Source: Pseudomonadota bacterium (GTDB lineage: Bacteria; Bdellovibrionota; Bdellovibrionia; Bdellovibrionales; JACTMU01). From it: 64,000 bases of DNA. This document shows, in pieces, positions 1 through 64,000 of this stretch. Location: positions 1 to 64,000 of the forward strand of contig JACTMU010000013.1 in assembly GCA_014584465.1 (NCBI GenBank), read 5' to 3'. The notes beneath the pieces were generated by a model. That model saw only the letters and a list, made by a program, of their open reading frames with translations. It searched no databases and had not been told where the DNA came from. Every line of letters starts with the position of its first letter. The first letter of the stretch is position 1. The position numbers and the translations under genes were made by a program.

Positions 1-97
1 GTCCTTCCAGCTTGCAAGACTCGATACAAGGCCCCATTTCTGGGCTACCTTGACGGGAATTCACCCGCTAGCTTGGCTGAGCTTCGCCCAGCGCACA

Positions 98-955
98 TCA
101 CTCGATATTTTGAACCTGTTCGCGAATCTTCTCAATAGTTGTTTTTCCATCGACCACAAGCTCCGTGACTTCGGCAAGATAGGACTTTGAACCGATCGTG
201 TTCATCTCTCGCAACAGCTCTTGGGTATAGAAGTCGAGCTTCTTGCCCTCGGCATCAGACCTTCCCAAGATCTTCTTAAAGCTCCTGAGGTGCTCCTTGA
301 GTCTGGAAATCTCTTCCGAAATATCGCTACGATCCGCATAAAAAACGATCTCAGTCGAGATTCTCTGTTCATCCTGTTCACTGAGCTTGAGTTTGGCTAT
401 ACGATCTCGAACTCGTTCGCCGAGTCGTTCATTGGCCTCTGAGGCAAAGCCCTCAATCTTCTCCAAAATAGCAAGAAGGTTCCCGATGTAGGAATTAAGC
501 TCCTTTTGAAGGGCGGCACCCTCTCGCTTTCTCTCTTCATCGCAAAGGAGAGCTGCCTGCCGAGCAGTATCAAAGAGTTCGGCAATCTCTGTTTCACCCA
601 GTTCATCATCAAACTCTAAGACATGAGGCCACCCGGTGATCTGCTGCAATGTCACGCTCTCTTTGATTTTTAAACTCTTCGCCAGTTTGCGAAAGGTCTT
701 CGCCAGCTCCTTTGCAAACTCCAAATTGAGTTGGATGTCGGGTTTTGTAGAGATTCTCTTTCTCCCCACGGTGACATCGATCGAACCTCTTCGAAAAGTT
801 GCGGCGACAATTTTTTTCAACTCCATTTCGAGGTGAGAACATTCACGGGGCAAGCGAAATCGAATGTCGAGAAAGCGACCGTTAACGCCTTTCACAGTGA
901 CATCCAGTGGAAACTTCGTCGATTTTGAGTGGCCAAAGCCGGTCATGCTCTTCAT
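98..955 (-). CDS. yicC: YicC family endoribonuclease
   Basis: Recognised by the family's N-terminal motif MKSMTGFG, the following VNGRFLDI segment and the helical C-terminal half with KLDFYTQELLREMNTIGSK. YicC proteins are RNases (in E. coli implicated in small-RNA turnover) of about 290 residues; this one has 285. The frame stays open 14 codons further upstream, but I chose the ATG at 955 because the family starts exactly at MKSMTGFG. It is the last gene of a minus-strand run glycosyltransferase fusion, mutL, miaA, yicC, lying 38 bp after miaA. Family assignment is firm; the physiological substrate is unknown here. Confidence 0.93.
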   Translation of the reverse strand: MKSMTGFGHSKSTKFPLDVTVKGVNGRFLDIRFRLPRECSHLEMELKKIVAATFRRGSIDVTVGRKRISTKPDIQLNLEFAKELAKTFRKLAKSLKIKESVTLQQITGWPHVLEFDDELGETEIAELFDTARQAALLCDEERKREGAALQKELNSYIGNLLAILEKIEGFASEANERLGERVRDRIAKLKLSEQDEQRISTEIVFYADRSDISEEISRLKEHLRSFKKILGRSDAEGKKLDFYTQELLREMNTIGSKSYLAEVTELVVDGKTTIEKIREQVQNIE

Positions 956-993
956 AACGTCTGGATTCATCTTGAACAAATTCTCACATGGAG

Positions 994-2043
994 TCAATGT
1001 AGGAATTCATCTTGGATCCGAGTTAGATGTTTTGATATCTCGCTGAAATTGTAAGGTGCTTCAAACCAAGAGATGGAGGGATCTCTCTTAAACCAGGTCA
1101 TCTGTTTCTTGGCGAGCTGGAGCGTGCTTTGAGTGATTTCCATTGGCAGTTGTTCTTGAGTCAGATCACCACGAAGGTGGGCTTGAACCTCTTTAAAACC
1201 GACACTTAAAAGCGGAGGCCAATCTCCGTAACCCCGAATCAGGAGTTCGCGAACCTCTTCGATCCAACCCCGTTTCAACATTTCAAGTGTGCGTTTGTGA
1301 ACCACCTCTCTGAGCTCTGTGCGGTTCATTCGAAGACCTATCTTCTTAAGAACATAGGGGAGCGTTGAATCGCGATCCTCTTTTGAAGATCGGTCGTTGA
1401 ACTCGGTCTGAAACTCACTTAAGGGACGTCCAGTCTCCCAGAACACCATAAGGGCACGACCCAATCGATAGTGATCCTGAGGCGATAATTTTTTTGCGCT
1501 TGTTGGATCGACTCTGTGAAGTTCCTCATAGAGATTCTTCCATCCTATCCTTAAGGCTTCATCCTCGAGTCGGCGGGATGTTTGAGAAGAGATCTTTCCA
1601 ATCGAGTAGAGCCCTCCCTCCAAAGTTCGCGCGTAGAAACCACTTCCGCCGACAATGAAAAAGAGGTTGCTCTTTTTTTCAGAAGTTGCAACTTGCCGTT
1701 GATGGAGCACTTGATTCACAGATTTATGATAGTCTCCCGCAGTGAAATGGCCTCCCAATGGAACAAAATCATAGAGATGATGGGGGACGAGCTTCATATC
1801 TTCTGACGACGGTTTGGCCGAACCAAGATGAATTCCTTGATAGACTTGAACGCTGTCACAATTGATGATTTCTCCCCCAAAATGGAGCGCCAACTCAAGT
1901 GCCAAACGACTCTTGCCAACTCCGGTAGGGCCGACGATCAAAATGCAAAGAGGTTTCGATTTATGAGTGGGCGGATTAGACAGTTCGGCCAAAATCTCTT
2001 TCCATCTTTGAAAATGGGTACTCAACGGAGACTGGGCGACCAT
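994..2043 (-). CDS. miaA: tRNA dimethylallyltransferase MiaA
   Basis: MiaA transfers a dimethylallyl group to N6 of adenosine 37 in tRNAs that read codons starting with U. The P-loop GPTGVGKS, the substrate segment NCDSVQVYQG and the downstream VGGSGFYARTLEGG match the family. The start is uncertain. The ATG at 2043 gives 349 residues with the P-loop about 37 residues in, longer than usual. A TTG at 1992 preceded by GGAAAGAG would give about 332 residues and only a 17-bp overlap with mutL. Overlap with the 3' end of mutL implies translational coupling. Function is firm, start is not. Confidence 0.93.
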   Translation of the reverse strand: MVAQSPLSTHFQRWKEILAELSNPPTHKSKPLCILIVGPTGVGKSRLALELALHFGGEIINCDSVQVYQGIHLGSAKPSSEDMKLVPHHLYDFVPLGGHFTAGDYHKSVNQVLHQRQVATSEKKSNLFFIVGGSGFYARTLEGGLYSIGKISSQTSRRLEDEALRIGWKNLYEELHRVDPTSAKKLSPQDHYRLGRALMVFWETGRPLSEFQTEFNDRSSKEDRDSTLPYVLKKIGLRMNRTELREVVHKRTLEMLKRGWIEEVRELLIRGYGDWPPLLSVGFKEVQAHLRGDLTQEQLPMEITQSTLQLAKKQMTWFKRDPSISWFEAPYNFSEISKHLTRIQDEFLH

Positions 2044-3796
2044 GAGGGCAAAAGCTTGATAATGGGTGTCGGTCCATATCAGAGAGCAGTTGAACCATCT
2101 CACGTTGACTCAAAGGTTGACCCGCTCGAATGACCGAATGACATGCCATGGAGGCAAAGAGCTCTCCCATCCATGTTTCAAGTGCGAAGCTCTCTCCCTG
2201 ACGGAGGCGCTCATGGGCCAAACGTTCCAGTGCTTGCACCAAACCTCTCTCCCTTATCTCAACGGGATGGGCGCGTACGACCAATGAGCTTGGGCCCATG
2301 GCATCGATTTCAATGCCGACCCGTTCGAGCTCCTCCTTCGAGGCCAAAAGGGACTCGATGCAATCTTCGGAAAAGTCGAGTGTGAGTGGGATCAGAAGAT
2401 TTTGAACGTTAGGGCGACTTTGACTCTTCCAGCAGTTCATAAGATCTTCAAAGACAATGCGTTCATGGGCTGCATGTTGATCGATCAAGATGAGTGCCTT
2501 TTCGGATTGCGCCACAATGTATGTAAGATGAGCTTGACCAATGACTTGGAGCGAGCTCCAGTAACCTCTCTCAGAGACTTCGGGACCGATCTCGAGCGAA
2601 GTGTGAGACTCTTCGTTTCTTGGTGAACTCGCCTCTTCGAGGGGTTCCAGTTTTTGAGCGTAGTGGGTTCGTCCAAACTCTGCAATGGGTGGGCTCTCAG
2701 AGTCCTTGATGGTGCTCCACAAGGAGGTCTGTTCATAATGAGACCTGAAATCGTCGCGAGTGGTCCCATTGGATTTTGAAGAAGACATTGAGCTCGTCTC
2801 ACTTGAGAGCCAGGGTGCCTCCTCAAGGGCACTTCGAAGAGTGGACTGAACCAGCCGAAAGATTCGAGAGGGGTCTTGAAACTTCACCTGAGACTTGGTT
2901 GGGTGAATGTTGACATCCACACTTGATGGATCAACCTCGACCCAGACGACGGCAAGTGGATACTGCTTGGTCATTAAAAGATTTCGATAGGCCTCGGTAA
3001 CGGCGGCGTACAGAGATCGATCCTGAACCCACCTCTGGTTGACAAAGAGGTAGATGTTCTTAGAGGTCGGATAACTCTCCCGTGGATTGCCAAAAACCAT
3101 GCGAACATGGGAGGAATCTTGAAAGCTCTCTGTAAAATAGGCCGTGGAAATTGAGAGGACCTGCTCAACTCGTTTCAACTCTGAACTGCAAGGAGGCCAA
3201 AAGGATTGAAGTTTTCCATCTTGAAGCAGGCGAAATTGAATTTTTGGATGAGCAAGTGCCATAGCACGAACCACGGTCTTAATGTGGGAGATCTCGGAAC
3301 TGTCCGATCGTAGGAACTTCAGGCGTGCAGGAACATTTTCAAAGAGGGATTCAATTCGAACGGTTGTTCCCTGAGACGACGAAACCTCATAGACCTCACT
3401 GGTATGGCCGAAGTCACTTCGAATCTGGTGTCCCAACGTGGTGTCGCCTTGGCCTTTGGAGGTGAGAGTCAGCTTCGAAACAGAAGCAATGCTTGCCAGA
3501 GCTTCCCCACGAAAACCATAACTTTGAAGGCACCAAAGATCGGATGAACTGCATATCTTGCTCGTAGCGTGACGATCAAGTGCCAACGAAAGATCTTCGC
3601 GATTCATTCCAACGCCATCATCTTGGATCTGTACGGAGCGACCTCCCATCTGAATCTCAATGTCCATCTGATTTGCTTGGGCATCGATCGCATTTTCGAT
3701 GAGCTCTTTGACCATGTGTGAGGGGCGCTCCACCACTTCGCCCGCGGCAATCTGATCGATGACCTCTGAGGAGAGGCGAAGGATCTTAGAACCCAT
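1976..3796 (-). CDS. mutL: DNA mismatch repair protein MutL (endonuclease type)
   Basis: MutL couples mismatch recognition by MutS to strand removal. The N-terminal GHKL ATPase motifs are visible: ELIENAIDA, DDGVGM, HATSKI and GFRGEALASIASVS. The C-terminal domain carries the nicking-endonuclease motif DQHAAHERIVFE, together with the ACHSVIRAG and CPHGRP metal-binding motifs. It is therefore the nuclease-active form used by bacteria without MutH. I chose the ATG at 3796 (MGSKILRLSSEVIDQIAAGEVVERP region matches the family start), giving 606 residues; an ATG at 3811 is possible. The start overlaps the end of the upstream fused gene by 11 bp, and the end overlaps miaA. Confidence 0.96.
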   Translation of the reverse strand: MGSKILRLSSEVIDQIAAGEVVERPSHMVKELIENAIDAQANQMDIEIQMGGRSVQIQDDGVGMNREDLSLALDRHATSKICSSSDLWCLQSYGFRGEALASIASVSKLTLTSKGQGDTTLGHQIRSDFGHTSEVYEVSSSQGTTVRIESLFENVPARLKFLRSDSSEISHIKTVVRAMALAHPKIQFRLLQDGKLQSFWPPCSSELKRVEQVLSISTAYFTESFQDSSHVRMVFGNPRESYPTSKNIYLFVNQRWVQDRSLYAAVTEAYRNLLMTKQYPLAVVWVEVDPSSVDVNIHPTKSQVKFQDPSRIFRLVQSTLRSALEEAPWLSSETSSMSSSKSNGTTRDDFRSHYEQTSLWSTIKDSESPPIAEFGRTHYAQKLEPLEEASSPRNEESHTSLEIGPEVSERGYWSSLQVIGQAHLTYIVAQSEKALILIDQHAAHERIVFEDLMNCWKSQSRPNVQNLLIPLTLDFSEDCIESLLASKEELERVGIEIDAMGPSSLVVRAHPVEIRERGLVQALERLAHERLRQGESFALETWMGELFASMACHSVIRAGQPLSQREMVQLLSDMDRHPLSSFCPHGRPVSVEYPFSKMERDFGRTV

Positions 3797-5387
3797 ACTG
3801 AAGAGACCCATGAAAGCCAGACGAAACGGATTGGCGTGTGTCCATATAAAATCGAGGTTCAACACGAAAACCCAATCTTTTAATTCGGTAGGCCAGTCCT
3901 AAGGCCGCATGCCCCCCAAACTGGGTCTCATTGATCTTGAGGTGCTGAGAAGTGTTGTAGATAAAATCATAATCCATATAGAGAAGTTGAATGCCAAGTC
4001 CCCAATAGATCATTCCACTGAAGAAAGCTTTAAAGGGCCACATCATATCGGTTTCTAGGAGAAAGGTGATCCCCCTGGACAGCGAGTTTGTACCCGCCAA
4101 CTCCATGATGGTGGAGGGAACTCCAGGGGCTACGGCCAAGGAGATGTCCATCAATGTTGGTCCCTTAATTAAAATGTCAGGGCCGGAGATCTTAAGACCA
4201 TAAAATCTCAATTGCGTGGAAATATCCTGGTCGCTGACCTTTCCACGGTAGTTGATAAGGTTGAACGTTGGACCCACATATTGGGTCAAATAGATGGGTT
4301 GTTCTACCCTCTCCTTCTCAGCCTTCTCTTTCTCAAGATCTTTCTCTTTTTTCTTTGAAGCGTTCTCCTCATCGCCATCACGACGACTTGACTTGGCCGT
4401 CCCACTCTCCGGTGTGATGTCTACATCGGAGATATAGCCCACCACCTTACTGCCCGTATAGACCTTGTAGAAAGCGCCGAAGGTCTTTTGTGAAACATTG
4501 ATCTTTGCTCCTTGCGAGAGGTAGTCGACGATGGCCGAATCAAAATCGTTCTTCTTGTAGATCATGGCGCCGTCGGTTTTGACCACGGCCGACTGAGTAG
4601 CCCTGGAGGAACTTTTTCTTTTCTTCTTCTTGGCGAAGGCCTCTGTTGGCTGAAAAAGGCTCATCCATGTCAAAAGGGCCAGAAGCGCCATCGCCAAGTT
4701 TCGAAAGCGCCACACTTTAAAAAAGGCCTCAAGGACGATCCGAAAAGACATTTTACTTTGACCCACACGACGCTCTTCAAAGGTGATGGGGACCTCTTTG
4801 GGGACCATCCCATTTCGAAGAGCCCTGTATTTGAGTTCTATCTGAAAGCTGTATCCTTCAGACACAACGGAGTTGAGTTTGATCGCTCGAAGTGCACGAT
4901 CAGACCAGGCGTTGAATCCACCGGTCCAGTCGTAAAGTTTGCGACTGAGGATCATGCGAGTGTAAAAACTTCCTCCTCGACTGATGAGTCTGCGCCAAAA
5001 ATTCCAGTTCACCGTTTCGCCGCCGGGCACATATCGAGAGCCCACCACAAAATCGGCCGACTCAACAGCTTTGGAGATCTTAGCTAGATCTTTAGGGCGA
5101 TGAGAAAAGTCAGCATCCATCTCAATGAGATGAGTGTAGCCACGCTCCAGAGCCCATTGAAAACCTGCGAGATAGGCCTTCCCCAATCCCTCTTTTTTTT
5201 GACGAACCAGTAGATGAACTCGCTCATCATTTTGAGAACGGCTCTCTACGGCCTTTGCAGTTCCATCGGGAGAGTTGTCATCCACGACCAAGATGTCGAT
5301 GTCGGGAACCTCTTGTTCAATGGCCTCAATGAGTGGAAGGATGTTTTCAATTTCGTTGTAGGTAGGAATCAAGACGATCTTTTTCAT
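3786..5387 (-). CDS. GT2 polyprenol-phosphate mannosyltransferase-like domain fused to SH3/outer-membrane protein
   Basis: One uninterrupted frame of 533 residues codes two unlike proteins. Residues 1-232 form a complete family 2 glycosyltransferase of the dolichol/polyprenol-phosphate mannose synthase type (IPTYNEIENI, VVDDNSPDGT, DADFSHRP, RRVGQSKMSFR). Such enzymes normally stop at about this length. The frame then runs into a typical Sec signal peptide (WRFRNLAMALLALLTWMSLF, ending AFA before KKKKRK), a bacterial SH3-like segment (about GAMIYKKNDF to YISDVDI), a lysine/glutamate-rich linker and a likely beta-barrel ending in Phe. The start at 5387 fits the GT2 family. mutL overlaps its end. 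Whether one polyprotein or two products are made is open. Confidence 0.85.
   Translation of the reverse strand: MKKIVLIPTYNEIENILPLIEAIEQEVPDIDILVVDDNSPDGTAKAVESRSQNDERVHLLVRQKKEGLGKAYLAGFQWALERGYTHLIEMDADFSHRPKDLAKISKAVESADFVVGSRYVPGGETVNWNFWRRLISRGGSFYTRMILSRKLYDWTGGFNAWSDRALRAIKLNSVVSEGYSFQIELKYRALRNGMVPKEVPITFEERRVGQSKMSFRIVLEAFFKVWRFRNLAMALLALLTWMSLFQPTEAFAKKKKRKSSSRATQSAVVKTDGAMIYKKNDFDSAIVDYLSQGAKINVSQKTFGAFYKVYTGSKVVGYISDVDITPESGTAKSSRRDGDEENASKKKEKDLEKEKAEKERVEQPIYLTQYVGPTFNLINYRGKVSDQDISTQLRFYGLKISGPDILIKGPTLMDISLAVAPGVPSTIMELAGTNSLSRGITFLLETDMMWPFKAFFSGMIYWGLGIQLLYMDYDFIYNTSQHLKINETQFGGHAALGLAYRIKRLGFRVEPRFYMDTRQSVSSGFHGSLQYGF
4632..4715 (-). other. Candidate internal start and signal peptide for the outer-membrane half of the fusion
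   Basis: Within the fused gene, a GTG at 4715 would begin a 309-residue secreted protein with an arginine-containing n-region (WRFRN), a hydrophobic core and an AFA cleavage site before KKKKRK. A weak GAGG lies 11 bases upstream; an ATG at 4691 is another possible start. The arrangement looks like two ancestral genes overlapping in the same frame with no stop between them. Internal initiation is inference. Confidence 0.4.
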
Positions 5388-5447
5388 TGAAGATGACCCT
5401 ACCGCGGAGTCAAAATGGGTGCAAGGACAACTCAATGCGCCTCTCTA

Positions 5448-5963
5448 CTATGTGAGGCTCTTTGGGTTCACTCTGCTCTGTAGATGGGTCTCCAGGGATC
5501 CATCCGGGGGAGTCTCACTTGCCAAGGGGTGTGACAAGAGGGAGCCTCTCAAGTAAGACGGATTCAAGGAGATTGACTTATTGCGTCGGTCTCGCATTTC
5601 AAGTTCAATGGGCAGTGGAGGAAGCAGTTGGTTTTCCCCCATCTTTCGACGCTCTTCCATATGGCTCTTTACCTTCTCAACCACGCGGTCTCGATTGTGA
5701 ACATAGACCACAGGATCAAATCCACATTGAGGGCAGATCAGAGAGAGTCGCCATCGGATCAGGGCGAAAACTTCACCGACACCAATGAGAGCAACGAGAA
5801 TGATGATAAACTTCGGGTTGAAGGATTCCCATATCAAAAACATGATGGTCAGACTCATTGCGATGAGAACAAGAAGGCCAGCAATCGTAACGTGTTGTCG
5901 TTTCACGATTCGACGAGATGATTTGCAAAATGCGCAGAAGCAATCTGTAGTTAATTGGGTCAT
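5448..5963 (-). CDS. Small membrane protein with split zinc-ribbon cysteines
   Basis: A 171-residue protein I do not recognise. It begins with a cysteine cluster (DCFCAFCKSS), followed by two adjacent hydrophobic segments (about 29-47 and 51-69, LLVLIAMSLTIMFLIW and FIIILVALIGVGEVFAL), then a CPQC pair at about residues 77-80 and a charged, proline-rich tail. The two cysteine pairs could form one zinc ribbon at the cytoplasmic membrane face. It lies upstream of the glycosyltransferase fusion on the same strand, about 60 bp away, so the two may be co-transcribed. Function unknown. Confidence 0.65.
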   Translation of the reverse strand: MTQLTTDCFCAFCKSSRRIVKRQHVTIAGLLVLIAMSLTIMFLIWESFNPKFIIILVALIGVGEVFALIRWRLSLICPQCGFDPVVYVHNRDRVVEKVKSHMEERRKMGENQLLPPLPIELEMRDRRNKSISLNPSYLRGSLLSHPLASETPPDGSLETHLQSRVNPKSLT

Positions 5964-6035
5964 AGTTCTACATTCTATTTTCTCTACAAATGACCAATAT
6001 GAAAAGGCGAGTTTTTTAAATTTCCCAACTAGTGG

Positions 6036-6190
6036 CCGGCGCGAAACCTGCTTTCGAGCGAATTTCCATAAGTTTTTCTTATACCGAGACAGGCCGACGA
6101 AGGGCTAGCCAGTGGCGCTAACTCGAGGAGGCTCAACGAAGGTATAAGGGAAACCTATGGTGAATTCGCCGAAATGAGGCTTCACGCCAG
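6036..6190. repeat. Palindromic element family 1, copy 1
   Basis: A diverged copy of a roughly 162-bp palindromic element. It begins with CGGCGCGAAACCTGCTTTCGA, keeps the conserved centre GGGCTAGCC and GGCGCTAACTCGAGGAGGC, and ends with GAGGCTTCACGCC. Arms on the two sides are complementary but carry mismatches, so it is an older copy than the one at 45524. It lies in the divergent intergenic region between the zinc-ribbon membrane protein and an outer-membrane protein gene. No coding potential. Confidence 0.85.
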
Positions 6191-6334
6191 ACCCTATTTA
6201 CAGTGGAAATAGGTCTTGAATGGACCAAGCCTGGGCTTATTGCGAGATCAGGTGACTTTTCAAAACAGTTCAGTGCAATTGATGATATTCTGAGTGTGTT
6301 GCAAATAAGGATCATTGTCACACAAGGATGGGTG

Positions 6335-7051
6335 ATGAAAAAGAGTTTAATTTTTTATCCAAGGAAATGGACTTTCAGTCTTTCGACATTGCTTCTAGCT
6401 CTACTGCTTTCTCGTGCTTCTATGGGAGCTCCTCAATCTGAAAAGTTGGAAGATGGACTCAACTACGACGAGCTGATGCAGGAGCTTTCGCAGATGGAGA
6501 CCAGGTACACGCCAGTGGAGAATCCGTTTGATGATGTCAAAATTCACTTAGGTTTTGGACTTCCCTCATCCAATTTCAGCGTGATCAAACCCGATGGAGG
6601 GACGGAATATGGAGATCCGAAAGGATTTCAATTTTCTCTTGGGATCGACCTTCTCGATCCAAAGTGGCAGGCCGAAGGAGTGGTGCGAAGTTATTCTGCT
6701 CTACAACACAACGAAAGTGCAATATCTCTTCAGGAATTTGATTTAAAGGTCGCCTACAACCATCATCTCTATCACATTTTTTATCTGCGCGGAGGTGTTG
6801 GTCTTGCGGCTCGCTATTTGGACCTTAAGACGACAGAATACAGGCTGGATGAGAAGAGTGGAAAAAAGACGCTCGTTCCTAAGGAATACTCTTATACGAC
6901 TCCGACCTCCATTGTATTTGTAGGTGCGGACTCCTATGTCTCAGAGAATATAAGTCTCGGCGGCGAGTTCTCCTTTCGAAGTGCCATGGTGGATGAGACC
7001 ATTGATCGTCAGTCTCTTGATTTTACCTTCAGGGTTGATGGTCACTTTTAG
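6335..7051 (+). CDS. Predicted outer-membrane beta-barrel protein
   Basis: A 238-residue exported protein. The N-terminus has two lysines, a hydrophobic core (STLLLALLLSRASMG) and an alanine-rich cleavage region, consistent with a Sec signal peptide. The mature part shows alternating aromatic/hydrophobic strands and ends with FRVDGHF; a terminal phenylalanine is the usual signal for BamA-mediated insertion. The frame is open 44 codons further upstream, but the ATG at 6335 is the one that begins the signal peptide. No family recognised. It stands alone between a palindromic repeat and a Yip1-type gene. Confidence 0.75.
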   Translation: MKKSLIFYPRKWTFSLSTLLLALLLSRASMGAPQSEKLEDGLNYDELMQELSQMETRYTPVENPFDDVKIHLGFGLPSSNFSVIKPDGGTEYGDPKGFQFSLGIDLLDPKWQAEGVVRSYSALQHNESAISLQEFDLKVAYNHHLYHIFYLRGGVGLAARYLDLKTTEYRLDEKSGKKTLVPKEYSYTTPTSIVFVGADSYVSENISLGGEFSFRSAMVDETIDRQSLDFTFRVDGHF

Positions 7052-7145
7052 TTTCTTTTTGGGAGAGTGGGTTGGTTCGGTTGGGGGATCCAGATATCCA
7101 GATCGGCGGACTCAAAAAGTGTGAATTTTACAGGATTTCGAAGTT

Positions 7146-7688
7146 ATGCATCTAGGTAGTGGCGAAGCTCGTGAACTCGTTCGATATCTTCTTCGATTTG
7201 CTCGAAACCCCATCTCCGAGATCAAGAAGGTCCCCCATTTCCGATGGCCCTATCTGATTGGCATGCAGTACATTTTAGCATTGATCAGTGGGGGCCTTTC
7301 GGGAGTGGTAGGTCCGTTTCGAATCAATATCATCTTAGGGATTCTTTTCTTTCCATTTGCAGTTCTCATCATGAGTTTGATCTCTTCGGTCTTCTTCTAC
7401 TATCTCTTTCAATTTCTTTTTCGTAAAACTCTCTCACTTCACCAACTTTATAGCATCATGGCGTTCACTTCGGTGCCGATGCTTCTCTTTCATGTAGGAT
7501 CTCCCGCTCTCCCTCCACTTGATCTGGTAGGATACGTCGTGATGAGTTTTCTGCTCGTGGTGGGTCTTGTAGAAAACTGCGATGTTCCAAGAAAACCCAC
7601 TGCGCGAGTCGTCCTTGGGATCTTCATTGTATTGGTGCTTCTCTGGATCTTAGAACGTATTGCGGTGGACTCTACTTTTTCGCAATAA
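7146..7688 (+). CDS. YIP1-family membrane protein
   Basis: A 180-residue integral membrane protein with about five hydrophobic segments (for example YILALISGGLSGVVG, IILGILFFPFAVLIMSLIS and VVLGIFIVLVLLWIL). The layout and the short N-terminal cytoplasmic part with RYLLRFARNPISEIKK resemble bacterial Yip1-domain proteins, which have no settled biochemical role. Its 3' end overlaps the convergent cmoB gene by 17 bp. Family call is moderately secure; function unknown. Confidence 0.65.
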   Translation: MHLGSGEARELVRYLLRFARNPISEIKKVPHFRWPYLIGMQYILALISGGLSGVVGPFRINIILGILFFPFAVLIMSLISSVFFYYLFQFLFRKTLSLHQLYSIMAFTSVPMLLFHVGSPALPPLDLVGYVVMSFLLVVGLVENCDVPRKPTARVVLGIFIVLVLLWILERIAVDSTFSQ

Positions 7689-8637
7689 AGAGAAACCTCA
7701 TAGGAGCAGGGAGTCCCTCAACAGATTTGGTTGGATCTGCAGGATCCAGAAAATCGGCCAAAGAGTGTCGAGGTGGTGGGCACCAAGAGGTCAAACGCTG
7801 CTCTGTGGTTGTAAGCGCAGTCTCACTGATGAGTTGGATTTCACTGAATCGTGCTCGATGGAGCCAGTTTTCAACGCAACTTTGAGTCGGGATGAACCAA
7901 ACATTCTTCATTCCAAGGTATCGTCCCTTCGGGGTCAAAGCCGTAGCGTGAGTTCCAGGGACTCCCAGTGTTTCAAGGACCAGCTCGCCTCCTCTTTTCA
8001 AGGAGTGTCGGATGTCGGTCAGGTGATCCAGGGGGCTTCTGCGATGGTAGATCACCCCCATCGAAAAGATGGTATCAAAACACTCATGAAAATAACGGAG
8101 CTCCTCTGCACCAAAGAGTTCATATTTTAAACACTGAATTTTGGCAAAATTTTGTAAGAACTGATATTGCACATAACAATGGAGAAAGGGGTCAATTCCA
8201 AGGACCAACCTTGGGCTATGGTGAGCCATACGAAACATAAAATAGCCATTGTTGCATCCAACATCAAGAATGGCTCGATCCTTAAGGGGCGAGATATGCT
8301 CTTTCAGTCGATCCCACTTAAGATCTGAACGCCACTCCCCATCGATCAACTCACCAAAGAGTCGAAAGGGTCCCTTTTTCCATGGAACGAGACTTAGAGC
8401 CTCCTTTCGAATGGTCTCCGTCGTCTTGGGGTCAAGGTCCGCTCCACATCCAATGACAATTTCTGGTCCAGAGCAGTCCACTTGAGAGGGCTCTTTAAGA
8501 AGGGGGAGCCCTTGTAAAAGAGTCCAATAGCTCTGCGAAGAGGCTCGTTGGAGCCATTGAGAGCGCTCCTTGTTCAACAAGGAGAGTTGTTCAATGTCGC
8601 AGGATCCTTCAAGTGATCTAAGATAATCAAGGTTCAC
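7672..8637 (-). CDS. cmoB: tRNA U34 carboxymethyltransferase CmoB
   Basis: CmoB transfers the carboxymethyl group of carboxy-SAM to 5-hydroxyuridine 34 of tRNAs, producing uridine 5-oxyacetic acid at the wobble position. The SAM-binding motif LDVGCNNGYFMFRM, GIDPFLHCYVQYQF and the diagnostic FSMGVIYHRRSPLDHL and GELVLETLGVPG all match. I chose the GTG at 8637, which overlaps the cmoA stop (GTGA); a start at 8670 would extend it 11 codons into cmoA. The gene follows its partner cmoA directly, as expected for a two-step pathway. Confidence 0.94.
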   Translation of the reverse strand: MNLDYLRSLEGSCDIEQLSLLNKERSQWLQRASSQSYWTLLQGLPLLKEPSQVDCSGPEIVIGCGADLDPKTTETIRKEALSLVPWKKGPFRLFGELIDGEWRSDLKWDRLKEHISPLKDRAILDVGCNNGYFMFRMAHHSPRLVLGIDPFLHCYVQYQFLQNFAKIQCLKYELFGAEELRYFHECFDTIFSMGVIYHRRSPLDHLTDIRHSLKRGGELVLETLGVPGTHATALTPKGRYLGMKNVWFIPTQSCVENWLHRARFSEIQLISETALTTTEQRLTSWCPPPRHSLADFLDPADPTKSVEGLPAPMRFLFIAKK

Positions 8638-9374
8638 TTGATTCCAACGTAGCTGACAAAATTGTACCATCGAAAGAGAAGATCGACATTTCGAAAACCA
8701 GCTTCACGTAGCAGATTGAGTTGGGCCTCTGGAGTCATCGGAACAAGAACCTTTTCTAGGGCTTCTCGCTTCTGAGCGATTTCAAGTTCGCTGTAACCAT
8801 TTCTGCGTTTAAAGTCATAATAGAGCTCAGTTTGAAGCTCTTCAATCTCTGCGTTGGAGCTCTCGATCTTCTCACTTAAGATGAAGATACCCCCCTTTTT
8901 CAACCCCTGGTGGATGTTCTTTAAGAGCATCAACCGTTTGTGAGTCGGTACAAATTGCAGAGTGTAGTTCATGATGATGACGTCAGGATTTTCAAAGACC
9001 ACATCATCAACCCCTTTGCAGGAGAGGGTGACGTTGGTGACCTGATGTTCCTCCAATTTTTGGCGGCATTGCTCAATCATTGCGATGGAATTGTCAACTC
9101 CAACAAAGTGAGGAGCTCTCTCGCTCAGGGACTTCCAGACGGTCAGAATCGTTTCGCCCGTGGAACATCCCAAATCATAGATGAGTCCATCTTGAGGAAG
9201 CTTTCGTCGAAGCAGATCACAAATCAACTTGTGAATCTCTCCATAAAAGGGCACCGACCGACGTACCATATCGTCAAAGACTCGCGCAACCTCAGCATCA
9301 AAGACAAAAGGCTTTCGCCCTTTGTCGCTTTGGTAGATTCGATCGATGGATTCCAAACTTTGATCAAGATTCAT
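8634..9374 (-). CDS. cmoA: Carboxy-S-adenosyl-L-methionine synthase CmoA
   Basis: CmoA converts SAM and prephenate to carboxy-SAM, the donor used by CmoB. The family hallmark DAEVARVFDDMVRRSVPFY and the nucleotide-binding DLGCSTGETIL are present, and the 246-residue length is normal. I chose the ATG at 9374 because GAAGGTGA lies about 8 bases upstream; a TTG two codons earlier is too close to that site. It is the first gene of the cmoA-cmoB pair; no gene precedes it on this strand until groEL, whose terminator lies between them. Confidence 0.94.
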   Translation of the reverse strand: MNLDQSLESIDRIYQSDKGRKPFVFDAEVARVFDDMVRRSVPFYGEIHKLICDLLRRKLPQDGLIYDLGCSTGETILTVWKSLSERAPHFVGVDNSIAMIEQCRQKLEEHQVTNVTLSCKGVDDVVFENPDVIIMNYTLQFVPTHKRLMLLKNIHQGLKKGGIFILSEKIESSNAEIEELQTELYYDFKRRNGYSELEIAQKREALEKVLVPMTPEAQLNLLREAGFRNVDLLFRWYNFVSYVGIK

Positions 9375-9415
9375 TAACAATCACCTTCAGTTGCTCTAGG
9401 GGGATAACCCATCAA

Positions 9416-9444
9416 GAAAAAGCCCAAGTCCGTAGAACTTGGGC
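9416..9444 (-). terminator. Rho-independent terminator of groES-groEL
   Basis: On the minus strand the transcript reads GCCCAAGT, a 7-base loop, ACTTGGGC, then a run of five U residues. It lies about 110 bases after the groEL stop and before cmoA. A second imperfect stem (CACTCACTCAA with TTGAGGTGAGTG, bases 9492-9522) lies between groEL and this terminator. Confidence 0.85.
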
Positions 9445-9551
9445 CTATCTGTAGCTGGCTCGATGGCCAGCCACGTGGGTCCTTCTCGCGCCACTCACTC
9501 AAGATAAAAATTGAGGTGAGTGTGCGCTTGCGGGTTGCCGAGGAGCGAGCG

Positions 9552-11213
<1,662 letters not shown>

Positions 11214-11275
11214 CTACTCCTTATTATTAATGTAGAATATTTGTTGTTATTTAGGTTTTGTCTTTCAGTGATGAA

Positions 11276-11575
11276 TCAGTTGAAGATTCCAAGAACGTCA
11301 TCTTCACGAATCATCAGATACTCATCGCCATCGAGTTTCAACTCAGTGCCAGCGTATTTGCTGAAGAGAATCTGATCTCCAACTTTGGTCTCTAGGGGAG
11401 TAACTTTCCCATCTTCGAGAACACGGCCATTTCCAGCAGCCATAACCTCACCCTTTTGGGGCTTCTCTTTTGCGGTGTCAGGAATGTAGATTCCGCCACT
11501 TGTCATCTCTTCTTCCTTCATTCGTCGAACCAAAAGCCGGTCGTGCAATGGTCGAACTTTAAGCTTTGTAGCCAT
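11276..11575 (-). CDS. groES: Co-chaperonin GroES
   Basis: GroES caps the GroEL ring. The sequence contains KVRPLHDRLLVRR, the mobile-loop region EEMTSGGIYIPDTAKEKPQKG and YLMIREDDVLGIF, giving 99 residues. The frame is open 13 codons upstream, but the ATG at 11575 is preceded by a strong AGGGAGGTAATTGAA ribosome site and matches the family start. First gene of the groES-groEL operon; a sigma-70-like promoter candidate lies about 80 bases upstream. Confidence 0.97.
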   Translation of the reverse strand: MATKLKVRPLHDRLLVRRMKEEEMTSGGIYIPDTAKEKPQKGEVMAAGNGRVLEDGKVTPLETKVGDQILFSKYAGTELKLDGDEYLMIREDDVLGIFN

Positions 11576-11655
11576 TTCAATTACCTCCCTTAAAGATTTA
11601 TAATAGGGATCCAAATAGAAAGACCCCCTCTTTTGACTTTAGAATCAAAGCAACT

Positions 11656-11685
11656 TCAATATGAAGAGAGATCGAGGTCTGTCAA
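11656..11685 (-). promoter_or_regulatory. Candidate promoter of groES-groEL
   Basis: Reading the minus strand, TTGACA and TATTGA are separated by 18 bases, a reasonable housekeeping-sigma promoter about 80 bases upstream of the groES start. No CIRCE element or clear sigma-32 site was found. The call rests on the two hexamers only. Confidence 0.4.
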
Positions 11686-11803
11686 GTTGACGAGGGAAAA
11701 AAAAGTAAAATAATTCAAAAGACCTTCAAGAGATAGGGTCTCATCTCTGTACCCAGAGCGACCAGGTTCGATCCAACACAGGTCTAGGAGCGTAGGATTC
11801 ACC

Positions 11804-12226
11804 TCAATGAGCTGGAGCTGACTTTGGGTAAGAGGGAGAGAGGGCTTGCGCTGGAAATAATGCGTCGCGTTTGTTTTCCTTATGGCGTTCATCTTGGCTT
11901 TCACGTTCGAGCAAAAAGAGTTGGGCAATCTCTTGGGGCTGACTTCGTCGGACCACCTCGGTCACTCCTTCGTGATCAAGTTGTGAGAGGTAGAGGAGCG
12001 CATAAGTTCGTAGCGAGAGGGATTCAACCTCCTTGGCCGCGAGCGCCTGGAGCTCTTCATCTGGAAGCGCTGGCTGAGTTCGACGCTGACGCTCCAAGGA
12101 GAGTCCCAGCTGGTGGTCCCGCCATTCTTTATAGGTGAGGGTCTCCGCCGTCGACATTGAGGAGGCAAGTAGAACAAGCAGAAAGATTCGGACGAGCACG
12201 ATTTGTCTAAGAATCTGATGGGTCAT
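11804..12226 (-). CDS. Secreted hypothetical protein
   Basis: A 140-residue protein with an N-terminal signal peptide (hydrophobic core VLVRIFLLVLLASS followed by TAET) and a helical, charged mature part rich in Glu, Gln, Arg and Leu (LALLYLSQ-type heptads, QEIAQLFLLERESQDERHKE). No family recognised. I chose the ATG at 12226 because it begins the signal peptide and has GAGGAGGT upstream; the frame extends further without a convincing start. A second minus-strand frame overlaps its 3' end (11656-11928) but has no support. Confidence 0.55.
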   Translation of the reverse strand: MTHQILRQIVLVRIFLLVLLASSMSTAETLTYKEWRDHQLGLSLERQRRTQPALPDEELQALAAKEVESLSLRTYALLYLSQLDHEGVTEVVRRSQPQEIAQLFLLERESQDERHKENKRDALFPAQALSPSYPKSAPAH

Positions 12227-12433
12227 GTGGTCTACCTCCTCTTTACCCGCTGAATGGGTGCCTCGATGGGCACCGGGTCCCCAAATTGGATCTATACAAA
12301 GCGTATGCCAAGAAAGAGGGCGCCGCCGCAAATAAAATGGGGACTCGCGTCAGGCCTAAGTTCTCGAAGAATGAAAATGACGCAAAGCGCGACAACTTGG
12401 GTCAAGATCGTGAAACTATTTCAGATCCGGGTG

Positions 12434-13744
12434 CTAAGCTTCGGGGAGTCGCTTCTGGCTGGATGCGCCCAGATCCTCAATTCGACGGGCTTGAACCAAC
12501 ACTCGTTGGTTGAGCCTCTTCATGCCGGCCTCATACTCGCTGTGAGCCTTTTCGATGTGTTTCCCAATGGTTAAGAAGGAGTCGACAAAATCGCTCAATC
12601 GTTTGTGAAGCTCCTTAGCGGCTTCGGAGATCTCACGTGCATTTTGGGCAAGTTTCTCTTCGCTCCAACCAAAGTGGATGACCTTAAGGAGGCCCACAAA
12701 GGTGGGGGGAGTTGCAATCAGTATTTTGCGTTTCAGGGCAAAGTCGACCAGGTCGGGTTGGCTCTCAAGAGCTGCATACAAGAACGACTCGTTGGGAAGA
12801 AACATGACGGTAAAATCAGCCGAAGGGCCCCACTCTGCTGCATAGGCCTTTTGTGAAAGCTTGAGGATGTGCTCTTTGACATGTTTTCCGTGCCTGGCCA
12901 TCTCAGTGGCGCGCTCTTCATCCGTGGGTGCCTCAAGGGCCCCGAGAAAAGCGTCGATGGGCGTCTTTGCATCCACGATGACCACGCGACCACCTGGCAT
13001 TTTCACAGTCAGATCCGGGATGAGCCTCTTCCCCTCGCTGGACTCCGTGACATGTTGAAATGTGACATCGGCAAACTCTGAGAGTCCTGCAATCTCCACG
13101 CAGTTTTTGAGTTGAATCTCACCCCATCGACCCCGAACATGCGGACGACGGAGGGCATCCTTGAGTGCGCGAGTCTGATTCTGCAGATTTTCATTGGTCT
13201 CGATCACACGCTTAAGTTCCAATTCAATTTGACTGTAGGAGCGGTGCCGCTCCTTCTCCATCGTAAAAACCTCTTTTTGATAGCGCTCAAGGGTCTCCTT
13301 CAGTGGGGTCACCATGGTTTCAATGGCCAATTGGCGCTTTTCCAGATCGACCTTCGAGCCCTGAGCTTCGTTGTTCAGCACCTCTTTGGCCAGATGAAGA
13401 AACTGTTGACTGTGAGATTGCAGAGCCTTCCCTGCAAGCGACTGAAAATTATGCTCCATTTGAACAGTCAAATTTTTAATGTAGTCACGCTCTTGCTTTA
13501 AAGTGCCTTCCGTGAGGGCAAGCTGGGTCTCCAGTTGAGCGGCTCTCTTCTGACTCTCGCGAAGCCCCTCCTCCAATTGCACATGTCGGGAGCGGATCTC
13601 AGTGAGCTCCCTTTCGAGTGAGAGCCGAATCTCCTCTTTTTCGTCCTTTAGACGTCGAATCGTATTGCGGCTCCAAAAGGCCCCCATCACGATCGCCGTC
13701 AAAAGTGCCAGAGATAACGCCGCTCCAATTGCCATCCACATCAA
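12434..13744 (-). CDS. rmuC: DNA recombination protein RmuC
   Basis: RmuC is a membrane-anchored coiled-coil protein with a C-terminal nuclease-like domain that limits inversions and other rearrangements at repeats. Visible are the N-terminal membrane segment (IGAALSLALLTAIVMGAFW), a coiled coil to about residue 130, then the conserved block RPHVRGRWGEIQLKN, PDLTVKMPGGRVVIVDAKTP and MFLPNESFLYAAL. The length of 436 residues is normal. It stands alone; about 200 bases without a recognisable gene separate it from the secreted protein downstream. Confidence 0.92.
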   Translation of the reverse strand: MMWMAIGAALSLALLTAIVMGAFWSRNTIRRLKDEKEEIRLSLERELTEIRSRHVQLEEGLRESQKRAAQLETQLALTEGTLKQERDYIKNLTVQMEHNFQSLAGKALQSHSQQFLHLAKEVLNNEAQGSKVDLEKRQLAIETMVTPLKETLERYQKEVFTMEKERHRSYSQIELELKRVIETNENLQNQTRALKDALRRPHVRGRWGEIQLKNCVEIAGLSEFADVTFQHVTESSEGKRLIPDLTVKMPGGRVVIVDAKTPIDAFLGALEAPTDEERATEMARHGKHVKEHILKLSQKAYAAEWGPSADFTVMFLPNESFLYAALESQPDLVDFALKRKILIATPPTFVGLLKVIHFGWSEEKLAQNAREISEAAKELHKRLSDFVDSFLTIGKHIEKAHSEYEAGMKRLNQRVLVQARRIEDLGASSQKRLPEA

Positions 13745-14080
13745 GACCCCCTCATACTCAGTGAACCGATCCCTACAACCTACAGGATCAGCCCGTCATG
13801 GGAAATCTGAATCGTCGATTCTGCTCAGCGGCGCAGCAGTAACATAATTCCTACAGCCAGTTGGTAATCTCCTAACGGAAGAGGATTGCGAAAGGTAGAA
13901 GACCTTCGAGGAGCAGTCTGAAACTGTCTCAATTTGAGACGGTATGAAGATTTTTGCGCCCTCATCATAACCAGAGAGTTATAGAATAGAGAGTGGATTG
14001 AACCTCAGCTTTGACCACGACTTCCATCGAGAATGTCCCAAGGCTGAGTTCATCCAAGATCCAAGAAGGAGGGCCCCGCG
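13745..14080. other. Intergenic region between divergent rmuC and a secreted protein gene
   Basis: This 336-base stretch should hold the two divergent promoters. I see one odd-length palindrome, GTCTCAA-T-TTGAGAC at 13926-13940, which could be an operator, and a small stem CTGCT/AGCAG near 13825. Just before 14081 is a strong GGAGG ribosome site. No RNA gene was recognised. Confidence 0.4.
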
Positions 14081-15118
14081 ATGAGACTCAAAATTCCCTT
14101 TGCAACCTATTTTCGTAGTGTGAGGGACCCTCTCTCAAAAATTGCCGTGATGGGTCTGATCGGCTTGATTGTAATCGTTGGCAAGGTTGAAGATGTTCAT
14201 GCGAGACAGGAAGTTGATACGAGCTCGACTCTACAGGGTGAGGCAGAGAGGGGTCATCATGAGCAGTACCCCAAGGATCAAGATATTCATGAGGCGGCAA
14301 CAGCAAAAGAGAGCCAATCAAAAGAGACAAAAGAATCGAACATGAAGAATGCAGGAGACAAAGGAAACAATTTTGCAAGTCTTGGAATGCTGATCAATGC
14401 GGGTGTCGGAGGCTATCATGTTTGGGAGGGTAAGAAGGCTGCTGCGGCTGGAAACAAAGGGGAGGCCGCGATGCATTTTGGACTGGCCACACTTAACTTT
14501 GGGCAGATGGCGGCCGATGGTGCAACAGCTGGTGGTGCGGGTCAGGCAGCGGACTCTGCATCGTCAGATGGAATGGTTGATGACGGTATAAGTTCTGGAA
14601 CCAAGAATTCTGGGAAGCATAAGATGAAGGCTCAGGCTGCAGCGGCTCAGAGAGAGCTGAGTCAATTGGGATATCGGTATGATCCCAATTCAAAAAAGGT
14701 GGTCACTCCTGATGGAACTTTTTCGCCGGGTGACTACGCTTCGCCTGAGGCTGCAAAACGTGCTGGGATGAGCTCCCAATCTGTGGCAGCGCTTGGGAAG
14801 ATTCTGGCCAATGAAGCGGGCGCCCAACAGAAGATTTTAGATGAACTCAAGGCTGCAGGTGCGGATGGGGTTCAGATGGGTGGCGGCGGCGCAGGTGGCG
14901 GCGGCGGAGGGTCCTCCTCTTCAAAGAGTTCAGATCGGTGGGGCGATGGTTCTGCACGAAGCGGCAAACGATCTGTCTTAAGAAGTCCCGGCAGTCTTGA
15001 GGGGATGAAGAAGTTTGTGGGTCAAGACCGAGTTCCTGTGGGAGTCTCTGTGGATAACATCTTTGAGATGGTCCGACGTAAATATCGGCTAAGAGATCAG
15101 AATCGCGGATTTCTCTGA
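14081..15118 (+). CDS. Exported Gly/Ala-rich hypothetical protein
   Basis: A 345-residue protein of unknown function. An N-terminal hydrophobic segment (VMGLIGLIVIVGKVEDVHA) looks like an unusually long signal peptide or anchor. It is followed by a polar Lys/Glu/Ser region, then a small-residue-rich helical stretch (AAAAGNKGEAAMHFGLATL) and, near residue 265, a glycine run flanked by serines. The C-terminus is basic. SD GGAGG lies 7-8 bases before the ATG. It is convergent with murU, 22 bp apart. No family recognised. Confidence 0.65.
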   Translation: MRLKIPFATYFRSVRDPLSKIAVMGLIGLIVIVGKVEDVHARQEVDTSSTLQGEAERGHHEQYPKDQDIHEAATAKESQSKETKESNMKNAGDKGNNFASLGMLINAGVGGYHVWEGKKAAAAGNKGEAAMHFGLATLNFGQMAADGATAGGAGQAADSASSDGMVDDGISSGTKNSGKHKMKAQAAAAQRELSQLGYRYDPNSKKVVTPDGTFSPGDYASPEAAKRAGMSSQSVAALGKILANEAGAQQKILDELKAAGADGVQMGGGGAGGGGGGSSSSKSSDRWGDGSARSGKRSVLRSPGSLEGMKKFVGQDRVPVGVSVDNIFEMVRRKYRLRDQNRGFL

Positions 15119-15139
15119 GTCCCAACACCAACCCGTCGG

Positions 15140-16192
15140 TCAGGCCCAGGCTGTGGGGGAGATGAAGAGCTCATCTTTGAAATCACCCACGGGAAGGGTC
15201 AAGTTTGGTCCTACTACGACATTTCGTAGGTGAGTCCCACTTTGGACACAAGATCCAGGTCCGAGGACGACAAATCCATCCCATGGAACATCTTCGGGAA
15301 ATTGGGATCGCTGAGATCGAAAGAGGTAGCGTGATGGGTTCGAGAGAAGAGCCGAGAAGTCGCGATTTAAAAAATAGTTCAAAGTTTCATCTAAGAGCCA
15401 GTGGCGAGATTGATGGACCATCTGGATGGCTTCAAGTGTTGCCTCCAAATAGTTTTTGAGATTTCCTGTTTCAAACCAAAGAGCTTCGTCTTCTAGAACG
15501 CAAACTTTCTCTCCGGAGTGGATGGCATTTTGGAGGCCATCTCGAAAGAGATCCGAAGGGGTCTCTTTGGAAAGGTATCGAAAGATTCGTGGTGAAAGCA
15601 CTTGAAGCCCAACGTAGTGATAGGGCTCAAGATCTCCTGAGGAGGTAGGAGCTCCTGATGGCGATCTCTTACCAAAACCCTGAACCGTTTTCGTTTTGGA
15701 ATCGATCCAAACGGCACCAAGAGAATTAAGAAGGTCGGGATGTTTCATCACAAGCAGTGTGGCGATGGCATTTCTATCAACGTGCTGTTGGATCATCAAG
15801 GGGAGGATCTCTTTGCGCGAGGGAAAGATCAAGGTGTCGCCGTTGCAGAGGAGAAAGAGTCTTTCACTTTGAAACTCATCAGCGACTCGGGCAAGCCCTC
15901 CTCCCGTTCCTAGAATCTGCGTTTCATGAGAAAAGGTCACGGAAAAGGGCCAATCCTTTTTTCGATCCATCAGTTGACGAAGGATCTCAGGGAGGTGGTG
16001 GGTGTTGATGACAAGTTGAGTGAGCCCAAGATGGTCCGATCTAGAATGGTGGGCGTTGAAGTGGCTCAGCAGAAGGTAAATAGGGTAGTAGAGAATAGGG
16101 ATGTTCAAAAATGGGAGAGCCGGTTTCGGCAAAATGTTGGTGTGAGGGAGGAACCTCTGACCAAAACCAGCTGCGAGAATCATCGCCTTCAT
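15140..16192 (-). CDS. murU: Nucleotidyltransferase, probable MurNAc-1-phosphate uridylyltransferase MurU
   Basis: MurU makes UDP-MurNAc from MurNAc-1-phosphate in the cell-wall recycling route that bypasses MurA. The nucleotidyltransferase start MKAMILAAGFGQRFLPHT, the KPALPF segment, GTGGGLARV and CNGDTLI are present. Sequence alone would also allow a mannose-1-phosphate guanylyltransferase-like enzyme, and at 350 residues it is longer than the roughly 220 of Pseudomonas MurU. The overlapping neighbour (4 bp) is an AmgK-like kinase, which is the main reason for the MurU call. Confidence 0.72.
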   Translation of the reverse strand: MKAMILAAGFGQRFLPHTNILPKPALPFLNIPILYYPIYLLLSHFNAHHSRSDHLGLTQLVINTHHLPEILRQLMDRKKDWPFSVTFSHETQILGTGGGLARVADEFQSERLFLLCNGDTLIFPSRKEILPLMIQQHVDRNAIATLLVMKHPDLLNSLGAVWIDSKTKTVQGFGKRSPSGAPTSSGDLEPYHYVGLQVLSPRIFRYLSKETPSDLFRDGLQNAIHSGEKVCVLEDEALWFETGNLKNYLEATLEAIQMVHQSRHWLLDETLNYFLNRDFSALLSNPSRYLFRSQRSQFPEDVPWDGFVVLGPGSCVQSGTHLRNVVVGPNLTLPVGDFKDELFISPTAWA

Positions 16193-17241
16193 AATGTGGT
16201 TCCATCATCAAAGTTCCAGTCCAAAAGTCCATAGTCGTTGAGGAGATCTTGAAACATCTTATATTTCGGAAAGTGGGAGAGGCTTTCATGAACCCGTCGG
16301 ATCGTGGGGCGCAAATATTTCAAGTAGCGAAGGTCTCTTCTCATATTGAAGAAGCTTGAAAAACTTCCGCAGGCTTTAAAACATCGTTGAATGGATTGAA
16401 GCTCGTAGAGATTCATAAAATGCTCTAGATCATCAAATGAATGCCCATAGGTTTGTGCCTGTTCGCGGTAGTAGCCGATGAGCGTCTCCGCCATTTGCGG
16501 GGCGATCTCTACATAGGAGTCTTTAAGGAGGCTCACCAGGTCATACTGGACGGGGCCAAGACGAGCATCTTGAAAGTCGATGACCCGCATTCGATTGAGT
16601 TTCAGCATGAGGTTTCGAGAATGATAGTCACGGTGACAGACGACCTTCGGCTCTTTAGATAGTGTGTTGCAGATGTCAAAAAAGATGCTCTTGAGTTGAT
16701 CTTGTTCTTGATGGGAGAGTTTCAATCTGCAATATCTTAAGAGAAGGTTTTCATAGGCATAGTTCATCTCCCATTGAAGGGAGGCAAGGGTGAACTCGGT
16801 CTTAAAGGCCGAGGAGTCCTTAGGGGCACTGGCTGTGGCATAATGAATCTTGATGAGCTCATCGATGGCCAATTTATAGTAGGGGAGAATGAGCTCTTGG
16901 TTTTGATGCTCCCAAAACTTTCGTTCGAGTGTCAAATCTCCTAGATCTTCAAGGAGGATCAAACCTTCGCCAGGTGAAATATCGATCACTTCGGGAACTT
17001 GGATGTTTGAAGTGAGAAAGAGATTTTGAACACTCAAGAAGGGATAGTTCGTAGAGTCCTCAAATGGCTCCCATTGCATCAGAACCCATGTGTCTGTGGC
17101 TGCGTGAACCACTCTGTAATAGCGTCGTTGGGAGGCATCTCCGGCGAGTGGTAGGATCTCAAGGTCCTTGGATCCAAGCGACTTCTCAAGAAAACCCACA
17201 AAGGGTTTATTGGCAAGCTCAGGGACTAGACTTTCGGTCAT
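16189..17241 (-). CDS. amgK: Anomeric MurNAc/GlcNAc kinase AmgK-like phosphotransferase
   Basis: AmgK phosphorylates MurNAc and GlcNAc at C1, feeding MurU. The aminoglycoside-phosphotransferase fold motifs are clear: catalytic CHRDYHSRNLML (about residues 197-208) and metal-binding VIDFQDARLGPVQYDLVSLL (from about 216). The FQDA.xGP..YDLVSLL form is typical of AmgK rather than of drug kinases. The ATG at 17241 has AGGAAG upstream. It overlaps murU by 4 bp (ATGA), the same order as the characterised pseudomonad pair. Confidence 0.8.
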   Translation of the reverse strand: MTESLVPELANKPFVGFLEKSLGSKDLEILPLAGDASQRRYYRVVHAATDTWVLMQWEPFEDSTNYPFLSVQNLFLTSNIQVPEVIDISPGEGLILLEDLGDLTLERKFWEHQNQELILPYYKLAIDELIKIHYATASAPKDSSAFKTEFTLASLQWEMNYAYENLLLRYCRLKLSHQEQDQLKSIFFDICNTLSKEPKVVCHRDYHSRNLMLKLNRMRVIDFQDARLGPVQYDLVSLLKDSYVEIAPQMAETLIGYYREQAQTYGHSFDDLEHFMNLYELQSIQRCFKACGSFSSFFNMRRDLRYLKYLRPTIRRVHESLSHFPKYKMFQDLLNDYGLLDWNFDDGTTL

Positions 17242-17324
17242 CGTGAACTTCCTGTAAAGGGTGAACTTTGTACATCTGTGTCCCCTCAGGATTGCATCAA
17301 ATATTAGAAATTTCTACCGGTTTT

Positions 17325-17346
17325 TTAATTTCAGATCCGAGTTTTA
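17325..17346. repeat. End remnant of palindromic element family 2
   Basis: TAATTTCAGATCCGAGTTTT matches the right terminal inverted repeat of the full family 2 element at 57691-57860 with few changes. Upstream bases (ATTAGAAATTTCTA) loosely recall the same arm. No second end is found nearby in the right orientation, so this is a solo remnant. Confidence 0.5.
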
Positions 17347-17406
17347 AGCCAAAAACGGGAACGTTAAAATGTGGAAAAGGTTGTGAAATGTGTGCAGAAC
17401 AGGACG

Positions 17407-17427
17407 GGGAGATTTAAGTCTCCCCGG
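17407..17427 (-). terminator. Hairpin after the 17464 secreted-protein gene
   Basis: GGGGAGA and TCTCCCC form a 7-bp stem with a 6-7 base loop, about 40 bases after the stop of the minus-strand gene. There is no U-tract, so intrinsic termination is uncertain. Confidence 0.35.
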
Positions 17428-17463
17428 TTCTTGGCAACGTCTTATAACCTTAGAGGCACGGCT

Positions 17464-18225
17464 TCAATCCGCAACCTGAATCAGATAGCGACCTCGGCTG
17501 CCACTCAGATTGGTGCTTGTGGCCTTAATGACAATCTCGCGCACATAGCGTTGATTGAGAACTGCAACGCGAGCTTGATTCTCTTCAAGATAGCCAACCA
17601 ATTCGCTGAGATATCGAACCTGTCCATTGTCGTATCGCAAGTAGGCGTCTTCGACATGAATCTCACCTTTAGTTCCTACGATTCGAATTGCAGAGAGTGT
17701 TTGAGCGTAGGGATAAAAGGCCTCAATTCCGTAGTTGTACTTAGGGGCTTCAACTTCCCCGCGAAGATTCGTCCAATAAGGATAGGGGTAACCACTTCCA
17801 TCGCCTTGAGTGGTGACCACAATTCGGCGAACAACGAAATTTCCATTGAGCTTCAAGTGCCATGGGCCATCATTTCGGGTTCTAGAGTGGAGCTCCACTC
17901 GATCAAAGGTGTACTGCGCAGGATTATCGAAATCGGCGGGTCGTCCACCCACCTCTCTGCGATCTTGGGTTCTTCCATCAATCAAGAGTTCTGCAGTGCC
18001 ATCTCCATGTCTCGTTTTTGCAAAGAGAACCACCTTATCGATGCCGACATTTCGCAGGTTCACGCCTGGGTAGTTACGATGAATCTCATCCTTTAAATGG
18101 ATGGTTCGGTTGTGCAGATGCTCATCATACATCGGTATTTCAAAACGTGTGTTAGATGCATGTGCGGAACCTAGGATTCCACCGACCATTGCGGTTGCAG
18201 CGATGAGCTGAATGATTTGTTTCAT
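17464..18225 (-). CDS. Secreted protein of unknown function
   Basis: A 253-residue exported protein. The signal peptide is clear (MKQIIQLIAATAMVGGILG, then SAHA before SNTRF). The mature part is rich in beta-type segments with many Arg, Tyr and Asn residues (GIDKVVLFAKTRHGDGTAEL, FDRVELHSRTR, RRIVVTTQGDGSGYPY), suggesting a beta-sandwich. The ATG at 18225 has a strong AAGGAGGGAATA ribosome site; an upstream extension of the frame is unsupported. It is monocistronic and flanked by two solo ends of repeat family 2. No family recognised. Confidence 0.7.
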   Translation of the reverse strand: MKQIIQLIAATAMVGGILGSAHASNTRFEIPMYDEHLHNRTIHLKDEIHRNYPGVNLRNVGIDKVVLFAKTRHGDGTAELLIDGRTQDRREVGGRPADFDNPAQYTFDRVELHSRTRNDGPWHLKLNGNFVVRRIVVTTQGDGSGYPYPYWTNLRGEVEAPKYNYGIEAFYPYAQTLSAIRIVGTKGEIHVEDAYLRYDNGQVRYLSELVGYLEENQARVAVLNQRYVREIVIKATSTNLSGSRGRYLIQVAD

Positions 18226-18392
18226 TATTCCCTCCTTCTGTTGGCTAATTGTGTCATCCAATTGCAAGCGAGGATTCGCCATTTTGTCCCCACTTTGACC
18301 TTATACGAAGCAGAACAGCAAGGAGCATGCCAGCAAAACGGAACCAGCACATCGCATCGTATCATTTAGATCTTATTTCAGTCACTGAACTT

Positions 18393-18440
18393 CAAACCTG
18401 GATCCGAAATTAGAAATGGAGATGAAAATCATCAAAGGTG
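18393..18440. repeat. End remnant of palindromic element family 2 overlapping the ybeY stop
   Basis: About 46 bases starting AAACCTGGATCCGAAATTAG match, with a few substitutions, the reverse complement of the right end of the element at 57691-57860, including the internal part ATCATCAAAGGTG. The stop codon of ybeY (18432-18434) lies inside the match. Confidence 0.7.
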
Positions 18441-18872
18441 GGTTCGTAAGAGGTGAAAGGTTTCATCTTGAATTTTAAAAAAACGGCGAGCTTCAGCTCC
18501 ACCTCGCTCATGGTCGAGACCGAGAAGGTGCAATGCTCCATGAAGAATGAGAAATCCGAGCTCCTCTCGATAGAGATGGCCCGCCTCTTTGGCTTGAATC
18601 TTTGCAATGTGTGGTGAAATAAGGAGCTCACCCAAATGGCGCTCATCGCCAATCTCAAAACTTAAAACATCAGTGGGGCGATTTTTCCCACGATAGTGAT
18701 AGTTTGTCTTCTTCATCATCTTAAGATCCAGAAAAACGATGGAGAGCTCCTTTCCCACAACTCTTTTCCGAAGACGCTTTTCACTTAAGAGTTTGGGAAC
18801 TCGCTCCGCCCACTGGGCAAGAAATGCTCGCGGCACTGAGACACCTGAGAGATTGACGATTGCAGCCTTCAT
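18432..18872 (-). CDS. ybeY: Endoribonuclease YbeY
   Basis: YbeY is a zinc-dependent RNase needed for 16S rRNA 3'-end maturation and ribosome quality control. The metal site HGALHLLGLDH is intact, and GKNRPTDVLSFE matches the family block RxTDVLSF. The length of 146 residues is normal. The ATG at 18872 overlaps the end of the upstream 7TM-HD gene (ATGA), as in many bacteria where the two genes are adjacent. Its last codons and stop lie in a remnant of repeat family 2, so the native C-terminus may have been altered. Confidence 0.95.
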   Translation of the reverse strand: MKAAIVNLSGVSVPRAFLAQWAERVPKLLSEKRLRKRVVGKELSIVFLDLKMMKKTNYHYRGKNRPTDVLSFEIGDERHLGELLISPHIAKIQAKEAGHLYREELGFLILHGALHLLGLDHERGGAEARRFFKIQDETFHLLRTHL

Positions 18873-21310
18873 GCTGAGGCCGTTCCGCCACCACCATTTG
18901 GAGGGGGTTTGATCTTTGCGATAGGGGCTGCAGACTCGCTGACCCCTCCTCCAGCTTTTTTAGGATAGTCAATTCGTTGATGGTAAATGCCAATCAAGAC
19001 ATAGATGAAAGCAGATTCGATGATGGAGAGATCACGCAAGGTGAGGTTGCACTCATCAAGTTGCCCATCCATAAACTTTCGTTGAATGATGTTTCTCACA
19101 ATGTTTCGCAGTCTGAGAGGTGTTGGTTCATCGAGCGATCTTGCTGCGGCCTCAATGCTGTCCGCCAACATACAGAGAGCTGCTTCGCGAAATTGAGGCT
19201 TTGGTCCAGGATATCGAAAATCTTCTTCAGCGACCGTGGCCCCGTTTTCAATAGCCTTGTTGTAAAAGAAGGATATAAGCGTGGTTCCATGATGCTGCAA
19301 GATGCCGTCAATGATCGGTTTGCCAAGCTTGTACTTCATTCCGAGTTCCACCCCATCTTTGACATGTGCGATCAAGATCGTCTTACTCATATTCGGACTT
19401 AGGTGATCATGGGGGTTGTTGCCAGAGCGTTGGTTTTCAATGAAGTAGTTGGAGTGAGCAATCTTACCAATGTCATGGTAGTAACTCATAACCTTCGCCA
19501 ACAGTGGGTTGGCGCCGATCTTTTCCGCAGCGCCTTCGACCATGTTTCCAACCACCAGAGAGTGGTGATAGGTCCCGGGAGCTTGAACGATCATCTCTTT
19601 CAATAGAGGATGGTTGAGGTTGCTGAGTTCAAGAAGTTTGATGTCCGTCGTATAGTTAAAGAGTGATTCAAGGAGGGGCGCAGTCATCATTGCAATGAGT
19701 GAGGAGAGGATCCCCGATATGCATCCTGCCGGAACGACCCAAAGGAGAAAGGGGAGAAGGTCGATCTCGCGTGGAGCGTAGGCACCATAAAGAAATGCAA
19801 TGCCCAGTGCATTGACCCAACCTGTGTGAAGTCCTGACCAATAGATGTCATTTCGCTTTTTGTAACCATGGATTGAGCGTGCTGCTACGATTCCGCCGAT
19901 CGCCGTGACGATGAAGAATGGGAAGTTCATATCGGCCATAAAACTCAAGGTGACAGCAGAAAAGAGAGTGTAGATCCAGATGATCTCACCTGAGCTGATG
20001 AGAAGGCCCACCAACATCGGACCAGATGCCACAGGTGCAGCAAAGAGAAAGACCTCCTGGGGTATGGTGGCGCCAATCTCTGAGAGAAAAGTGGTCCTTG
20101 TAAAGAAGAGAAAGATCTTCGTCACAACCACCACAAAGATCAGAATGACACCCATGACCGAGATGTCCTTATTTTCAATCAAAACCTTTCGGTGAGCAAA
20201 GCGTTTGAGGTAAGAAAATGCAGCAAGAAGAATGGTCATAAAGAGAAAAGTGATCATGATTGTTGTAAGATCATGGCGTTTGTCGGTCTGAACCTTTTCA
20301 ATCTCTCTTAAAAAGGTGACATGTATGGGCTGAACAACACTTCCCTGCGTGATGATGATCTGATTCTTTTTGACCGAAATCACAATGGGCAAGACGGAAT
20401 CTCTCGCCTTCTGTCGACGTTCTGCAGTCTCACGCATATTGAAAGTTACATTGGGGATCATGACCATTCTGGCGAGCTTGAGGAGGTGACCGCGATCTTT
20501 CTTTGAGAGGTACTCCAGATTTCTGATTTGATCGACTGGAAAGGCGTTGGCGTCGCTCGTCTCTTTCAGTAGAGTCTTCTCAACGGTGTACTCCTCTTTG
20601 GTCTCGCCTTTGCGGCCAAACATACGAATTAGAACTTGATCTTGACCAACAGGAACCGATTGATTCAAAGAGTCTACAATCTTTTCTGAAGACCAACTTT
20701 CAAGAATGCGAATCAAGAGATTTTCAATTTGAGCCGAAAACTCCTGCTCGGTAAGCCATTCGAAGAGGCGGTTGTCAATGGGACGGCTCAAAGAGGTCTC
20801 AAATTCAGGTTTGTTGGATAGAAAATCTTTGATCAGCTCTTCGCGTTTTCGAAGATCCTTCGGCCACTCGATCTGGCGAACCTTGGTTCGCATCAATCGA
20901 AAGGACTGATAGATCTGATTTACGATCTTGTCATATCCCGTAGGATCAAAATCAAAGATAGGAGGAATTGATTTTTCCACTTCAGCGCGCTTGGACTCAG
21001 TTGCAGATTCGTCGACAATTTCAAAGGCAATCGGAGATTTGATGTCACGATGGGCAATCTCGCCCTCAAGAAGGTCAACCGAGAAGTCGATCTTGTAGGA
21101 GATCAATAGGGAGAGCGTCAGACAAAAGACAAAGAGAAAAAATATTCGTTGGGCATCGAGGTGAGTTTCAAAGTGGAGAAGAATTCTTCCGAAAAAAGTC
21201 TTTTCCAATCCAACTTTGTGCACCCAATTTGAAAATTGAGTGGATCGGTCCACATACTTTGCCCGCTGTTGGAGGTTTTCACTTGATGACTTTGGGCTCT
21301 TCTTCATCAC
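18869..21310 (-). CDS. 7TM-HD family cyclic-di-AMP phosphodiesterase-like protein (PgpH/YqfF type)
   Basis: An 813-residue membrane protein: an N-terminal segment (FFLFVFCLTLSLLISYKI), a large extracytoplasmic 7TMR-HDED domain, a block of about seven membrane helices, and a cytoplasmic HD hydrolase domain with MSYYHDIGKIAHSNYFIENQ near residue 610. The HD part includes PGTYHHSLVVGNMVEGAA and GILQHHGT. PgpH-type proteins hydrolyse c-di-AMP in Firmicutes; the domain order is identical here. Whether this organism makes c-di-AMP cannot be judged, since no diadenylate cyclase gene lies in the window. Overlaps ybeY. Confidence 0.88.
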   Translation of the reverse strand: MMKKSPKSSSENLQQRAKYVDRSTQFSNWVHKVGLEKTFFGRILLHFETHLDAQRIFFLFVFCLTLSLLISYKIDFSVDLLEGEIAHRDIKSPIAFEIVDESATESKRAEVEKSIPPIFDFDPTGYDKIVNQIYQSFRLMRTKVRQIEWPKDLRKREELIKDFLSNKPEFETSLSRPIDNRLFEWLTEQEFSAQIENLLIRILESWSSEKIVDSLNQSVPVGQDQVLIRMFGRKGETKEEYTVEKTLLKETSDANAFPVDQIRNLEYLSKKDRGHLLKLARMVMIPNVTFNMRETAERRQKARDSVLPIVISVKKNQIIITQGSVVQPIHVTFLREIEKVQTDKRHDLTTIMITFLFMTILLAAFSYLKRFAHRKVLIENKDISVMGVILIFVVVVTKIFLFFTRTTFLSEIGATIPQEVFLFAAPVASGPMLVGLLISSGEIIWIYTLFSAVTLSFMADMNFPFFIVTAIGGIVAARSIHGYKKRNDIYWSGLHTGWVNALGIAFLYGAYAPREIDLLPFLLWVVPAGCISGILSSLIAMMTAPLLESLFNYTTDIKLLELSNLNHPLLKEMIVQAPGTYHHSLVVGNMVEGAAEKIGANPLLAKVMSYYHDIGKIAHSNYFIENQRSGNNPHDHLSPNMSKTILIAHVKDGVELGMKYKLGKPIIDGILQHHGTTLISFFYNKAIENGATVAEEDFRYPGPKPQFREAALCMLADSIEAAARSLDEPTPLRLRNIVRNIIQRKFMDGQLDECNLTLRDLSIIESAFIYVLIGIYHQRIDYPKKAGGGVSESAAPIAKIKPPPNGGGGTASA

Positions 21311-21588
21311 TTTAAGTCTAGATCCTTCTGTTTTAAATCACAATTTGTTCTGGAGACACTCTCCTATTTAACGGCATTTGTCTCGTATATCCTGATATTT
21401 TATGATATGACTACTCTTTAGTCGCAATTGATCTATCTGTTATGCTCATTTCCCGTGGTTGTCCCGTTCATCGTCTCTGTGGTTCATATGGGCTCCACCT
21501 CGCGAGGGGTTTGAATCCCGTTGCTTTGAATTGACTTAGGTGGTCAGTAGAAGATTGTGACCAAGGACTGAACTGGAGGTGAAGGGCG

Positions 21589-22407
21589 ATGGTGATCCCA
21601 CCCAAGAATCTGGACGAGATGGAAGCATTGGAACGTGTGGTCGAGGCGTTAAGGGGACCAGATGGATGTCCCTGGGATCGGGAACAGACCCATCGATCAC
21701 TTCTTCCCTTTGCGGTTGAAGAGGTCTATGAGTTTCTTGAAGCCATTGAGTCGGGTGATGCCGAGCACGTCGTGGAAGAACTTGGAGACCTGCTGCTACA
21801 GGTGGTTCTGCATGCACAGATTGCAAAAGAGTCAGGGTCGTTCACCTTGTCCACGGTGGTTCAACGGCTGAACGAAAAGATGATTCGTCGACATCCTCAC
21901 GTCTTTAGTGATGGCGTTGCTCAAAATTCGAAGGAGGTCTTGGCTCAATGGTCGAAGATCAAAGATCAAGAGACCAAGGGTGAAGCGGACCTTGAAAAAA
22001 CGAAAAAGAGGTCGTTGGGTGGACCAAAGAGTTTGCCGAGTCTTCAGAGAGCCCAAAAGATTGGTGAAAAGACCCATCAGCTTAAGTTTGATTGGTCGAA
22101 TGCTCGAGAGGTTTTTGCAAAGGTTGAAGAGGAGGTATCTGAACTCAAAGCCACTTTGGTTGATTTGGATCAAGAACTGCAGAGAGCGGAGTTGGGAGAT
22201 GTACTTTTTACCGTGGTCCAACTTGGCCGACACCTTGGGATCGATGCAGAGGGTGCTCTTAGAGAAGCCAATGAGCGTTTTGAGGGACGATTTCATCAGA
22301 TGAATCAACTTGCAGATCAAGAGAATGTCAGCTTTTCAGAGCTCGCACTCGAAGAGAAAGAGAAACTTTGGCAAAGGGCAAAAGAGCTCGAACGAACCAC
22401 TAAATGA
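21589..22407 (+). CDS. mazG: Nucleoside triphosphate pyrophosphohydrolase MazG
   Basis: MazG hydrolyses (d)NTPs to monophosphates and pyrophosphate. Two MazG domains are visible: the N-terminal one with GCPWDREQTHRSL and EEVYEF..EELGDLLLQV, and the C-terminal one with EEVSELKATL and AELGDVLFTVVQL. The length of 272 residues matches E. coli MazG. GGAGG lies 9 bases before the ATG. Its 3' end overlaps the convergent transglycosylase gene by 8 bp. Confidence 0.95.
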   Translation: MVIPPKNLDEMEALERVVEALRGPDGCPWDREQTHRSLLPFAVEEVYEFLEAIESGDAEHVVEELGDLLLQVVLHAQIAKESGSFTLSTVVQRLNEKMIRRHPHVFSDGVAQNSKEVLAQWSKIKDQETKGEADLEKTKKRSLGGPKSLPSLQRAQKIGEKTHQLKFDWSNAREVFAKVEEEVSELKATLVDLDQELQRAELGDVLFTVVQLGRHLGIDAEGALREANERFEGRFHQMNQLADQENVSFSELALEEKEKLWQRAKELERTTK

Positions 22408-23134
22408 AGGATTTGAAATTGCGGGTCAATTTTAGGATGCGATTCACATAGGAGGGTGCGTGATGAGTTCCGCAGTGGGCATTGCCACGAAATTGAAACC
22501 TATCTCTAACAAATTTTTCTGCACGTTGCCTTCCACAAAGATGGATGACCGCGGCCAACTTTGCTCGATCGGTTGAGGAGACGTTTTTGATTCGATGATT
22601 TCTTGTTATGGAGGTCAGATCAAAATGAAGTTTCAGGGCGGCAGCCTTGATGGCGTGAGAGGGCCACGCACGTGAGTAGATGCCATGCAACCAGCATGAG
22701 TCAAAGTTGTACCATGGACTTCGCGGAATGACTTCGCGATCGATCATACAGAGATCAGTTCCCTCTGCGAAGGTTCCTTTGGTGCTTTGGAAAAGTCCAA
22801 AAGAGGAGGAGGCAGGTGAATAGATCTTGCTCCAAAGTGAACTTAGCTTCCAGGTCCAGCCAGGACTTGCCAGAGGATTTCCCGAGCTTTCCGATTGGGC
22901 AATGGCTGCAAGGAGCTCGGGAGGAACCTGGTGTGTGGAGTATTTTTGAAAATCAGTGCCATAGGAACTCCATGTTTCCATCACGGTTTTGGGTTTTGTG
23001 AGAGAAAAGAGAGAGAGAACTTCAAGGGGCTTTTGATAGATCTGAAATAGAAAGTTGATTCCAACAATGGTGAGAAGGACCATCAGGTAGAGACGCGTTT
23101 GAGATCTCTTTTTCTTCTTGGACTTTTTTGCCAT
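22400..23134 (-). CDS. Membrane-anchored lytic transglycosylase-like (SLT) protein
   Basis: A 244-residue protein with a basic N-terminus (AKKSKKKKRS), one membrane anchor (LYLMVLLTIVGINFLFQIY) and a periplasmic SLT-type lysozyme-fold domain. The segment VPPELLAAIAQSESSGNPLA holds the probable catalytic glutamate, and SSFGLFQSTKGTF is the family's GLxQ motif region. Such enzymes cleave peptidoglycan glycan strands. I chose the ATG at 23134; the frame extends 4 codons upstream. Divergent from the HD gene, with a palindromic repeat between them. Confidence 0.75.
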   Translation of the reverse strand: MAKKSKKKKRSQTRLYLMVLLTIVGINFLFQIYQKPLEVLSLFSLTKPKTVMETWSSYGTDFQKYSTHQVPPELLAAIAQSESSGNPLASPGWTWKLSSLWSKIYSPASSSFGLFQSTKGTFAEGTDLCMIDREVIPRSPWYNFDSCWLHGIYSRAWPSHAIKAAALKLHFDLTSITRNHRIKNVSSTDRAKLAAVIHLCGRQRAEKFVRDRFQFRGNAHCGTHHAPSYVNRILKLTRNFKSFI

Positions 23135-23237
23135 TAGCCCCAGCACTTAGGTTGGTTTTGCATCACTCACGCATCATATTATCAAAATGCCTCGCCTCTT
23201 CCCACCTCCCTAAGTTGGGTTTTTTGTCCCTCTCTAG

Positions 23238-23403
23238 AGTGTTTGGCGCGAAACCTGCTTTCGAGTGAATTTGCATAAGTTTTTCTTATACCGAGGCGGG
23301 CCGACGAAGGGCTAGGCCAGAGGCGCTAACTCGAGGAGGCTCAACAAAGGTACATGGCAAACTTAAGACAAATTCATCGCAATGAGGTTTCGCGCCATAC
23401 ATC
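23238..23403. repeat. Palindromic element family 1, copy 2
   Basis: AGTGTTTGGCGCGAAACCTG opens the left arm and GAGGTTTCGCGCC closes the right arm. The conserved centre (GGGCTAGGCC, GGCGCTAACTCGAGGAGGC) is retained. The inner right arm (GGTACATGGCAAACTTAAG) has diverged from perfect pairing. It fills most of the divergent 409-base gap between the transglycosylase and HD genes. Confidence 0.88.
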
Positions 23404-23543
23404 TTCGAGCTTCCCTTTTTCTCATTGATTTTTCTCTTCGCATCAATAATGTTAGCCTGTCGCTCATTTAAGAGAAATAGTACCAGGCACGAAATAGGTC
23501 TTATCCCGGTGCGAACCGCGGGAGGAAAGGGCAGTAGAGAAGA

Positions 23544-24194
23544 ATGACATTTGATTTCTGTGACCAACGATTGGATCAATTGAAGGATCTCGCAAAAGAT
23601 AGGTATGATCATGGAGACTCCGGTCATGATTTTGCTCACATTTTGAGGGTATTATCTTGGTGCTACCGGTTAGGAATAGCGAACGAAGCCAACCTGTCCA
23701 TTCTGTTGCCGGCAGCACTTCTCCATGATGTTGTGAATTTACCAAAGGATCATCCAAATCGGTCTCAAGCAAGTGAGATGGCGGTTTCAGAGGCAAGAGA
23801 GCTGCTCACTCGTTGTGGATATGATGAGACGGAGATTGAAGTTATCAGCAAATCCATTTTAGAGCATAGTTTTTCGCTTGGCAGATCGCCCAGCTCGATC
23901 GAATCAGCGATATTGCAGGACGCCGATCGCCTGGATGCGATCGGTGCCATTGGCGTCATGAGAATGGTGACCTGTGGATGCAAGATGGGTTCTAAATACT
24001 ATGACATCGATGATCCATTTGCCAAGAGGCGTGACCTGAATGATAAGAAGTTTTCAATGGACCATCTTGAAGTAAAACTTTTTAGGCTAGCTGAAAAGAT
24101 GAACACGAGCCAAGCCAGAGAAGAGGCTGTACGAAGAACACGATTTATGAAGGATTTTCTCAATCAAATCAAGACCGAAATCGAGGCCTCTTGA
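23544..24194 (+). CDS. HD-domain phosphohydrolase
   Basis: A 216-residue soluble metal-dependent hydrolase. The HD residues are visible in order: GHDFAHILRV, the HD doublet in LLHDVVNLP, the histidine of ILEHSFSLG and LQDADRLDAIGAIG. This arrangement matches the YedJ-like HD family, whose substrates (probably nucleotides) are not settled. The gene stands alone on the plus strand and is bracketed by family 1 repeat material on both sides: copy 2 upstream, end fragments downstream. Confidence 0.8.
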   Translation: MTFDFCDQRLDQLKDLAKDRYDHGDSGHDFAHILRVLSWCYRLGIANEANLSILLPAALLHDVVNLPKDHPNRSQASEMAVSEARELLTRCGYDETEIEVISKSILEHSFSLGRSPSSIESAILQDADRLDAIGAIGVMRMVTCGCKMGSKYYDIDDPFAKRRDLNDKKFSMDHLEVKLFRLAEKMNTSQAREEAVRRTRFMKDFLNQIKTEIEAS

Positions 24195-24204
24195 GCACGA
24201 CCTG

Positions 24205-24287
24205 TCAAGCAGGTTTCGCGCCAAGCACTATTTAAACCTAAGGCGGGCTCGTGTGGTTTGTGGTGGCTGGCACGAAACCTCATTTGG
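24205..24287. repeat. End fragments of palindromic element family 1
   Basis: AAGCAGGTTTCGCGCCAAGCACTA (from 24207) is a right end and GGCTGGCACGAAACCTCATTT (from about 24264) a left end of family 1. They lie head-away from each other with about 30 unrelated bases between, so these are broken termini rather than a full element. Confidence 0.65.
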
Positions 24288-24319
24288 ACCTAATTTAAAG
24301 CCATGAGGCATTTGGACCG

Positions 24320-24907
24320 ATGAGTAATCTGATGAATTCGACTGCTCGAAAATCCATTTTGGATCGTGAACCAAGATACACTCTGGCCGAGGAAGATTCG
24401 CGTTTTCTCTGTTTTGTGACGAACAAAAAGAGAAAGAGATCTTTTGCCATTGATCTGGTCAACATTTCAACCACAGGCTTGGTCTTTGCAATCGAAAATG
24501 AGATGGCGCCTGACCTTGGCGAGTACATCAAGATGGAGTTCTTGGTTCCTGGATTTGGACAGATCGCATGCGTGGGCCGAGTGGTGCGACTTGAGCGGTC
24601 TACTTCGAGGATTGCAAGACCAATGGTATCCACAAACGTTGTGCGTGTCGCTTTGACATTTGAAAACCTCAATCGAGCTCATCATAAGGCACTTCGATCT
24701 GGTTTGGAAAAGAAGATACGTTTTCAGAGATTTAACTACTTCCGGCAGCGTTGGGGAGTGTTTGCAGGTTTTCTCTTGAGTCACTACAAGGTCGTCATGT
24801 TGATTGCCTTGACCTCAATTCTCGTTATCGCGCTCTTTTACTTACTGTTGCAACCATCTGAAAATTATATGGAGAGGTGGCCCATCCCGTGGGGGACACG
24901 TTTCTAA
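24320..24907 (+). CDS. PilZ-like domain protein with C-terminal membrane segment
   Basis: A 195-residue protein. REPRYTLAEEDSRFLCF and DLVNISTTGLVFAIE resemble the PilZ arginine and (D/N)xSxxG motifs used to bind cyclic di-GMP; the usual second arginine of the RxxxR motif is not clear, so binding is uncertain. A single hydrophobic helix (VVMLIALTSILVIALFYLLL) near residue 165 would anchor it, leaving a short tail outside. The start at 24320 has no strong ribosome site. A 7-bp stem (TCCTTGG/CCAAGGA) follows the stop. Confidence 0.55.
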   Translation: MSNLMNSTARKSILDREPRYTLAEEDSRFLCFVTNKKRKRSFAIDLVNISTTGLVFAIENEMAPDLGEYIKMEFLVPGFGQIACVGRVVRLERSTSRIARPMVSTNVVRVALTFENLNRAHHKALRSGLEKKIRFQRFNYFRQRWGVFAGFLLSHYKVVMLIALTSILVIALFYLLLQPSENYMERWPIPWGTRF

Positions 24908-24988
24908 AATCCTTGGCGCAAGATGACCAAGGACACCATTGCCTCCTCCGTCATTAAGATTGCATTTGGACCTTCAGACCTGTACCTG

Positions 24989-25165
24989 TATAGTAGTGCT
25001 TGGCGCGAAACCTCATTTCGGTGAATTTGTCATAAGTTTTCCTTATACCTTCGTTGAGCCTCCTCGAGTTAGCGCCTCTGGCTAGCCCATCGTCGGTCCG
25101 CCTCGGTATAAGAAAAACTTATGTAAATTCACTCGAAAGCAGGTTTCGCGCCAAGCACTATAGTA
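24989..25165. repeat. Palindromic element family 1, copy 3, with 7-bp flanking direct repeat
   Basis: The element proper spans 24996-25158, from GTGCTTGGCGCGAAACCT to AGGTTTCGCGCCAAGCAC, in inverted orientation relative to the other copies. It is flanked on both sides by TATAGTA (24989-24995 and 25159-25165), which looks like a target-site duplication. The inner arms (CATAAGTTTTCCTTATACC with GGTATAAGAAAAACTTATG) are nearly complementary. It ends 32 bases before the prfB start. Confidence 0.9.
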
Positions 25166-25190
25166 GAAACAGCGAGAAGGGAGCAAGCAA

Positions 25191-26313
25191 ATGGAGATAC
25201 AGACCAAGTCGAGTGATGTGAAGTCAAGAATAGACCGCCTTAAAAAGCAGGTTGGTGAGCTCAGGGGGTTTCTTTGACATTGAAGTCAAAGAGAAGAGAT
25301 TGCAAGAGCTAGCACTATCCTCCGAGAATCCCGAATTGTGGAATGACCACAAACAGATGCAAAAGATCAATGAGGAGAAGATTCTTCTCGAACGCGTTGT
25401 GGAGAGTTGGCAGGGTTTATCCCAGAAAAGTGAAGATTTTGGTCTTCTGTTTGAGATGGTGGTCGAGGAGGGTGACGACAAGGCCTTTAGGGACTTGGAG
25501 CAGGATCTCAAGGCGGCCGAACGAGAAGCTGAGGACCTTGAGCTTAAGAAGATGCTCAGCGGAGAGCTTGACTCACACAGCACCTACCTCTGCGTGAACT
25601 CCGGCGCTGGTGGAACCGAAGCGTGTGACTGGGCCTCGATGCTTCTGAGGATGTACGTTCGTTTTGCAGAACGCGAAGGTTTTAAGGTGGAGTTGTTGGA
25701 GATGACCGAGGGTGAGGGCGCCGGAATTAAGTCGGCAACACTTCACATTCAGGGACCTTATGCCTACGGTCTTCTTAAGGCAGAGAACGGAGTTCATCGA
25801 TTGGTTCGCATCAGCCCCTTTGACTCCAACGCAAGACGCCATACAAGTTTTGCGGCTGTTTTTGCCTATGCCGAGATCGATGATGAGATTGAGATTGAGA
25901 TCAAACCGGATGAGCTCAACGTCGACACCTATCGCTCAAGTGGGGCCGGAGGGCAGCACATCAATAAGACCGACTCTGCGGTTCGAATCACTCACATTCC
26001 AACTGGCATTGTGGTTCAGTGCCAGAACCAACGCAGCCAACATGCCAACCGCGACGCTGCAATGAAGATGCTCAAGGCCGCTTTGTATGAGCGAGAGGTG
26101 GAGGCGCGTGAAAAGGTGCAAAAGGCTGCGGAGGCACAGAAGAAGGCTGTGGAGTGGGGGAGTCAGATTCGCTCTTACGTCATGCATCCCTATCAAATGG
26201 TGAAGGATCATCGCATCGATTTTGAAACCTCCGATGTGGGCGGGGTGATGGATGGAAAAATTGAGAGTTTTGTTCACGCCTACCTAAAGGCCTCTGCTAA
26301 AGGAGAGGTGTGA
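25191..26313 (+). CDS. prfB: Peptide chain release factor 2 (programmed +1 frameshift)
   Basis: RF2 terminates translation at UGA and UAA. The gene is read in two frames: 25191-25274, then 25276-26313 after a +1 shift at the in-frame TGA (25275-25277). The first segment codes MEIQTKSSDVKSRIDRLKKQ and continues to LRGFL; the second continues with DIEVKEKRLQEL. The GGQ motif (SGAGGQHINK) and the anticodon-like SPFDSNARRH region (RF2 SPF tripeptide) are intact. Total about 373 residues, normal for RF2. The ATG at 25191 has AGAAGGGAG upstream. The stop overlaps lolC by one base. A start at 25252 would miss the true N-terminus. Confidence 0.96.
25261..25277 (+). promoter_or_regulatory. prfB autoregulatory +1 frameshift site
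   Basis: AGGGGG TTT CTT TGA C matches the classical RF2 site: an internal Shine-Dalgarno-like AGGGGG, then CUU followed by the UGA stop and a C, which makes a poor termination context. Low RF2 favours slipping from CUU to UUU and reading on; high RF2 favours termination. Confidence 0.95.
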
Positions 26314-27536
26314 TGCTTCCGTTGTGGATGTCGTGGAGATATCTGACCTCCAAGGGAAGTTTCTTGAGTTTGACGACGATTCTCTCTCTTCTTGGAATGA
26401 TCATTGGGGTTGGGGCACTTGTGGCGAGCATGGCCGTTTTCAGTGGATTTGAGACAACCCTCAAGCATGCGGTGATTGATGTTGTTGGTCACATGATGCT
26501 TGTGAAGCGAGATTCGCGAATCGAGTCTTTGGCAGAGCTTGAGCGGCAGATCTACGAGATCGAGCCCTCTGTTCAAAGCATCACTCCATTTGTAAGGACT
26601 GAGGCCATTTTGGCTTCCAAGGGGCGCATCTCCAATGTGCTGGTGGAGGGGATTGATCGTGAGACTGCTTCCAAAGTCGTTCGTATCGAAAAGAGGTTGA
26701 TCGAAGGGAAGTACAGCGTAGAGAGTCAGAACGGGACAAGTGTTGCTCTCCTTGGAAAAGGTTTGGCAAAGAAAATGGATCTCCATGTAGGAGATTCCTT
26801 CCTTGTTGTGGTCCCTCAGCCGGCGGCGACGTCACCGCGAAATTTCACCCCTGTAAAAAAGAAGTTTTTGGTTGGAGGTCTGCTCGATCTAGGAAAGTAT
26901 GAGTTTGATCAGCGGATGGTCGTTACTTCGATGCAGAGTGTGCAGAGTCTTTCAGGAATCGGAGATGCCATAACGGGTGTAAGGATCCGCATGGAAAATG
27001 ATGACCATGCGGTGAAGCTCAGTGGTCCTTTGGCAGAGAAGCTTGGGGAGTCCTTCTTTTCCATCAATTGGTTTGAGATCAACAGAAATCTGTTTGATGC
27101 CATTCGGTTGGAGAAGATGGTCATCTTTCTGGTTATTTTGATCATCGTTGTGGCAGCATGTTTTAACATTTCAAGCACCCTTTTTATCAGTGTTCTTCGA
27201 CGCTACAGCGACATCAGTATTCTTAAAGCCGTGGGAGCAAAGAGGGGATTTGTGATTGGAATCTTTACCTATCAAGGTCTCTTGATCGGAGTGGTGGGCT
27301 CAGCGCTGGGCATTTTATTGGGAATTTTCTTGAGTTATGGATTTTTCTTTTTGCAGGAGCACTTTCAATTGTTGGCAGGAGAAGTTTATAAATTGGATCG
27401 TATCTACGTAGAGATTCGCTGGACCGATCTCTTGGGAACCTTCTTGGCAGCTCTCTTCATCTGCTTTTTGTCCACCTTGGCCCCAGCATGGAGGGGAGCA
27501 AGGCTCAATCCCGTGGAGGGACTTCGATATGAGTAG
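26313..27536 (+). CDS. lolC: Lipoprotein-releasing ABC transporter permease (LolC/LolE family)
   Basis: The inner-membrane permease that extracts lipoproteins for delivery to LolA. It has an N-terminal membrane helix (LTTILSLLGMIIGVGALVASM), a periplasmic MacB-like core, and three C-terminal helices typical of FtsX-type permeases, ending LAPAWRGARLNPVEGLRYE. Only one permease is present beside LolD, so it may act as a homodimer (LolF type) rather than a LolC/LolE pair. I chose the ATG at 26313 (AGGAG 7 bases upstream) over the GTG one codon earlier. Confidence 0.9.
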   Translation: MLPLWMSWRYLTSKGSFLSLTTILSLLGMIIGVGALVASMAVFSGFETTLKHAVIDVVGHMMLVKRDSRIESLAELERQIYEIEPSVQSITPFVRTEAILASKGRISNVLVEGIDRETASKVVRIEKRLIEGKYSVESQNGTSVALLGKGLAKKMDLHVGDSFLVVVPQPAATSPRNFTPVKKKFLVGGLLDLGKYEFDQRMVVTSMQSVQSLSGIGDAITGVRIRMENDDHAVKLSGPLAEKLGESFFSINWFEINRNLFDAIRLEKMVIFLVILIIVVAACFNISSTLFISVLRRYSDISILKAVGAKRGFVIGIFTYQGLLIGVVGSALGILLGIFLSYGFFFLQEHFQLLAGEVYKLDRIYVEIRWTDLLGTFLAALFICFLSTLAPAWRGARLNPVEGLRYE

Positions 27537-27545
27537 GTTAGAAGC

Positions 27546-28226
27546 ATGAGTGGGTCACCAATTTTGAAAGCTCAGGGTTTGCGCAAGGTCTACAAGATGG
27601 GGAGATCTTTTTTGGAGGTTCTTAAGGGGATTGACTTGGAGATCATGCCAGGTGAAGCCCTTTGTGTTGTGGGAGCCTCGGGTACGGGGAAGAGCACTTT
27701 GCTTCACATTTTGGGGGCATTGGATCGACCTACAAAAGGCACCATCCTATTTGAGGGGAGGGATCTTTTTGCGCAGACCGATGAAAAGCTTGCGCAATTT
27801 CGTAATGAGACCCTGGGATTTGCTTTTCAGTTCCACCATCTTCTGCCTGAGTTTTCAGCCCTTGAAAATGTAATGATGCCCTGCAGAATCGCGGGTTTTT
27901 CTAAGAAACGTGCAGAGGAGGAGTCTGAGGTGCTTCTGGCCCGACTTGGATTGAGCGCTCGTCTGCACCACTTTCCCTCTGAGCTGAGTGGTGGAGAGCA
28001 ACAGAGGGTTGCCATTGCGCGGGCGTTGGTACGATCACCCAAGATACTTCTTGCCGATGAGCCAACGGGAAATCTTGATCGAGCCAATGGGCGACAGATT
28101 GAGGAGCTCTTTTTTGAACTCAAGGAGGAGTTTGGGTTGACTCTCGTTGTGGTAACCCATGATCAGAGCTTTGCTGCGCGATTCCCAAGGATCCTCACGA
28201 TTGAAGATGGGCGCTGGAAAACATAG
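27546..28226 (+). CDS. lolD: Lipoprotein-releasing ABC transporter ATP-binding protein LolD
   Basis: The ATPase of the lipoprotein-release machine. Walker A GASGTGKST (about residue 42), the family's FQFHHLLPEFSALENVMMP segment, signature LSGGEQQRVAIARAL and Walker B ILLADEPTGNLD are all intact. The 226-residue length is typical. It follows the permease gene by 9 bp. A gap of about 150 bases with a CGCCCTT/AAGGGCG stem (28325-28347) separates it from bamA. Confidence 0.94.
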   Translation: MSGSPILKAQGLRKVYKMGRSFLEVLKGIDLEIMPGEALCVVGASGTGKSTLLHILGALDRPTKGTILFEGRDLFAQTDEKLAQFRNETLGFAFQFHHLLPEFSALENVMMPCRIAGFSKKRAEEESEVLLARLGLSARLHHFPSELSGGEQQRVAIARALVRSPKILLADEPTGNLDRANGRQIEELFFELKEEFGLTLVVVTHDQSFAARFPRILTIEDGRWKT

Positions 28227-28380
28227 TTCCGACGAGTTCAATTTTGACTTCAAAAGCAAATCGAGCTAGGCTTCCCCACAAAAAGGTCTAAGTTGCTAAA
28301 ATAACTTATGTTTTTTGTAGGCCTCATCCGCCCTTTTTTAAGGGCGATGAAGTGAGATAACACTCGGGAATTAAGAACAG

Positions 28381-30996
28381 ATGACATATTTGACGCTAAT
28401 GATCTCATGGGTTGCTATTATTGTTGCACTTGGCAACTTAAGTTCTTTCGCCTGGGGCACTGATGAAGAGCGCAGCACAGCTGAAGCATCGGATTCAGAA
28501 AAGGCCTATGAGCAAGAGGAGGGGACCCCCTCGAAGAGCGCTCAAAACGGTAAGGCTGATGAAACCGCAACCGAAGAGGTGATCGATCAGCGTGAGGGTG
28601 CCTTTGAGTGGCAAGAGATTCAAGATGATGAAGACGAGGTTGGCGATGACGATGATGATGAGGAACTGAGTGGTCGTGGGCCTGCATCGAAATCCAAAGT
28701 TAGAAAGAAGAGATCTTCTCAAGGAAGGAGAGCCTCCCAGGTTCGAAAGGGACAATTTGAGGGGCAGCCCATCGTGGCGCTTCGTATCGAGGGGCATAAG
28801 AAGATTGAGCGTGATGCCATCTTAGCCCGGATCAAAACCAGAGAGGGTGAAACACTTCAGTCCGACAAGATTCGCAAGGATGTCTTATCTCTATTTGGAA
28901 TGGAGTACTTCTACAACATTGAGGTTGATGCGAAACCCGATGGCAAAAAGGGGATCACTCTGACCTACAAGGTGACTGAAAAACCGTCGATCAGTGAGAT
29001 CAAGTATGACGGAAACAGCGAGGTGAATGACGACGATCTGATTGAAGCCTCGGGTTTAAAGGCCTACCAGATCCTCAACATGAGCAAAGTCAATAAGGCC
29101 ATTGAAAAGATGGTAAAACTTTACGAAGACAAGGGATTCTTCTTGGCTCGGATCAACTATGAACTCACCGACGACACTCCTGGCGAGGGTGTCAAGCTTC
29201 GATTTAAGATCGAAGAGAACGATCATGTGGTCCTTAAAAAGATCACAATTCTAGGAAATTATCAGATCTCAGATCAAAGGATCAAGTCCGTGATGTCCAG
29301 CCAGGAGGGGGGCTTTTTTAGTTTTTTGTCGGGCTCGGGTTCATTTAAGCAGGATGCCTTTGACCGAGACATGGCCATCATCAACTACCTCTACTACAAT
29401 GAGGGGTTTGTGGATGTGAAGATCGATCGCCCACAGGTCTACGTGACTCCCGATAAAAAGAGCATTTACATCACCTTACGAGTGGAAGAGGGAATTCAAT
29501 ACCATGTGGGTGAGGTCGACTTTGCTGGTGACCTTCTCTTTTCAGAAAAAGAGCTCCTTGAGTCGATCGAGATCAAAGATTCCGACATCTTTGCCTATGA
29601 TGTCTTGCAGAGGGACATTAGCAACCTTCAAGCCAAATATGGAGATTTGGGCTATGCCTTTGCCAACGTGATTCCACGTCCGCGTCGGCGAGAAAAGGAC
29701 AAGAAGGTTGATGTGACCTTTGAGTTTGAGAAGGGGCACAAGGTCTATTTTGGTCAGATCAACGTGGTGGGAAACTCTCGGACTCGTGATAAGGTGGTTC
29801 GACGAGAGCTTCAGATTCGTGAGGGAGAGCTCTACAACGAGACTCGAAAGAGAGAGTCCTTGGCCAACGTCCAAAGGCTTGGGTATTTTGACGAAGTTCA
29901 ATTTAACACCAGCACCCCCGAGGGGCATCCGGATCTCCTGAACATTGACATCACCGTTAAGGAGCGAAACACGGGGAGCATTCAAGTTGGTGCTGGGTAC
30001 AGCTCATACAGTGGGGCAACGTTTCAGGGTCAGGTCAATCAGTCCAACCTCTTTGGTTATGGTTACAAGTTGGGTGCTTCGGCTCAGATTGACAAGAATG
30101 GTTCTTTTTACAATCTGAATTTTACCGATCCCTACTTCCTCGACACCAAGTGGTCGGCGGGGATCGATCTTTATCAATCTCAAAGAGCAACAACCAACTA
30201 CACAGAGGTGAAGACGGGTGGAGCCTTACGAATGGGACATCCTCTGGCACCCTATCTGATGGGTTATTTGCGTTACAAGTATGAAGATGCCAAAATTACA
30301 GTTGCTGAAAAGGCGGATCCAACTCTTTTTAGTGGAGCTGACGGATCAACAAGTTCACTCACAGCCACCCTTGAGTATGACAAGCGAAACGATCGGTTTG
30401 CGCCCTCTGAGGGAATCTTTGGGAGTGTTTCGCTTGAGTATGCGGGCATAGGGGGTACAAAAAAGTATACGAAGGGTTTTACCTCTGGTCGCTACTACCA
30501 TACGGTCTTTTGGAAGGTGGTTTTTCGTAATAACTTGACCTATGCTTTTATTACTCCGCACGATGAACAGGCTCCACCATTCAACGAGCTCTTTCTTTTG
30601 GGGGGGGCGAACAACTTGCGTGGTTTTCAGTGGTACACCATTGGAAAGAAGATCTTTTCGCAGAAGAAGTGTGATGGTCTTACCCCAGCCTGCCAGGGCG
30701 CAGAGGATTCTCGAGCCTTCGTGGAGTATGGTGGGACACAGCAAGCCTATTACAACGCAGAGCTTGAATTTCCGCTGATTTCGGAGGCCGGGATCAAGGG
30801 TGTGGTCTTTTACGATGTGGGTTATGCCGATGACATTCTCAGATTGAGTGATTTTCGTAGTGATTTTGGATTTGGGTTTAGGTGGTTTTCGCCAATTGGA
30901 CCACTGCGTTTTGAATGGGGATTCCCGGTCAACCGAAATGCTGCTCAAGGCGAAGAGTCCTACAACTTTAATTTTATGATTGGATCACCATTTTAA
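28381..30996 (+). CDS. bamA: Outer-membrane protein assembly factor BamA
   Basis: BamA inserts beta-barrel proteins into the outer membrane. After a signal peptide (ISWVAIIVALGNLSSFAWG) there is an unusual insertion of about 90 residues: first acidic (IQDDEDEVGDDDDDEELSG), then basic. Five POTRA domains follow from about residue 128 to 540 (first one QPIVALRIEGHKKIERDAIL), then the barrel, with the L6 motif GGANNLRGF and a terminal Phe (FMIGSPF). At 871 residues it is longer than usual because of the linker. It leads the bamA-skp-fabZ-lpxA operon. Confidence 0.96.
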   Translation: MTYLTLMISWVAIIVALGNLSSFAWGTDEERSTAEASDSEKAYEQEEGTPSKSAQNGKADETATEEVIDQREGAFEWQEIQDDEDEVGDDDDDEELSGRGPASKSKVRKKRSSQGRRASQVRKGQFEGQPIVALRIEGHKKIERDAILARIKTREGETLQSDKIRKDVLSLFGMEYFYNIEVDAKPDGKKGITLTYKVTEKPSISEIKYDGNSEVNDDDLIEASGLKAYQILNMSKVNKAIEKMVKLYEDKGFFLARINYELTDDTPGEGVKLRFKIEENDHVVLKKITILGNYQISDQRIKSVMSSQEGGFFSFLSGSGSFKQDAFDRDMAIINYLYYNEGFVDVKIDRPQVYVTPDKKSIYITLRVEEGIQYHVGEVDFAGDLLFSEKELLESIEIKDSDIFAYDVLQRDISNLQAKYGDLGYAFANVIPRPRRREKDKKVDVTFEFEKGHKVYFGQINVVGNSRTRDKVVRRELQIREGELYNETRKRESLANVQRLGYFDEVQFNTSTPEGHPDLLNIDITVKERNTGSIQVGAGYSSYSGATFQGQVNQSNLFGYGYKLGASAQIDKNGSFYNLNFTDPYFLDTKWSAGIDLYQSQRATTNYTEVKTGGALRMGHPLAPYLMGYLRYKYEDAKITVAEKADPTLFSGADGSTSSLTATLEYDKRNDRFAPSEGIFGSVSLEYAGIGGTKKYTKGFTSGRYYHTVFWKVVFRNNLTYAFITPHDEQAPPFNELFLLGGANNLRGFQWYTIGKKIFSQKKCDGLTPACQGAEDSRAFVEYGGTQQAYYNAELEFPLISEAGIKGVVFYDVGYADDILRLSDFRSDFGFGFRWFSPIGPLRFEWGFPVNRNAAQGEESYNFNFMIGSPF

Positions 30997-31050
30997 GTGG
31001 TGATATAAGAATAAAGACTGACAATAGTTGATAAAAACAAGGGGTTTGAG

Positions 31051-31596
31051 ATGAAGAAGTTTTTTGTTTTGACGACACTGTGGGCCTTGGGTTTGGGTGC
31101 GATGCAATGGTCGACTCCAGCTTTGGGTGCGGACATCAAGATTGGTTATGTGGACATCCAGAAGGCCATTCAATCGACAACTGAAGGAAAGGCGGCTAAA
31201 ACCAAGCTTGAGGGCGAGTTTCAAAAAAGAAAGAAGGATCTTGAGTCGGTAGAGAAAGATCTCAAACAGATGCAAGATGACTTTGAGAAGAAGAAGGATG
31301 TGCTCTCTGAGCAGGTGAAGCAGGAAAAGGCCATCGCCTTTCAAACAGAGATGGCCAAATATCGCGAAAAGATGGCCAAAAGCCAGATGGAGATTCAGAG
31401 TCAGGAGCGAGAGTTGACAGCTCCCATTGTGGAGAAGATTCAAAAGGCCATTGGAGAAATCGCCAACAAGGGCGAATATACAGTCATCCTTGAAAAGAGT
31501 GAACAGAGCGTTTTGTGGGCGAAAAAGGAGATCGATCTCACAGATCAGGTCATTAAATCTGTGGAAGGAATGAAGAAGTCTGATGACAAACGATGA
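31051..31596 (+). CDS. skp: OmpH/Skp family periplasmic chaperone
   Basis: Skp holds unfolded outer-membrane proteins in the periplasm. A signal peptide (FFVLTTLWALGLGAMQW ... ALGA) precedes the family start IKIGYVDIQKAIQSTTEGKAA, then long charged coiled-coil helices and a C-terminal YTVILEKSEQSVLWAKKEID. The length of 181 residues is normal. It lies 54 bp after bamA and overlaps fabZ by 14 bp, the usual bamA-skp-lpx order. Confidence 0.9.
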   Translation: MKKFFVLTTLWALGLGAMQWSTPALGADIKIGYVDIQKAIQSTTEGKAAKTKLEGEFQKRKKDLESVEKDLKQMQDDFEKKKDVLSEQVKQEKAIAFQTEMAKYREKMAKSQMEIQSQERELTAPIVEKIQKAIGEIANKGEYTVILEKSEQSVLWAKKEIDLTDQVIKSVEGMKKSDDKR

Positions 31597-32068
31597 TGTG
31601 AGAACTCTTCCCTCGATTATGAGTTTTGAGGAGATAACCTCGGTTCTCCCTCAGCGATATCCCTTTCTTTTTGTAGATAAGGTCATTGAGATTCTCGATG
31701 GTGAAGGGCCTGGGCGCACCGGGCGAAGCGTTCGCGCGATCAAGTGCGTGACATTCAATGAGCCTTTCTTTCAAGGGCACTTTCCGGGAAGGCCCGTTGT
31801 ACCTGGTGTGATTTTGATTGAGGCAATGGCACAGGCAAGTGCTCTTGCGGCCGTTTTACCTTCGGACCCTAAGATGAATGTGGCAATTGTCTCAGTGGAT
31901 GGGGCGCGGTTTCGAAAATTTGTGGGTCCCGGAGACACGATTGAACTGCGAAGCATTCTGATCCGAGATCGTGGTCGTATGCTTCTCTTTGAGTGCCAAG
32001 CCTATGTGGGATCTGACTTGGTGGCCGAGGGAAAGATTATGGCCAATGTTTGGCCTGTGGAGAATTGA
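31583..32068 (+). CDS. fabZ: 3-hydroxyacyl-[acyl-carrier-protein] dehydratase FabZ
   Basis: FabZ dehydrates 3-hydroxyacyl-ACP in fatty-acid synthesis and competes with lipid A synthesis for the same substrate. The hot-dog-fold motif with catalytic His and Glu, FFQGHFPGRPVVPGVILIEAMAQ in its segments GHFPGRP and LIEAMAQAS, is intact. Start at 31583 chosen for normal length (161 residues); an ATG at 31619 is a shorter alternative. Overlaps skp and lies 8 bp before lpxA. Confidence 0.95.
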   Translation: MTNDDVRTLPSIMSFEEITSVLPQRYPFLFVDKVIEILDGEGPGRTGRSVRAIKCVTFNEPFFQGHFPGRPVVPGVILIEAMAQASALAAVLPSDPKMNVAIVSVDGARFRKFVGPGDTIELRSILIRDRGRMLLFECQAYVGSDLVAEGKIMANVWPVEN

Positions 32069-32076
32069 AACACTCT

Positions 32077-32901
32077 ATGAAATTCGATTTTTCGACTGTA
32101 TCGTGGATGATGGGCTCACAAAGGATTCATCCAACCAGCATTGTCTCTCCTGAGGCCAAGGTGTCCAAGAGCGCCGTGATCGGCCCCTATTGCATCGTCT
32201 ATCCGGGTTCGAGAATTGGTGATCGAACCTATTTGGAAAGCCATGTGGTGATTGGTTCGCCAACGACGATTGCGGAACTTGGCGAAGAAAATCACGTAGG
32301 TCCTGGGAGTGTGATTGCAGGCCCTCCGCAGGATCTTAAGTACAGGGGAGAGGTGACCAAAGTCATCATAGGAAATCACAATGAGATTCGCGAATGCTGC
32401 ACGCTCAATGCCGGCACAGTTGGTGGTGGTGGTGCTACAATTTTAGGGGATCATAATTTGGTGATGTCCTATTTGCACATTGGGCATGATTGCCATTTTG
32501 GGAACCACATCGTTCTCGGTAGCGGGACTCTTTTTGGCGGTCATGTGGTTATTGAAGATCATGTAAAGATTGGTGGCACCTGTTCGTTCAATCAGTTTGT
32601 GAGAATTGGTCAGCATGCCTTTATTGCAGGAGATGCAACGGTCAATAAAGATATTCTTCCCTTCGGAATGGCCCAAGGTAAGTATGCGGTTGTAAGGGGG
32701 ACGAATAAGATTGGTCTTGAGCGAGCGGGTTGGGAAAAAGAGGAGATCGCCTCCATCCATCGAGCCATTCGTATTTTGATTATGGGTTCGGACACCACTT
32801 CAGAGGCCATTGAACGCATTCGTGCCGAGTGCGCGCCCTGTTCTGGAGTGGAAGTCTTGATCGAATTTGTAAACAGCAGTCAGCGTGGTATTGCCAAATG
32901 A
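32077..32901 (+). CDS. lpxA: UDP-N-acetylglucosamine acyltransferase LpxA
   Basis: LpxA performs the first step of lipid A synthesis, adding a 3-hydroxyacyl chain from ACP to UDP-GlcNAc or its 3-amino analogue. The left-handed beta-helix hexapeptides (VSKSAVIGPYCIVYPGSRIG), the catalytic-histidine segment LHIGHDCHFGNHIVLGSG and the GMAQGKYAVVRGTNKIGLER region match the family. The start is uncertain: ATG at 32077 gives 274 residues; 32107 or 32110 would be closer to the family's N-terminus (HPTSIVSPEA). The stop overlaps the next gene (ATGA). Confidence 0.95.
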   Translation: MKFDFSTVSWMMGSQRIHPTSIVSPEAKVSKSAVIGPYCIVYPGSRIGDRTYLESHVVIGSPTTIAELGEENHVGPGSVIAGPPQDLKYRGEVTKVIIGNHNEIRECCTLNAGTVGGGGATILGDHNLVMSYLHIGHDCHFGNHIVLGSGTLFGGHVVIEDHVKIGGTCSFNQFVRIGQHAFIAGDATVNKDILPFGMAQGKYAVVRGTNKIGLERAGWEKEEIASIHRAIRILIMGSDTTSEAIERIRAECAPCSGVEVLIEFVNSSQRGIAK

Positions 32902-33839
32902 AGTCCACGCTTCGTTGCGCTGTGGTGGGGACCGGTTATCTCGGTCAATTTCATTGTGAAAAGTACATGCAGGTCGAGGGCGCTGATTTGGTGGCTGTCT
33001 GTGATCGCAGCGAAGAGCGTGCCAAGGAGATCGGAGAAAAGTTTGGTGTTCCCTACTTTACCTCCTATCGCGAACTTGTAGGCGAGGTGGATGCAGTCAC
33101 CGTTGCGGCCGACACGTCGGTGCACTTCGAAGTTGCAAGCTTCTTTTTATCCCACGGGATCCATGTGAATGTGGAAAAGCCCATGGCCGCCACATCCAAA
33201 GAGGGTGAAGAGTTGGCTCGGTTGGCAAAAAAGCATGGTGTTAAGCTTCAGGTTGGCCATGTGGAACGATTCAACCCTGCACTTTTGGCAGTACAGGAGC
33301 GACTCACGAAGCCGCTTTTTATTGAGTGTCACCGACTGGCTCCGTTTAAGCCGCGAAGCCTCAATGTGGATGTGGTTCTTGATCTCATGATTCACGACTT
33401 GGATGTGATTTTGTCACTTGTGAGATCTTCGGTTCGGTCGGTCTCCGCCGTGGGCACGCCTGTTTTAACTCCCTCAATAGACATTGCAAATGCGAGAATT
33501 GAGTTTGACTCAGGCACCGTGGCGAACGTCACGGCAAGTCGAGTTTCTCTTTCAAGTACGCGAAAGTTTCGAGTCTTTCAGGCTAACCAATATCTATCGA
33601 TTGATTTTGGGACCGGTGAGGTGCATCTCACTACGAAAACAGGGGGTGACTTCTCTAAGGGGCTTCCACTTGAGAGGGAGTCTTGGAGTCTAGAGAAGGG
33701 GGATGCACTTCTCATGGAAACGCAGTCTTTCGTTGACTCGATTTGCAATGACAAGCCTTGCGTTGTGACGGGTGAAGATGGACTCCTTGCTCTTCAGCTT
33801 GCCGAAGAGATTCTCAAGAAAATTCATGAGCGACTCTGA
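32898..33839 (+). CDS. Gfo/Idh/MocA family oxidoreductase in the lipid A operon
   Basis: A 313-residue NAD(P)-dependent sugar oxidoreductase. The Rossmann motif VVGTGYLGQFHCEKY, the EKPMAATSKEGEEL catalytic-lysine block and VGHVERFNPALLAV are clear. I chose the ATG at 32898, which overlaps the lpxA stop. Its place between lpxA and lpxB suggests a sugar-nucleotide step in lipid A synthesis. GnnA, which oxidises UDP-GlcNAc at C3 for the 2,3-diamino sugar form of lipid A, belongs to this family, but its aminotransferase partner GnnB is not in the window. Specific function is inference. Confidence 0.85.
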   Translation: MKSTLRCAVVGTGYLGQFHCEKYMQVEGADLVAVCDRSEERAKEIGEKFGVPYFTSYRELVGEVDAVTVAADTSVHFEVASFFLSHGIHVNVEKPMAATSKEGEELARLAKKHGVKLQVGHVERFNPALLAVQERLTKPLFIECHRLAPFKPRSLNVDVVLDLMIHDLDVILSLVRSSVRSVSAVGTPVLTPSIDIANARIEFDSGTVANVTASRVSLSSTRKFRVFQANQYLSIDFGTGEVHLTTKTGGDFSKGLPLERESWSLEKGDALLMETQSFVDSICNDKPCVVTGEDGLLALQLAEEILKKIHERL

Positions 33840-35004
33840 GAGTTCACATCCAACATCCCAGATTTTGATTGTGGCAGCCGAAGCTTCAAGCTCTCTCTAT
33901 GGGGAGAGACTTCTGGAGCATTGGAAGGCCGAGAAAAAAGATCTGCTCGCCTTTGGAATTGGCAGCCGTAAGATGGAGAGCCTTGGTTTTGAGTGCATGG
34001 GACGCTCTGAAGAGCTCGCAGTGGTTGGCATTCAAGAGGTCCTCACTCATTACGGAGAGATACGTCGAACCTTCTTTCGCCTTCTCGATGAGGCACAGGT
34101 TCGACGACCTAAAGTGGCACTTCTTATGGACTACCCCGACTTCAATCTTCGGTTGGCCAAGAGACTCAAGAAGCTTGGGATCCCCGTTGTTTATTACATC
34201 TCCCCTCAAGTGTGGGCATGGAGGAAGTCGCGAATCAAGACGATTCGTAAGTGGGTGGATCAGATGCTGGTGCTTTTTCCATTTGAAAAAGAGTTTTACG
34301 AACGCTCCGGTGTGAAGGTGGAATTTGTTGGCCATCCCTTGATCGATGAGCTTTCAAATCAAATTTACTCTTCAGAGGAAGAGGTGTTGGAGTCGCGCCG
34401 TCGATTGGGAATCGATCCAAATGATGTGGTCTTGGGACTCATGCCGGGAAGCCGTCGTTCCGAGCTTAAGCATCATCTTCAAATTCAGATGGACACGGCT
34501 GAAAGATTGGTTGAACGCTTTCCAAAACTGAAGGTGCTTCTGCTTGTCGCTCCGACTCTCACACGTGAAGAGGTGAAGGAACTTTTGGGGGACTATTCAT
34601 TTCCTCTCATTCTCGTTTGTGATCACCCCTTGCGAATGGTTCAGCTTACCGATTTGATCCTGTGTGCTTCGGGGACGGCGACTCTGACGGTGGGTCTTAT
34701 GAAAAAACCCATGGTGATCATCTATCGAATGAGTCCCTTGACTGCATTTATTGCTCGAAGATTTGTAACGACAACTCCATTTTTTGGAATGGTCAATTTG
34801 ATCATGAATCGAGAAGTCGTTCCTGAAAGATTTCAAGAGGAGGTTCGAGCAGATCTGTTGGCCGAGGAGCTGTCTCGGCTCATTGAGTCTCCTGAGAGGC
34901 GAGCTGCGATTTCAAAGGAGTTGGAGATGCTTTCTCATCTTCTTGGAAATGGCGGAACGACCCGGCGAGTTGCGGAGATTTTGCAGACGGAGTATTTGAT
35001 GTGA
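33826..35004 (+). CDS. lpxB: Lipid A disaccharide synthase LpxB
   Basis: LpxB joins lipid X to UDP-diacylglucosamine. The family blocks ILIVAAEASSSLYGERLLEH, PDFNLRLAK, YYISPQVWAWR, FVGHPLIDEL and GLMPGSRRSEL are all present, as is the late CASGTATLTVGLMKKPMVIIY. I chose the ATG at 33826, overlapping the upstream oxidoreductase stop by 14 bp; the frame is open further upstream. 392 residues, normal length. The stop overlaps the GTG start of lpxK. Confidence 0.95.
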   Translation: MSDSESSHPTSQILIVAAEASSSLYGERLLEHWKAEKKDLLAFGIGSRKMESLGFECMGRSEELAVVGIQEVLTHYGEIRRTFFRLLDEAQVRRPKVALLMDYPDFNLRLAKRLKKLGIPVVYYISPQVWAWRKSRIKTIRKWVDQMLVLFPFEKEFYERSGVKVEFVGHPLIDELSNQIYSSEEEVLESRRRLGIDPNDVVLGLMPGSRRSELKHHLQIQMDTAERLVERFPKLKVLLLVAPTLTREEVKELLGDYSFPLILVCDHPLRMVQLTDLILCASGTATLTVGLMKKPMVIIYRMSPLTAFIARRFVTTTPFFGMVNLIMNREVVPERFQEEVRADLLAEELSRLIESPERRAAISKELEMLSHLLGNGGTTRRVAEILQTEYLM

Positions 35005-36050
35005 AAAAGATCTTGCTTGCACCGCTATCTTGGATTTTTGGTGCGATCGTCTTTTTTCGAAATATGGCCTATCTTCTTCGTCTTCTTCCAACATTTAAGT
35101 TGCAGCGGCCGGTGGTCAGCGTCGGGAACCTCAGCGTAGGGGGGACAGGGAAGACCCCTGTGGTCGATCTCATCGCAACTTGGGCTCATCGACGGGGGAT
35201 TAAGGCTGCGATTTTGAGTCGTGGCTACAAGGCGACTTCAGCCCAAGTTCAGAAGGTGGATCCCTCCCATGCGAAATCAGCGTACTTATGTGGAGATGAA
35301 CCTACGATGTTGGCTCGAAAGCATCCTGATATGGTGGTCTATACGGGCCCAGACAAGGTTCGCGTTGGAAAAAGGGCCATTCTTGAATCATCCCCCCATT
35401 TTTGCATTGTGGATGATGGATTTCAGCATCGTAGACTTCACAGGGATCTCAACATCGTCGTTTTTGATGCAACGCAATTTGATGGTCATAATGAGCTCAT
35501 CCCTCTGGGGAGACTTCGTGAACCTTACCAGGCACTTAAGAGAGCCGATGTGATCTTTCTTACGAAGATCAACTGGATCAACTCTCTCAAGGAGGCTCAA
35601 ATACTTCGTCTGATTGAAAAGGTGATGACCGGGAAGAAGTACCATCTTTTTCGCTTGGAGTATCATCTCAAGGAGGTCACAGACTTTACGGGAATGAAGG
35701 TTAAGGACCAGCAATATCTGAGTCACAGCAAGGTGCTGCTTGTTTCAGGTATTGCTCGGCCCGAACATTTTCACTACATGATAGAACGTGACAGTGCGGC
35801 CAAGGTCGTGGGCCATTTGAAATTTTCCGATCATCATCGATATCGAAAGCGCGATTTCAAAAAAATCATGAAGTACAGTTTGAAGGTTGGCGCTGATTTG
35901 ATTATTCTAACCGAAAAGGATGCAGTGAAATTTGGAGAGTGGCCAGGAGATTCATCGTGTCTTTGGGTGGCCTCGCTAGAAATTCAATCAATTGAGAGTT
36001 TGAGTCCTTTTTATGATCTTCTTAGTAGCAAAATTCTTCAAGACACTTAG
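35001..36050 (+). CDS. lpxK: Tetraacyldisaccharide 4'-kinase LpxK
   Basis: LpxK phosphorylates the 4' position of the lipid A disaccharide. The P-loop VGNLSVGGTGKTPVV (about residues 35-49) follows an N-terminal membrane segment, and VDDGFQHRRLHRDLNIVVFD is the conserved catalytic/Walker B region. It starts with GTG at 35001, overlapping the lpxB stop (GTGA). 349 residues, normal. The 3' end overlaps the acyltransferase gene by 38 bp. Confidence 0.95.
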   Translation: MKKILLAPLSWIFGAIVFFRNMAYLLRLLPTFKLQRPVVSVGNLSVGGTGKTPVVDLIATWAHRRGIKAAILSRGYKATSAQVQKVDPSHAKSAYLCGDEPTMLARKHPDMVVYTGPDKVRVGKRAILESSPHFCIVDDGFQHRRLHRDLNIVVFDATQFDGHNELIPLGRLREPYQALKRADVIFLTKINWINSLKEAQILRLIEKVMTGKKYHLFRLEYHLKEVTDFTGMKVKDQQYLSHSKVLLVSGIARPEHFHYMIERDSAAKVVGHLKFSDHHRYRKRDFKKIMKYSLKVGADLIILTEKDAVKFGEWPGDSSCLWVASLEIQSIESLSPFYDLLSSKILQDT

Positions 36051-36891
36051 TTTTATTGTGACTCATTTGCCACGAGGTTGGCAGAGGGGCTTAGGAGATC
36101 TTTTTGGTCTCATTTGGTTTGATCTCTTTCGAATCCGTCGTAAAATTGCAATTGAAAATGTAAAGCTTGCTTTTCCCGAAATTCAAGATCGAGAAGCCAT
36201 CGAGCTTGCTCGAAGTTCATGTAGGAACTGGGGACGTACGTTGGTCGAGTATTGCCAACTGCCTTTTTTGGATTCAGATTGGGATCGTGAGGAGTTTGTG
36301 GAAGTTCGAGGCAGCGAATTTTTCTGGCGCGAATCCCAAAAGGGAAAAGGGGTCCTTCTGCTGTCCCTGCACTTGGGAAACGGGGATCTTGGATGTGCGG
36401 CGCTTTCACGAAAAAATTTTCCTCTCTATTTGATTTCGAAAGAGTTTAAGATGGGTTGGCTCAATGATCTTTGGTATGGGATGCGACGGAGGTACGGGAC
36501 CTCGTTCATTGCCCCTGAAAAGAGCAGTTACGAGATCCTGAAGGCTCTCAAGAACAAAGCGGGTGTGATCTTTGTTCTTGATCAATTTACCGGTCCTCCA
36601 ATGGGAGTTGAGGTCACTTTTTTCGGCAAAAGAACCGGAGCGGCTCAAGGATTGGCCCTATTTGCATTGAAAGCTGGCCTTGATGTTATTCCCGTCTACT
36701 CTTATCGTGATAAGAGCGGGAAGCTGATCATCACCTTTGAGGAGGGAATTCCCATTCAAGAGGGTCAAAGTCGTCAGGAAACCATTGAAAGGATGACCCA
36801 AGTCTATACGGACAAGGTTGAAGAGTTGGTGCGTCGGTATCCAGATCAATGGATGTGGATACATCGTCGATGGAAGGAGTTCAAACATTGA
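36013..36891 (+). CDS. Lipid A biosynthesis late acyltransferase (LpxL/LpxM/HtrB family)
   Basis: These inner-membrane enzymes add a secondary acyl chain to lipid A. The HxxxxD catalytic motif is in LLLSLHLGNGDLG, with the partner segments FVLDQFTGPPMGVEVTFFG and the C-terminal RRYPDQWMWIHRRWK, which is diagnostic. An N-terminal hydrophobic stretch is present. 292 residues. The ATG at 36013 lies inside lpxK. Acyl-chain choice cannot be told from sequence, so I give no L or M symbol. Confidence 0.92.
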   Translation: MIFLVAKFFKTLSFIVTHLPRGWQRGLGDLFGLIWFDLFRIRRKIAIENVKLAFPEIQDREAIELARSSCRNWGRTLVEYCQLPFLDSDWDREEFVEVRGSEFFWRESQKGKGVLLLSLHLGNGDLGCAALSRKNFPLYLISKEFKMGWLNDLWYGMRRRYGTSFIAPEKSSYEILKALKNKAGVIFVLDQFTGPPMGVEVTFFGKRTGAAQGLALFALKAGLDVIPVYSYRDKSGKLIITFEEGIPIQEGQSRQETIERMTQVYTDKVEELVRRYPDQWMWIHRRWKEFKH

Positions 36892-38015
36892 GGGTGCTCT
36901 TCGTTCGTGGCCTGATGGCCCTCTCCCTCGTGGCCTCCATCTTTTTGATTACGAGTTGTGCATCCCAGCTTTTGAAAAAGCGAAGTTCAGAAGAGATCCA
37001 AAACAATCAAGAATTCGATGATGTTGTAAAGGTGAAGATACTTACTCCCCCTCCAGGAGATCCCAAATCTTCGGTTTCTGAACCCACGTTACCTCCTTTA
37101 TCAGAAGTCCCGCCAGCATCTGAAAAGGATGTGAAAAAAAAGAGCAAAAAAACAAAACCTAAACTCTCAAAGATCCCACCACAAAACCCAACACCAAAAG
37201 AGTCAAAGAAAGATGAAGCTGCAACCGTAGAGGTTCAAAGAGAGACCCCGCCCGAGGCTCAGGCTCGTAGAAGACCAGAACTTGAAGACGACGAGGGTTT
37301 TATGGGGCGTCGCCCGCTTGTGGACCCTTTTCGTGCGGGTGAAAAGGTGGTTTTAGCGCTCACCTATTTTGGCGTGGAAGCTGGTGAGATGGTGATAGAG
37401 ACCAAATCCTATGCTGAGATCAATGGGCGAAGAGGTTACAACTTTGTGATTTCACTGAAATCAAGCACAAGTTTTTCCCTCTTCTATTCAGTCGATGATT
37501 GGGCTGAGGCTTACGTCGACTATGAAACTCTTCTTCCAATCATCTTTTCAATGCACGTCAAAGAGAGCAAGCAGATCAAGGAGGTTCGATCCTATCTTGA
37601 CTGGGCTCAACATGAAGCCACCCTTTGGGAGAAGAAGATCACCGATGAACATGGAATCCAGGAGCGTAAGATCAACTGGGAGGTGCAGCCCTATTCTCAG
37701 AATCCTTTCAGCGCAGCATTTTACTTGAGAACCTTCACGCTTCGACCAGGCAAAGAGATTGCCTTTCGAGTGAGCGATGAGGGTAAAGACATTGTTTTCA
37801 AAGGAAAGGTCCTTCGTGAAGAGGTCTTGGAGACCGAGCTAGGTCCAATGAAGACACTGGTTTTGGAGCCCACCATTGAAATTCAAGGAATCTTCAGTCA
37901 GGTCGGGCAGATCCTCTTCTGGCTCACCAACGACGATCGCAAAATGATCGTCCGAATCGAATCGAAGATCAAAATTGGCACCATCATCGGACGCCTGCGC
38001 TCCCTCGTTCGGTAG
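36888..38015 (+). CDS. DUF3108 lipoprotein
   Basis: A 375-residue predicted lipoprotein with a signal sequence ending in the lipobox LITSC. A Lys/Pro/Ser/Glu-rich linker (to about residue 130) precedes a C-terminal beta-rich DUF3108 domain (FRAGEKVVLALTYFGVEAGE, ENWEVQ-like segment, GKVLREEVLETELGPMKTLV). DUF3108 proteins are periplasmic or outer-membrane-associated with no settled role. I chose the TTG at 36888 because GGAAGGAG sits 8 bases upstream and it overlaps the acyltransferase stop (TTGA); ATG 36870 would sit before that site. End of the envelope operon. Confidence 0.75.
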   Translation: MRVLFVRGLMALSLVASIFLITSCASQLLKKRSSEEIQNNQEFDDVVKVKILTPPPGDPKSSVSEPTLPPLSEVPPASEKDVKKKSKKTKPKLSKIPPQNPTPKESKKDEAATVEVQRETPPEAQARRRPELEDDEGFMGRRPLVDPFRAGEKVVLALTYFGVEAGEMVIETKSYAEINGRRGYNFVISLKSSTSFSLFYSVDDWAEAYVDYETLLPIIFSMHVKESKQIKEVRSYLDWAQHEATLWEKKITDEHGIQERKINWEVQPYSQNPFSAAFYLRTFTLRPGKEIAFRVSDEGKDIVFKGKVLREEVLETELGPMKTLVLEPTIEIQGIFSQVGQILFWLTNDDRKMIVRIESKIKIGTIIGRLRSLVR

Positions 38016-38037
38016 CGCCAAGCACTCCGGACAGCCC

Positions 38038-42648
<4,611 letters not shown>

Positions 42649-42679
42649 CCATTACTCGCTTTTTTGCATGACGTATCAT

Positions 42680-45367
42680 TTAAATTTGCTGCGCCGTGGA
42701 GGCCTGTGCCGTTGGTACCAATTGGGCCAACGTCGAGGCCAGCCGCTCCACAAACTGGCGATCCGGCAAGGTCACCGTCAAACGAAGATCTCCTTGGGGA
42801 GTCGTCTCCGTGCAAGCCAAAAGTCGATCTGCAAACTCAGTCTTGAACGCATTGACAGAAGGTGAGGAGCAGGTTTCAGGTTGAGGGAGCAGGGCGCTGA
42901 CAAAGTCAAAGGCCGCCGAAAGAAGCTGACCGCTGGCTCTTGAAATGGACTCCTTGTCTGCAAATTCTTTTGCCGATCGTTGGACCTCATTTTGTTTGCT
43001 CACGTCGAGCGGAGCCTCTGGGTGTTCACCAATTAAAATTTCAAGTCGTCTCTTTAGCTCTTCCATGCCACAGGAGAGGGAGACCTCATTCACATTCGAG
43101 TTGATATCAAGGGCTGCCAATGCCAGTTGGTTTTTTGCTGATAGAGTGTGGAGAAGGTTGTCTTCAATCGTCTTTTCCGTCACAAGAACGTAAACCTGAA
43201 TCGGATTTTTTTGACCCATTCGATGGGCTCGGGCAATGCGCTGTTCTAAAATAGCCGGGTTCCAAGGAAGGTCCACATTGATCACTGTGTTTGCGGCTTG
43301 AAGGTTAAGTCCCGTTGAACCCGCATTGGTGGTGATAAAAAGCCGACACTTTGGATCCTTCTGAAACTGGTTGACAAGGTCTTGACGTCTCTTTTGCGGC
43401 ACTTTCCCATCGAGTCGAACAAAGTTCATCTTATACTTGTTCAAAATGGGTTCTATAAGATCGAGCATCCTCGTCCATTCAGAAAAGAGGATGATTTTTC
43501 GGTCACCCTCTGAAGCAAGTCGTCCAAGGAGTTCATCGAGCGTTTGAAGTTTACTTGAGTAACCTATTTTTTGTTTAAAGACCAATGCGGTCGAGTTGGC
43601 CGTAAGACGACACATCAAGAGATGTTTTTGCATTTTCAATAAGTCCATCTCTGAAATGTAGGGTTTTCGGACAATGGCCGACACGATTTTCATATGTTCT
43701 CTGTGCAGTTCCAGTTGTTCATCTGTAGGTTCGATGCGTACGATCTGAGTTGTTCGTTCGGGAAGTTCTTTAACAACCGAGGCACGCGTTCGTCGCAACA
43801 TGATCGGGGCAAGCCGCTTTCTAAGCTGGTCTAAGTTCTTGTAGCCTAAAACCTTTCCTTTTTCATCGACCACGCGATGTTGATTGTAGAATCGAAAATC
43901 GGGACCCAGATAGGTAGGATCGACAAACTCCACAATGGAAAAGAGTTCATCAAGGCGATTTTCGAGGGGGGTTCCTGTAAGAACCAGAGCATAGGGAGAT
44001 CTGAGTCCCTTGATGATACGGCTGGTTTTGGCCTCCCAGTTCTTGATTCGCTGTCCTTCGTCCAAGATGATAAGGTCCCAAGAAACCTGTTCAACTAAGA
44101 GGATATCTCTTAAAATCTGTTCATAATTGCAGATGGTAAAGAAAGATGAGTTGCCATACTGAGGTTCTCTCTGTTTTGCAGAGCCCACCACCATCTGGGA
44201 ATGGAGTTTGGAGAAGCGTTTGATCTCGGAGTGCCATTGGGATTTCAAAGAGGTGGGGCAGATGATAAGAACCTTGTGGATCTGCTTTTCTCTTCGCAAA
44301 AGCTCGGCAACACCAATTCCCTGTATGGTCTTACCGAGCCCCATATCATCGGCCAAAATGGCGCGACCTGCGCCAACGGCAAAGGCAATCCCGTCGAGTT
44401 GGTAGGGGAGGAGTTCCGTTTTAAGAAGTTCTTTTCGTAACGGATGAGCTGACGGATTCTTGCGGATCTCGTCAATCTTGGATTTCATGTGAAGTTTGAA
44501 GAGGTTTTGTTGAATGCGCTCTTCTGCGTCCGGATAGACGGTGACAGAGTGGCCAAGAGATTCCAGACGTTTCAGCGTGTGCATGAGCGCATAGATGTCC
44601 GTAATAGGTCGATCTTTATAGGGAGCCACGATCTTCTCGACCATCGGATCTAATTTAGTTGGCACCAGAAATGCCAGAATGTTTTCTCGTCCATATCGAA
44701 TGTGAACTGCGAGGTCCCTGGGTTGATACCGAACTTTTCTTTTCGCTTCGGGAAATTTCTGTTTGACCTTTCTAAGAGCGAACAGGAGATGTTTGCACGT
44801 GCCGAGGGTGTTTTTTCGAAAATCAGGACATGAACAGTAGGACTCCCCTCTCTCCCAGCCTCGCAATGCAACTCGATAACTTTTTCCGGAGAGACGGTTG
44901 GTGATCGTGTAATCCGTCCAGAGTTGATCAGGATTGAGCGATTTGAGCACCATCTTTTCTTTGTCCGCACGCTCTGTTCGCTCACTCAGCGCCCTTTCCA
45001 CTAGTTTTACTTCGCTGAGGCTCTCAACAGGGACTCGCTCTGGAGGAGGTTCGGCCAATCCGAGCGTCATCTTCTCTTCCAGAATGGTCGAAAACGCAGC
45101 ACCTACATGATGGCAGAGAGCGGAGCAACTGTTGCATTCCCAATGAATCTCATCAAAAGAGCCCTCAGAAAGCTTAAGCGTGACCATGGCATCTTCCACC
45201 TTCATCTGAAAGAGATCATCCGTCAGGGTCATATGGTCTTGGTCGCAGGGGGTTTCAATTTTTCCACCCTCTAAAATGCAACGAGCTCCATCAGGCCCGA
45301 GGATGCGGCAAGCCTGCCGATATTTCAGATGCGAGAGTCGATCTTTGAGTCGGTAGCGTTGAGCCAT
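42680..45367 (-). CDS. SNF2-family helicase with N-terminal SWIM zinc finger
   Basis: An 895-residue protein. A cysteine cluster ECNSCSALCHHVGAAF near residue 80 and a clear SWIM finger (YCSCPDFRKNTLGTCKHLLF, about 176-195) precede the SNF2 ATPase: Walker A ILADDMGLGKT (about 339), motif II DEGQ instead of the usual DEAH/DEAQ (about 434), LTGTPLENRLDELF, and motif VI QRIARAHRMGQ (about 712). The final 160 residues are of unknown fold. I chose the ATG at 45367 (GAGGAG 7 bases upstream). First gene of the tandem SNF2 pair; a family 1 repeat lies upstream. Confidence 0.9.
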   Translation of the reverse strand: MAQRYRLKDRLSHLKYRQACRILGPDGARCILEGGKIETPCDQDHMTLTDDLFQMKVEDAMVTLKLSEGSFDEIHWECNSCSALCHHVGAAFSTILEEKMTLGLAEPPPERVPVESLSEVKLVERALSERTERADKEKMVLKSLNPDQLWTDYTITNRLSGKSYRVALRGWERGESYCSCPDFRKNTLGTCKHLLFALRKVKQKFPEAKRKVRYQPRDLAVHIRYGRENILAFLVPTKLDPMVEKIVAPYKDRPITDIYALMHTLKRLESLGHSVTVYPDAEERIQQNLFKLHMKSKIDEIRKNPSAHPLRKELLKTELLPYQLDGIAFAVGAGRAILADDMGLGKTIQGIGVAELLRREKQIHKVLIICPTSLKSQWHSEIKRFSKLHSQMVVGSAKQREPQYGNSSFFTICNYEQILRDILLVEQVSWDLIILDEGQRIKNWEAKTSRIIKGLRSPYALVLTGTPLENRLDELFSIVEFVDPTYLGPDFRFYNQHRVVDEKGKVLGYKNLDQLRKRLAPIMLRRTRASVVKELPERTTQIVRIEPTDEQLELHREHMKIVSAIVRKPYISEMDLLKMQKHLLMCRLTANSTALVFKQKIGYSSKLQTLDELLGRLASEGDRKIILFSEWTRMLDLIEPILNKYKMNFVRLDGKVPQKRRQDLVNQFQKDPKCRLFITTNAGSTGLNLQAANTVINVDLPWNPAILEQRIARAHRMGQKNPIQVYVLVTEKTIEDNLLHTLSAKNQLALAALDINSNVNEVSLSCGMEELKRRLEILIGEHPEAPLDVSKQNEVQRSAKEFADKESISRASGQLLSAAFDFVSALLPQPETCSSPSVNAFKTEFADRLLACTETTPQGDLRLTVTLPDRQFVERLASTLAQLVPTAQASTAQQI

Positions 45368-45523
45368 GGGGGTTCTCCTCAATTTGTAATGATCATTTCT
45401 TTTCAGAATCACGTTTAATTCACGCTTTCTTTTCTGTCTCGTCGTTTTTTAAAAAGCTGCACCGTGTTTGTCATGAGGGGCTCTCTCACGGTCGTATCGC
45501 ATCACATCGCAGCGCAGCACATA

Positions 45524-45685
45524 GTGCTTGGCGCGAAACCTGCTTTCGAGTGAATTTGCATAAGTTTTCCTTATACCGAGGCGGGCCGACGAAGGGCTAG
45601 CCAGAGGCGCTAACTCGAGGAGGCTCAACGAAGGTATAAGGAAAACTTATGCAAATTCACTGAAATGAGGTTTCGCGCCAAGCAC
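45524..45685. repeat. Palindromic element family 1, copy 4 (best-preserved)
   Basis: 162 bp from GTGCTTGGCGCGAAACCT to AGGTTTCGCGCCAAGCAC. The inner arms TTTGCATAAGTTTTCCTTAT and its exact complement pair perfectly, so a transcript could form a long rod with only a central loop containing GGGCTAGCC and GGCGCTAACTCGAGGAGG. ACATA occurs on both sides, adjacent on the left and one base offset on the right. It lies between the 3' end of recQ and the SWIM-SNF2 promoter region. Confidence 0.92.
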
Positions 45686-45702
45686 TACATAGAGTGTTTT
45701 GG

Positions 45703-47268
45703 TCAGGCGTTGAGCACCTCTAAGAGCTCTTTGCCGAACCGTGCAATCTTCTTTTCAGCCAGTCCATAGATCTTTTGAAGATCTTCAACGGTTTTAGGCA
45801 TCTGAGTTGCAAGGTCTCGTAGAGTCTTATCACTAAAGACAAGAAAAGGTGGGATGTCATTTCGAGCGGCATATTCGCGACGCCACTCTTTAAGAACCTC
45901 AATGCGCCAACTCTCTGGCTCACGGGTTGGATCTGGTTCATGAATCTCAAATGAGTCTTTTGATCGAGCAGTCGATTTCCGTAAACGCACCTTAGAACTT
46001 GAGTGCGCCACCTCCTGAATCTTTCGTGTTGAATTTGGGGTGCAGGCATCACAATGGCCGCATCGTGAAATTCTCTGTTTATCGCGAAAGTAGGTTAAAA
46101 TACCTCCGTGTCGACACCCTCCGCCCTCTGCAAACTGAATCATGGCGTTGAGAGACTGCCATCGCTGTCTTTTTATAGTTTGTGAGACCTCTGCCTTTTC
46201 AATGAAGAAGGCTTGGAGGCCTTTGTCTTTCTTTGCGTAGAGTAAAAGACAGGTCGATTCGTCTCCATCTCGTCCTGCGCGTCCCACCTCTTGGTAATAG
46301 GACTCGAGATTGCCGGGCATTTCGGTGTGGATGATCAGGCGAACATCAGGGAGGTCAACTCCCATTCCAAACGCATTGGTGGCAACCAAAACGCGAACTT
46401 CTCCTTGAAGGAAGGAATGTTCAATCTTTGTCCTCTCATCGGCTGTAAGGCCCGCATGATAATAGGCAACGGACTCTCCCTCTTGCATCATCAAAGCAGC
46501 CCAACTCTCAGTGCCTTTGCGTGTCCCACAGTAGATGATCACACGGCCTTTCGGAAATTGGCGAAGCCCTTGAAAAAGATACTTTCTTTTTTCTTCTTCA
46601 TCGGAGCAAAATTGGACCTGATAGTAAAGGTTGGGTCGATAGAATCCGTAGACATGCCGATCCGCTTTGGGGATTCCAAGGCAATTCACAATATCGCGGA
46701 TCACCGTCGGAGTTGCGGTGGCCGTCAATGCCAACACGGGAACATCGGGCCTCCAGACTTTGAGTTGAGAGAGTTCTCCATACTCTTTTCGAAAGTCGTG
46801 GCCCCACTGCGAGATGCAGTGAGCTTCATCAATGGCAAAAAGGGCGACTCTTTGATTTTGAAGCCACGGGGAAAACCCATCTTTCTGCACCCGTTCGGGT
46901 GAAAGATAGAGTATGAATCGATCGGACTGAGACATCCTAGAGAAGATCTCCTTTTTTTCGGCGTAGCTTTGATTTGAGTGCAGACATCCAGCCGGGATTC
47001 CTCGGGCCTTTAGCGCTTGAACCTGATCATTCATCAGAGCAATCAACGGTGAGACGACAATGGTGAGGCCCGTCTGAACGGTTGCCGGAAGTTGAAAGCA
47101 GAGAGATTTTCCGCCACCGGTGGGCATCACGGCCACCGTGTCACATCCCTTGAACACCGATGAGATGATCTCCATTTGGCCGGGACGAAAACTCTCGAGA
47201 TCAAAATGGTCTTTCAATGCTTTTTTAAGAAAATCTTCTGTCACTGTCACTGTCACTGTCAATATCAT
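45703..47268 (-). CDS. recQ: ATP-dependent DNA helicase RecQ
   Basis: RecQ unwinds DNA 3' to 5' in recombinational repair. Visible are FRPGQMEII (motif 0), Walker A MPTGGGKSLCFQLP (about 50), DEAHCISQWGHDFRKEY, the GMGVDLPDVRLIIH region, motif VI QEVGRAGRDG, the zinc cysteines RCGHCDAC (about 400) and an HRDC domain at the C-terminus. The frame is open 49 codons upstream to 47415; I chose the ATG at 47268, just before a (GTGACA)-type hexamer repeat coding TVTVTV, because RecQ homology begins shortly after. Start uncertain. Confidence 0.92.
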   Translation of the reverse strand: MILTVTVTVTEDFLKKALKDHFDLESFRPGQMEIISSVFKGCDTVAVMPTGGGKSLCFQLPATVQTGLTIVVSPLIALMNDQVQALKARGIPAGCLHSNQSYAEKKEIFSRMSQSDRFILYLSPERVQKDGFSPWLQNQRVALFAIDEAHCISQWGHDFRKEYGELSQLKVWRPDVPVLALTATATPTVIRDIVNCLGIPKADRHVYGFYRPNLYYQVQFCSDEEEKRKYLFQGLRQFPKGRVIIYCGTRKGTESWAALMMQEGESVAYYHAGLTADERTKIEHSFLQGEVRVLVATNAFGMGVDLPDVRLIIHTEMPGNLESYYQEVGRAGRDGDESTCLLLYAKKDKGLQAFFIEKAEVSQTIKRQRWQSLNAMIQFAEGGGCRHGGILTYFRDKQRISRCGHCDACTPNSTRKIQEVAHSSSKVRLRKSTARSKDSFEIHEPDPTREPESWRIEVLKEWRREYAARNDIPPFLVFSDKTLRDLATQMPKTVEDLQKIYGLAEKKIARFGKELLEVLNA

Positions 47269-47408
47269 GGTCCCATTTAATGATGACTCCAATGTTACCC
47301 ACTTTGGCCGAGGATTCAATCGCCATCGGTTACCGAGGTTATTCTGGGATTCCGTTTTTGCCAAGAAGACACGCCATGCCTTTGCGAGACAGCATTTTAG
47401 AGTTGACA

Positions 47409-47435
47409 TTTCCATTTTTTACTAAAAAATGGAAA
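47409..47435. promoter_or_regulatory. 12-bp perfect inverted repeat at the start of the DUF4143 ATPase gene
   Basis: TTTCCATTTTTT, a 3-base spacer, AAAAAATGGAAA. The repeat ends one base before the ATG at 47437 and lies just downstream of TTGACA (47403-47408). It could be an operator or a structure that hides the start site. No ribosome site other than GGA is seen. Confidence 0.5.
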
Positions 47436-47436
47436 T

Positions 47437-48573
47437 ATGATTTCCAGATTGTTTAAACATCCAAAAACCAACAGTTTTTTTCTATTTGGGCCTAGGGGAG
47501 TGGGCAAGTCCTATTTCATTCGAACCCAGTTCCATGAAGACAGCATTTACCTGAATCTACTTGATGATGAACTCTATACTCAACTTTTGGCTAAACCCTC
47601 GCGATTGGCCGATCATATTCCAACCAGACATTCTGGGTGGGTAATTATTGACGAAATTCAGAAAATACCGACTCTACTTGATGCTGTTCATCGTCTAATT
47701 GAAGAGCGGGGACAGAAATTTGTGCTCACTGGTTCAAGTGCAAGAAAGTTAAAGAAAACCGGAGTTAATTTGTTGGCCGGAAGAGCATTTACCCAATTTG
47801 CATTCCCGTTAACTGCCCTTGAACTTGGCAATCAATTTGATGCAGGTAGGGCATTAAGAACTGGACTGCTCCCAAAGTCGTACCTGGAGTCCAATGAGAG
47901 TGGTTTTCTCTCTTCCTATGTTGCCACTTATCTCAAGGAGGAGGTTCAGCAGGAGGGGCTCGTTAGAAACATTGGCTCTTTTGCACGATTTTTGGAAGCA
48001 GCAAGTTTTTCTCAAGGACAGATCTTGAACTACTCAAATGTCAGTAGCGATTGTGGTGTTGAACGAAAAACGGTCGTAAACTATTTTCAAATTCTAGAGG
48101 ACCTTCTTCTTTCCTATCAGCTCGAAGTGTTCTCTCGAAAGGCAAAACGTGAATTGATCAAGCATCGTAAATTCTATTTTTTTGATGTGGGTGTTTTTGG
48201 CCAATTAAGACCAAGGGGGCCACTTGATATGGACTCCGAGATTCTTGGTGTCAGCGTCGAAACCTTAGTGCTTCAGGAACTTAAAGCTAGAAACGAGTAC
48301 CAAGATTGGCAATACAATATCTATTTTTGGCACACTAGGAATCATCTTGAAGTCGACTTCATTCTGTACGGTAAACGCGGACTGTACGCCATCGAGGTTA
48401 AAGCTGGAGGCAGAATTCGCGATGCGGATCTTGATGGATTGCTCGCTTTCAAACAGGACTATCCTCAGGCCAAACTGTGCCTTGTTTATACGGGAAAGGA
48501 GCAAAAGACTTATAAGGACGTTCATTTCGTTCCACTCCAGGATTTCCTACTAAAAACCGAAAATTATCTTTAA
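47437..48573 (+). CDS. AAA-type ATPase with DUF4143 domain
   Basis: A 378-residue protein of the AAA_14/DUF4143 family: Walker A FGPRGVGKS (about residues 18-26), Walker B VIIDEIQKIP, the sensor segment VLTGSSARKLKKTGVNLLAGRA, and the C-terminal DUF4143 domain with its PD-(D/E)XK-like block LEVDFILYGKRGLYAIEVKA. These proteins are common in accessory DNA; their role is unsettled. It is divergent from recQ, lies just upstream of the decayed jet genes, and has a paralogue at 62919. Confidence 0.85.
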   Translation: MISRLFKHPKTNSFFLFGPRGVGKSYFIRTQFHEDSIYLNLLDDELYTQLLAKPSRLADHIPTRHSGWVIIDEIQKIPTLLDAVHRLIEERGQKFVLTGSSARKLKKTGVNLLAGRAFTQFAFPLTALELGNQFDAGRALRTGLLPKSYLESNESGFLSSYVATYLKEEVQQEGLVRNIGSFARFLEAASFSQGQILNYSNVSSDCGVERKTVVNYFQILEDLLLSYQLEVFSRKAKRELIKHRKFYFFDVGVFGQLRPRGPLDMDSEILGVSVETLVLQELKARNEYQDWQYNIYFWHTRNHLEVDFILYGKRGLYAIEVKAGGRIRDADLDGLLAFKQDYPQAKLCLVYTGKEQKTYKDVHFVPLQDFLLKTENYL

Positions 48574-48599
48574 GTTTGCTCGCCGCGCCAGAGTATGAT

Positions 48600-49693
48600 A
48601 TGGAGCGCAACGTGAGTGCCAATCGAATCATCCACACATTTCGACGTCTCCGTGAGCAGCCACTGTGGCGGCTTTTGGCCGCCGACCATGGACCAGCGAT
48701 CCTTGGAATTCTCCAGTCCCAACTGTTCAATAACGAGAAAAGCCTTCCCGCATCAGTTTTTCATGAGAGGGTTGAACGGGACCTTGAAGAGTTGCGTGCT
48801 GGTGGTGAGGAGCTCCCGCAGACGGCTCAGGCCTACATTGCAGGGTGCTCAATCGTGATCTTCGAGAGCAAATTGTGGATACTGAAGGCAGTCGTGGACA
48901 TGTTCTTGATGCACTTTTTTCTGGTGTTGATTTGATCTCCGAAAGCGATGCTGGACGAACATTTGCGGCGTTTTGGAAATTGCTGATCGATCCTGAACAG
49001 AGTGCCTCATTGGAAGATTCGTTGGATCAGATTTTGGGAAGACCCTTTGCTTCCAAGCTGGAGCCCAACGAGAGGAGGTTTTTACTTCGTCTCACTCGTA
49101 CACTTCTAGATGAGGGTGGACACGTTCATGGTGTGCTCCAGAACTTCGCCCGAAGTTTGAAACAATTTGTCCAGAGTCGTGAGTATTTAGAACAAAGACG
49201 ACTCAATCAACTCTTAACCCAAGCTCAGAAATTGAGCCTTGATCTTAAGGAGAATGTGGCAGCACAAAATCTGCTTGAATATGAGCTCCAATTGACCAGC
49301 AGTCGTTTGCGCTCACTCTCGCAGTGGCAGTTGCATGACCCATCTCAAAGCGAGTGCTCTACAGAAATGGTCGCCGGTGAAGGGGCTTTGATCGACCTTG
49401 AGACGGTTGGCAATTGGGTTGCTCAATCTGAAATCGATTTTCGTGAGTTAAGAGAAAATATATGCACTTGTCTGTTGGATCAGACTCAAGTGTCCATAGG
49501 AGACATCTTAAAAAACTTTCCTGCCACTCAAGGTCTGGGGAGTATTGTGGGATATCTCTCTTTGGCGAGTCGTCATGCCGTTCGTACGGATGGTGAGGAA
49601 CAGATCCGTTGGGACGGAGGTGATCGCAGATCACGTACCGCGCGCATTCCTACTCTCTATTTTCTAAAGGAGCGAATCCATGAGCTTCGATGA
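48600..49693 (+). pseudogene. jetA: Wadjet JetA (DUF3375) remnant, internally deleted and out of frame
   Basis: JetA is the kleisin subunit of the Wadjet anti-plasmid SMC complex. Two frames together resemble it: 48600-48848 codes the N-terminus (HTFRRLREQPLWRLLAAD ... LPQTAQAYIAG) and 48845-49693 codes the second half (LNRDLREQIVDTEGSRG, ESDAGRTFAAFWKLL, and the winged-helix end DILKNFPATQGLGSIVGYL). The frame changes at about 48846. The joint product would be about 365 residues against roughly 480-500 for the family, so more than 100 codons seem lost at the junction. A TTG at 48576 or a GTG at 48612 (GGAG upstream) are other starts. Confidence 0.75.
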
Positions 49694-51299
49694 CATGCAA
49701 AGTTCGGCCATGCAAGAGGGGGCATCCTCTCTTTTTCTAGGGGACGTAGGAGAACTTCCTCTCCAGACCCGTCGAGTTCTTGTCCAGCTGCTTGGATTTA
49801 GTAACAAGACGAAACTGGCGCTATTTGAATCGGAGGCCCAAGAGTTGGGTCAAAAGATATCAAGCCTGCAGGAGGAGTTGAGGGGTTTGGAGGATGCAGA
49901 AAAGGCGAGGATGAATCGATACAGTCATTGCCGAACGTTGATGAACTTGCAATGGTCCGAAGTCGACGTTGAGATCCTAGTCCAAAGGATCGCGGCAATT
50001 GAACAAAATGTACGTGAAACTCTTTCAAAGAACAAGTCACTGCAGGAGATTGAAGGTCGTCTCGGTGAAGAGGAAAAGAGGCTAAATCTCGTTGAGGGAG
50101 ATCTTCAGAGACTCCAGGTGAAGTTGGCGGTATGTCAAGAAAAGTACGAGGAGAACAAACGCTGGCAAAGTGAGATCACGGAAAAGCTGAAAGAACACCC
50201 ACTTACCGTAAGTCAAGAGATGGGTCTGAATGAGCGCATCTCAACAATGAAGGTTGCGGCAACGCTTGCCAACATTGATGAGTTGGTAAGAAGGGTGACC
50301 AGGGATTTGACGAATGAAATGGAAAGGATCCAGGATCAACGCAGTCGCTTAGAGCGCGAGATCGAGAAGAGGTTCATTGAGTTTAAACGTCGATGGCCAA
50401 CTGAAGCAGCTGATATGGATGCGAAGATTGCAAGCTCCTCAGATTTTTTTGCGAAGCTGGAACGACTGGAACACGACGGGCTACCAAAACATGAAGAGAG
50501 ATTTTTTGATCTTCTTCGAAATCAAAGTCATCAGAACTTGGCGGCCCTTTCAACTCACATGAATCAGGCAAGAAAAGAGATTGCGGCAAGACTGGAACTT
50601 GTGAATGAGGGACTTGGAGAGGCAGCCTTTAATCCTGGAACTCACTTGCACATTCAGTCGAGTGATCGGCAGCTCCCTGAGGTCAGGGAGTTTAAGCAGG
50701 AAGTTCAGCGCGCACTCAGTCATGCGTGGGACGAGGATCGCGAGGGTGCTGAGTCCCGATTCCTGATTTTAAAGAAATTGGTGGAACGTCTTTCCAGTGA
50801 AGTCGCTGCAGACCGAAGGTGGAGGGAGACGGTTTTGGATGTTCGCCAACATGTAGAGTTCATTGGTAGAGAGCTGGATCAAGAGGGGCGTGAAATTGAG
50901 GTGTATCGAAGCGGATCTGGTAAGTCGGGCGGTCAACGTCAAAAACTTGCGACGACCTGCTTGGCGGCGGCTCTTAGATACCAGCTTGGTGGCCACGAGA
51001 GGGGGCACCCTGTTTATGCGCCCGTGATTCTTGATGAGGCATTTGATAAGGCGGACAATGAGTTTACGGCCCTTGCGATGAACATATTTTCCAATTTTGG
51101 CTTTCAAATGATCGTGGCGACACCTTTGAAATCGGTCATGACATTGGAACCATTCATTGGTGGGGCTTGTGTTGTGGATATTCGAGATCGCAAACACTCG
51201 GGAGTCTTATTGATTGAATATGATTCAACAGAGAAGCGACTCAAGCTTCCGAAGCGCCATTCCGGTCAGGATCAGGATCAGGTTCAGGAGAGGATTTGA
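49680..51299 (+). pseudogene. JetB-JetC fusion remnant of a Wadjet operon
   Basis: The first 40 or so residues (SSLFLGDVGELPLQTRRVLV) match the start of JetB (DUF4194, MukE-like). From about residue 42 (near 49806) the sequence becomes the coiled coil and C-terminal head of JetC, the SMC-like ATPase: signature KSGGQRQKLATTC and Walker B APVILDEAFDKAD, with the Q-loop head and Walker A half missing. A deletion thus appears to have removed most of jetB and about half of jetC, leaving a 539-residue frame. It keeps the normal 14-bp overlap with jetA and TTGA overlap with jetD. The product cannot bind ATP in the usual way. Confidence 0.75.
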
Positions 51300-52426
51300 A
51301 ATTTCCAAAGGATGTTCAACTGATATTGAAACGTCGGTACCGACGCCAGGCAAGTCAGTGGGTGCAGGGATCGAACCCTTGGCCAATGTCGATTCCCTTG
51401 TCGCCCCCCAGTGAACAGGAGGCAAGGCAAAAGTCGGAAACAGTGAGAGACTGGGTATTGGCTTGGCAAACGTGGAGTGGAAAGGGGAGCTTGATTTGGA
51501 AGGAGACCCATTGGCGTGTGCTCGGGACACAGTCTCTTCCAGAGCGTTTGTTGCTTTTTGGAGCGGAAGATGTTGCTGAATGGGTTGGTCAATCGGATGA
51601 TTGGCGAGCACAGATGGTATTTCGGCAAACCTTTCTTAAAAGATGGCCAGAGCTAGAGCAAGGGTTGAAGTTTGTCGATGAAGATGAGGATGATCTGGGT
51701 CGTCTTGTTGCAATGCTTGAGTGGTTGGAACGGAATCCTCGGTCCAATCTCTACCCACGGCAAATTCCAGTCTCCGGGTTGGACACAAAGTGGTTGGAGC
51801 GACGAATGGATTGGATCGCTAGGGCTCTCTTACTTTTGCGAGGGGAGCCATCTGGCCACAGGGATTTCTATGAGATCGCCGGACTTCGGAGTCTGCCACA
51901 TCTGGTTCGCATGAGGATCCTTGATGCGCGTCTTCGAGAGTCGGTGGGAGGATTGAGCGACTTGTGTGCGCCACCGGATGAGATTACGAGGCTCAAATTA
52001 CCCATTCGAAAGACATTCATTGTAGAAAATCTTCAATCTGGTTTGGCATTTGAGGATATTCCAAATTCAGTTCTATTTATGGGGATGGGAAATGGAATTT
52101 CACTTCTCTCTCAAGTCTCGTGGATCGCCCACACGGAGTGTGTTTACTGGGGTGATATCGACACCTATGGTTTTTCTATTTTGGATCAGGTGAGATCGTT
52201 CATCCCGGGGGTCCAGTCCAAGCTCATGGATGAGTCCACGCTGTGTGACCATCAGGTGTTCTGGGGGGATGAGATGAAACAACACCCTTCTGAGAGTCTG
52301 ATCCATCTCAATCCAAGTGAACGAGATGTCTACGAGGGGCTAAGGGCCCATCGATGGCGGCCCAATCTTCGTCTTGAGCAAGAGAGAATCCCCTGGTCCT
52401 ACGCGTGGCCCAGATTGTTGGAATAG
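51296..52426 (+). CDS. jetD: Wadjet nuclease subunit JetD (DUF3322/DUF2220)
   Basis: JetD is the topoisomerase VI-like, TOPRIM-containing nuclease of the Wadjet complex, which cuts closed circular plasmids extruded by JetABC. The N-terminal DUF3322 part and the C-terminal DUF2220 part are both present: FIVENLQSGLAFE with the catalytic glutamate, LFMGMGNGISLL, and the metal-binding YWGDIDTYGFSILDQVR. 376 residues, full length for the family. It starts with TTG overlapping the preceding stop. It appears intact although its partners are broken. Confidence 0.85.
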   Translation: MKFPKDVQLILKRRYRRQASQWVQGSNPWPMSIPLSPPSEQEARQKSETVRDWVLAWQTWSGKGSLIWKETHWRVLGTQSLPERLLLFGAEDVAEWVGQSDDWRAQMVFRQTFLKRWPELEQGLKFVDEDEDDLGRLVAMLEWLERNPRSNLYPRQIPVSGLDTKWLERRMDWIARALLLLRGEPSGHRDFYEIAGLRSLPHLVRMRILDARLRESVGGLSDLCAPPDEITRLKLPIRKTFIVENLQSGLAFEDIPNSVLFMGMGNGISLLSQVSWIAHTECVYWGDIDTYGFSILDQVRSFIPGVQSKLMDESTLCDHQVFWGDEMKQHPSESLIHLNPSERDVYEGLRAHRWRPNLRLEQERIPWSYAWPRLLE

Positions 52427-52460
52427 GTCGTGTCGCAGAATTTTCGGAGCTGGACGATAT

Positions 52461-52541
52461 TTGTGCAATTTTGTGCATTTAACGTTGACTTGTGCAATTT
52501 TGTGCATTTAACGTTGACTTGTGCAATTTTGTGCATTTAAC
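52461..52541 (+). repeat. Three 29-bp direct repeats upstream of the AlbA_2 regulator gene
   Basis: Two full units and one 23-base unit of period 29, at 52461, 52490 and 52519, each TTGTGCAATTTTGTGCA followed by TTTAACGTTGAC. Each unit also holds two TTGTGCA-type half sites. TTGACT recurs and could serve as a -35 box. They end 17 bases before the start codon at 52559, so they probably are the operator/promoter of the following gene. Confidence 0.9.
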
Positions 52542-52558
52542 AGGAGAGGGCGTCTCAA

Positions 52559-53890
52559 ATGCCAATCTACCCCGAAAAAGAGTCAAAAAGCCTTGAGTTC
52601 AAGGTGTCGTTACCGAAGAATCTCAGCAGTATTGTAAAGACATGTGTTGCATTTGCGAACACCAATGGCGGTGAGATCATTATTGGCGTTGAGGATCAAA
52701 CGAGAAAGATAGTTGGAGCTACAGATCGTGACGTTTCAAGATGTTTTGAAGAGCTCCCGGACTCGATCTATGATTCTATTTCGCCAACCGTCGTGCCTGA
52801 CATTTTTGAAAGAAACATTGAGGGAACGATCGTTGTCGTTATTCGTATTGCCAAGGGTAACCACAAACCCTATTTTCTGAAAGGAGAGGGATCTCTTCGA
52901 GGAGTTTACATAAGAATTGCGAGTCATACCCGAAGAACCACAGAGGACTACTTAAAGGAGTTGATTGAAGATCAAAGACGCAAGACCTTTGACACTATGC
53001 CAAGCACGGCTTCCATCAAAGATCTAGACGACAGTCTGATCCAATCGACTTACGGGCATACCGTCTCAGAAAGGCAGATGATGGCTGAGCACATTCTTGT
53101 GGAACAGAATCATCGTGATCGAGTGCCAACTCAAGGTGCAGTGATTGCGTTTGGTCGGAAGCCCGAAGATATTCTTAGTGAGTCCTACCTTATTTGCACC
53201 CATTTTCAAGGGATCACTGGTAGGAATATCATCCAGACTCGTGATGTTTGTGGTCCTCTACCTGAAATCCTAGAGACAACATTGAATCTCCTCCAAAGTT
53301 GGATGGAGACAAACTATCAGATTATAAAGGGCAGACTGAAGGGCAAATTGCCCATTCCGATGGAGGCTTTGCGTGAGGCTTTGACCAACGCATTGGTTCA
53401 CCGAAAGTACACGATCCCTGGTCCTGTGAAAGTCGCACTCTATTCAGATCACTTAGAGGTGTTCAGTCCAGGTGGATTTCCTGGGCTCATCACGATCAAC
53501 AATCTTGGGGATGGGTCCACTTACCTTCGAAATCCTCTGCTGGCTAAGTTTGCACGAAAAATGCGATTAATAGAAAAGCTAGGGTCAGGCATTCGCCTTA
53601 TTTTCGATTCGTGTGCGGAGCGTTCTCTTAAGAAACCAGATTTTTTTGAAGATGGGGATTTTGTCAAAGTGGTCTTCTACTTTGCAGTGGGAAAAAAGAT
53701 CACATCTGATCTCAAGACGACGATACTTGAATGTTTTGGTGAAGGTCAGCGGATTCGAGTCAAGGATCTCTCTTCAGTGATTGAAGTTTCGCGAAATACC
53801 ATAACCAATGCGCTCAACGCATTGAAGAAAGATGGTAAGATCAAAAGGCATGGAAAGGGTCGCGGTGTCTACTACACTCTGAACAAGTGA
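52559..53890 (+). CDS. AlbA_2 (Schlafen-like)/HATPase regulator with C-terminal winged helix
   Basis: A 443-residue protein of the ATP-dependent regulator type. Residues 1-125 form the AlbA_2/Schlafen-like domain (ESKSLEFKVSL, CVAFANTNGGEIIIGVED). A middle region contains the HATPase_c_4 segment (LREALTNALVHRKYT, LEVFSPGGFPG, GSGIRLIFDSC). The last 60 residues are a helix-turn-helix/winged helix (IRVKDLSSVIEVSRNTITNA). Members act as transcription regulators or defence components. GGAGAGGG precedes the ATG. It is 55 bp upstream of the SNF2 gene, and the three direct repeats before it suggest autoregulation. Confidence 0.88.
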   Translation: MPIYPEKESKSLEFKVSLPKNLSSIVKTCVAFANTNGGEIIIGVEDQTRKIVGATDRDVSRCFEELPDSIYDSISPTVVPDIFERNIEGTIVVVIRIAKGNHKPYFLKGEGSLRGVYIRIASHTRRTTEDYLKELIEDQRRKTFDTMPSTASIKDLDDSLIQSTYGHTVSERQMMAEHILVEQNHRDRVPTQGAVIAFGRKPEDILSESYLICTHFQGITGRNIIQTRDVCGPLPEILETTLNLLQSWMETNYQIIKGRLKGKLPIPMEALREALTNALVHRKYTIPGPVKVALYSDHLEVFSPGGFPGLITINNLGDGSTYLRNPLLAKFARKMRLIEKLGSGIRLIFDSCAERSLKKPDFFEDGDFVKVVFYFAVGKKITSDLKTTILECFGEGQRIRVKDLSSVIEVSRNTITNALNALKKDGKIKRHGKGRGVYYTLNK

Positions 53891-53944
53891 GGCAGGTGAT
53901 TCTATGATCTGTCCGATTTAAAAATAGTAAAGGAGCCCCACCAA

Positions 53945-56614
53945 ATGCCATCCATCGTACTTTCTCCCAGTTTACGACTTTTCATTGAGGGAAAAGATCT
54001 CAATCGGCATGAAACTCTCACCAAGGCATTTCAAGCCGGATCGGGTTTCGGCCTACTATTTTTGGATGGTTCGATCGACGCTGTAACGGAAGATCCAGGT
54101 TTTTCATACTGGAAGGACTTCACACGTCTCTATTTGTCGCTATTTTCAGCCACTCCAGACTTGGATCAGCGTGATTTCAGGGAAGATCCAGTTAAGGTTG
54201 ATTTGCCACGCGAAGACCTTGAACGGTTTTTATTGACAGTGCCTCCAATGAAGGGTGCCGAATATGTCAATGACGAAGCACTCTTAACACTTTGGAAATC
54301 GATCGAGCTTGCTTTGCACTCGAACATCGAAAAAGAGAAATGGGACGTAGCAAGCTATTTTATGACTCAACATTCAGGCCTGAATCTCCTTGGGCGTGTC
54401 TGTTTTCATTTGGCTGAAAACAAAAGCACACCAGACACGCCATTTGCATTTTTGGCAACTTATGCCCATCGGGTGAATCAACGGGGAAGGGTGCAGCATT
54501 TACCCTTGATGCGTGCACTTGATGAGTATGCAGGAGCCACAGAGAAGGGCGTGCTTTTGCGTCTTCTCTCGCCCATCCAAAAGGCCTCTAAGGAAAGTGC
54601 GCTCATCAATGAACTTGTTCGTTCCGGTCACATCTATGAAACATTGGCTTGGACCGCAAAGGAGGCTCACCGTTTTCTCGTTGATGTGCCCGTCATGGAA
54701 AAGTCAGGAATTGCGGTGCGTGTGCCTAACTGGTGGAGGTCAAAGAATTTCAATCGTCCTCAAATTGCGGTTCGCTTGGGTGAAAAGAAGCCTTCTGGTT
54801 TGGGACTTGATGCTCTTGTAGATTTTTCTTTGTCAATTGTGCTGAGTGAACAGGAGTTAAGCCAAAAGGAAATTCAGAAGCTGTTGGCTTCAAGTGATAA
54901 TTTGATCTTTTTCAAGGGTCAGTGGGTGGAGGTTGATCGGGAGCGACTCGAAGACCTCTTATCCAAATGGAAAATTGCCGCCAGATCCATCGGTGAGGGA
55001 CTCAGCTTTGGTGAGGCTTTGCGTCTTCTTTCGGGTGTGGACTCCGCTGTGGACGAACCTTCCTCAAAGAGTGGCAATTCATTGACTCGTATCGTATCGG
55101 GTCAGTGGCTCACTCAGATGCTCAACGAGATCAGGGCCCCCGAAACGCACAAAAAGATTGAAAACGTATTGAACTCGAAGCTTCAAACAGTGCTTCGACC
55201 CTATCAAAAACAGGGTGTCGCTTGGTTGTATCAACTCAATCAACTGCGTTTAGGTGGAATTCTTGCAGATGACATGGGCCTTGGTAAAACGATTCAAATC
55301 ATCTCTCTCTTACTTTTGAGAAGGCACCTTGTTGCAGATAAATCCAAGAGCCTTTTGGTTGTACCAGCCAGTCTGATTGGGAACTGGAAATCTGAATTCA
55401 ATCAATTTTCGCCCTCCTTGAGGTACTGGATCGCCCATCCATCGGGCGAGGGTTATGGAAAACCTGATCTGACCTCCACAGACGTGGTCATTACGACCTA
55501 TGGTTCTTTAAGCAGGTTGAATCAGTGGCTTTCAACCATTGAGTGGAGCATCGTTATTGCAGATGAAGCTCAAGCCATTAAAAATCCTAACGCGAAACAG
55601 ACCAAGGCAATCAAATCCATCAAAAGTCAACATCGGTTGGCAATGACGGGGACTCCGGTTGAAAATCACCTCTCCGATTTGTGGTCGCTCTTCGATTTTG
55701 TTTCGCCGGGCCTTCTCGGATCCTCCAAAGTGTTCGAATCCTTCATAAAAAAGAAGGGCAAGGACGGAGGGAATCCCTATGCTCCGATCCGCAAACTTGT
55801 GCGTCCCTATCTTTTGCGAAGACTCAAAACGGATAAGTCCGTGATCCGGGATCTGCCGGAAAAGACTGAGATCAAAAGTTACTGCCAACTTTCAAATGCT
55901 CAGGCAGCGCTTTATCAGAAGTCGGTTGAGTCTTTGAAACGGGAAATTCGAGAGATCGAAGGAATCAAACGTCGTGGGGTTGTTCTCTCTTATTTGATGC
56001 GGTTTAAGCAGATCTGCAATCACCCCTCACAATTTGTGAAAGATGGCCGTTTTGTGGAAGCTGAAAGCGGAAAATTTCGTCGTCTTAGGGAAATCTGCGA
56101 AGTCATTGCCGATAAGCAAGAGAAGGTCCTGGTTTTCACTCAATTTAAAGAGATGACCGAGCCCCTTGGAGACTTTCTAAGTGGTGTTTTTGGAAGAGAG
56201 GGGGTTGTTCTCCATGGCGAATCTGCCATTAAGAAACGTGCTCAGATGGTGGAGCAGTTTCAGAAAGACGAGGGGCCTCCCTATTTTGTTTTGTCGCTTA
56301 AAGCGGGTGGAACCGGTCTGAATCTAACTGCAGCATCCCATGTGATCCATTTTGATCGTTGGTGGAACCCGGCCATTGAGAACCAGGCAACGGATCGTGC
56401 GTTTCGGATCGGGCAGAAAAAGAACGTCTTGGTGCACAAATTTATTTGTAGAGGAACTCTCGAGGAAAAAATCGATGCGCTTATCGATGGGAAACGATCC
56501 ATGTCCAAGGAACTCTTGGAGGATGGCGACGCAACACATCTAACAGAGCTTGCAAATGATGAGTTGCTCAAGATCGTGGCTCTTGATATGAGTTCTGCGA
56601 TTGAGGATCAATAG
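53945..56614 (+). CDS. SNF2-family helicase with bacterial SNF2-associated domain
   Basis: An 889-residue protein. The first 400 residues include a region like the bacterial SNF2-associated domain (DFSLSIVLSEQELSQKEI, FFKGQWVEVDRERLEDLL). The ATPase follows: Walker A ILADDMGLGKT (about 441), DEAQ (about 537), MTGTPVENHLSDLWSLFDFV, and motif VI QATDRAFRIGQ (about 813). AAAGGAGCCCC lies just before the ATG. It forms a unit with the SWIM protein gene downstream, a pairing seen in many bacteria. Biological role unknown. Confidence 0.92.
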   Translation: MPSIVLSPSLRLFIEGKDLNRHETLTKAFQAGSGFGLLFLDGSIDAVTEDPGFSYWKDFTRLYLSLFSATPDLDQRDFREDPVKVDLPREDLERFLLTVPPMKGAEYVNDEALLTLWKSIELALHSNIEKEKWDVASYFMTQHSGLNLLGRVCFHLAENKSTPDTPFAFLATYAHRVNQRGRVQHLPLMRALDEYAGATEKGVLLRLLSPIQKASKESALINELVRSGHIYETLAWTAKEAHRFLVDVPVMEKSGIAVRVPNWWRSKNFNRPQIAVRLGEKKPSGLGLDALVDFSLSIVLSEQELSQKEIQKLLASSDNLIFFKGQWVEVDRERLEDLLSKWKIAARSIGEGLSFGEALRLLSGVDSAVDEPSSKSGNSLTRIVSGQWLTQMLNEIRAPETHKKIENVLNSKLQTVLRPYQKQGVAWLYQLNQLRLGGILADDMGLGKTIQIISLLLLRRHLVADKSKSLLVVPASLIGNWKSEFNQFSPSLRYWIAHPSGEGYGKPDLTSTDVVITTYGSLSRLNQWLSTIEWSIVIADEAQAIKNPNAKQTKAIKSIKSQHRLAMTGTPVENHLSDLWSLFDFVSPGLLGSSKVFESFIKKKGKDGGNPYAPIRKLVRPYLLRRLKTDKSVIRDLPEKTEIKSYCQLSNAQAALYQKSVESLKREIREIEGIKRRGVVLSYLMRFKQICNHPSQFVKDGRFVEAESGKFRRLREICEVIADKQEKVLVFTQFKEMTEPLGDFLSGVFGREGVVLHGESAIKKRAQMVEQFQKDEGPPYFVLSLKAGGTGLNLTAASHVIHFDRWWNPAIENQATDRAFRIGQKKNVLVHKFICRGTLEEKIDALIDGKRSMSKELLEDGDATHLTELANDELLKIVALDMSSAIEDQ

Positions 56615-56657
56615 AGATAGAGCGAAAGAAAGAAGAAGAAAAAGAAGGAGAAGTTGT

Positions 56658-57551
56658 ATGTACGGATGGGGCTATTTTCGACCTTATGTACCTGTTGCTG
56701 AAAGAAAGAAGCAGGCCCAAAAGACGGTGTCCAAACTCCTTAAAAAAGGAAAGAAGGTTGCTCCCATCAAGATCAATGGCCGCACCATTGCCACAACATT
56801 TTGGGGCCAAGCTTGGTGTGATCACTTGGAATCCTTCAGTGATTATGAAAATCGCCTCCCTCGTGGCCGTACGTACGTCCGAAATGGTTCTGTCCTTCAT
56901 CTTGAAATTGAAAAGGGCAGGATCGAAGCACTTGTCCAAGGCTCCTCGCTTTATAAGGTCGAAGTCGACATCCAATGCGTAAACAGTAAAATATGGAAAT
57001 CCATCGTAAACAGTTGTTCTGGTGAGATCGATTCGGTGATTGAACTTCTTCAGGGCAAATTGTCTTCATCTGTGATGAAAACCATCACGAATAGGAATAA
57101 AGGGTTGTTCCCTCAACCCAAGGAGATCTCGTTGAGTTGCTCTTGTCCTGATTGGGCGGAAATGTGCAAGCATGTGGCCGCCGTTCTCTATGGTGTTGGA
57201 GCGAGATTGGATCGTGAACCTGAACTCATATTTAAGCTTCGGCATGTGGACCATCTTGACTTGATTCATAAGGCAAGCCTCAAAGTACCGAAAAAGCAAG
57301 GCGGGAAAACCAAAGTTATCAAAGATCAGAATTTGTCAGATATCTTTGGAATTGAAATTGAGTCAGAACCCGTGGCAGCTTCAACTCGAAAAACTCGAGC
57401 ATCCAAGCGATCCAAGGCCGTAAAGAAAATCAAGACCATCAAGAAACCAAGGGTCGTGAAGAAATCAAAGACCGTCAGGAGATCAAAGGGATTAAAGAAA
57501 TCAACGAGATCTTCTGTAAAGCGAAAAACAGGTTCCAAGAAACGCCACTAA
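56658..57551 (+). CDS. SWIM zinc-finger protein with histone H1-like basic tail
   Basis: A 297-residue partner of the SNF2 helicase. It starts MYGWGYFRPYVPVAERKK, typical of this family, and contains FWGQAWCDHLESFSDYENRL, RGRTYVRNGSVLHLEI and the SWIM finger CSCPDWAEMCKHVAAVLYGV. The last 80 residues are Lys/Arg-rich with short repeats (KAVKKIKTIKK, VVKKSKTVRRSK), resembling histone H1-like tails, which suggests direct DNA binding. I chose the ATG at 56658 (GGAG 7 bases upstream); the frame extends 19 codons further back into the helicase gene. Confidence 0.88.
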   Translation: MYGWGYFRPYVPVAERKKQAQKTVSKLLKKGKKVAPIKINGRTIATTFWGQAWCDHLESFSDYENRLPRGRTYVRNGSVLHLEIEKGRIEALVQGSSLYKVEVDIQCVNSKIWKSIVNSCSGEIDSVIELLQGKLSSSVMKTITNRNKGLFPQPKEISLSCSCPDWAEMCKHVAAVLYGVGARLDREPELIFKLRHVDHLDLIHKASLKVPKKQGGKTKVIKDQNLSDIFGIEIESEPVAASTRKTRASKRSKAVKKIKTIKKPRVVKKSKTVRRSKGLKKSTRSSVKRKTGSKKRH

Positions 57552-57690
57552 GTTGATTTGATCTGAAATGCTAGCCAAGCATCCAGCGAGGTTCCTTTAA
57601 CCCATTGAATTTTATGAGTTTTTGAATGCAAAGAGTCGACGATTGAAATGCCGTTGGAGTAACTGCCACTGAATCCAGAGATGAAGTTAG

Positions 57691-57860
57691 AACCCGGATC
57701 TGAAATTAGAAATGGGCTAAAAACCATGAAAGCCGCCACCAGAGCAGAAGTGCTCGAAAAAATAGACCTCACCGTATCACTGGGGTATTTTCTCTGCGCT
57801 TTCTGCCCTGGCAGCACCTTTGATGATTTTTATCTCCATTTCTAATTTCAGATCCGGGTT
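57691..57860. repeat. Palindromic element family 2, full copy with 25-bp terminal inverted repeats
   Basis: AACCCGGATCTGAAATTAG at 57691 and its exact reverse complement ending at 57860 are the outer parts of a perfect 25-bp terminal inverted repeat. The interior of about 120 bases has no open frame and no transposase. The element fills the middle of the 396-base gap between the SWIM gene and the Rpn gene; I see nothing else in that gap. Size and ends fit a MITE; a clear target duplication is not visible beyond AG on each side. Confidence 0.88.
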
Positions 57861-57947
57861 AGAAGATGTTGAAGTGGATTTTTCATGGGAACTGAGATAC
57901 AATGTACACTTCAGGAGCCTTGTTAAAGGCTTGAAACGAGGGATTTT

Positions 57948-58865
57948 TTGGAAAGGCCGCTACTGAAGCTCTCTACAGATTTTGTTTTTAAGAAGATATT
58001 CGCTTATGACAGTGAAATTTTAGCGGACCTTCTTAATGCTGTTCTGGATTTGCCGCCAGGCGAGATAATCTCGGAGCTTGTGGTTTTAAACCCCGAAATT
58101 CCAAAAGATCATATGAACTCGAAGACCTCACTTCTTGACATTCGGGCAACCACAAAAGAAGGAGTTCAATTCATTGTGGAAATGCAGGCATTCCCACAAA
58201 AGAGTTTTATCAAGCGTGCCATTTTTTACTGGGCGCAGGCTTTTTCAAAGCAACTTGATTCGGGGCAAGGCTACGGATTTTTGGAACGCTGCTATTCAGT
58301 TAATTTTTTGGATTTCAATACCTTTTCTGAAAACCCCAATTACTTGTCTCATTTTCTGCTTCTCAATACGGAGGACCCATCGGTTCAATTAACGGATCTT
58401 ATCGATGTGACTTTCATAGAGATCAAGAAGTTTCCCGTTCAAACAAGACCAATTGAGCTTAAGAATAACTTAGAGACATGGATTTATCTTTTCGCGCACT
58501 GCGAAGATCTTACGGAGGAAGATATGAGAACAATCATTGACAAGAACCCGATAACCAAAAAGGCCTTTGATAAACTGACCCATATTTCTGCAGATGATAA
58601 GCTTCGAGAGGAGTATGATGCTCACATGCGTTGGCAGATCAGCCAGAAACTAGAATTCAACGAAGCTACAAAGGCAGGTCGGGAAGAAGGTCTTAAAGAG
58701 GGCCTCGAAAAAGGTCGGGAAGAGGGTCGGGAAGAGGGTCGGGAAGAGGGTCGCGAAAGAGTCGCTTTACTGATGCTTAAAGAGGGAACTGCGTTGGAAC
58801 TCATTGCCAAGCTCACTGAACTCTCGCTAGCACGAATCCAGGAGTTAAAAGCAACGTTGAAGTAG
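57948..58865 (+). CDS. Rpn family recombination-promoting nuclease (PD-(D/E)XK)
   Basis: A 305-residue protein of the Rpn/PDDEXK_2 family, often called putative transposases; E. coli RpnA-type members are DNA endonucleases that promote RecA-independent recombination. The N-terminus (LKLSTDFVFKKIFA) and catalytic block LLDIRATTKEGVQFIVEMQ are typical. The C-terminus has a charged repeat of GREEGREEG coded by nearly identical 12-base DNA units (about 58681-58755). The TTG at 57948 with GAGGG upstream is the likely start. Convergent with the histidine kinase gene, 21-bp overlap. Confidence 0.85.
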   Translation: MERPLLKLSTDFVFKKIFAYDSEILADLLNAVLDLPPGEIISELVVLNPEIPKDHMNSKTSLLDIRATTKEGVQFIVEMQAFPQKSFIKRAIFYWAQAFSKQLDSGQGYGFLERCYSVNFLDFNTFSENPNYLSHFLLLNTEDPSVQLTDLIDVTFIEIKKFPVQTRPIELKNNLETWIYLFAHCEDLTEEDMRTIIDKNPITKKAFDKLTHISADDKLREEYDAHMRWQISQKLEFNEATKAGREEGLKEGLEKGREEGREEGREEGRERVALLMLKEGTALELIAKLTELSLARIQELKATLK

Positions 58866-60244
58866 ATCTTGGTTGGAGGTGGGATGGGGATCGACTGTTG
58901 GGAACTCCAAGGTGACCGTTGTGCCGTGATGCTCTTTTGAAAAAATCTCAAATCGCCCGCCGAAGGATTCAGTCACTTTCCTTGCGTGGTAGACACCAAG
59001 ACCCGAGCCACTTTGATCACCATCTTTTCCTTCAGAGACCTCAACTTGGCCAAGCTTTTGCAAAAGTTCCTTTCGGATCCCCTTTCCATTGTCGACGACC
59101 TGTATGGCCACCCTATTTTGATTCGATTTGAGTGAGACAGTGACAGTTCCTTTGGTGCCGGGAGAGATTGCTTCAACGGAGTTATTGATCACGTTGCTTA
59201 GAACTCTTTTCAACTCAGAAGAGTCTAGACTTACAAATGGATCGATCGCACTTTCGAAATCGAAGTCGATTTGTACTTCAGGTCTATTTTGATATTGAAC
59301 TCTCTTCTCCGAAATCAAGGTGTCGACGACCGTGATGAGAGGTTCAACGGGCGGGGAACAAGGGGTGTAAAATCGGGATTTCTCTTCACCTGGAGCGCCC
59401 CTCTTTTCCATCGACTTTTTGAGGAGCGTATTTGCAATGTCGTTGATGCGACTTACGGCGTTGCGGATCAAGTTGTGTTGCTCCTCTGGGATTTGTCGCA
59501 ATTGACTGGCAACAATGGTCAGAGCTGAGAGTGGGGACCGAATGTCATGAGAGACGCGTTTGGCGAGTTCTGACAATTCTGCCGCTTTATCAGGGCATCC
59601 ACTCTTCTTTGAAGAGTCATTTGATCACTCAAAATGGTTTGGATGATCTGCACAAATTGTGTGACCACAGGGTCATCAGGACTTTGAGTTGGTTGGGCGC
59701 CCAGAGACTCCTTTGTGTTCCTGGCCCAATCTTCAAGAACACGCAGGCTCTCTTTGAGGGATTTCCGGTAATGAAGAAGTGGCAGAGACAGAGCGAGAAG
59801 AATAAGAACAACGGTCCCAATGAGGCCGAAAAGAAACGTTTGTGAGCTCAGGGCGCTCGTGATCAGTTTGCCCCAGGTCTGGCAATAGCGAACGACTCCC
59901 ACTTCCTGACCATAGTGTTTGATGGGAAACGAGCTCTCCTGGCTGCAACGATTTTCAACATCGGAGCTGGGAAATGAAAAGACGGTTCTACTCTCCTTTA
60001 AGACTCTGACTTGAGAAAAGTCATTGAGATTCAATGACCGTGAGATATTTGCAACCAGGATCCAGTTTTCATCTATAAGAGATCTGCCAAGTTGAGAACT
60101 CCATAAGGTCAACGAAGTTTGAAGTGCATCCTTTGACTTACGTGAGTGGACGAAGAGCGAGGTGCCACCAACGAACAGAGGCATCAGGATTGCAAGAGAG
60201 TAGGCAACCCAGTAGGGCCTTCTTGCGACCGAATATTGGGTCAC
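58845..60244 (-). pseudogene. Sensor histidine kinase, split by a frameshift
   Basis: The upstream frame (60244 to about 59586) codes a sensor with two membrane helices (YWVAYSLAILMPLFVGGTSL and FLFGLIGTVVLILLALSLPL) around a periplasmic domain. The other frame (about 59588 to 58845) codes the kinase core: H-box VSHDIRSPLSAL, N-box NVINNSVEA, VVDNGKGI and GSGLGVYHARKV. They join smoothly as DALIK-AAELSELAKRV if one base is restored in the AAA run at 59586-59588. The start is GTG at 60244, overlapping the stop of the solute-binding protein gene. A sequencing error in a homopolymer is possible; otherwise the kinase is not made. Confidence 0.8.
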
Positions 60245-61662
60245 CGTTTCACTCTCATTTCGTGGATCTTTGGAAAACCACTTACGCGATCCGCCCAAAC
60301 CACATTTTCAATATCAGGTGGATAATATTGAGTGGTATCGAGTTGGCCAAGAGGAATAACGTACCCAGATTTCAGGAGAATCTCATGGGCCGACCTATAG
60401 AGTTGATCCTTTTCCAATTTGGATTTGCTTTGCGCCGCCCTATCAACTAAGTCGGAAAGTCCCTTGATGGTCTTGGAGATCAATCGCTCCTTACGAATGA
60501 AACTTTCAAAAAAGAGAGAGGATTCATTTGCATCGGCGTTCATAGAACCTGAGCTGTCAAATCCAATGACAGCCACATACTCCTTTCCTGAATAGACCAG
60601 CTCAGCCATGTCGGAGGCATCGATGGGAAGGATGTTGAATCTTTGGCCAAACCATTGGCCTTCTGGAGAGTTGGTATATTTTTTTATGGAGGCAGACTCC
60701 TCATTTAAGAAGGTTCTGAAAGGGAACTTGTTTTTCGATCTCAATTGACAATTTTCGGTTAGGGCATTGTTTGCGGGCAGTGCAGTTTTGAAATCCACCT
60801 TGCTGCCGGGCATTCCATTTGGGAGAAATCCATCCGTATCTTTCAGATATGGAACAACGTTCTTTCGAAACGAAGCTGTCGGAAAACATGCACTGAGCTT
60901 CTTTCTTTCTGGGTCGTCGTCGATGTTTGCGATGATCACGTAGACCTTCATCAAAGGTGATGGAACCCGTTTAAAACCACTCAGGTGCTTCTCAAGGTCT
61001 GAGATGCGCGATATGTGATTCCAGTCATCGATCTTCTTCTCCAATGCTTCTTGAGCACTTTGGATCTTAAAAAATTCAATGGTGTCGATTCCTTTTTCGT
61101 TCTCTTTTGTTCTCTTCATTTGAATGTGCGAATCTGAAAATGACGTAACTTTGTAGGGCCCAATCCCAACAGGGAATGCCTCATTGGAAGAGCTTGATTT
61201 AAGTAATGTCGAAGATGCACCCATAAGCTTCTCAAAGTACTTTGGATCGCCCGTCGCAAGCTGAACCTTCACACAGCGGCCCTCAGTTGACAGAGAAACG
61301 GTCTTCTGGAGAGGCTCCTGGAGATCATGAACCTCCTTTAGGGTTTGGTGCAAGTCTTCAACACGGACTGGGCTTTCATCTGAGAACCTGAGCGAGTCTC
61401 GCAGGCAAAACTGAAACGAATCAAATTTGGAATTCAACGCTCGGGTGGTTTCCATATCAAAAAACACACTTGCCAATGTTCCATCGGAATCCATCTCAAA
61501 CAGGGGCGAGTACGCATGAAGCATGATGTAGTGATAGATGTTGATCTGGTTTCGTCGAACATCGATCTTGGTAGGGACTGCGCGAAGACCTATCCGATAG
61601 GTCCGCCCATAGCCTACACTGGAAATCAAATTGAATAAAAGCAGTGCCACGATCAATCGCAT
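60241..61662 (-). CDS. Family 5-like extracellular solute-binding protein
   Basis: A 473-residue exported protein with a signal peptide (LIVALLLFNLISSVGYG). YSPLFEMDSDGTLASVFFD, FCLRDSLRFSDESPVRVEDL and GIGPYKVTSFSDSHIQMKR resemble the peptide/nickel-binding SBP_bac_5 fold. No ABC permease genes are near; instead its stop overlaps the start of the histidine kinase gene. That suggests it serves as, or evolved into, a periplasmic ligand sensor for the kinase. Family placement is moderately secure. Confidence 0.75.
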   Translation of the reverse strand: MRLIVALLLFNLISSVGYGRTYRIGLRAVPTKIDVRRNQINIYHYIMLHAYSPLFEMDSDGTLASVFFDMETTRALNSKFDSFQFCLRDSLRFSDESPVRVEDLHQTLKEVHDLQEPLQKTVSLSTEGRCVKVQLATGDPKYFEKLMGASSTLLKSSSSNEAFPVGIGPYKVTSFSDSHIQMKRTKENEKGIDTIEFFKIQSAQEALEKKIDDWNHISRISDLEKHLSGFKRVPSPLMKVYVIIANIDDDPERKKLSACFPTASFRKNVVPYLKDTDGFLPNGMPGSKVDFKTALPANNALTENCQLRSKNKFPFRTFLNEESASIKKYTNSPEGQWFGQRFNILPIDASDMAELVYSGKEYVAVIGFDSSGSMNADANESSLFFESFIRKERLISKTIKGLSDLVDRAAQSKSKLEKDQLYRSAHEILLKSGYVIPLGQLDTTQYYPPDIENVVWADRVSGFPKIHEMRVKR

Positions 61663-62134
61663 TTAGGCCTCCGATCCAACCTCAATGCGAAAACCATCCG
61701 ACTTCGTTCAAGGGTATGGGCTAAATTCTTCTCCACAAGTCCCCCTAAAGCCAAAAAGAAATGTCGCATCAATTGCGATGCGTTATTACGATATTTGAGA
61801 CTGCCTGTCAATCAACTTTCGCTAAGCAGCATTATAGGCAGGGACGGCGATATGCACACAGCGTCATCTCCGCCAAATCCATCGCCCCGCGCGCATGCTG
61901 CGCCCCCAACCCGCGCGACAGCAAGAGAAGCTATTTCCTTTTCAATCGTGAGGTTTCAGCTAGCGCCCAGACCCGCTAGTGGCTTTCATAGTTTTTTCGC
62001 TTACCCGTAATTTCGGAATTGGGCCAAAGTGGTCCATCGCAGGAGGTGCTTGTGAGGCTGACATCACTCAACTTGAATTTCAAATGGAAGTGTGAAACAT
62101 CTAAGACTCAAATTCACGGAAAGTTTACGTTCAA
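61663..62134. other. Long intergenic region before the MNT/HEPN pair
   Basis: About 470 bases with no recognised gene or RNA. It holds a stem CGCATC/GATGCG (61765-61782), a GC-rich patch near 61885-61920 unlike its surroundings, and, at 62041, AGGAGG followed by a GTG at 62052 opening a 32-codon frame that ends at 62150, overlapping the MNT start. That small frame may be a leader peptide, but nothing beyond the ribosome site supports it. Confidence 0.35.
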
Positions 62135-62482
62135 ATGTCAAGGCTTTTAACCTTAGATCCTGATTTTAAACCTGCATTTGATGGAGTTGATTTGGCAAAG
62201 AGGGCTGTTGGCAAATTGGCGAGTCAAGCAGAGGTGATAGAGGCCTATCTGTTTGGATCAAGTGTTGAGAAGAAAAACACAATTGATTCAGACTTAGACA
62301 TCCTCGTCGTCATTCCTAATGAAAAGGAACCTCGACTTTATTATTCAATTGTAGGCCAAGGGTTTTTTGCCTCTGTAGCCATTGATTGGATCATTAAGAC
62401 TGAAAACGACCGCAGGGCTGGGTGCAAAAGAGGGGGGGTCTCTTTCTTAGTTCAGCAGATGGGCATAAGGGTATTTCCATGA
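62135..62482 (+). CDS. MNT-type nucleotidyltransferase (antitoxin of a HEPN/MNT pair)
   Basis: A 115-residue minimal nucleotidyltransferase. The catalytic signature is AYLFGSSVEKKNTIDSDLDI, i.e. GS followed by DxD, near residues 41-57. In HEPN/MNT (type VII) systems this protein neutralises the HEPN toxin, often by AMPylation. The stop overlaps the start of the HEPN gene (ATGA), the usual arrangement, although the order here places the MNT gene first. The start at 62135 lacks a strong ribosome site. Confidence 0.85.
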   Translation: MSRLLTLDPDFKPAFDGVDLAKRAVGKLASQAEVIEAYLFGSSVEKKNTIDSDLDILVVIPNEKEPRLYYSIVGQGFFASVAIDWIIKTENDRRAGCKRGGVSFLVQQMGIRVFP

Positions 62483-62883
62483 CCGGTACAAATAAACCAA
62501 TTTTATTTCCAAAGGAATATGCAGACGAACTATTGAGGATTGCCGAGGGAGATCTGCAATCAGCCCTGGCCTTGGCCAGTGCGAAGAAACCTGGACGGTT
62601 AGAAAATGTCTTGTACATCATTCAGCAATCCGTTGAAAAGTGCATTGAGTCCGTTTTGGTAAAAAAGCAGATTGCTTTTCCGTTGGTTCACGATTTGGGG
62701 ATTTTGATTGCCCTTCTTCCGTCTCAGGATTACCCGCCAGGAGGTTTTGATTTAACAGCGCTCAATCCTTTCGCCACCATCCGACGTTATGAGGAGGGTA
62801 CTTTGCCCCTTCTTCCAGAAGAGATTGAATCATCCATTAAAGCAGCTCAGTTTGTTGTGTCTTGGGCAAAATCGACAAAATAG
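62479..62883 (+). CDS. HEPN-domain protein (toxin of a HEPN/MNT pair)
   Basis: A 134-residue four-helix HEPN protein. Helix features ADELLRIAEGDLQSALAL and YIIQQSVEKCIESVLVKKQI, followed by FPLVHDLGILIALL, match the family. The ribonuclease motif Rx4-6H is not clear: the conserved histidine (VHDLG) is present but a lysine stands where arginine is expected, so toxicity is uncertain. I chose the ATG at 62479 because it overlaps the MNT stop; the frame extends 19 codons upstream. Confidence 0.82.
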   Translation: MTGTNKPILFPKEYADELLRIAEGDLQSALALASAKKPGRLENVLYIIQQSVEKCIESVLVKKQIAFPLVHDLGILIALLPSQDYPPGGFDLTALNPFATIRRYEEGTLPLLPEEIESSIKAAQFVVSWAKSTK

Positions 62884-62918
62884 CAGATGGTTTAAAGTAT
62901 AGCTGAAATAGATCCTTT

Positions 62919-64000
62919 CTAGATTGCAGAGATGGATTGTTGCTGAAGCGACCGCAGCCGAGTGTTCATCTCTCGATAAAACCAACAGGAGACACCGTTG
63001 ACTTCTCGACTGAGGGGGTCTTTCGAAATGAGGATCTTTGGACAGGCTTTTTGATGGAGTTTATCTAGATCCCTCCCCAAATGAGTCAGGGCCTTAAGAT
63101 GTTCATCCGCCACAACCTCAGCGGACTTGATTTCGATGAGAAGTGGTGGGGCATTAGGCCGAGAAACTACGAGGTCTATCTCCACATCGTCCTTTGTGTT
63201 GAGATAGTTCATTGTCCAATCGAGCCGGTTGTATTCAATGAATTTCTTTAACTCCATGACGATGAAGGTTTCAAAAATTGAACCATAGTAGGAACTATGT
63301 TTCACCATGGGTATGGAAAGAGTTTTTTCAATAGCTCGAACTATGCCCGTATCCACGAAGTAGAACTTATCGGCTAGACGTACCTGTTTTCGAACGGAAG
63401 TTTTATATCCCGAAAGACGAAAACCTAGAAGTGTGTCTTCCAAGATCTCATAGTAGCTCTCAATCGTCGAGGCTTGAACTCCCACTTGTTTTGCGATCTT
63501 CAGTTTATTGATGATCTTTGAATTCATTTGGGCCGCAATTTGCAGATATCTGCGGAAGGGTTCCAATTTTCTCACCCACTGCTCTTGCTGAATTTCCTTT
63601 TCAATATAAGTGAAAACATAAGCTTTTAAGTACTCATCGGCTTCAATGTCTTGATCGTAAAAATAGGCCTCCGGCAACAGTCCACGTTCAAGAGCTTTGG
63701 TGAGATGAAAGGCATCGCCCAGTTCATCCATAGAGAGGGGATACAAGGAATAGACTGAGGCTCGGCCGGCCAAGAGATTCACCCCCTTTTGTTTGAATCT
63801 ACGAGCACTGGAGCCCGTCAATACAAAAGTCCTTTTTGAGGTGGAGATCAAATCATGAACAATGTCCAACAGCGCCGGCACTCTTTGGATTTCGTCTATG
63901 ACAATCGTCTTTTTACTGTGTTCTTGTGAAGTTACGAGTTCGCGAAAAACTCGAGGATTCAACAAAAGGGTATCATAAAGAGAGGGATCTAGAAGGTTAA
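62919..64000 (-). CDS. AAA-type ATPase with DUF4143 domain, cut by the window edge
   Basis: A partial gene: its frame is open to base 64000 and the N-terminus with the Walker A motif lies outside the window. What is present begins with a NLLDPSLYDTLLLNPRVF segment, then Walker B IVIDEIQRVPALLDIV, VLTGSSARRFKQKGVNLLAG and the DUF4143 nuclease-like block DVEIDLVVSRPNAPPLLIEI. It is a paralogue of the gene at 47437. Convergent with the HEPN gene, 35 bp apart. Confidence 0.85.
   Translation of the reverse strand, partial: NLLDPSLYDTLLLNPRVFRELVTSQEHSKKTIVIDEIQRVPALLDIVHDLISTSKRTFVLTGSSARRFKQKGVNLLAGRASVYSLYPLSMDELGDAFHLTKALERGLLPEAYFYDQDIEADEYLKAYVFTYIEKEIQQEQWVRKLEPFRRYLQIAAQMNSKIINKLKIAKQVGVQASTIESYYEILEDTLLGFRLSGYKTSVRKQVRLADKFYFVDTGIVRAIEKTLSIPMVKHSSYYGSIFETFIVMELKKFIEYNRLDWTMNYLNTKDDVEIDLVVSRPNAPPLLIEIKSAEVVADEHLKALTHLGRDLDKLHQKACPKILISKDPLSREVNGVSCWFYREMNTRLRSLQQQSISAI

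Follow-up and report, generated by a model that had tools for sequence, protein, structure and literature searches.

In intact Wadjet systems, JetA, JetB, and JetC assemble into an SMC complex that extrudes DNA loops. This complex recognizes small circular DNA and passes it to JetD, a nuclease that is otherwise autoinhibited and is activated in this way. Restriction requires all four subunits (PMC10586767). A Clostridium cellulovorans strain with raised plasmid uptake carries a spontaneous Wadjet deletion (PMC12287153), which spans ~23 kb and removes the whole operon. Deletion has also removed Wadjet genes from the locus described here, but in the form of two small internal deletions that leave remnants behind. 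This locus is found in a 64,000-nucleotide stretch of DNA (the window; contig JACTMU010000013.1, positions 1 to 64,000) from a member of Bdellovibrionales, and it very probably represents a type I Wadjet operon, probably horizontally acquired, that has recently been inactivated by these two deletions.

Profile matches and comparison with intact operons place the type I Wadjet (jetABCD) remnant at positions 48612-52426 on the plus strand, where it consists of four consecutive open frames, with the following features:

48612..48842, plus strand, jetA 5' remnant (JetA residues ~1-78 of 487; the frame continues to a stop at 48935)
48843..48847, no strand, deletion junction 1 (from alignment to intact JetA)
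48848..49693, plus strand, jetA 3' remnant (JetA residues 207-486; open to the normal stop, in another frame)
49680..49793, plus strand, jetB 5' remnant (first 38 codons; from JetB models PDLC00501/00481/00485, best E value 8e-6, and alignment)
49788..49793, no strand, deletion junction 2 (from alignment to JetB and JetC of loci L010-L020)
49788..51299, plus strand, jetC 3' half (residues 621-1111 of 1112; PDLC00518, E value 2e-176; SbcC_Walker_B; JetC structure, PDB ID 8dk2)
51296..52426, plus strand, jetD, intact (376 aa; Pfam DUF3322 [CAP], positions 1-189 of 190, and JetD_C, positions 1-178 of 179)

All four Jet families are identified unambiguously in this interval by Pfam and PADLOC profiles, with E values down to 1e-176. 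NCBIfam gave no match. The order jetA-jetB-jetC-jetD is conserved, with overlaps, on a single strand, and the remnants of all four genes are adjacent. The idea that these fragments are chance open reading frames rather than Jet genes is refuted by the profile matches; with about 44 to 60% identity to intact operons and the conserved order and overlaps also standing against it, it can be dismissed for all practical purposes. The type I Wadjet ancestry of the locus is certain. Of the five testable features that define a system of this type, three are missing: JetA (the DUF3375 kleisin) is not full length, with residues ~79-206 gone and the frame changed; JetB (the DUF4194 KITE subunit) is reduced to 38 residues; and the SMC ATPase JetC, which should combine Walker A, signature, and Walker B motifs, has lost the half that carries Walker A. 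JetD has both the CAP and the Toprim domain, retains its acidic catalytic residues, and gives a full-length match. The initial annotation had described the region as a decayed Wadjet operon with intact jetD, on the basis of gene order, overlaps, and recognizable parts, and had named profile searches and alignment to an intact operon as checks; both bear it out, the former by naming all four families and the latter by mapping the two deletions, with jetD whole.

For this mapping, 15 loci with a JetA 49 to 60% identical to that of the window were taken from a species-genome collection, and the JetA, JetC, and JetD alignments drew on the 8 in which the genes are full length. The closest type I Wadjet operons, those of Deltaproteobacteria MAG WY2.bin100 (L013), Desulfobacterales CSSed165cm_188 (L014), Desulfatitalea alkaliphila (L011), and Hydrogenedentes TH-Jun18-22 (L010), show the same A-B-C-D order and overlaps. 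Their identity to the window is 55 to 60% in the C-terminal part of JetA, 54 to 56% in the JetC half, and 41 to 48% in JetD. These four operons are full length, whereas the window lacks ~2.8 kb at two places.

The N-terminal part of jetA corresponds to positions 3-78 of the 487 in the PADLOC JetA model PDLC00460 (E value, 2e-22) and to positions 1-69 of the 474 in Pfam DUF3375. The C-terminal part covers positions 207-486 (E value, 1e-114) and 198-474 of the same models, respectively, and is 60% identical to JetA of Hydrogenedentes TH-Jun18-22. Alignment to the intact JetA of L010-L020 shows that ~128 codons (~0.38 kb) are missing at junction 1 and that the frame has changed: the match ends after QTAQAYIA and resumes at LNRDLRE, and ~5 nt fit neither side cleanly. 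Profiles and alignment thus agree with the earlier view that jetA has lost its middle and its frame, and the junction position proposed then, 48846, lies within the aligned one (~48843-48847). The proposed start, an ATG at 48600, is in the same frame, but the GTG at 48612, with a GGAG ~7 nt upstream, is the better start.

The open reading frame at 49680-51299 (539 aa) starts with 38 residues that match JetB models and continues as JetC. Relative to L013, ~2.4 kb is missing at junction 2: jetB beyond its 38th codon, together with jetC up to codon 620. The join is in frame. The jetB match ends after RRVLVQLL, and jetC starts at a motif that reads VLGFDN in most relatives; the Leu codon at 49791-49793 is compatible with either side. 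The two genes had been described as joined by deletion, and 38 JetB codons are indeed fused in frame to JetC residues 621-1111. The junction, however, had been put at 49806, ~15 nt too far downstream of the position given by alignment (~49788-49793). The JetC remnant retains the coiled coil, the ABC signature GKSGGQRQKLA (SGKSGGQRQKLA), and the Walker B motif VILDEAFDKAD. In alignments, the Walker A motif, GxSGxGK(S/T), lies in roughly the first hundred codons of intact JetC frames, and it has been lost here because the deletion joins jetB codon 38 to the second half of jetC. Solved JetC structures (PDB IDs 8dk2, 9qxt, and 8as8) share the C-terminal half with signature and Walker B with the JetC of the window but also contain the N-terminal head half; as this half is missing, the window encodes no complete ATPase head.

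As proposed initially, jetD alone is complete, with the DUF3322 and JetD_C domains covered end to end. In alignments, the acidic Toprim residues E244, D287, and D289 are conserved and the GDxD motif is present. E244 aligns with the position of the E248A substitution in the solved JetD structure 8q72, and the Toprim E and DxD are shared with both solved JetD structures (PDB IDs 7til and 8q72) and with MksG (PDB ID 8b7f). A scan for promoters and terminators found no more than in shuffles.

Damage is also seen in some of the related loci. In a Thiohalocapsa MAG (L018:8889-15788), the operon is interrupted by an insertion, since ~6.9 kb separates jetA from jetB, and in a Nitrospiraceae MAG (L021:3958-5570) a single frame change at ~4785 splits jetA. 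A genome of the same order as the window (G139; L032:5352-7853) contains a second, independent Wadjet wreck, in which JetA lacks the N terminus and is split over two frames, JetB is complete, and JetC ends after ~310 residues and is followed by a fragment of an SNF2 helicase. No JetD match was found within the stretch of L032 that was examined.

Both junctions are known from one assembly, which comprises 3.75 Mb in 120 contigs and is 99.67% complete. Its draft state and 1.1% contamination leave some room for an intact operon in the organism, with the gaps arising from errors in assembly or consensus calling or from a deletion variant carried by a minority of a mixed population. This is improbable, as each of the two separate gaps would need to be spurious, both junctions are internal to a contig, and the missing sequence is found on no other contig of this nearly complete genome. 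The N-terminal 626 residues of the L013 JetC have no match in the 3.75-Mb genome, while the full-length query, used as a positive control, matches only this locus, with residues 625-1119. The L013 JetB finds the 5' remnant and a chance-level match of 24 residues (E value, 0.175) on another contig, and the rest of JetB is absent. The same searches for the missing JetB and JetC segments gave no sign of rearrangement or of a split assembly. The whole genome encodes one JetA and one JetD, both at this locus; a second Wadjet that could complement the first was sought genome-wide through the JetA and JetD families, and none was found.

The broken frames (the C-terminal part of jetA and the fusion) contain no stop and no further frameshift in 2460 nt. 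With 4.6% of single-base changes in these frames creating a stop, this limits unselected substitutions since inactivation to ~65 at most (95%), equal to 2.6% divergence, a cap that presumes that the frames have been unselected since the loss. If so, the breakage is probably recent; if selection acted on some product of the remnants, frames free of stops would not point to a recent event. Selection was gauged from deviations at otherwise invariant columns in nine-way alignments of the same pieces from the window and its intact relatives. In the C-terminal part of JetA, the window deviates at 7 of 93 such columns (relatives, 0 to 9), and in that of JetC at 3 of 148, among the least (relatives, 3 to 12). 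JetD deviates at 10 of 80, the highest of the nine (relatives, 1 to 9), which makes it, if anything, the most diverged of the three pieces at such sites, and it shows no extra constraint. Terminal branch lengths follow a similar pattern, and neither measure supports selective retention of jetD. The broken pieces do not appear clearly accelerated, which fits a recent loss. The initial annotation had noted two deletions with little further decay, as is the case. Of the two explanations that it offered, recent inactivation agrees with the remaining pieces being free of stops and frameshifts. Retention of parts by selection is not supported, as the conservation of jetD and of the fragments does not exceed that seen in intact relatives.

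If selection kept the remnant, the 539-aa JetB-JetC fusion, JetD, or both would have taken on a new function; JetD could, for instance, act as a stand-alone nuclease that is held by the N-terminal stretch of JetB on the fusion. The fusion is in frame and begins at the native jetB start, it and jetD are both open, and the N terminus of JetB is reported to contact JetD via an IFDR motif (PMC10586767). Set against this, one in three random deletions joins in frame, Walker A is missing from the fusion, jetA has lost its frame, and JetD is the most deviant of its alignment, which makes such retention very unlikely. Slightly less likely still is that selection maintains a minimal Wadjet derivative without a motor, in which an expressed, ATPase-dead JetB(1-38)-JetC(621-1111) fusion would still dock or restrain intact JetD. 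A literature search for truncated JetC in connection with Wadjet found none.

Among 148 genomes of the order, JetA relatives are found in only five others, with 22 to 31% identity and no sister strain. Close homologues (50 to 60% identity) are found in the unrelated phyla and classes Hydrogenedentes, Desulfobacterota, and Gammaproteobacteria, and horizontal acquisition would be the likeliest history of the locus. The region adjoins apparently conserved lipid A biosynthesis genes. Its surroundings include SNF2 and RecQ helicases, a Schlafen/AlbA_2 regulator, DUF4143 ATPases, and a PD-(D/E)XK transposase-family gene:

38038-42648, minus strand, SNF2-type helicase
42680-45412, minus strand, SNF2-type helicase
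45703-47415, minus strand, RecQ
53945-56614, plus strand, SNF2-type helicase
56601-57551, plus strand, SWIM-domain gene

Positions 38038-57551 of the window, around the operon, are a candidate defense or mobile-gene region. At 52461-52541, just upstream of an AlbA_2/HATPase/winged-helix regulator gene (52559-53890), a 29-bp unit, TTGTGCAATTTTGTGCATTTAACGTTGAC, is present in 2.8 perfect copies, possibly an operator array.

The locus is broken. In the proposed course of events, a type I Wadjet operon gained horizontally would have undergone two internal deletions, leaving the kleisin JetA cut and frameshifted, the KITE subunit JetB without anything past residue 38, and the SMC subunit JetC without the N-terminal half of its head. 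No ATPase motor is predicted to form from these remnants, and JetD, autoinhibited and dependent on JetABC for targeted cutting, would be idle if expressed at all. With the kleisin and KITE subunits lost and no way to complete an SMC head, restriction of small circular plasmids should be absent, as is also expected from the requirement for all four subunits (PMC10586767). The locus would then be nonfunctional and let plasmids in. It provides a clean example of a defense system probably seen soon after its inactivation, with an orphaned nuclease gene, and is otherwise ordinary gene decay in a member of the known Wadjet type I. A pipeline that annotates gene by gene would list hits to jetD, jetA, and jetC at this locus and might mistake them for a functional Wadjet system, so such remnants matter for censuses of defense systems.
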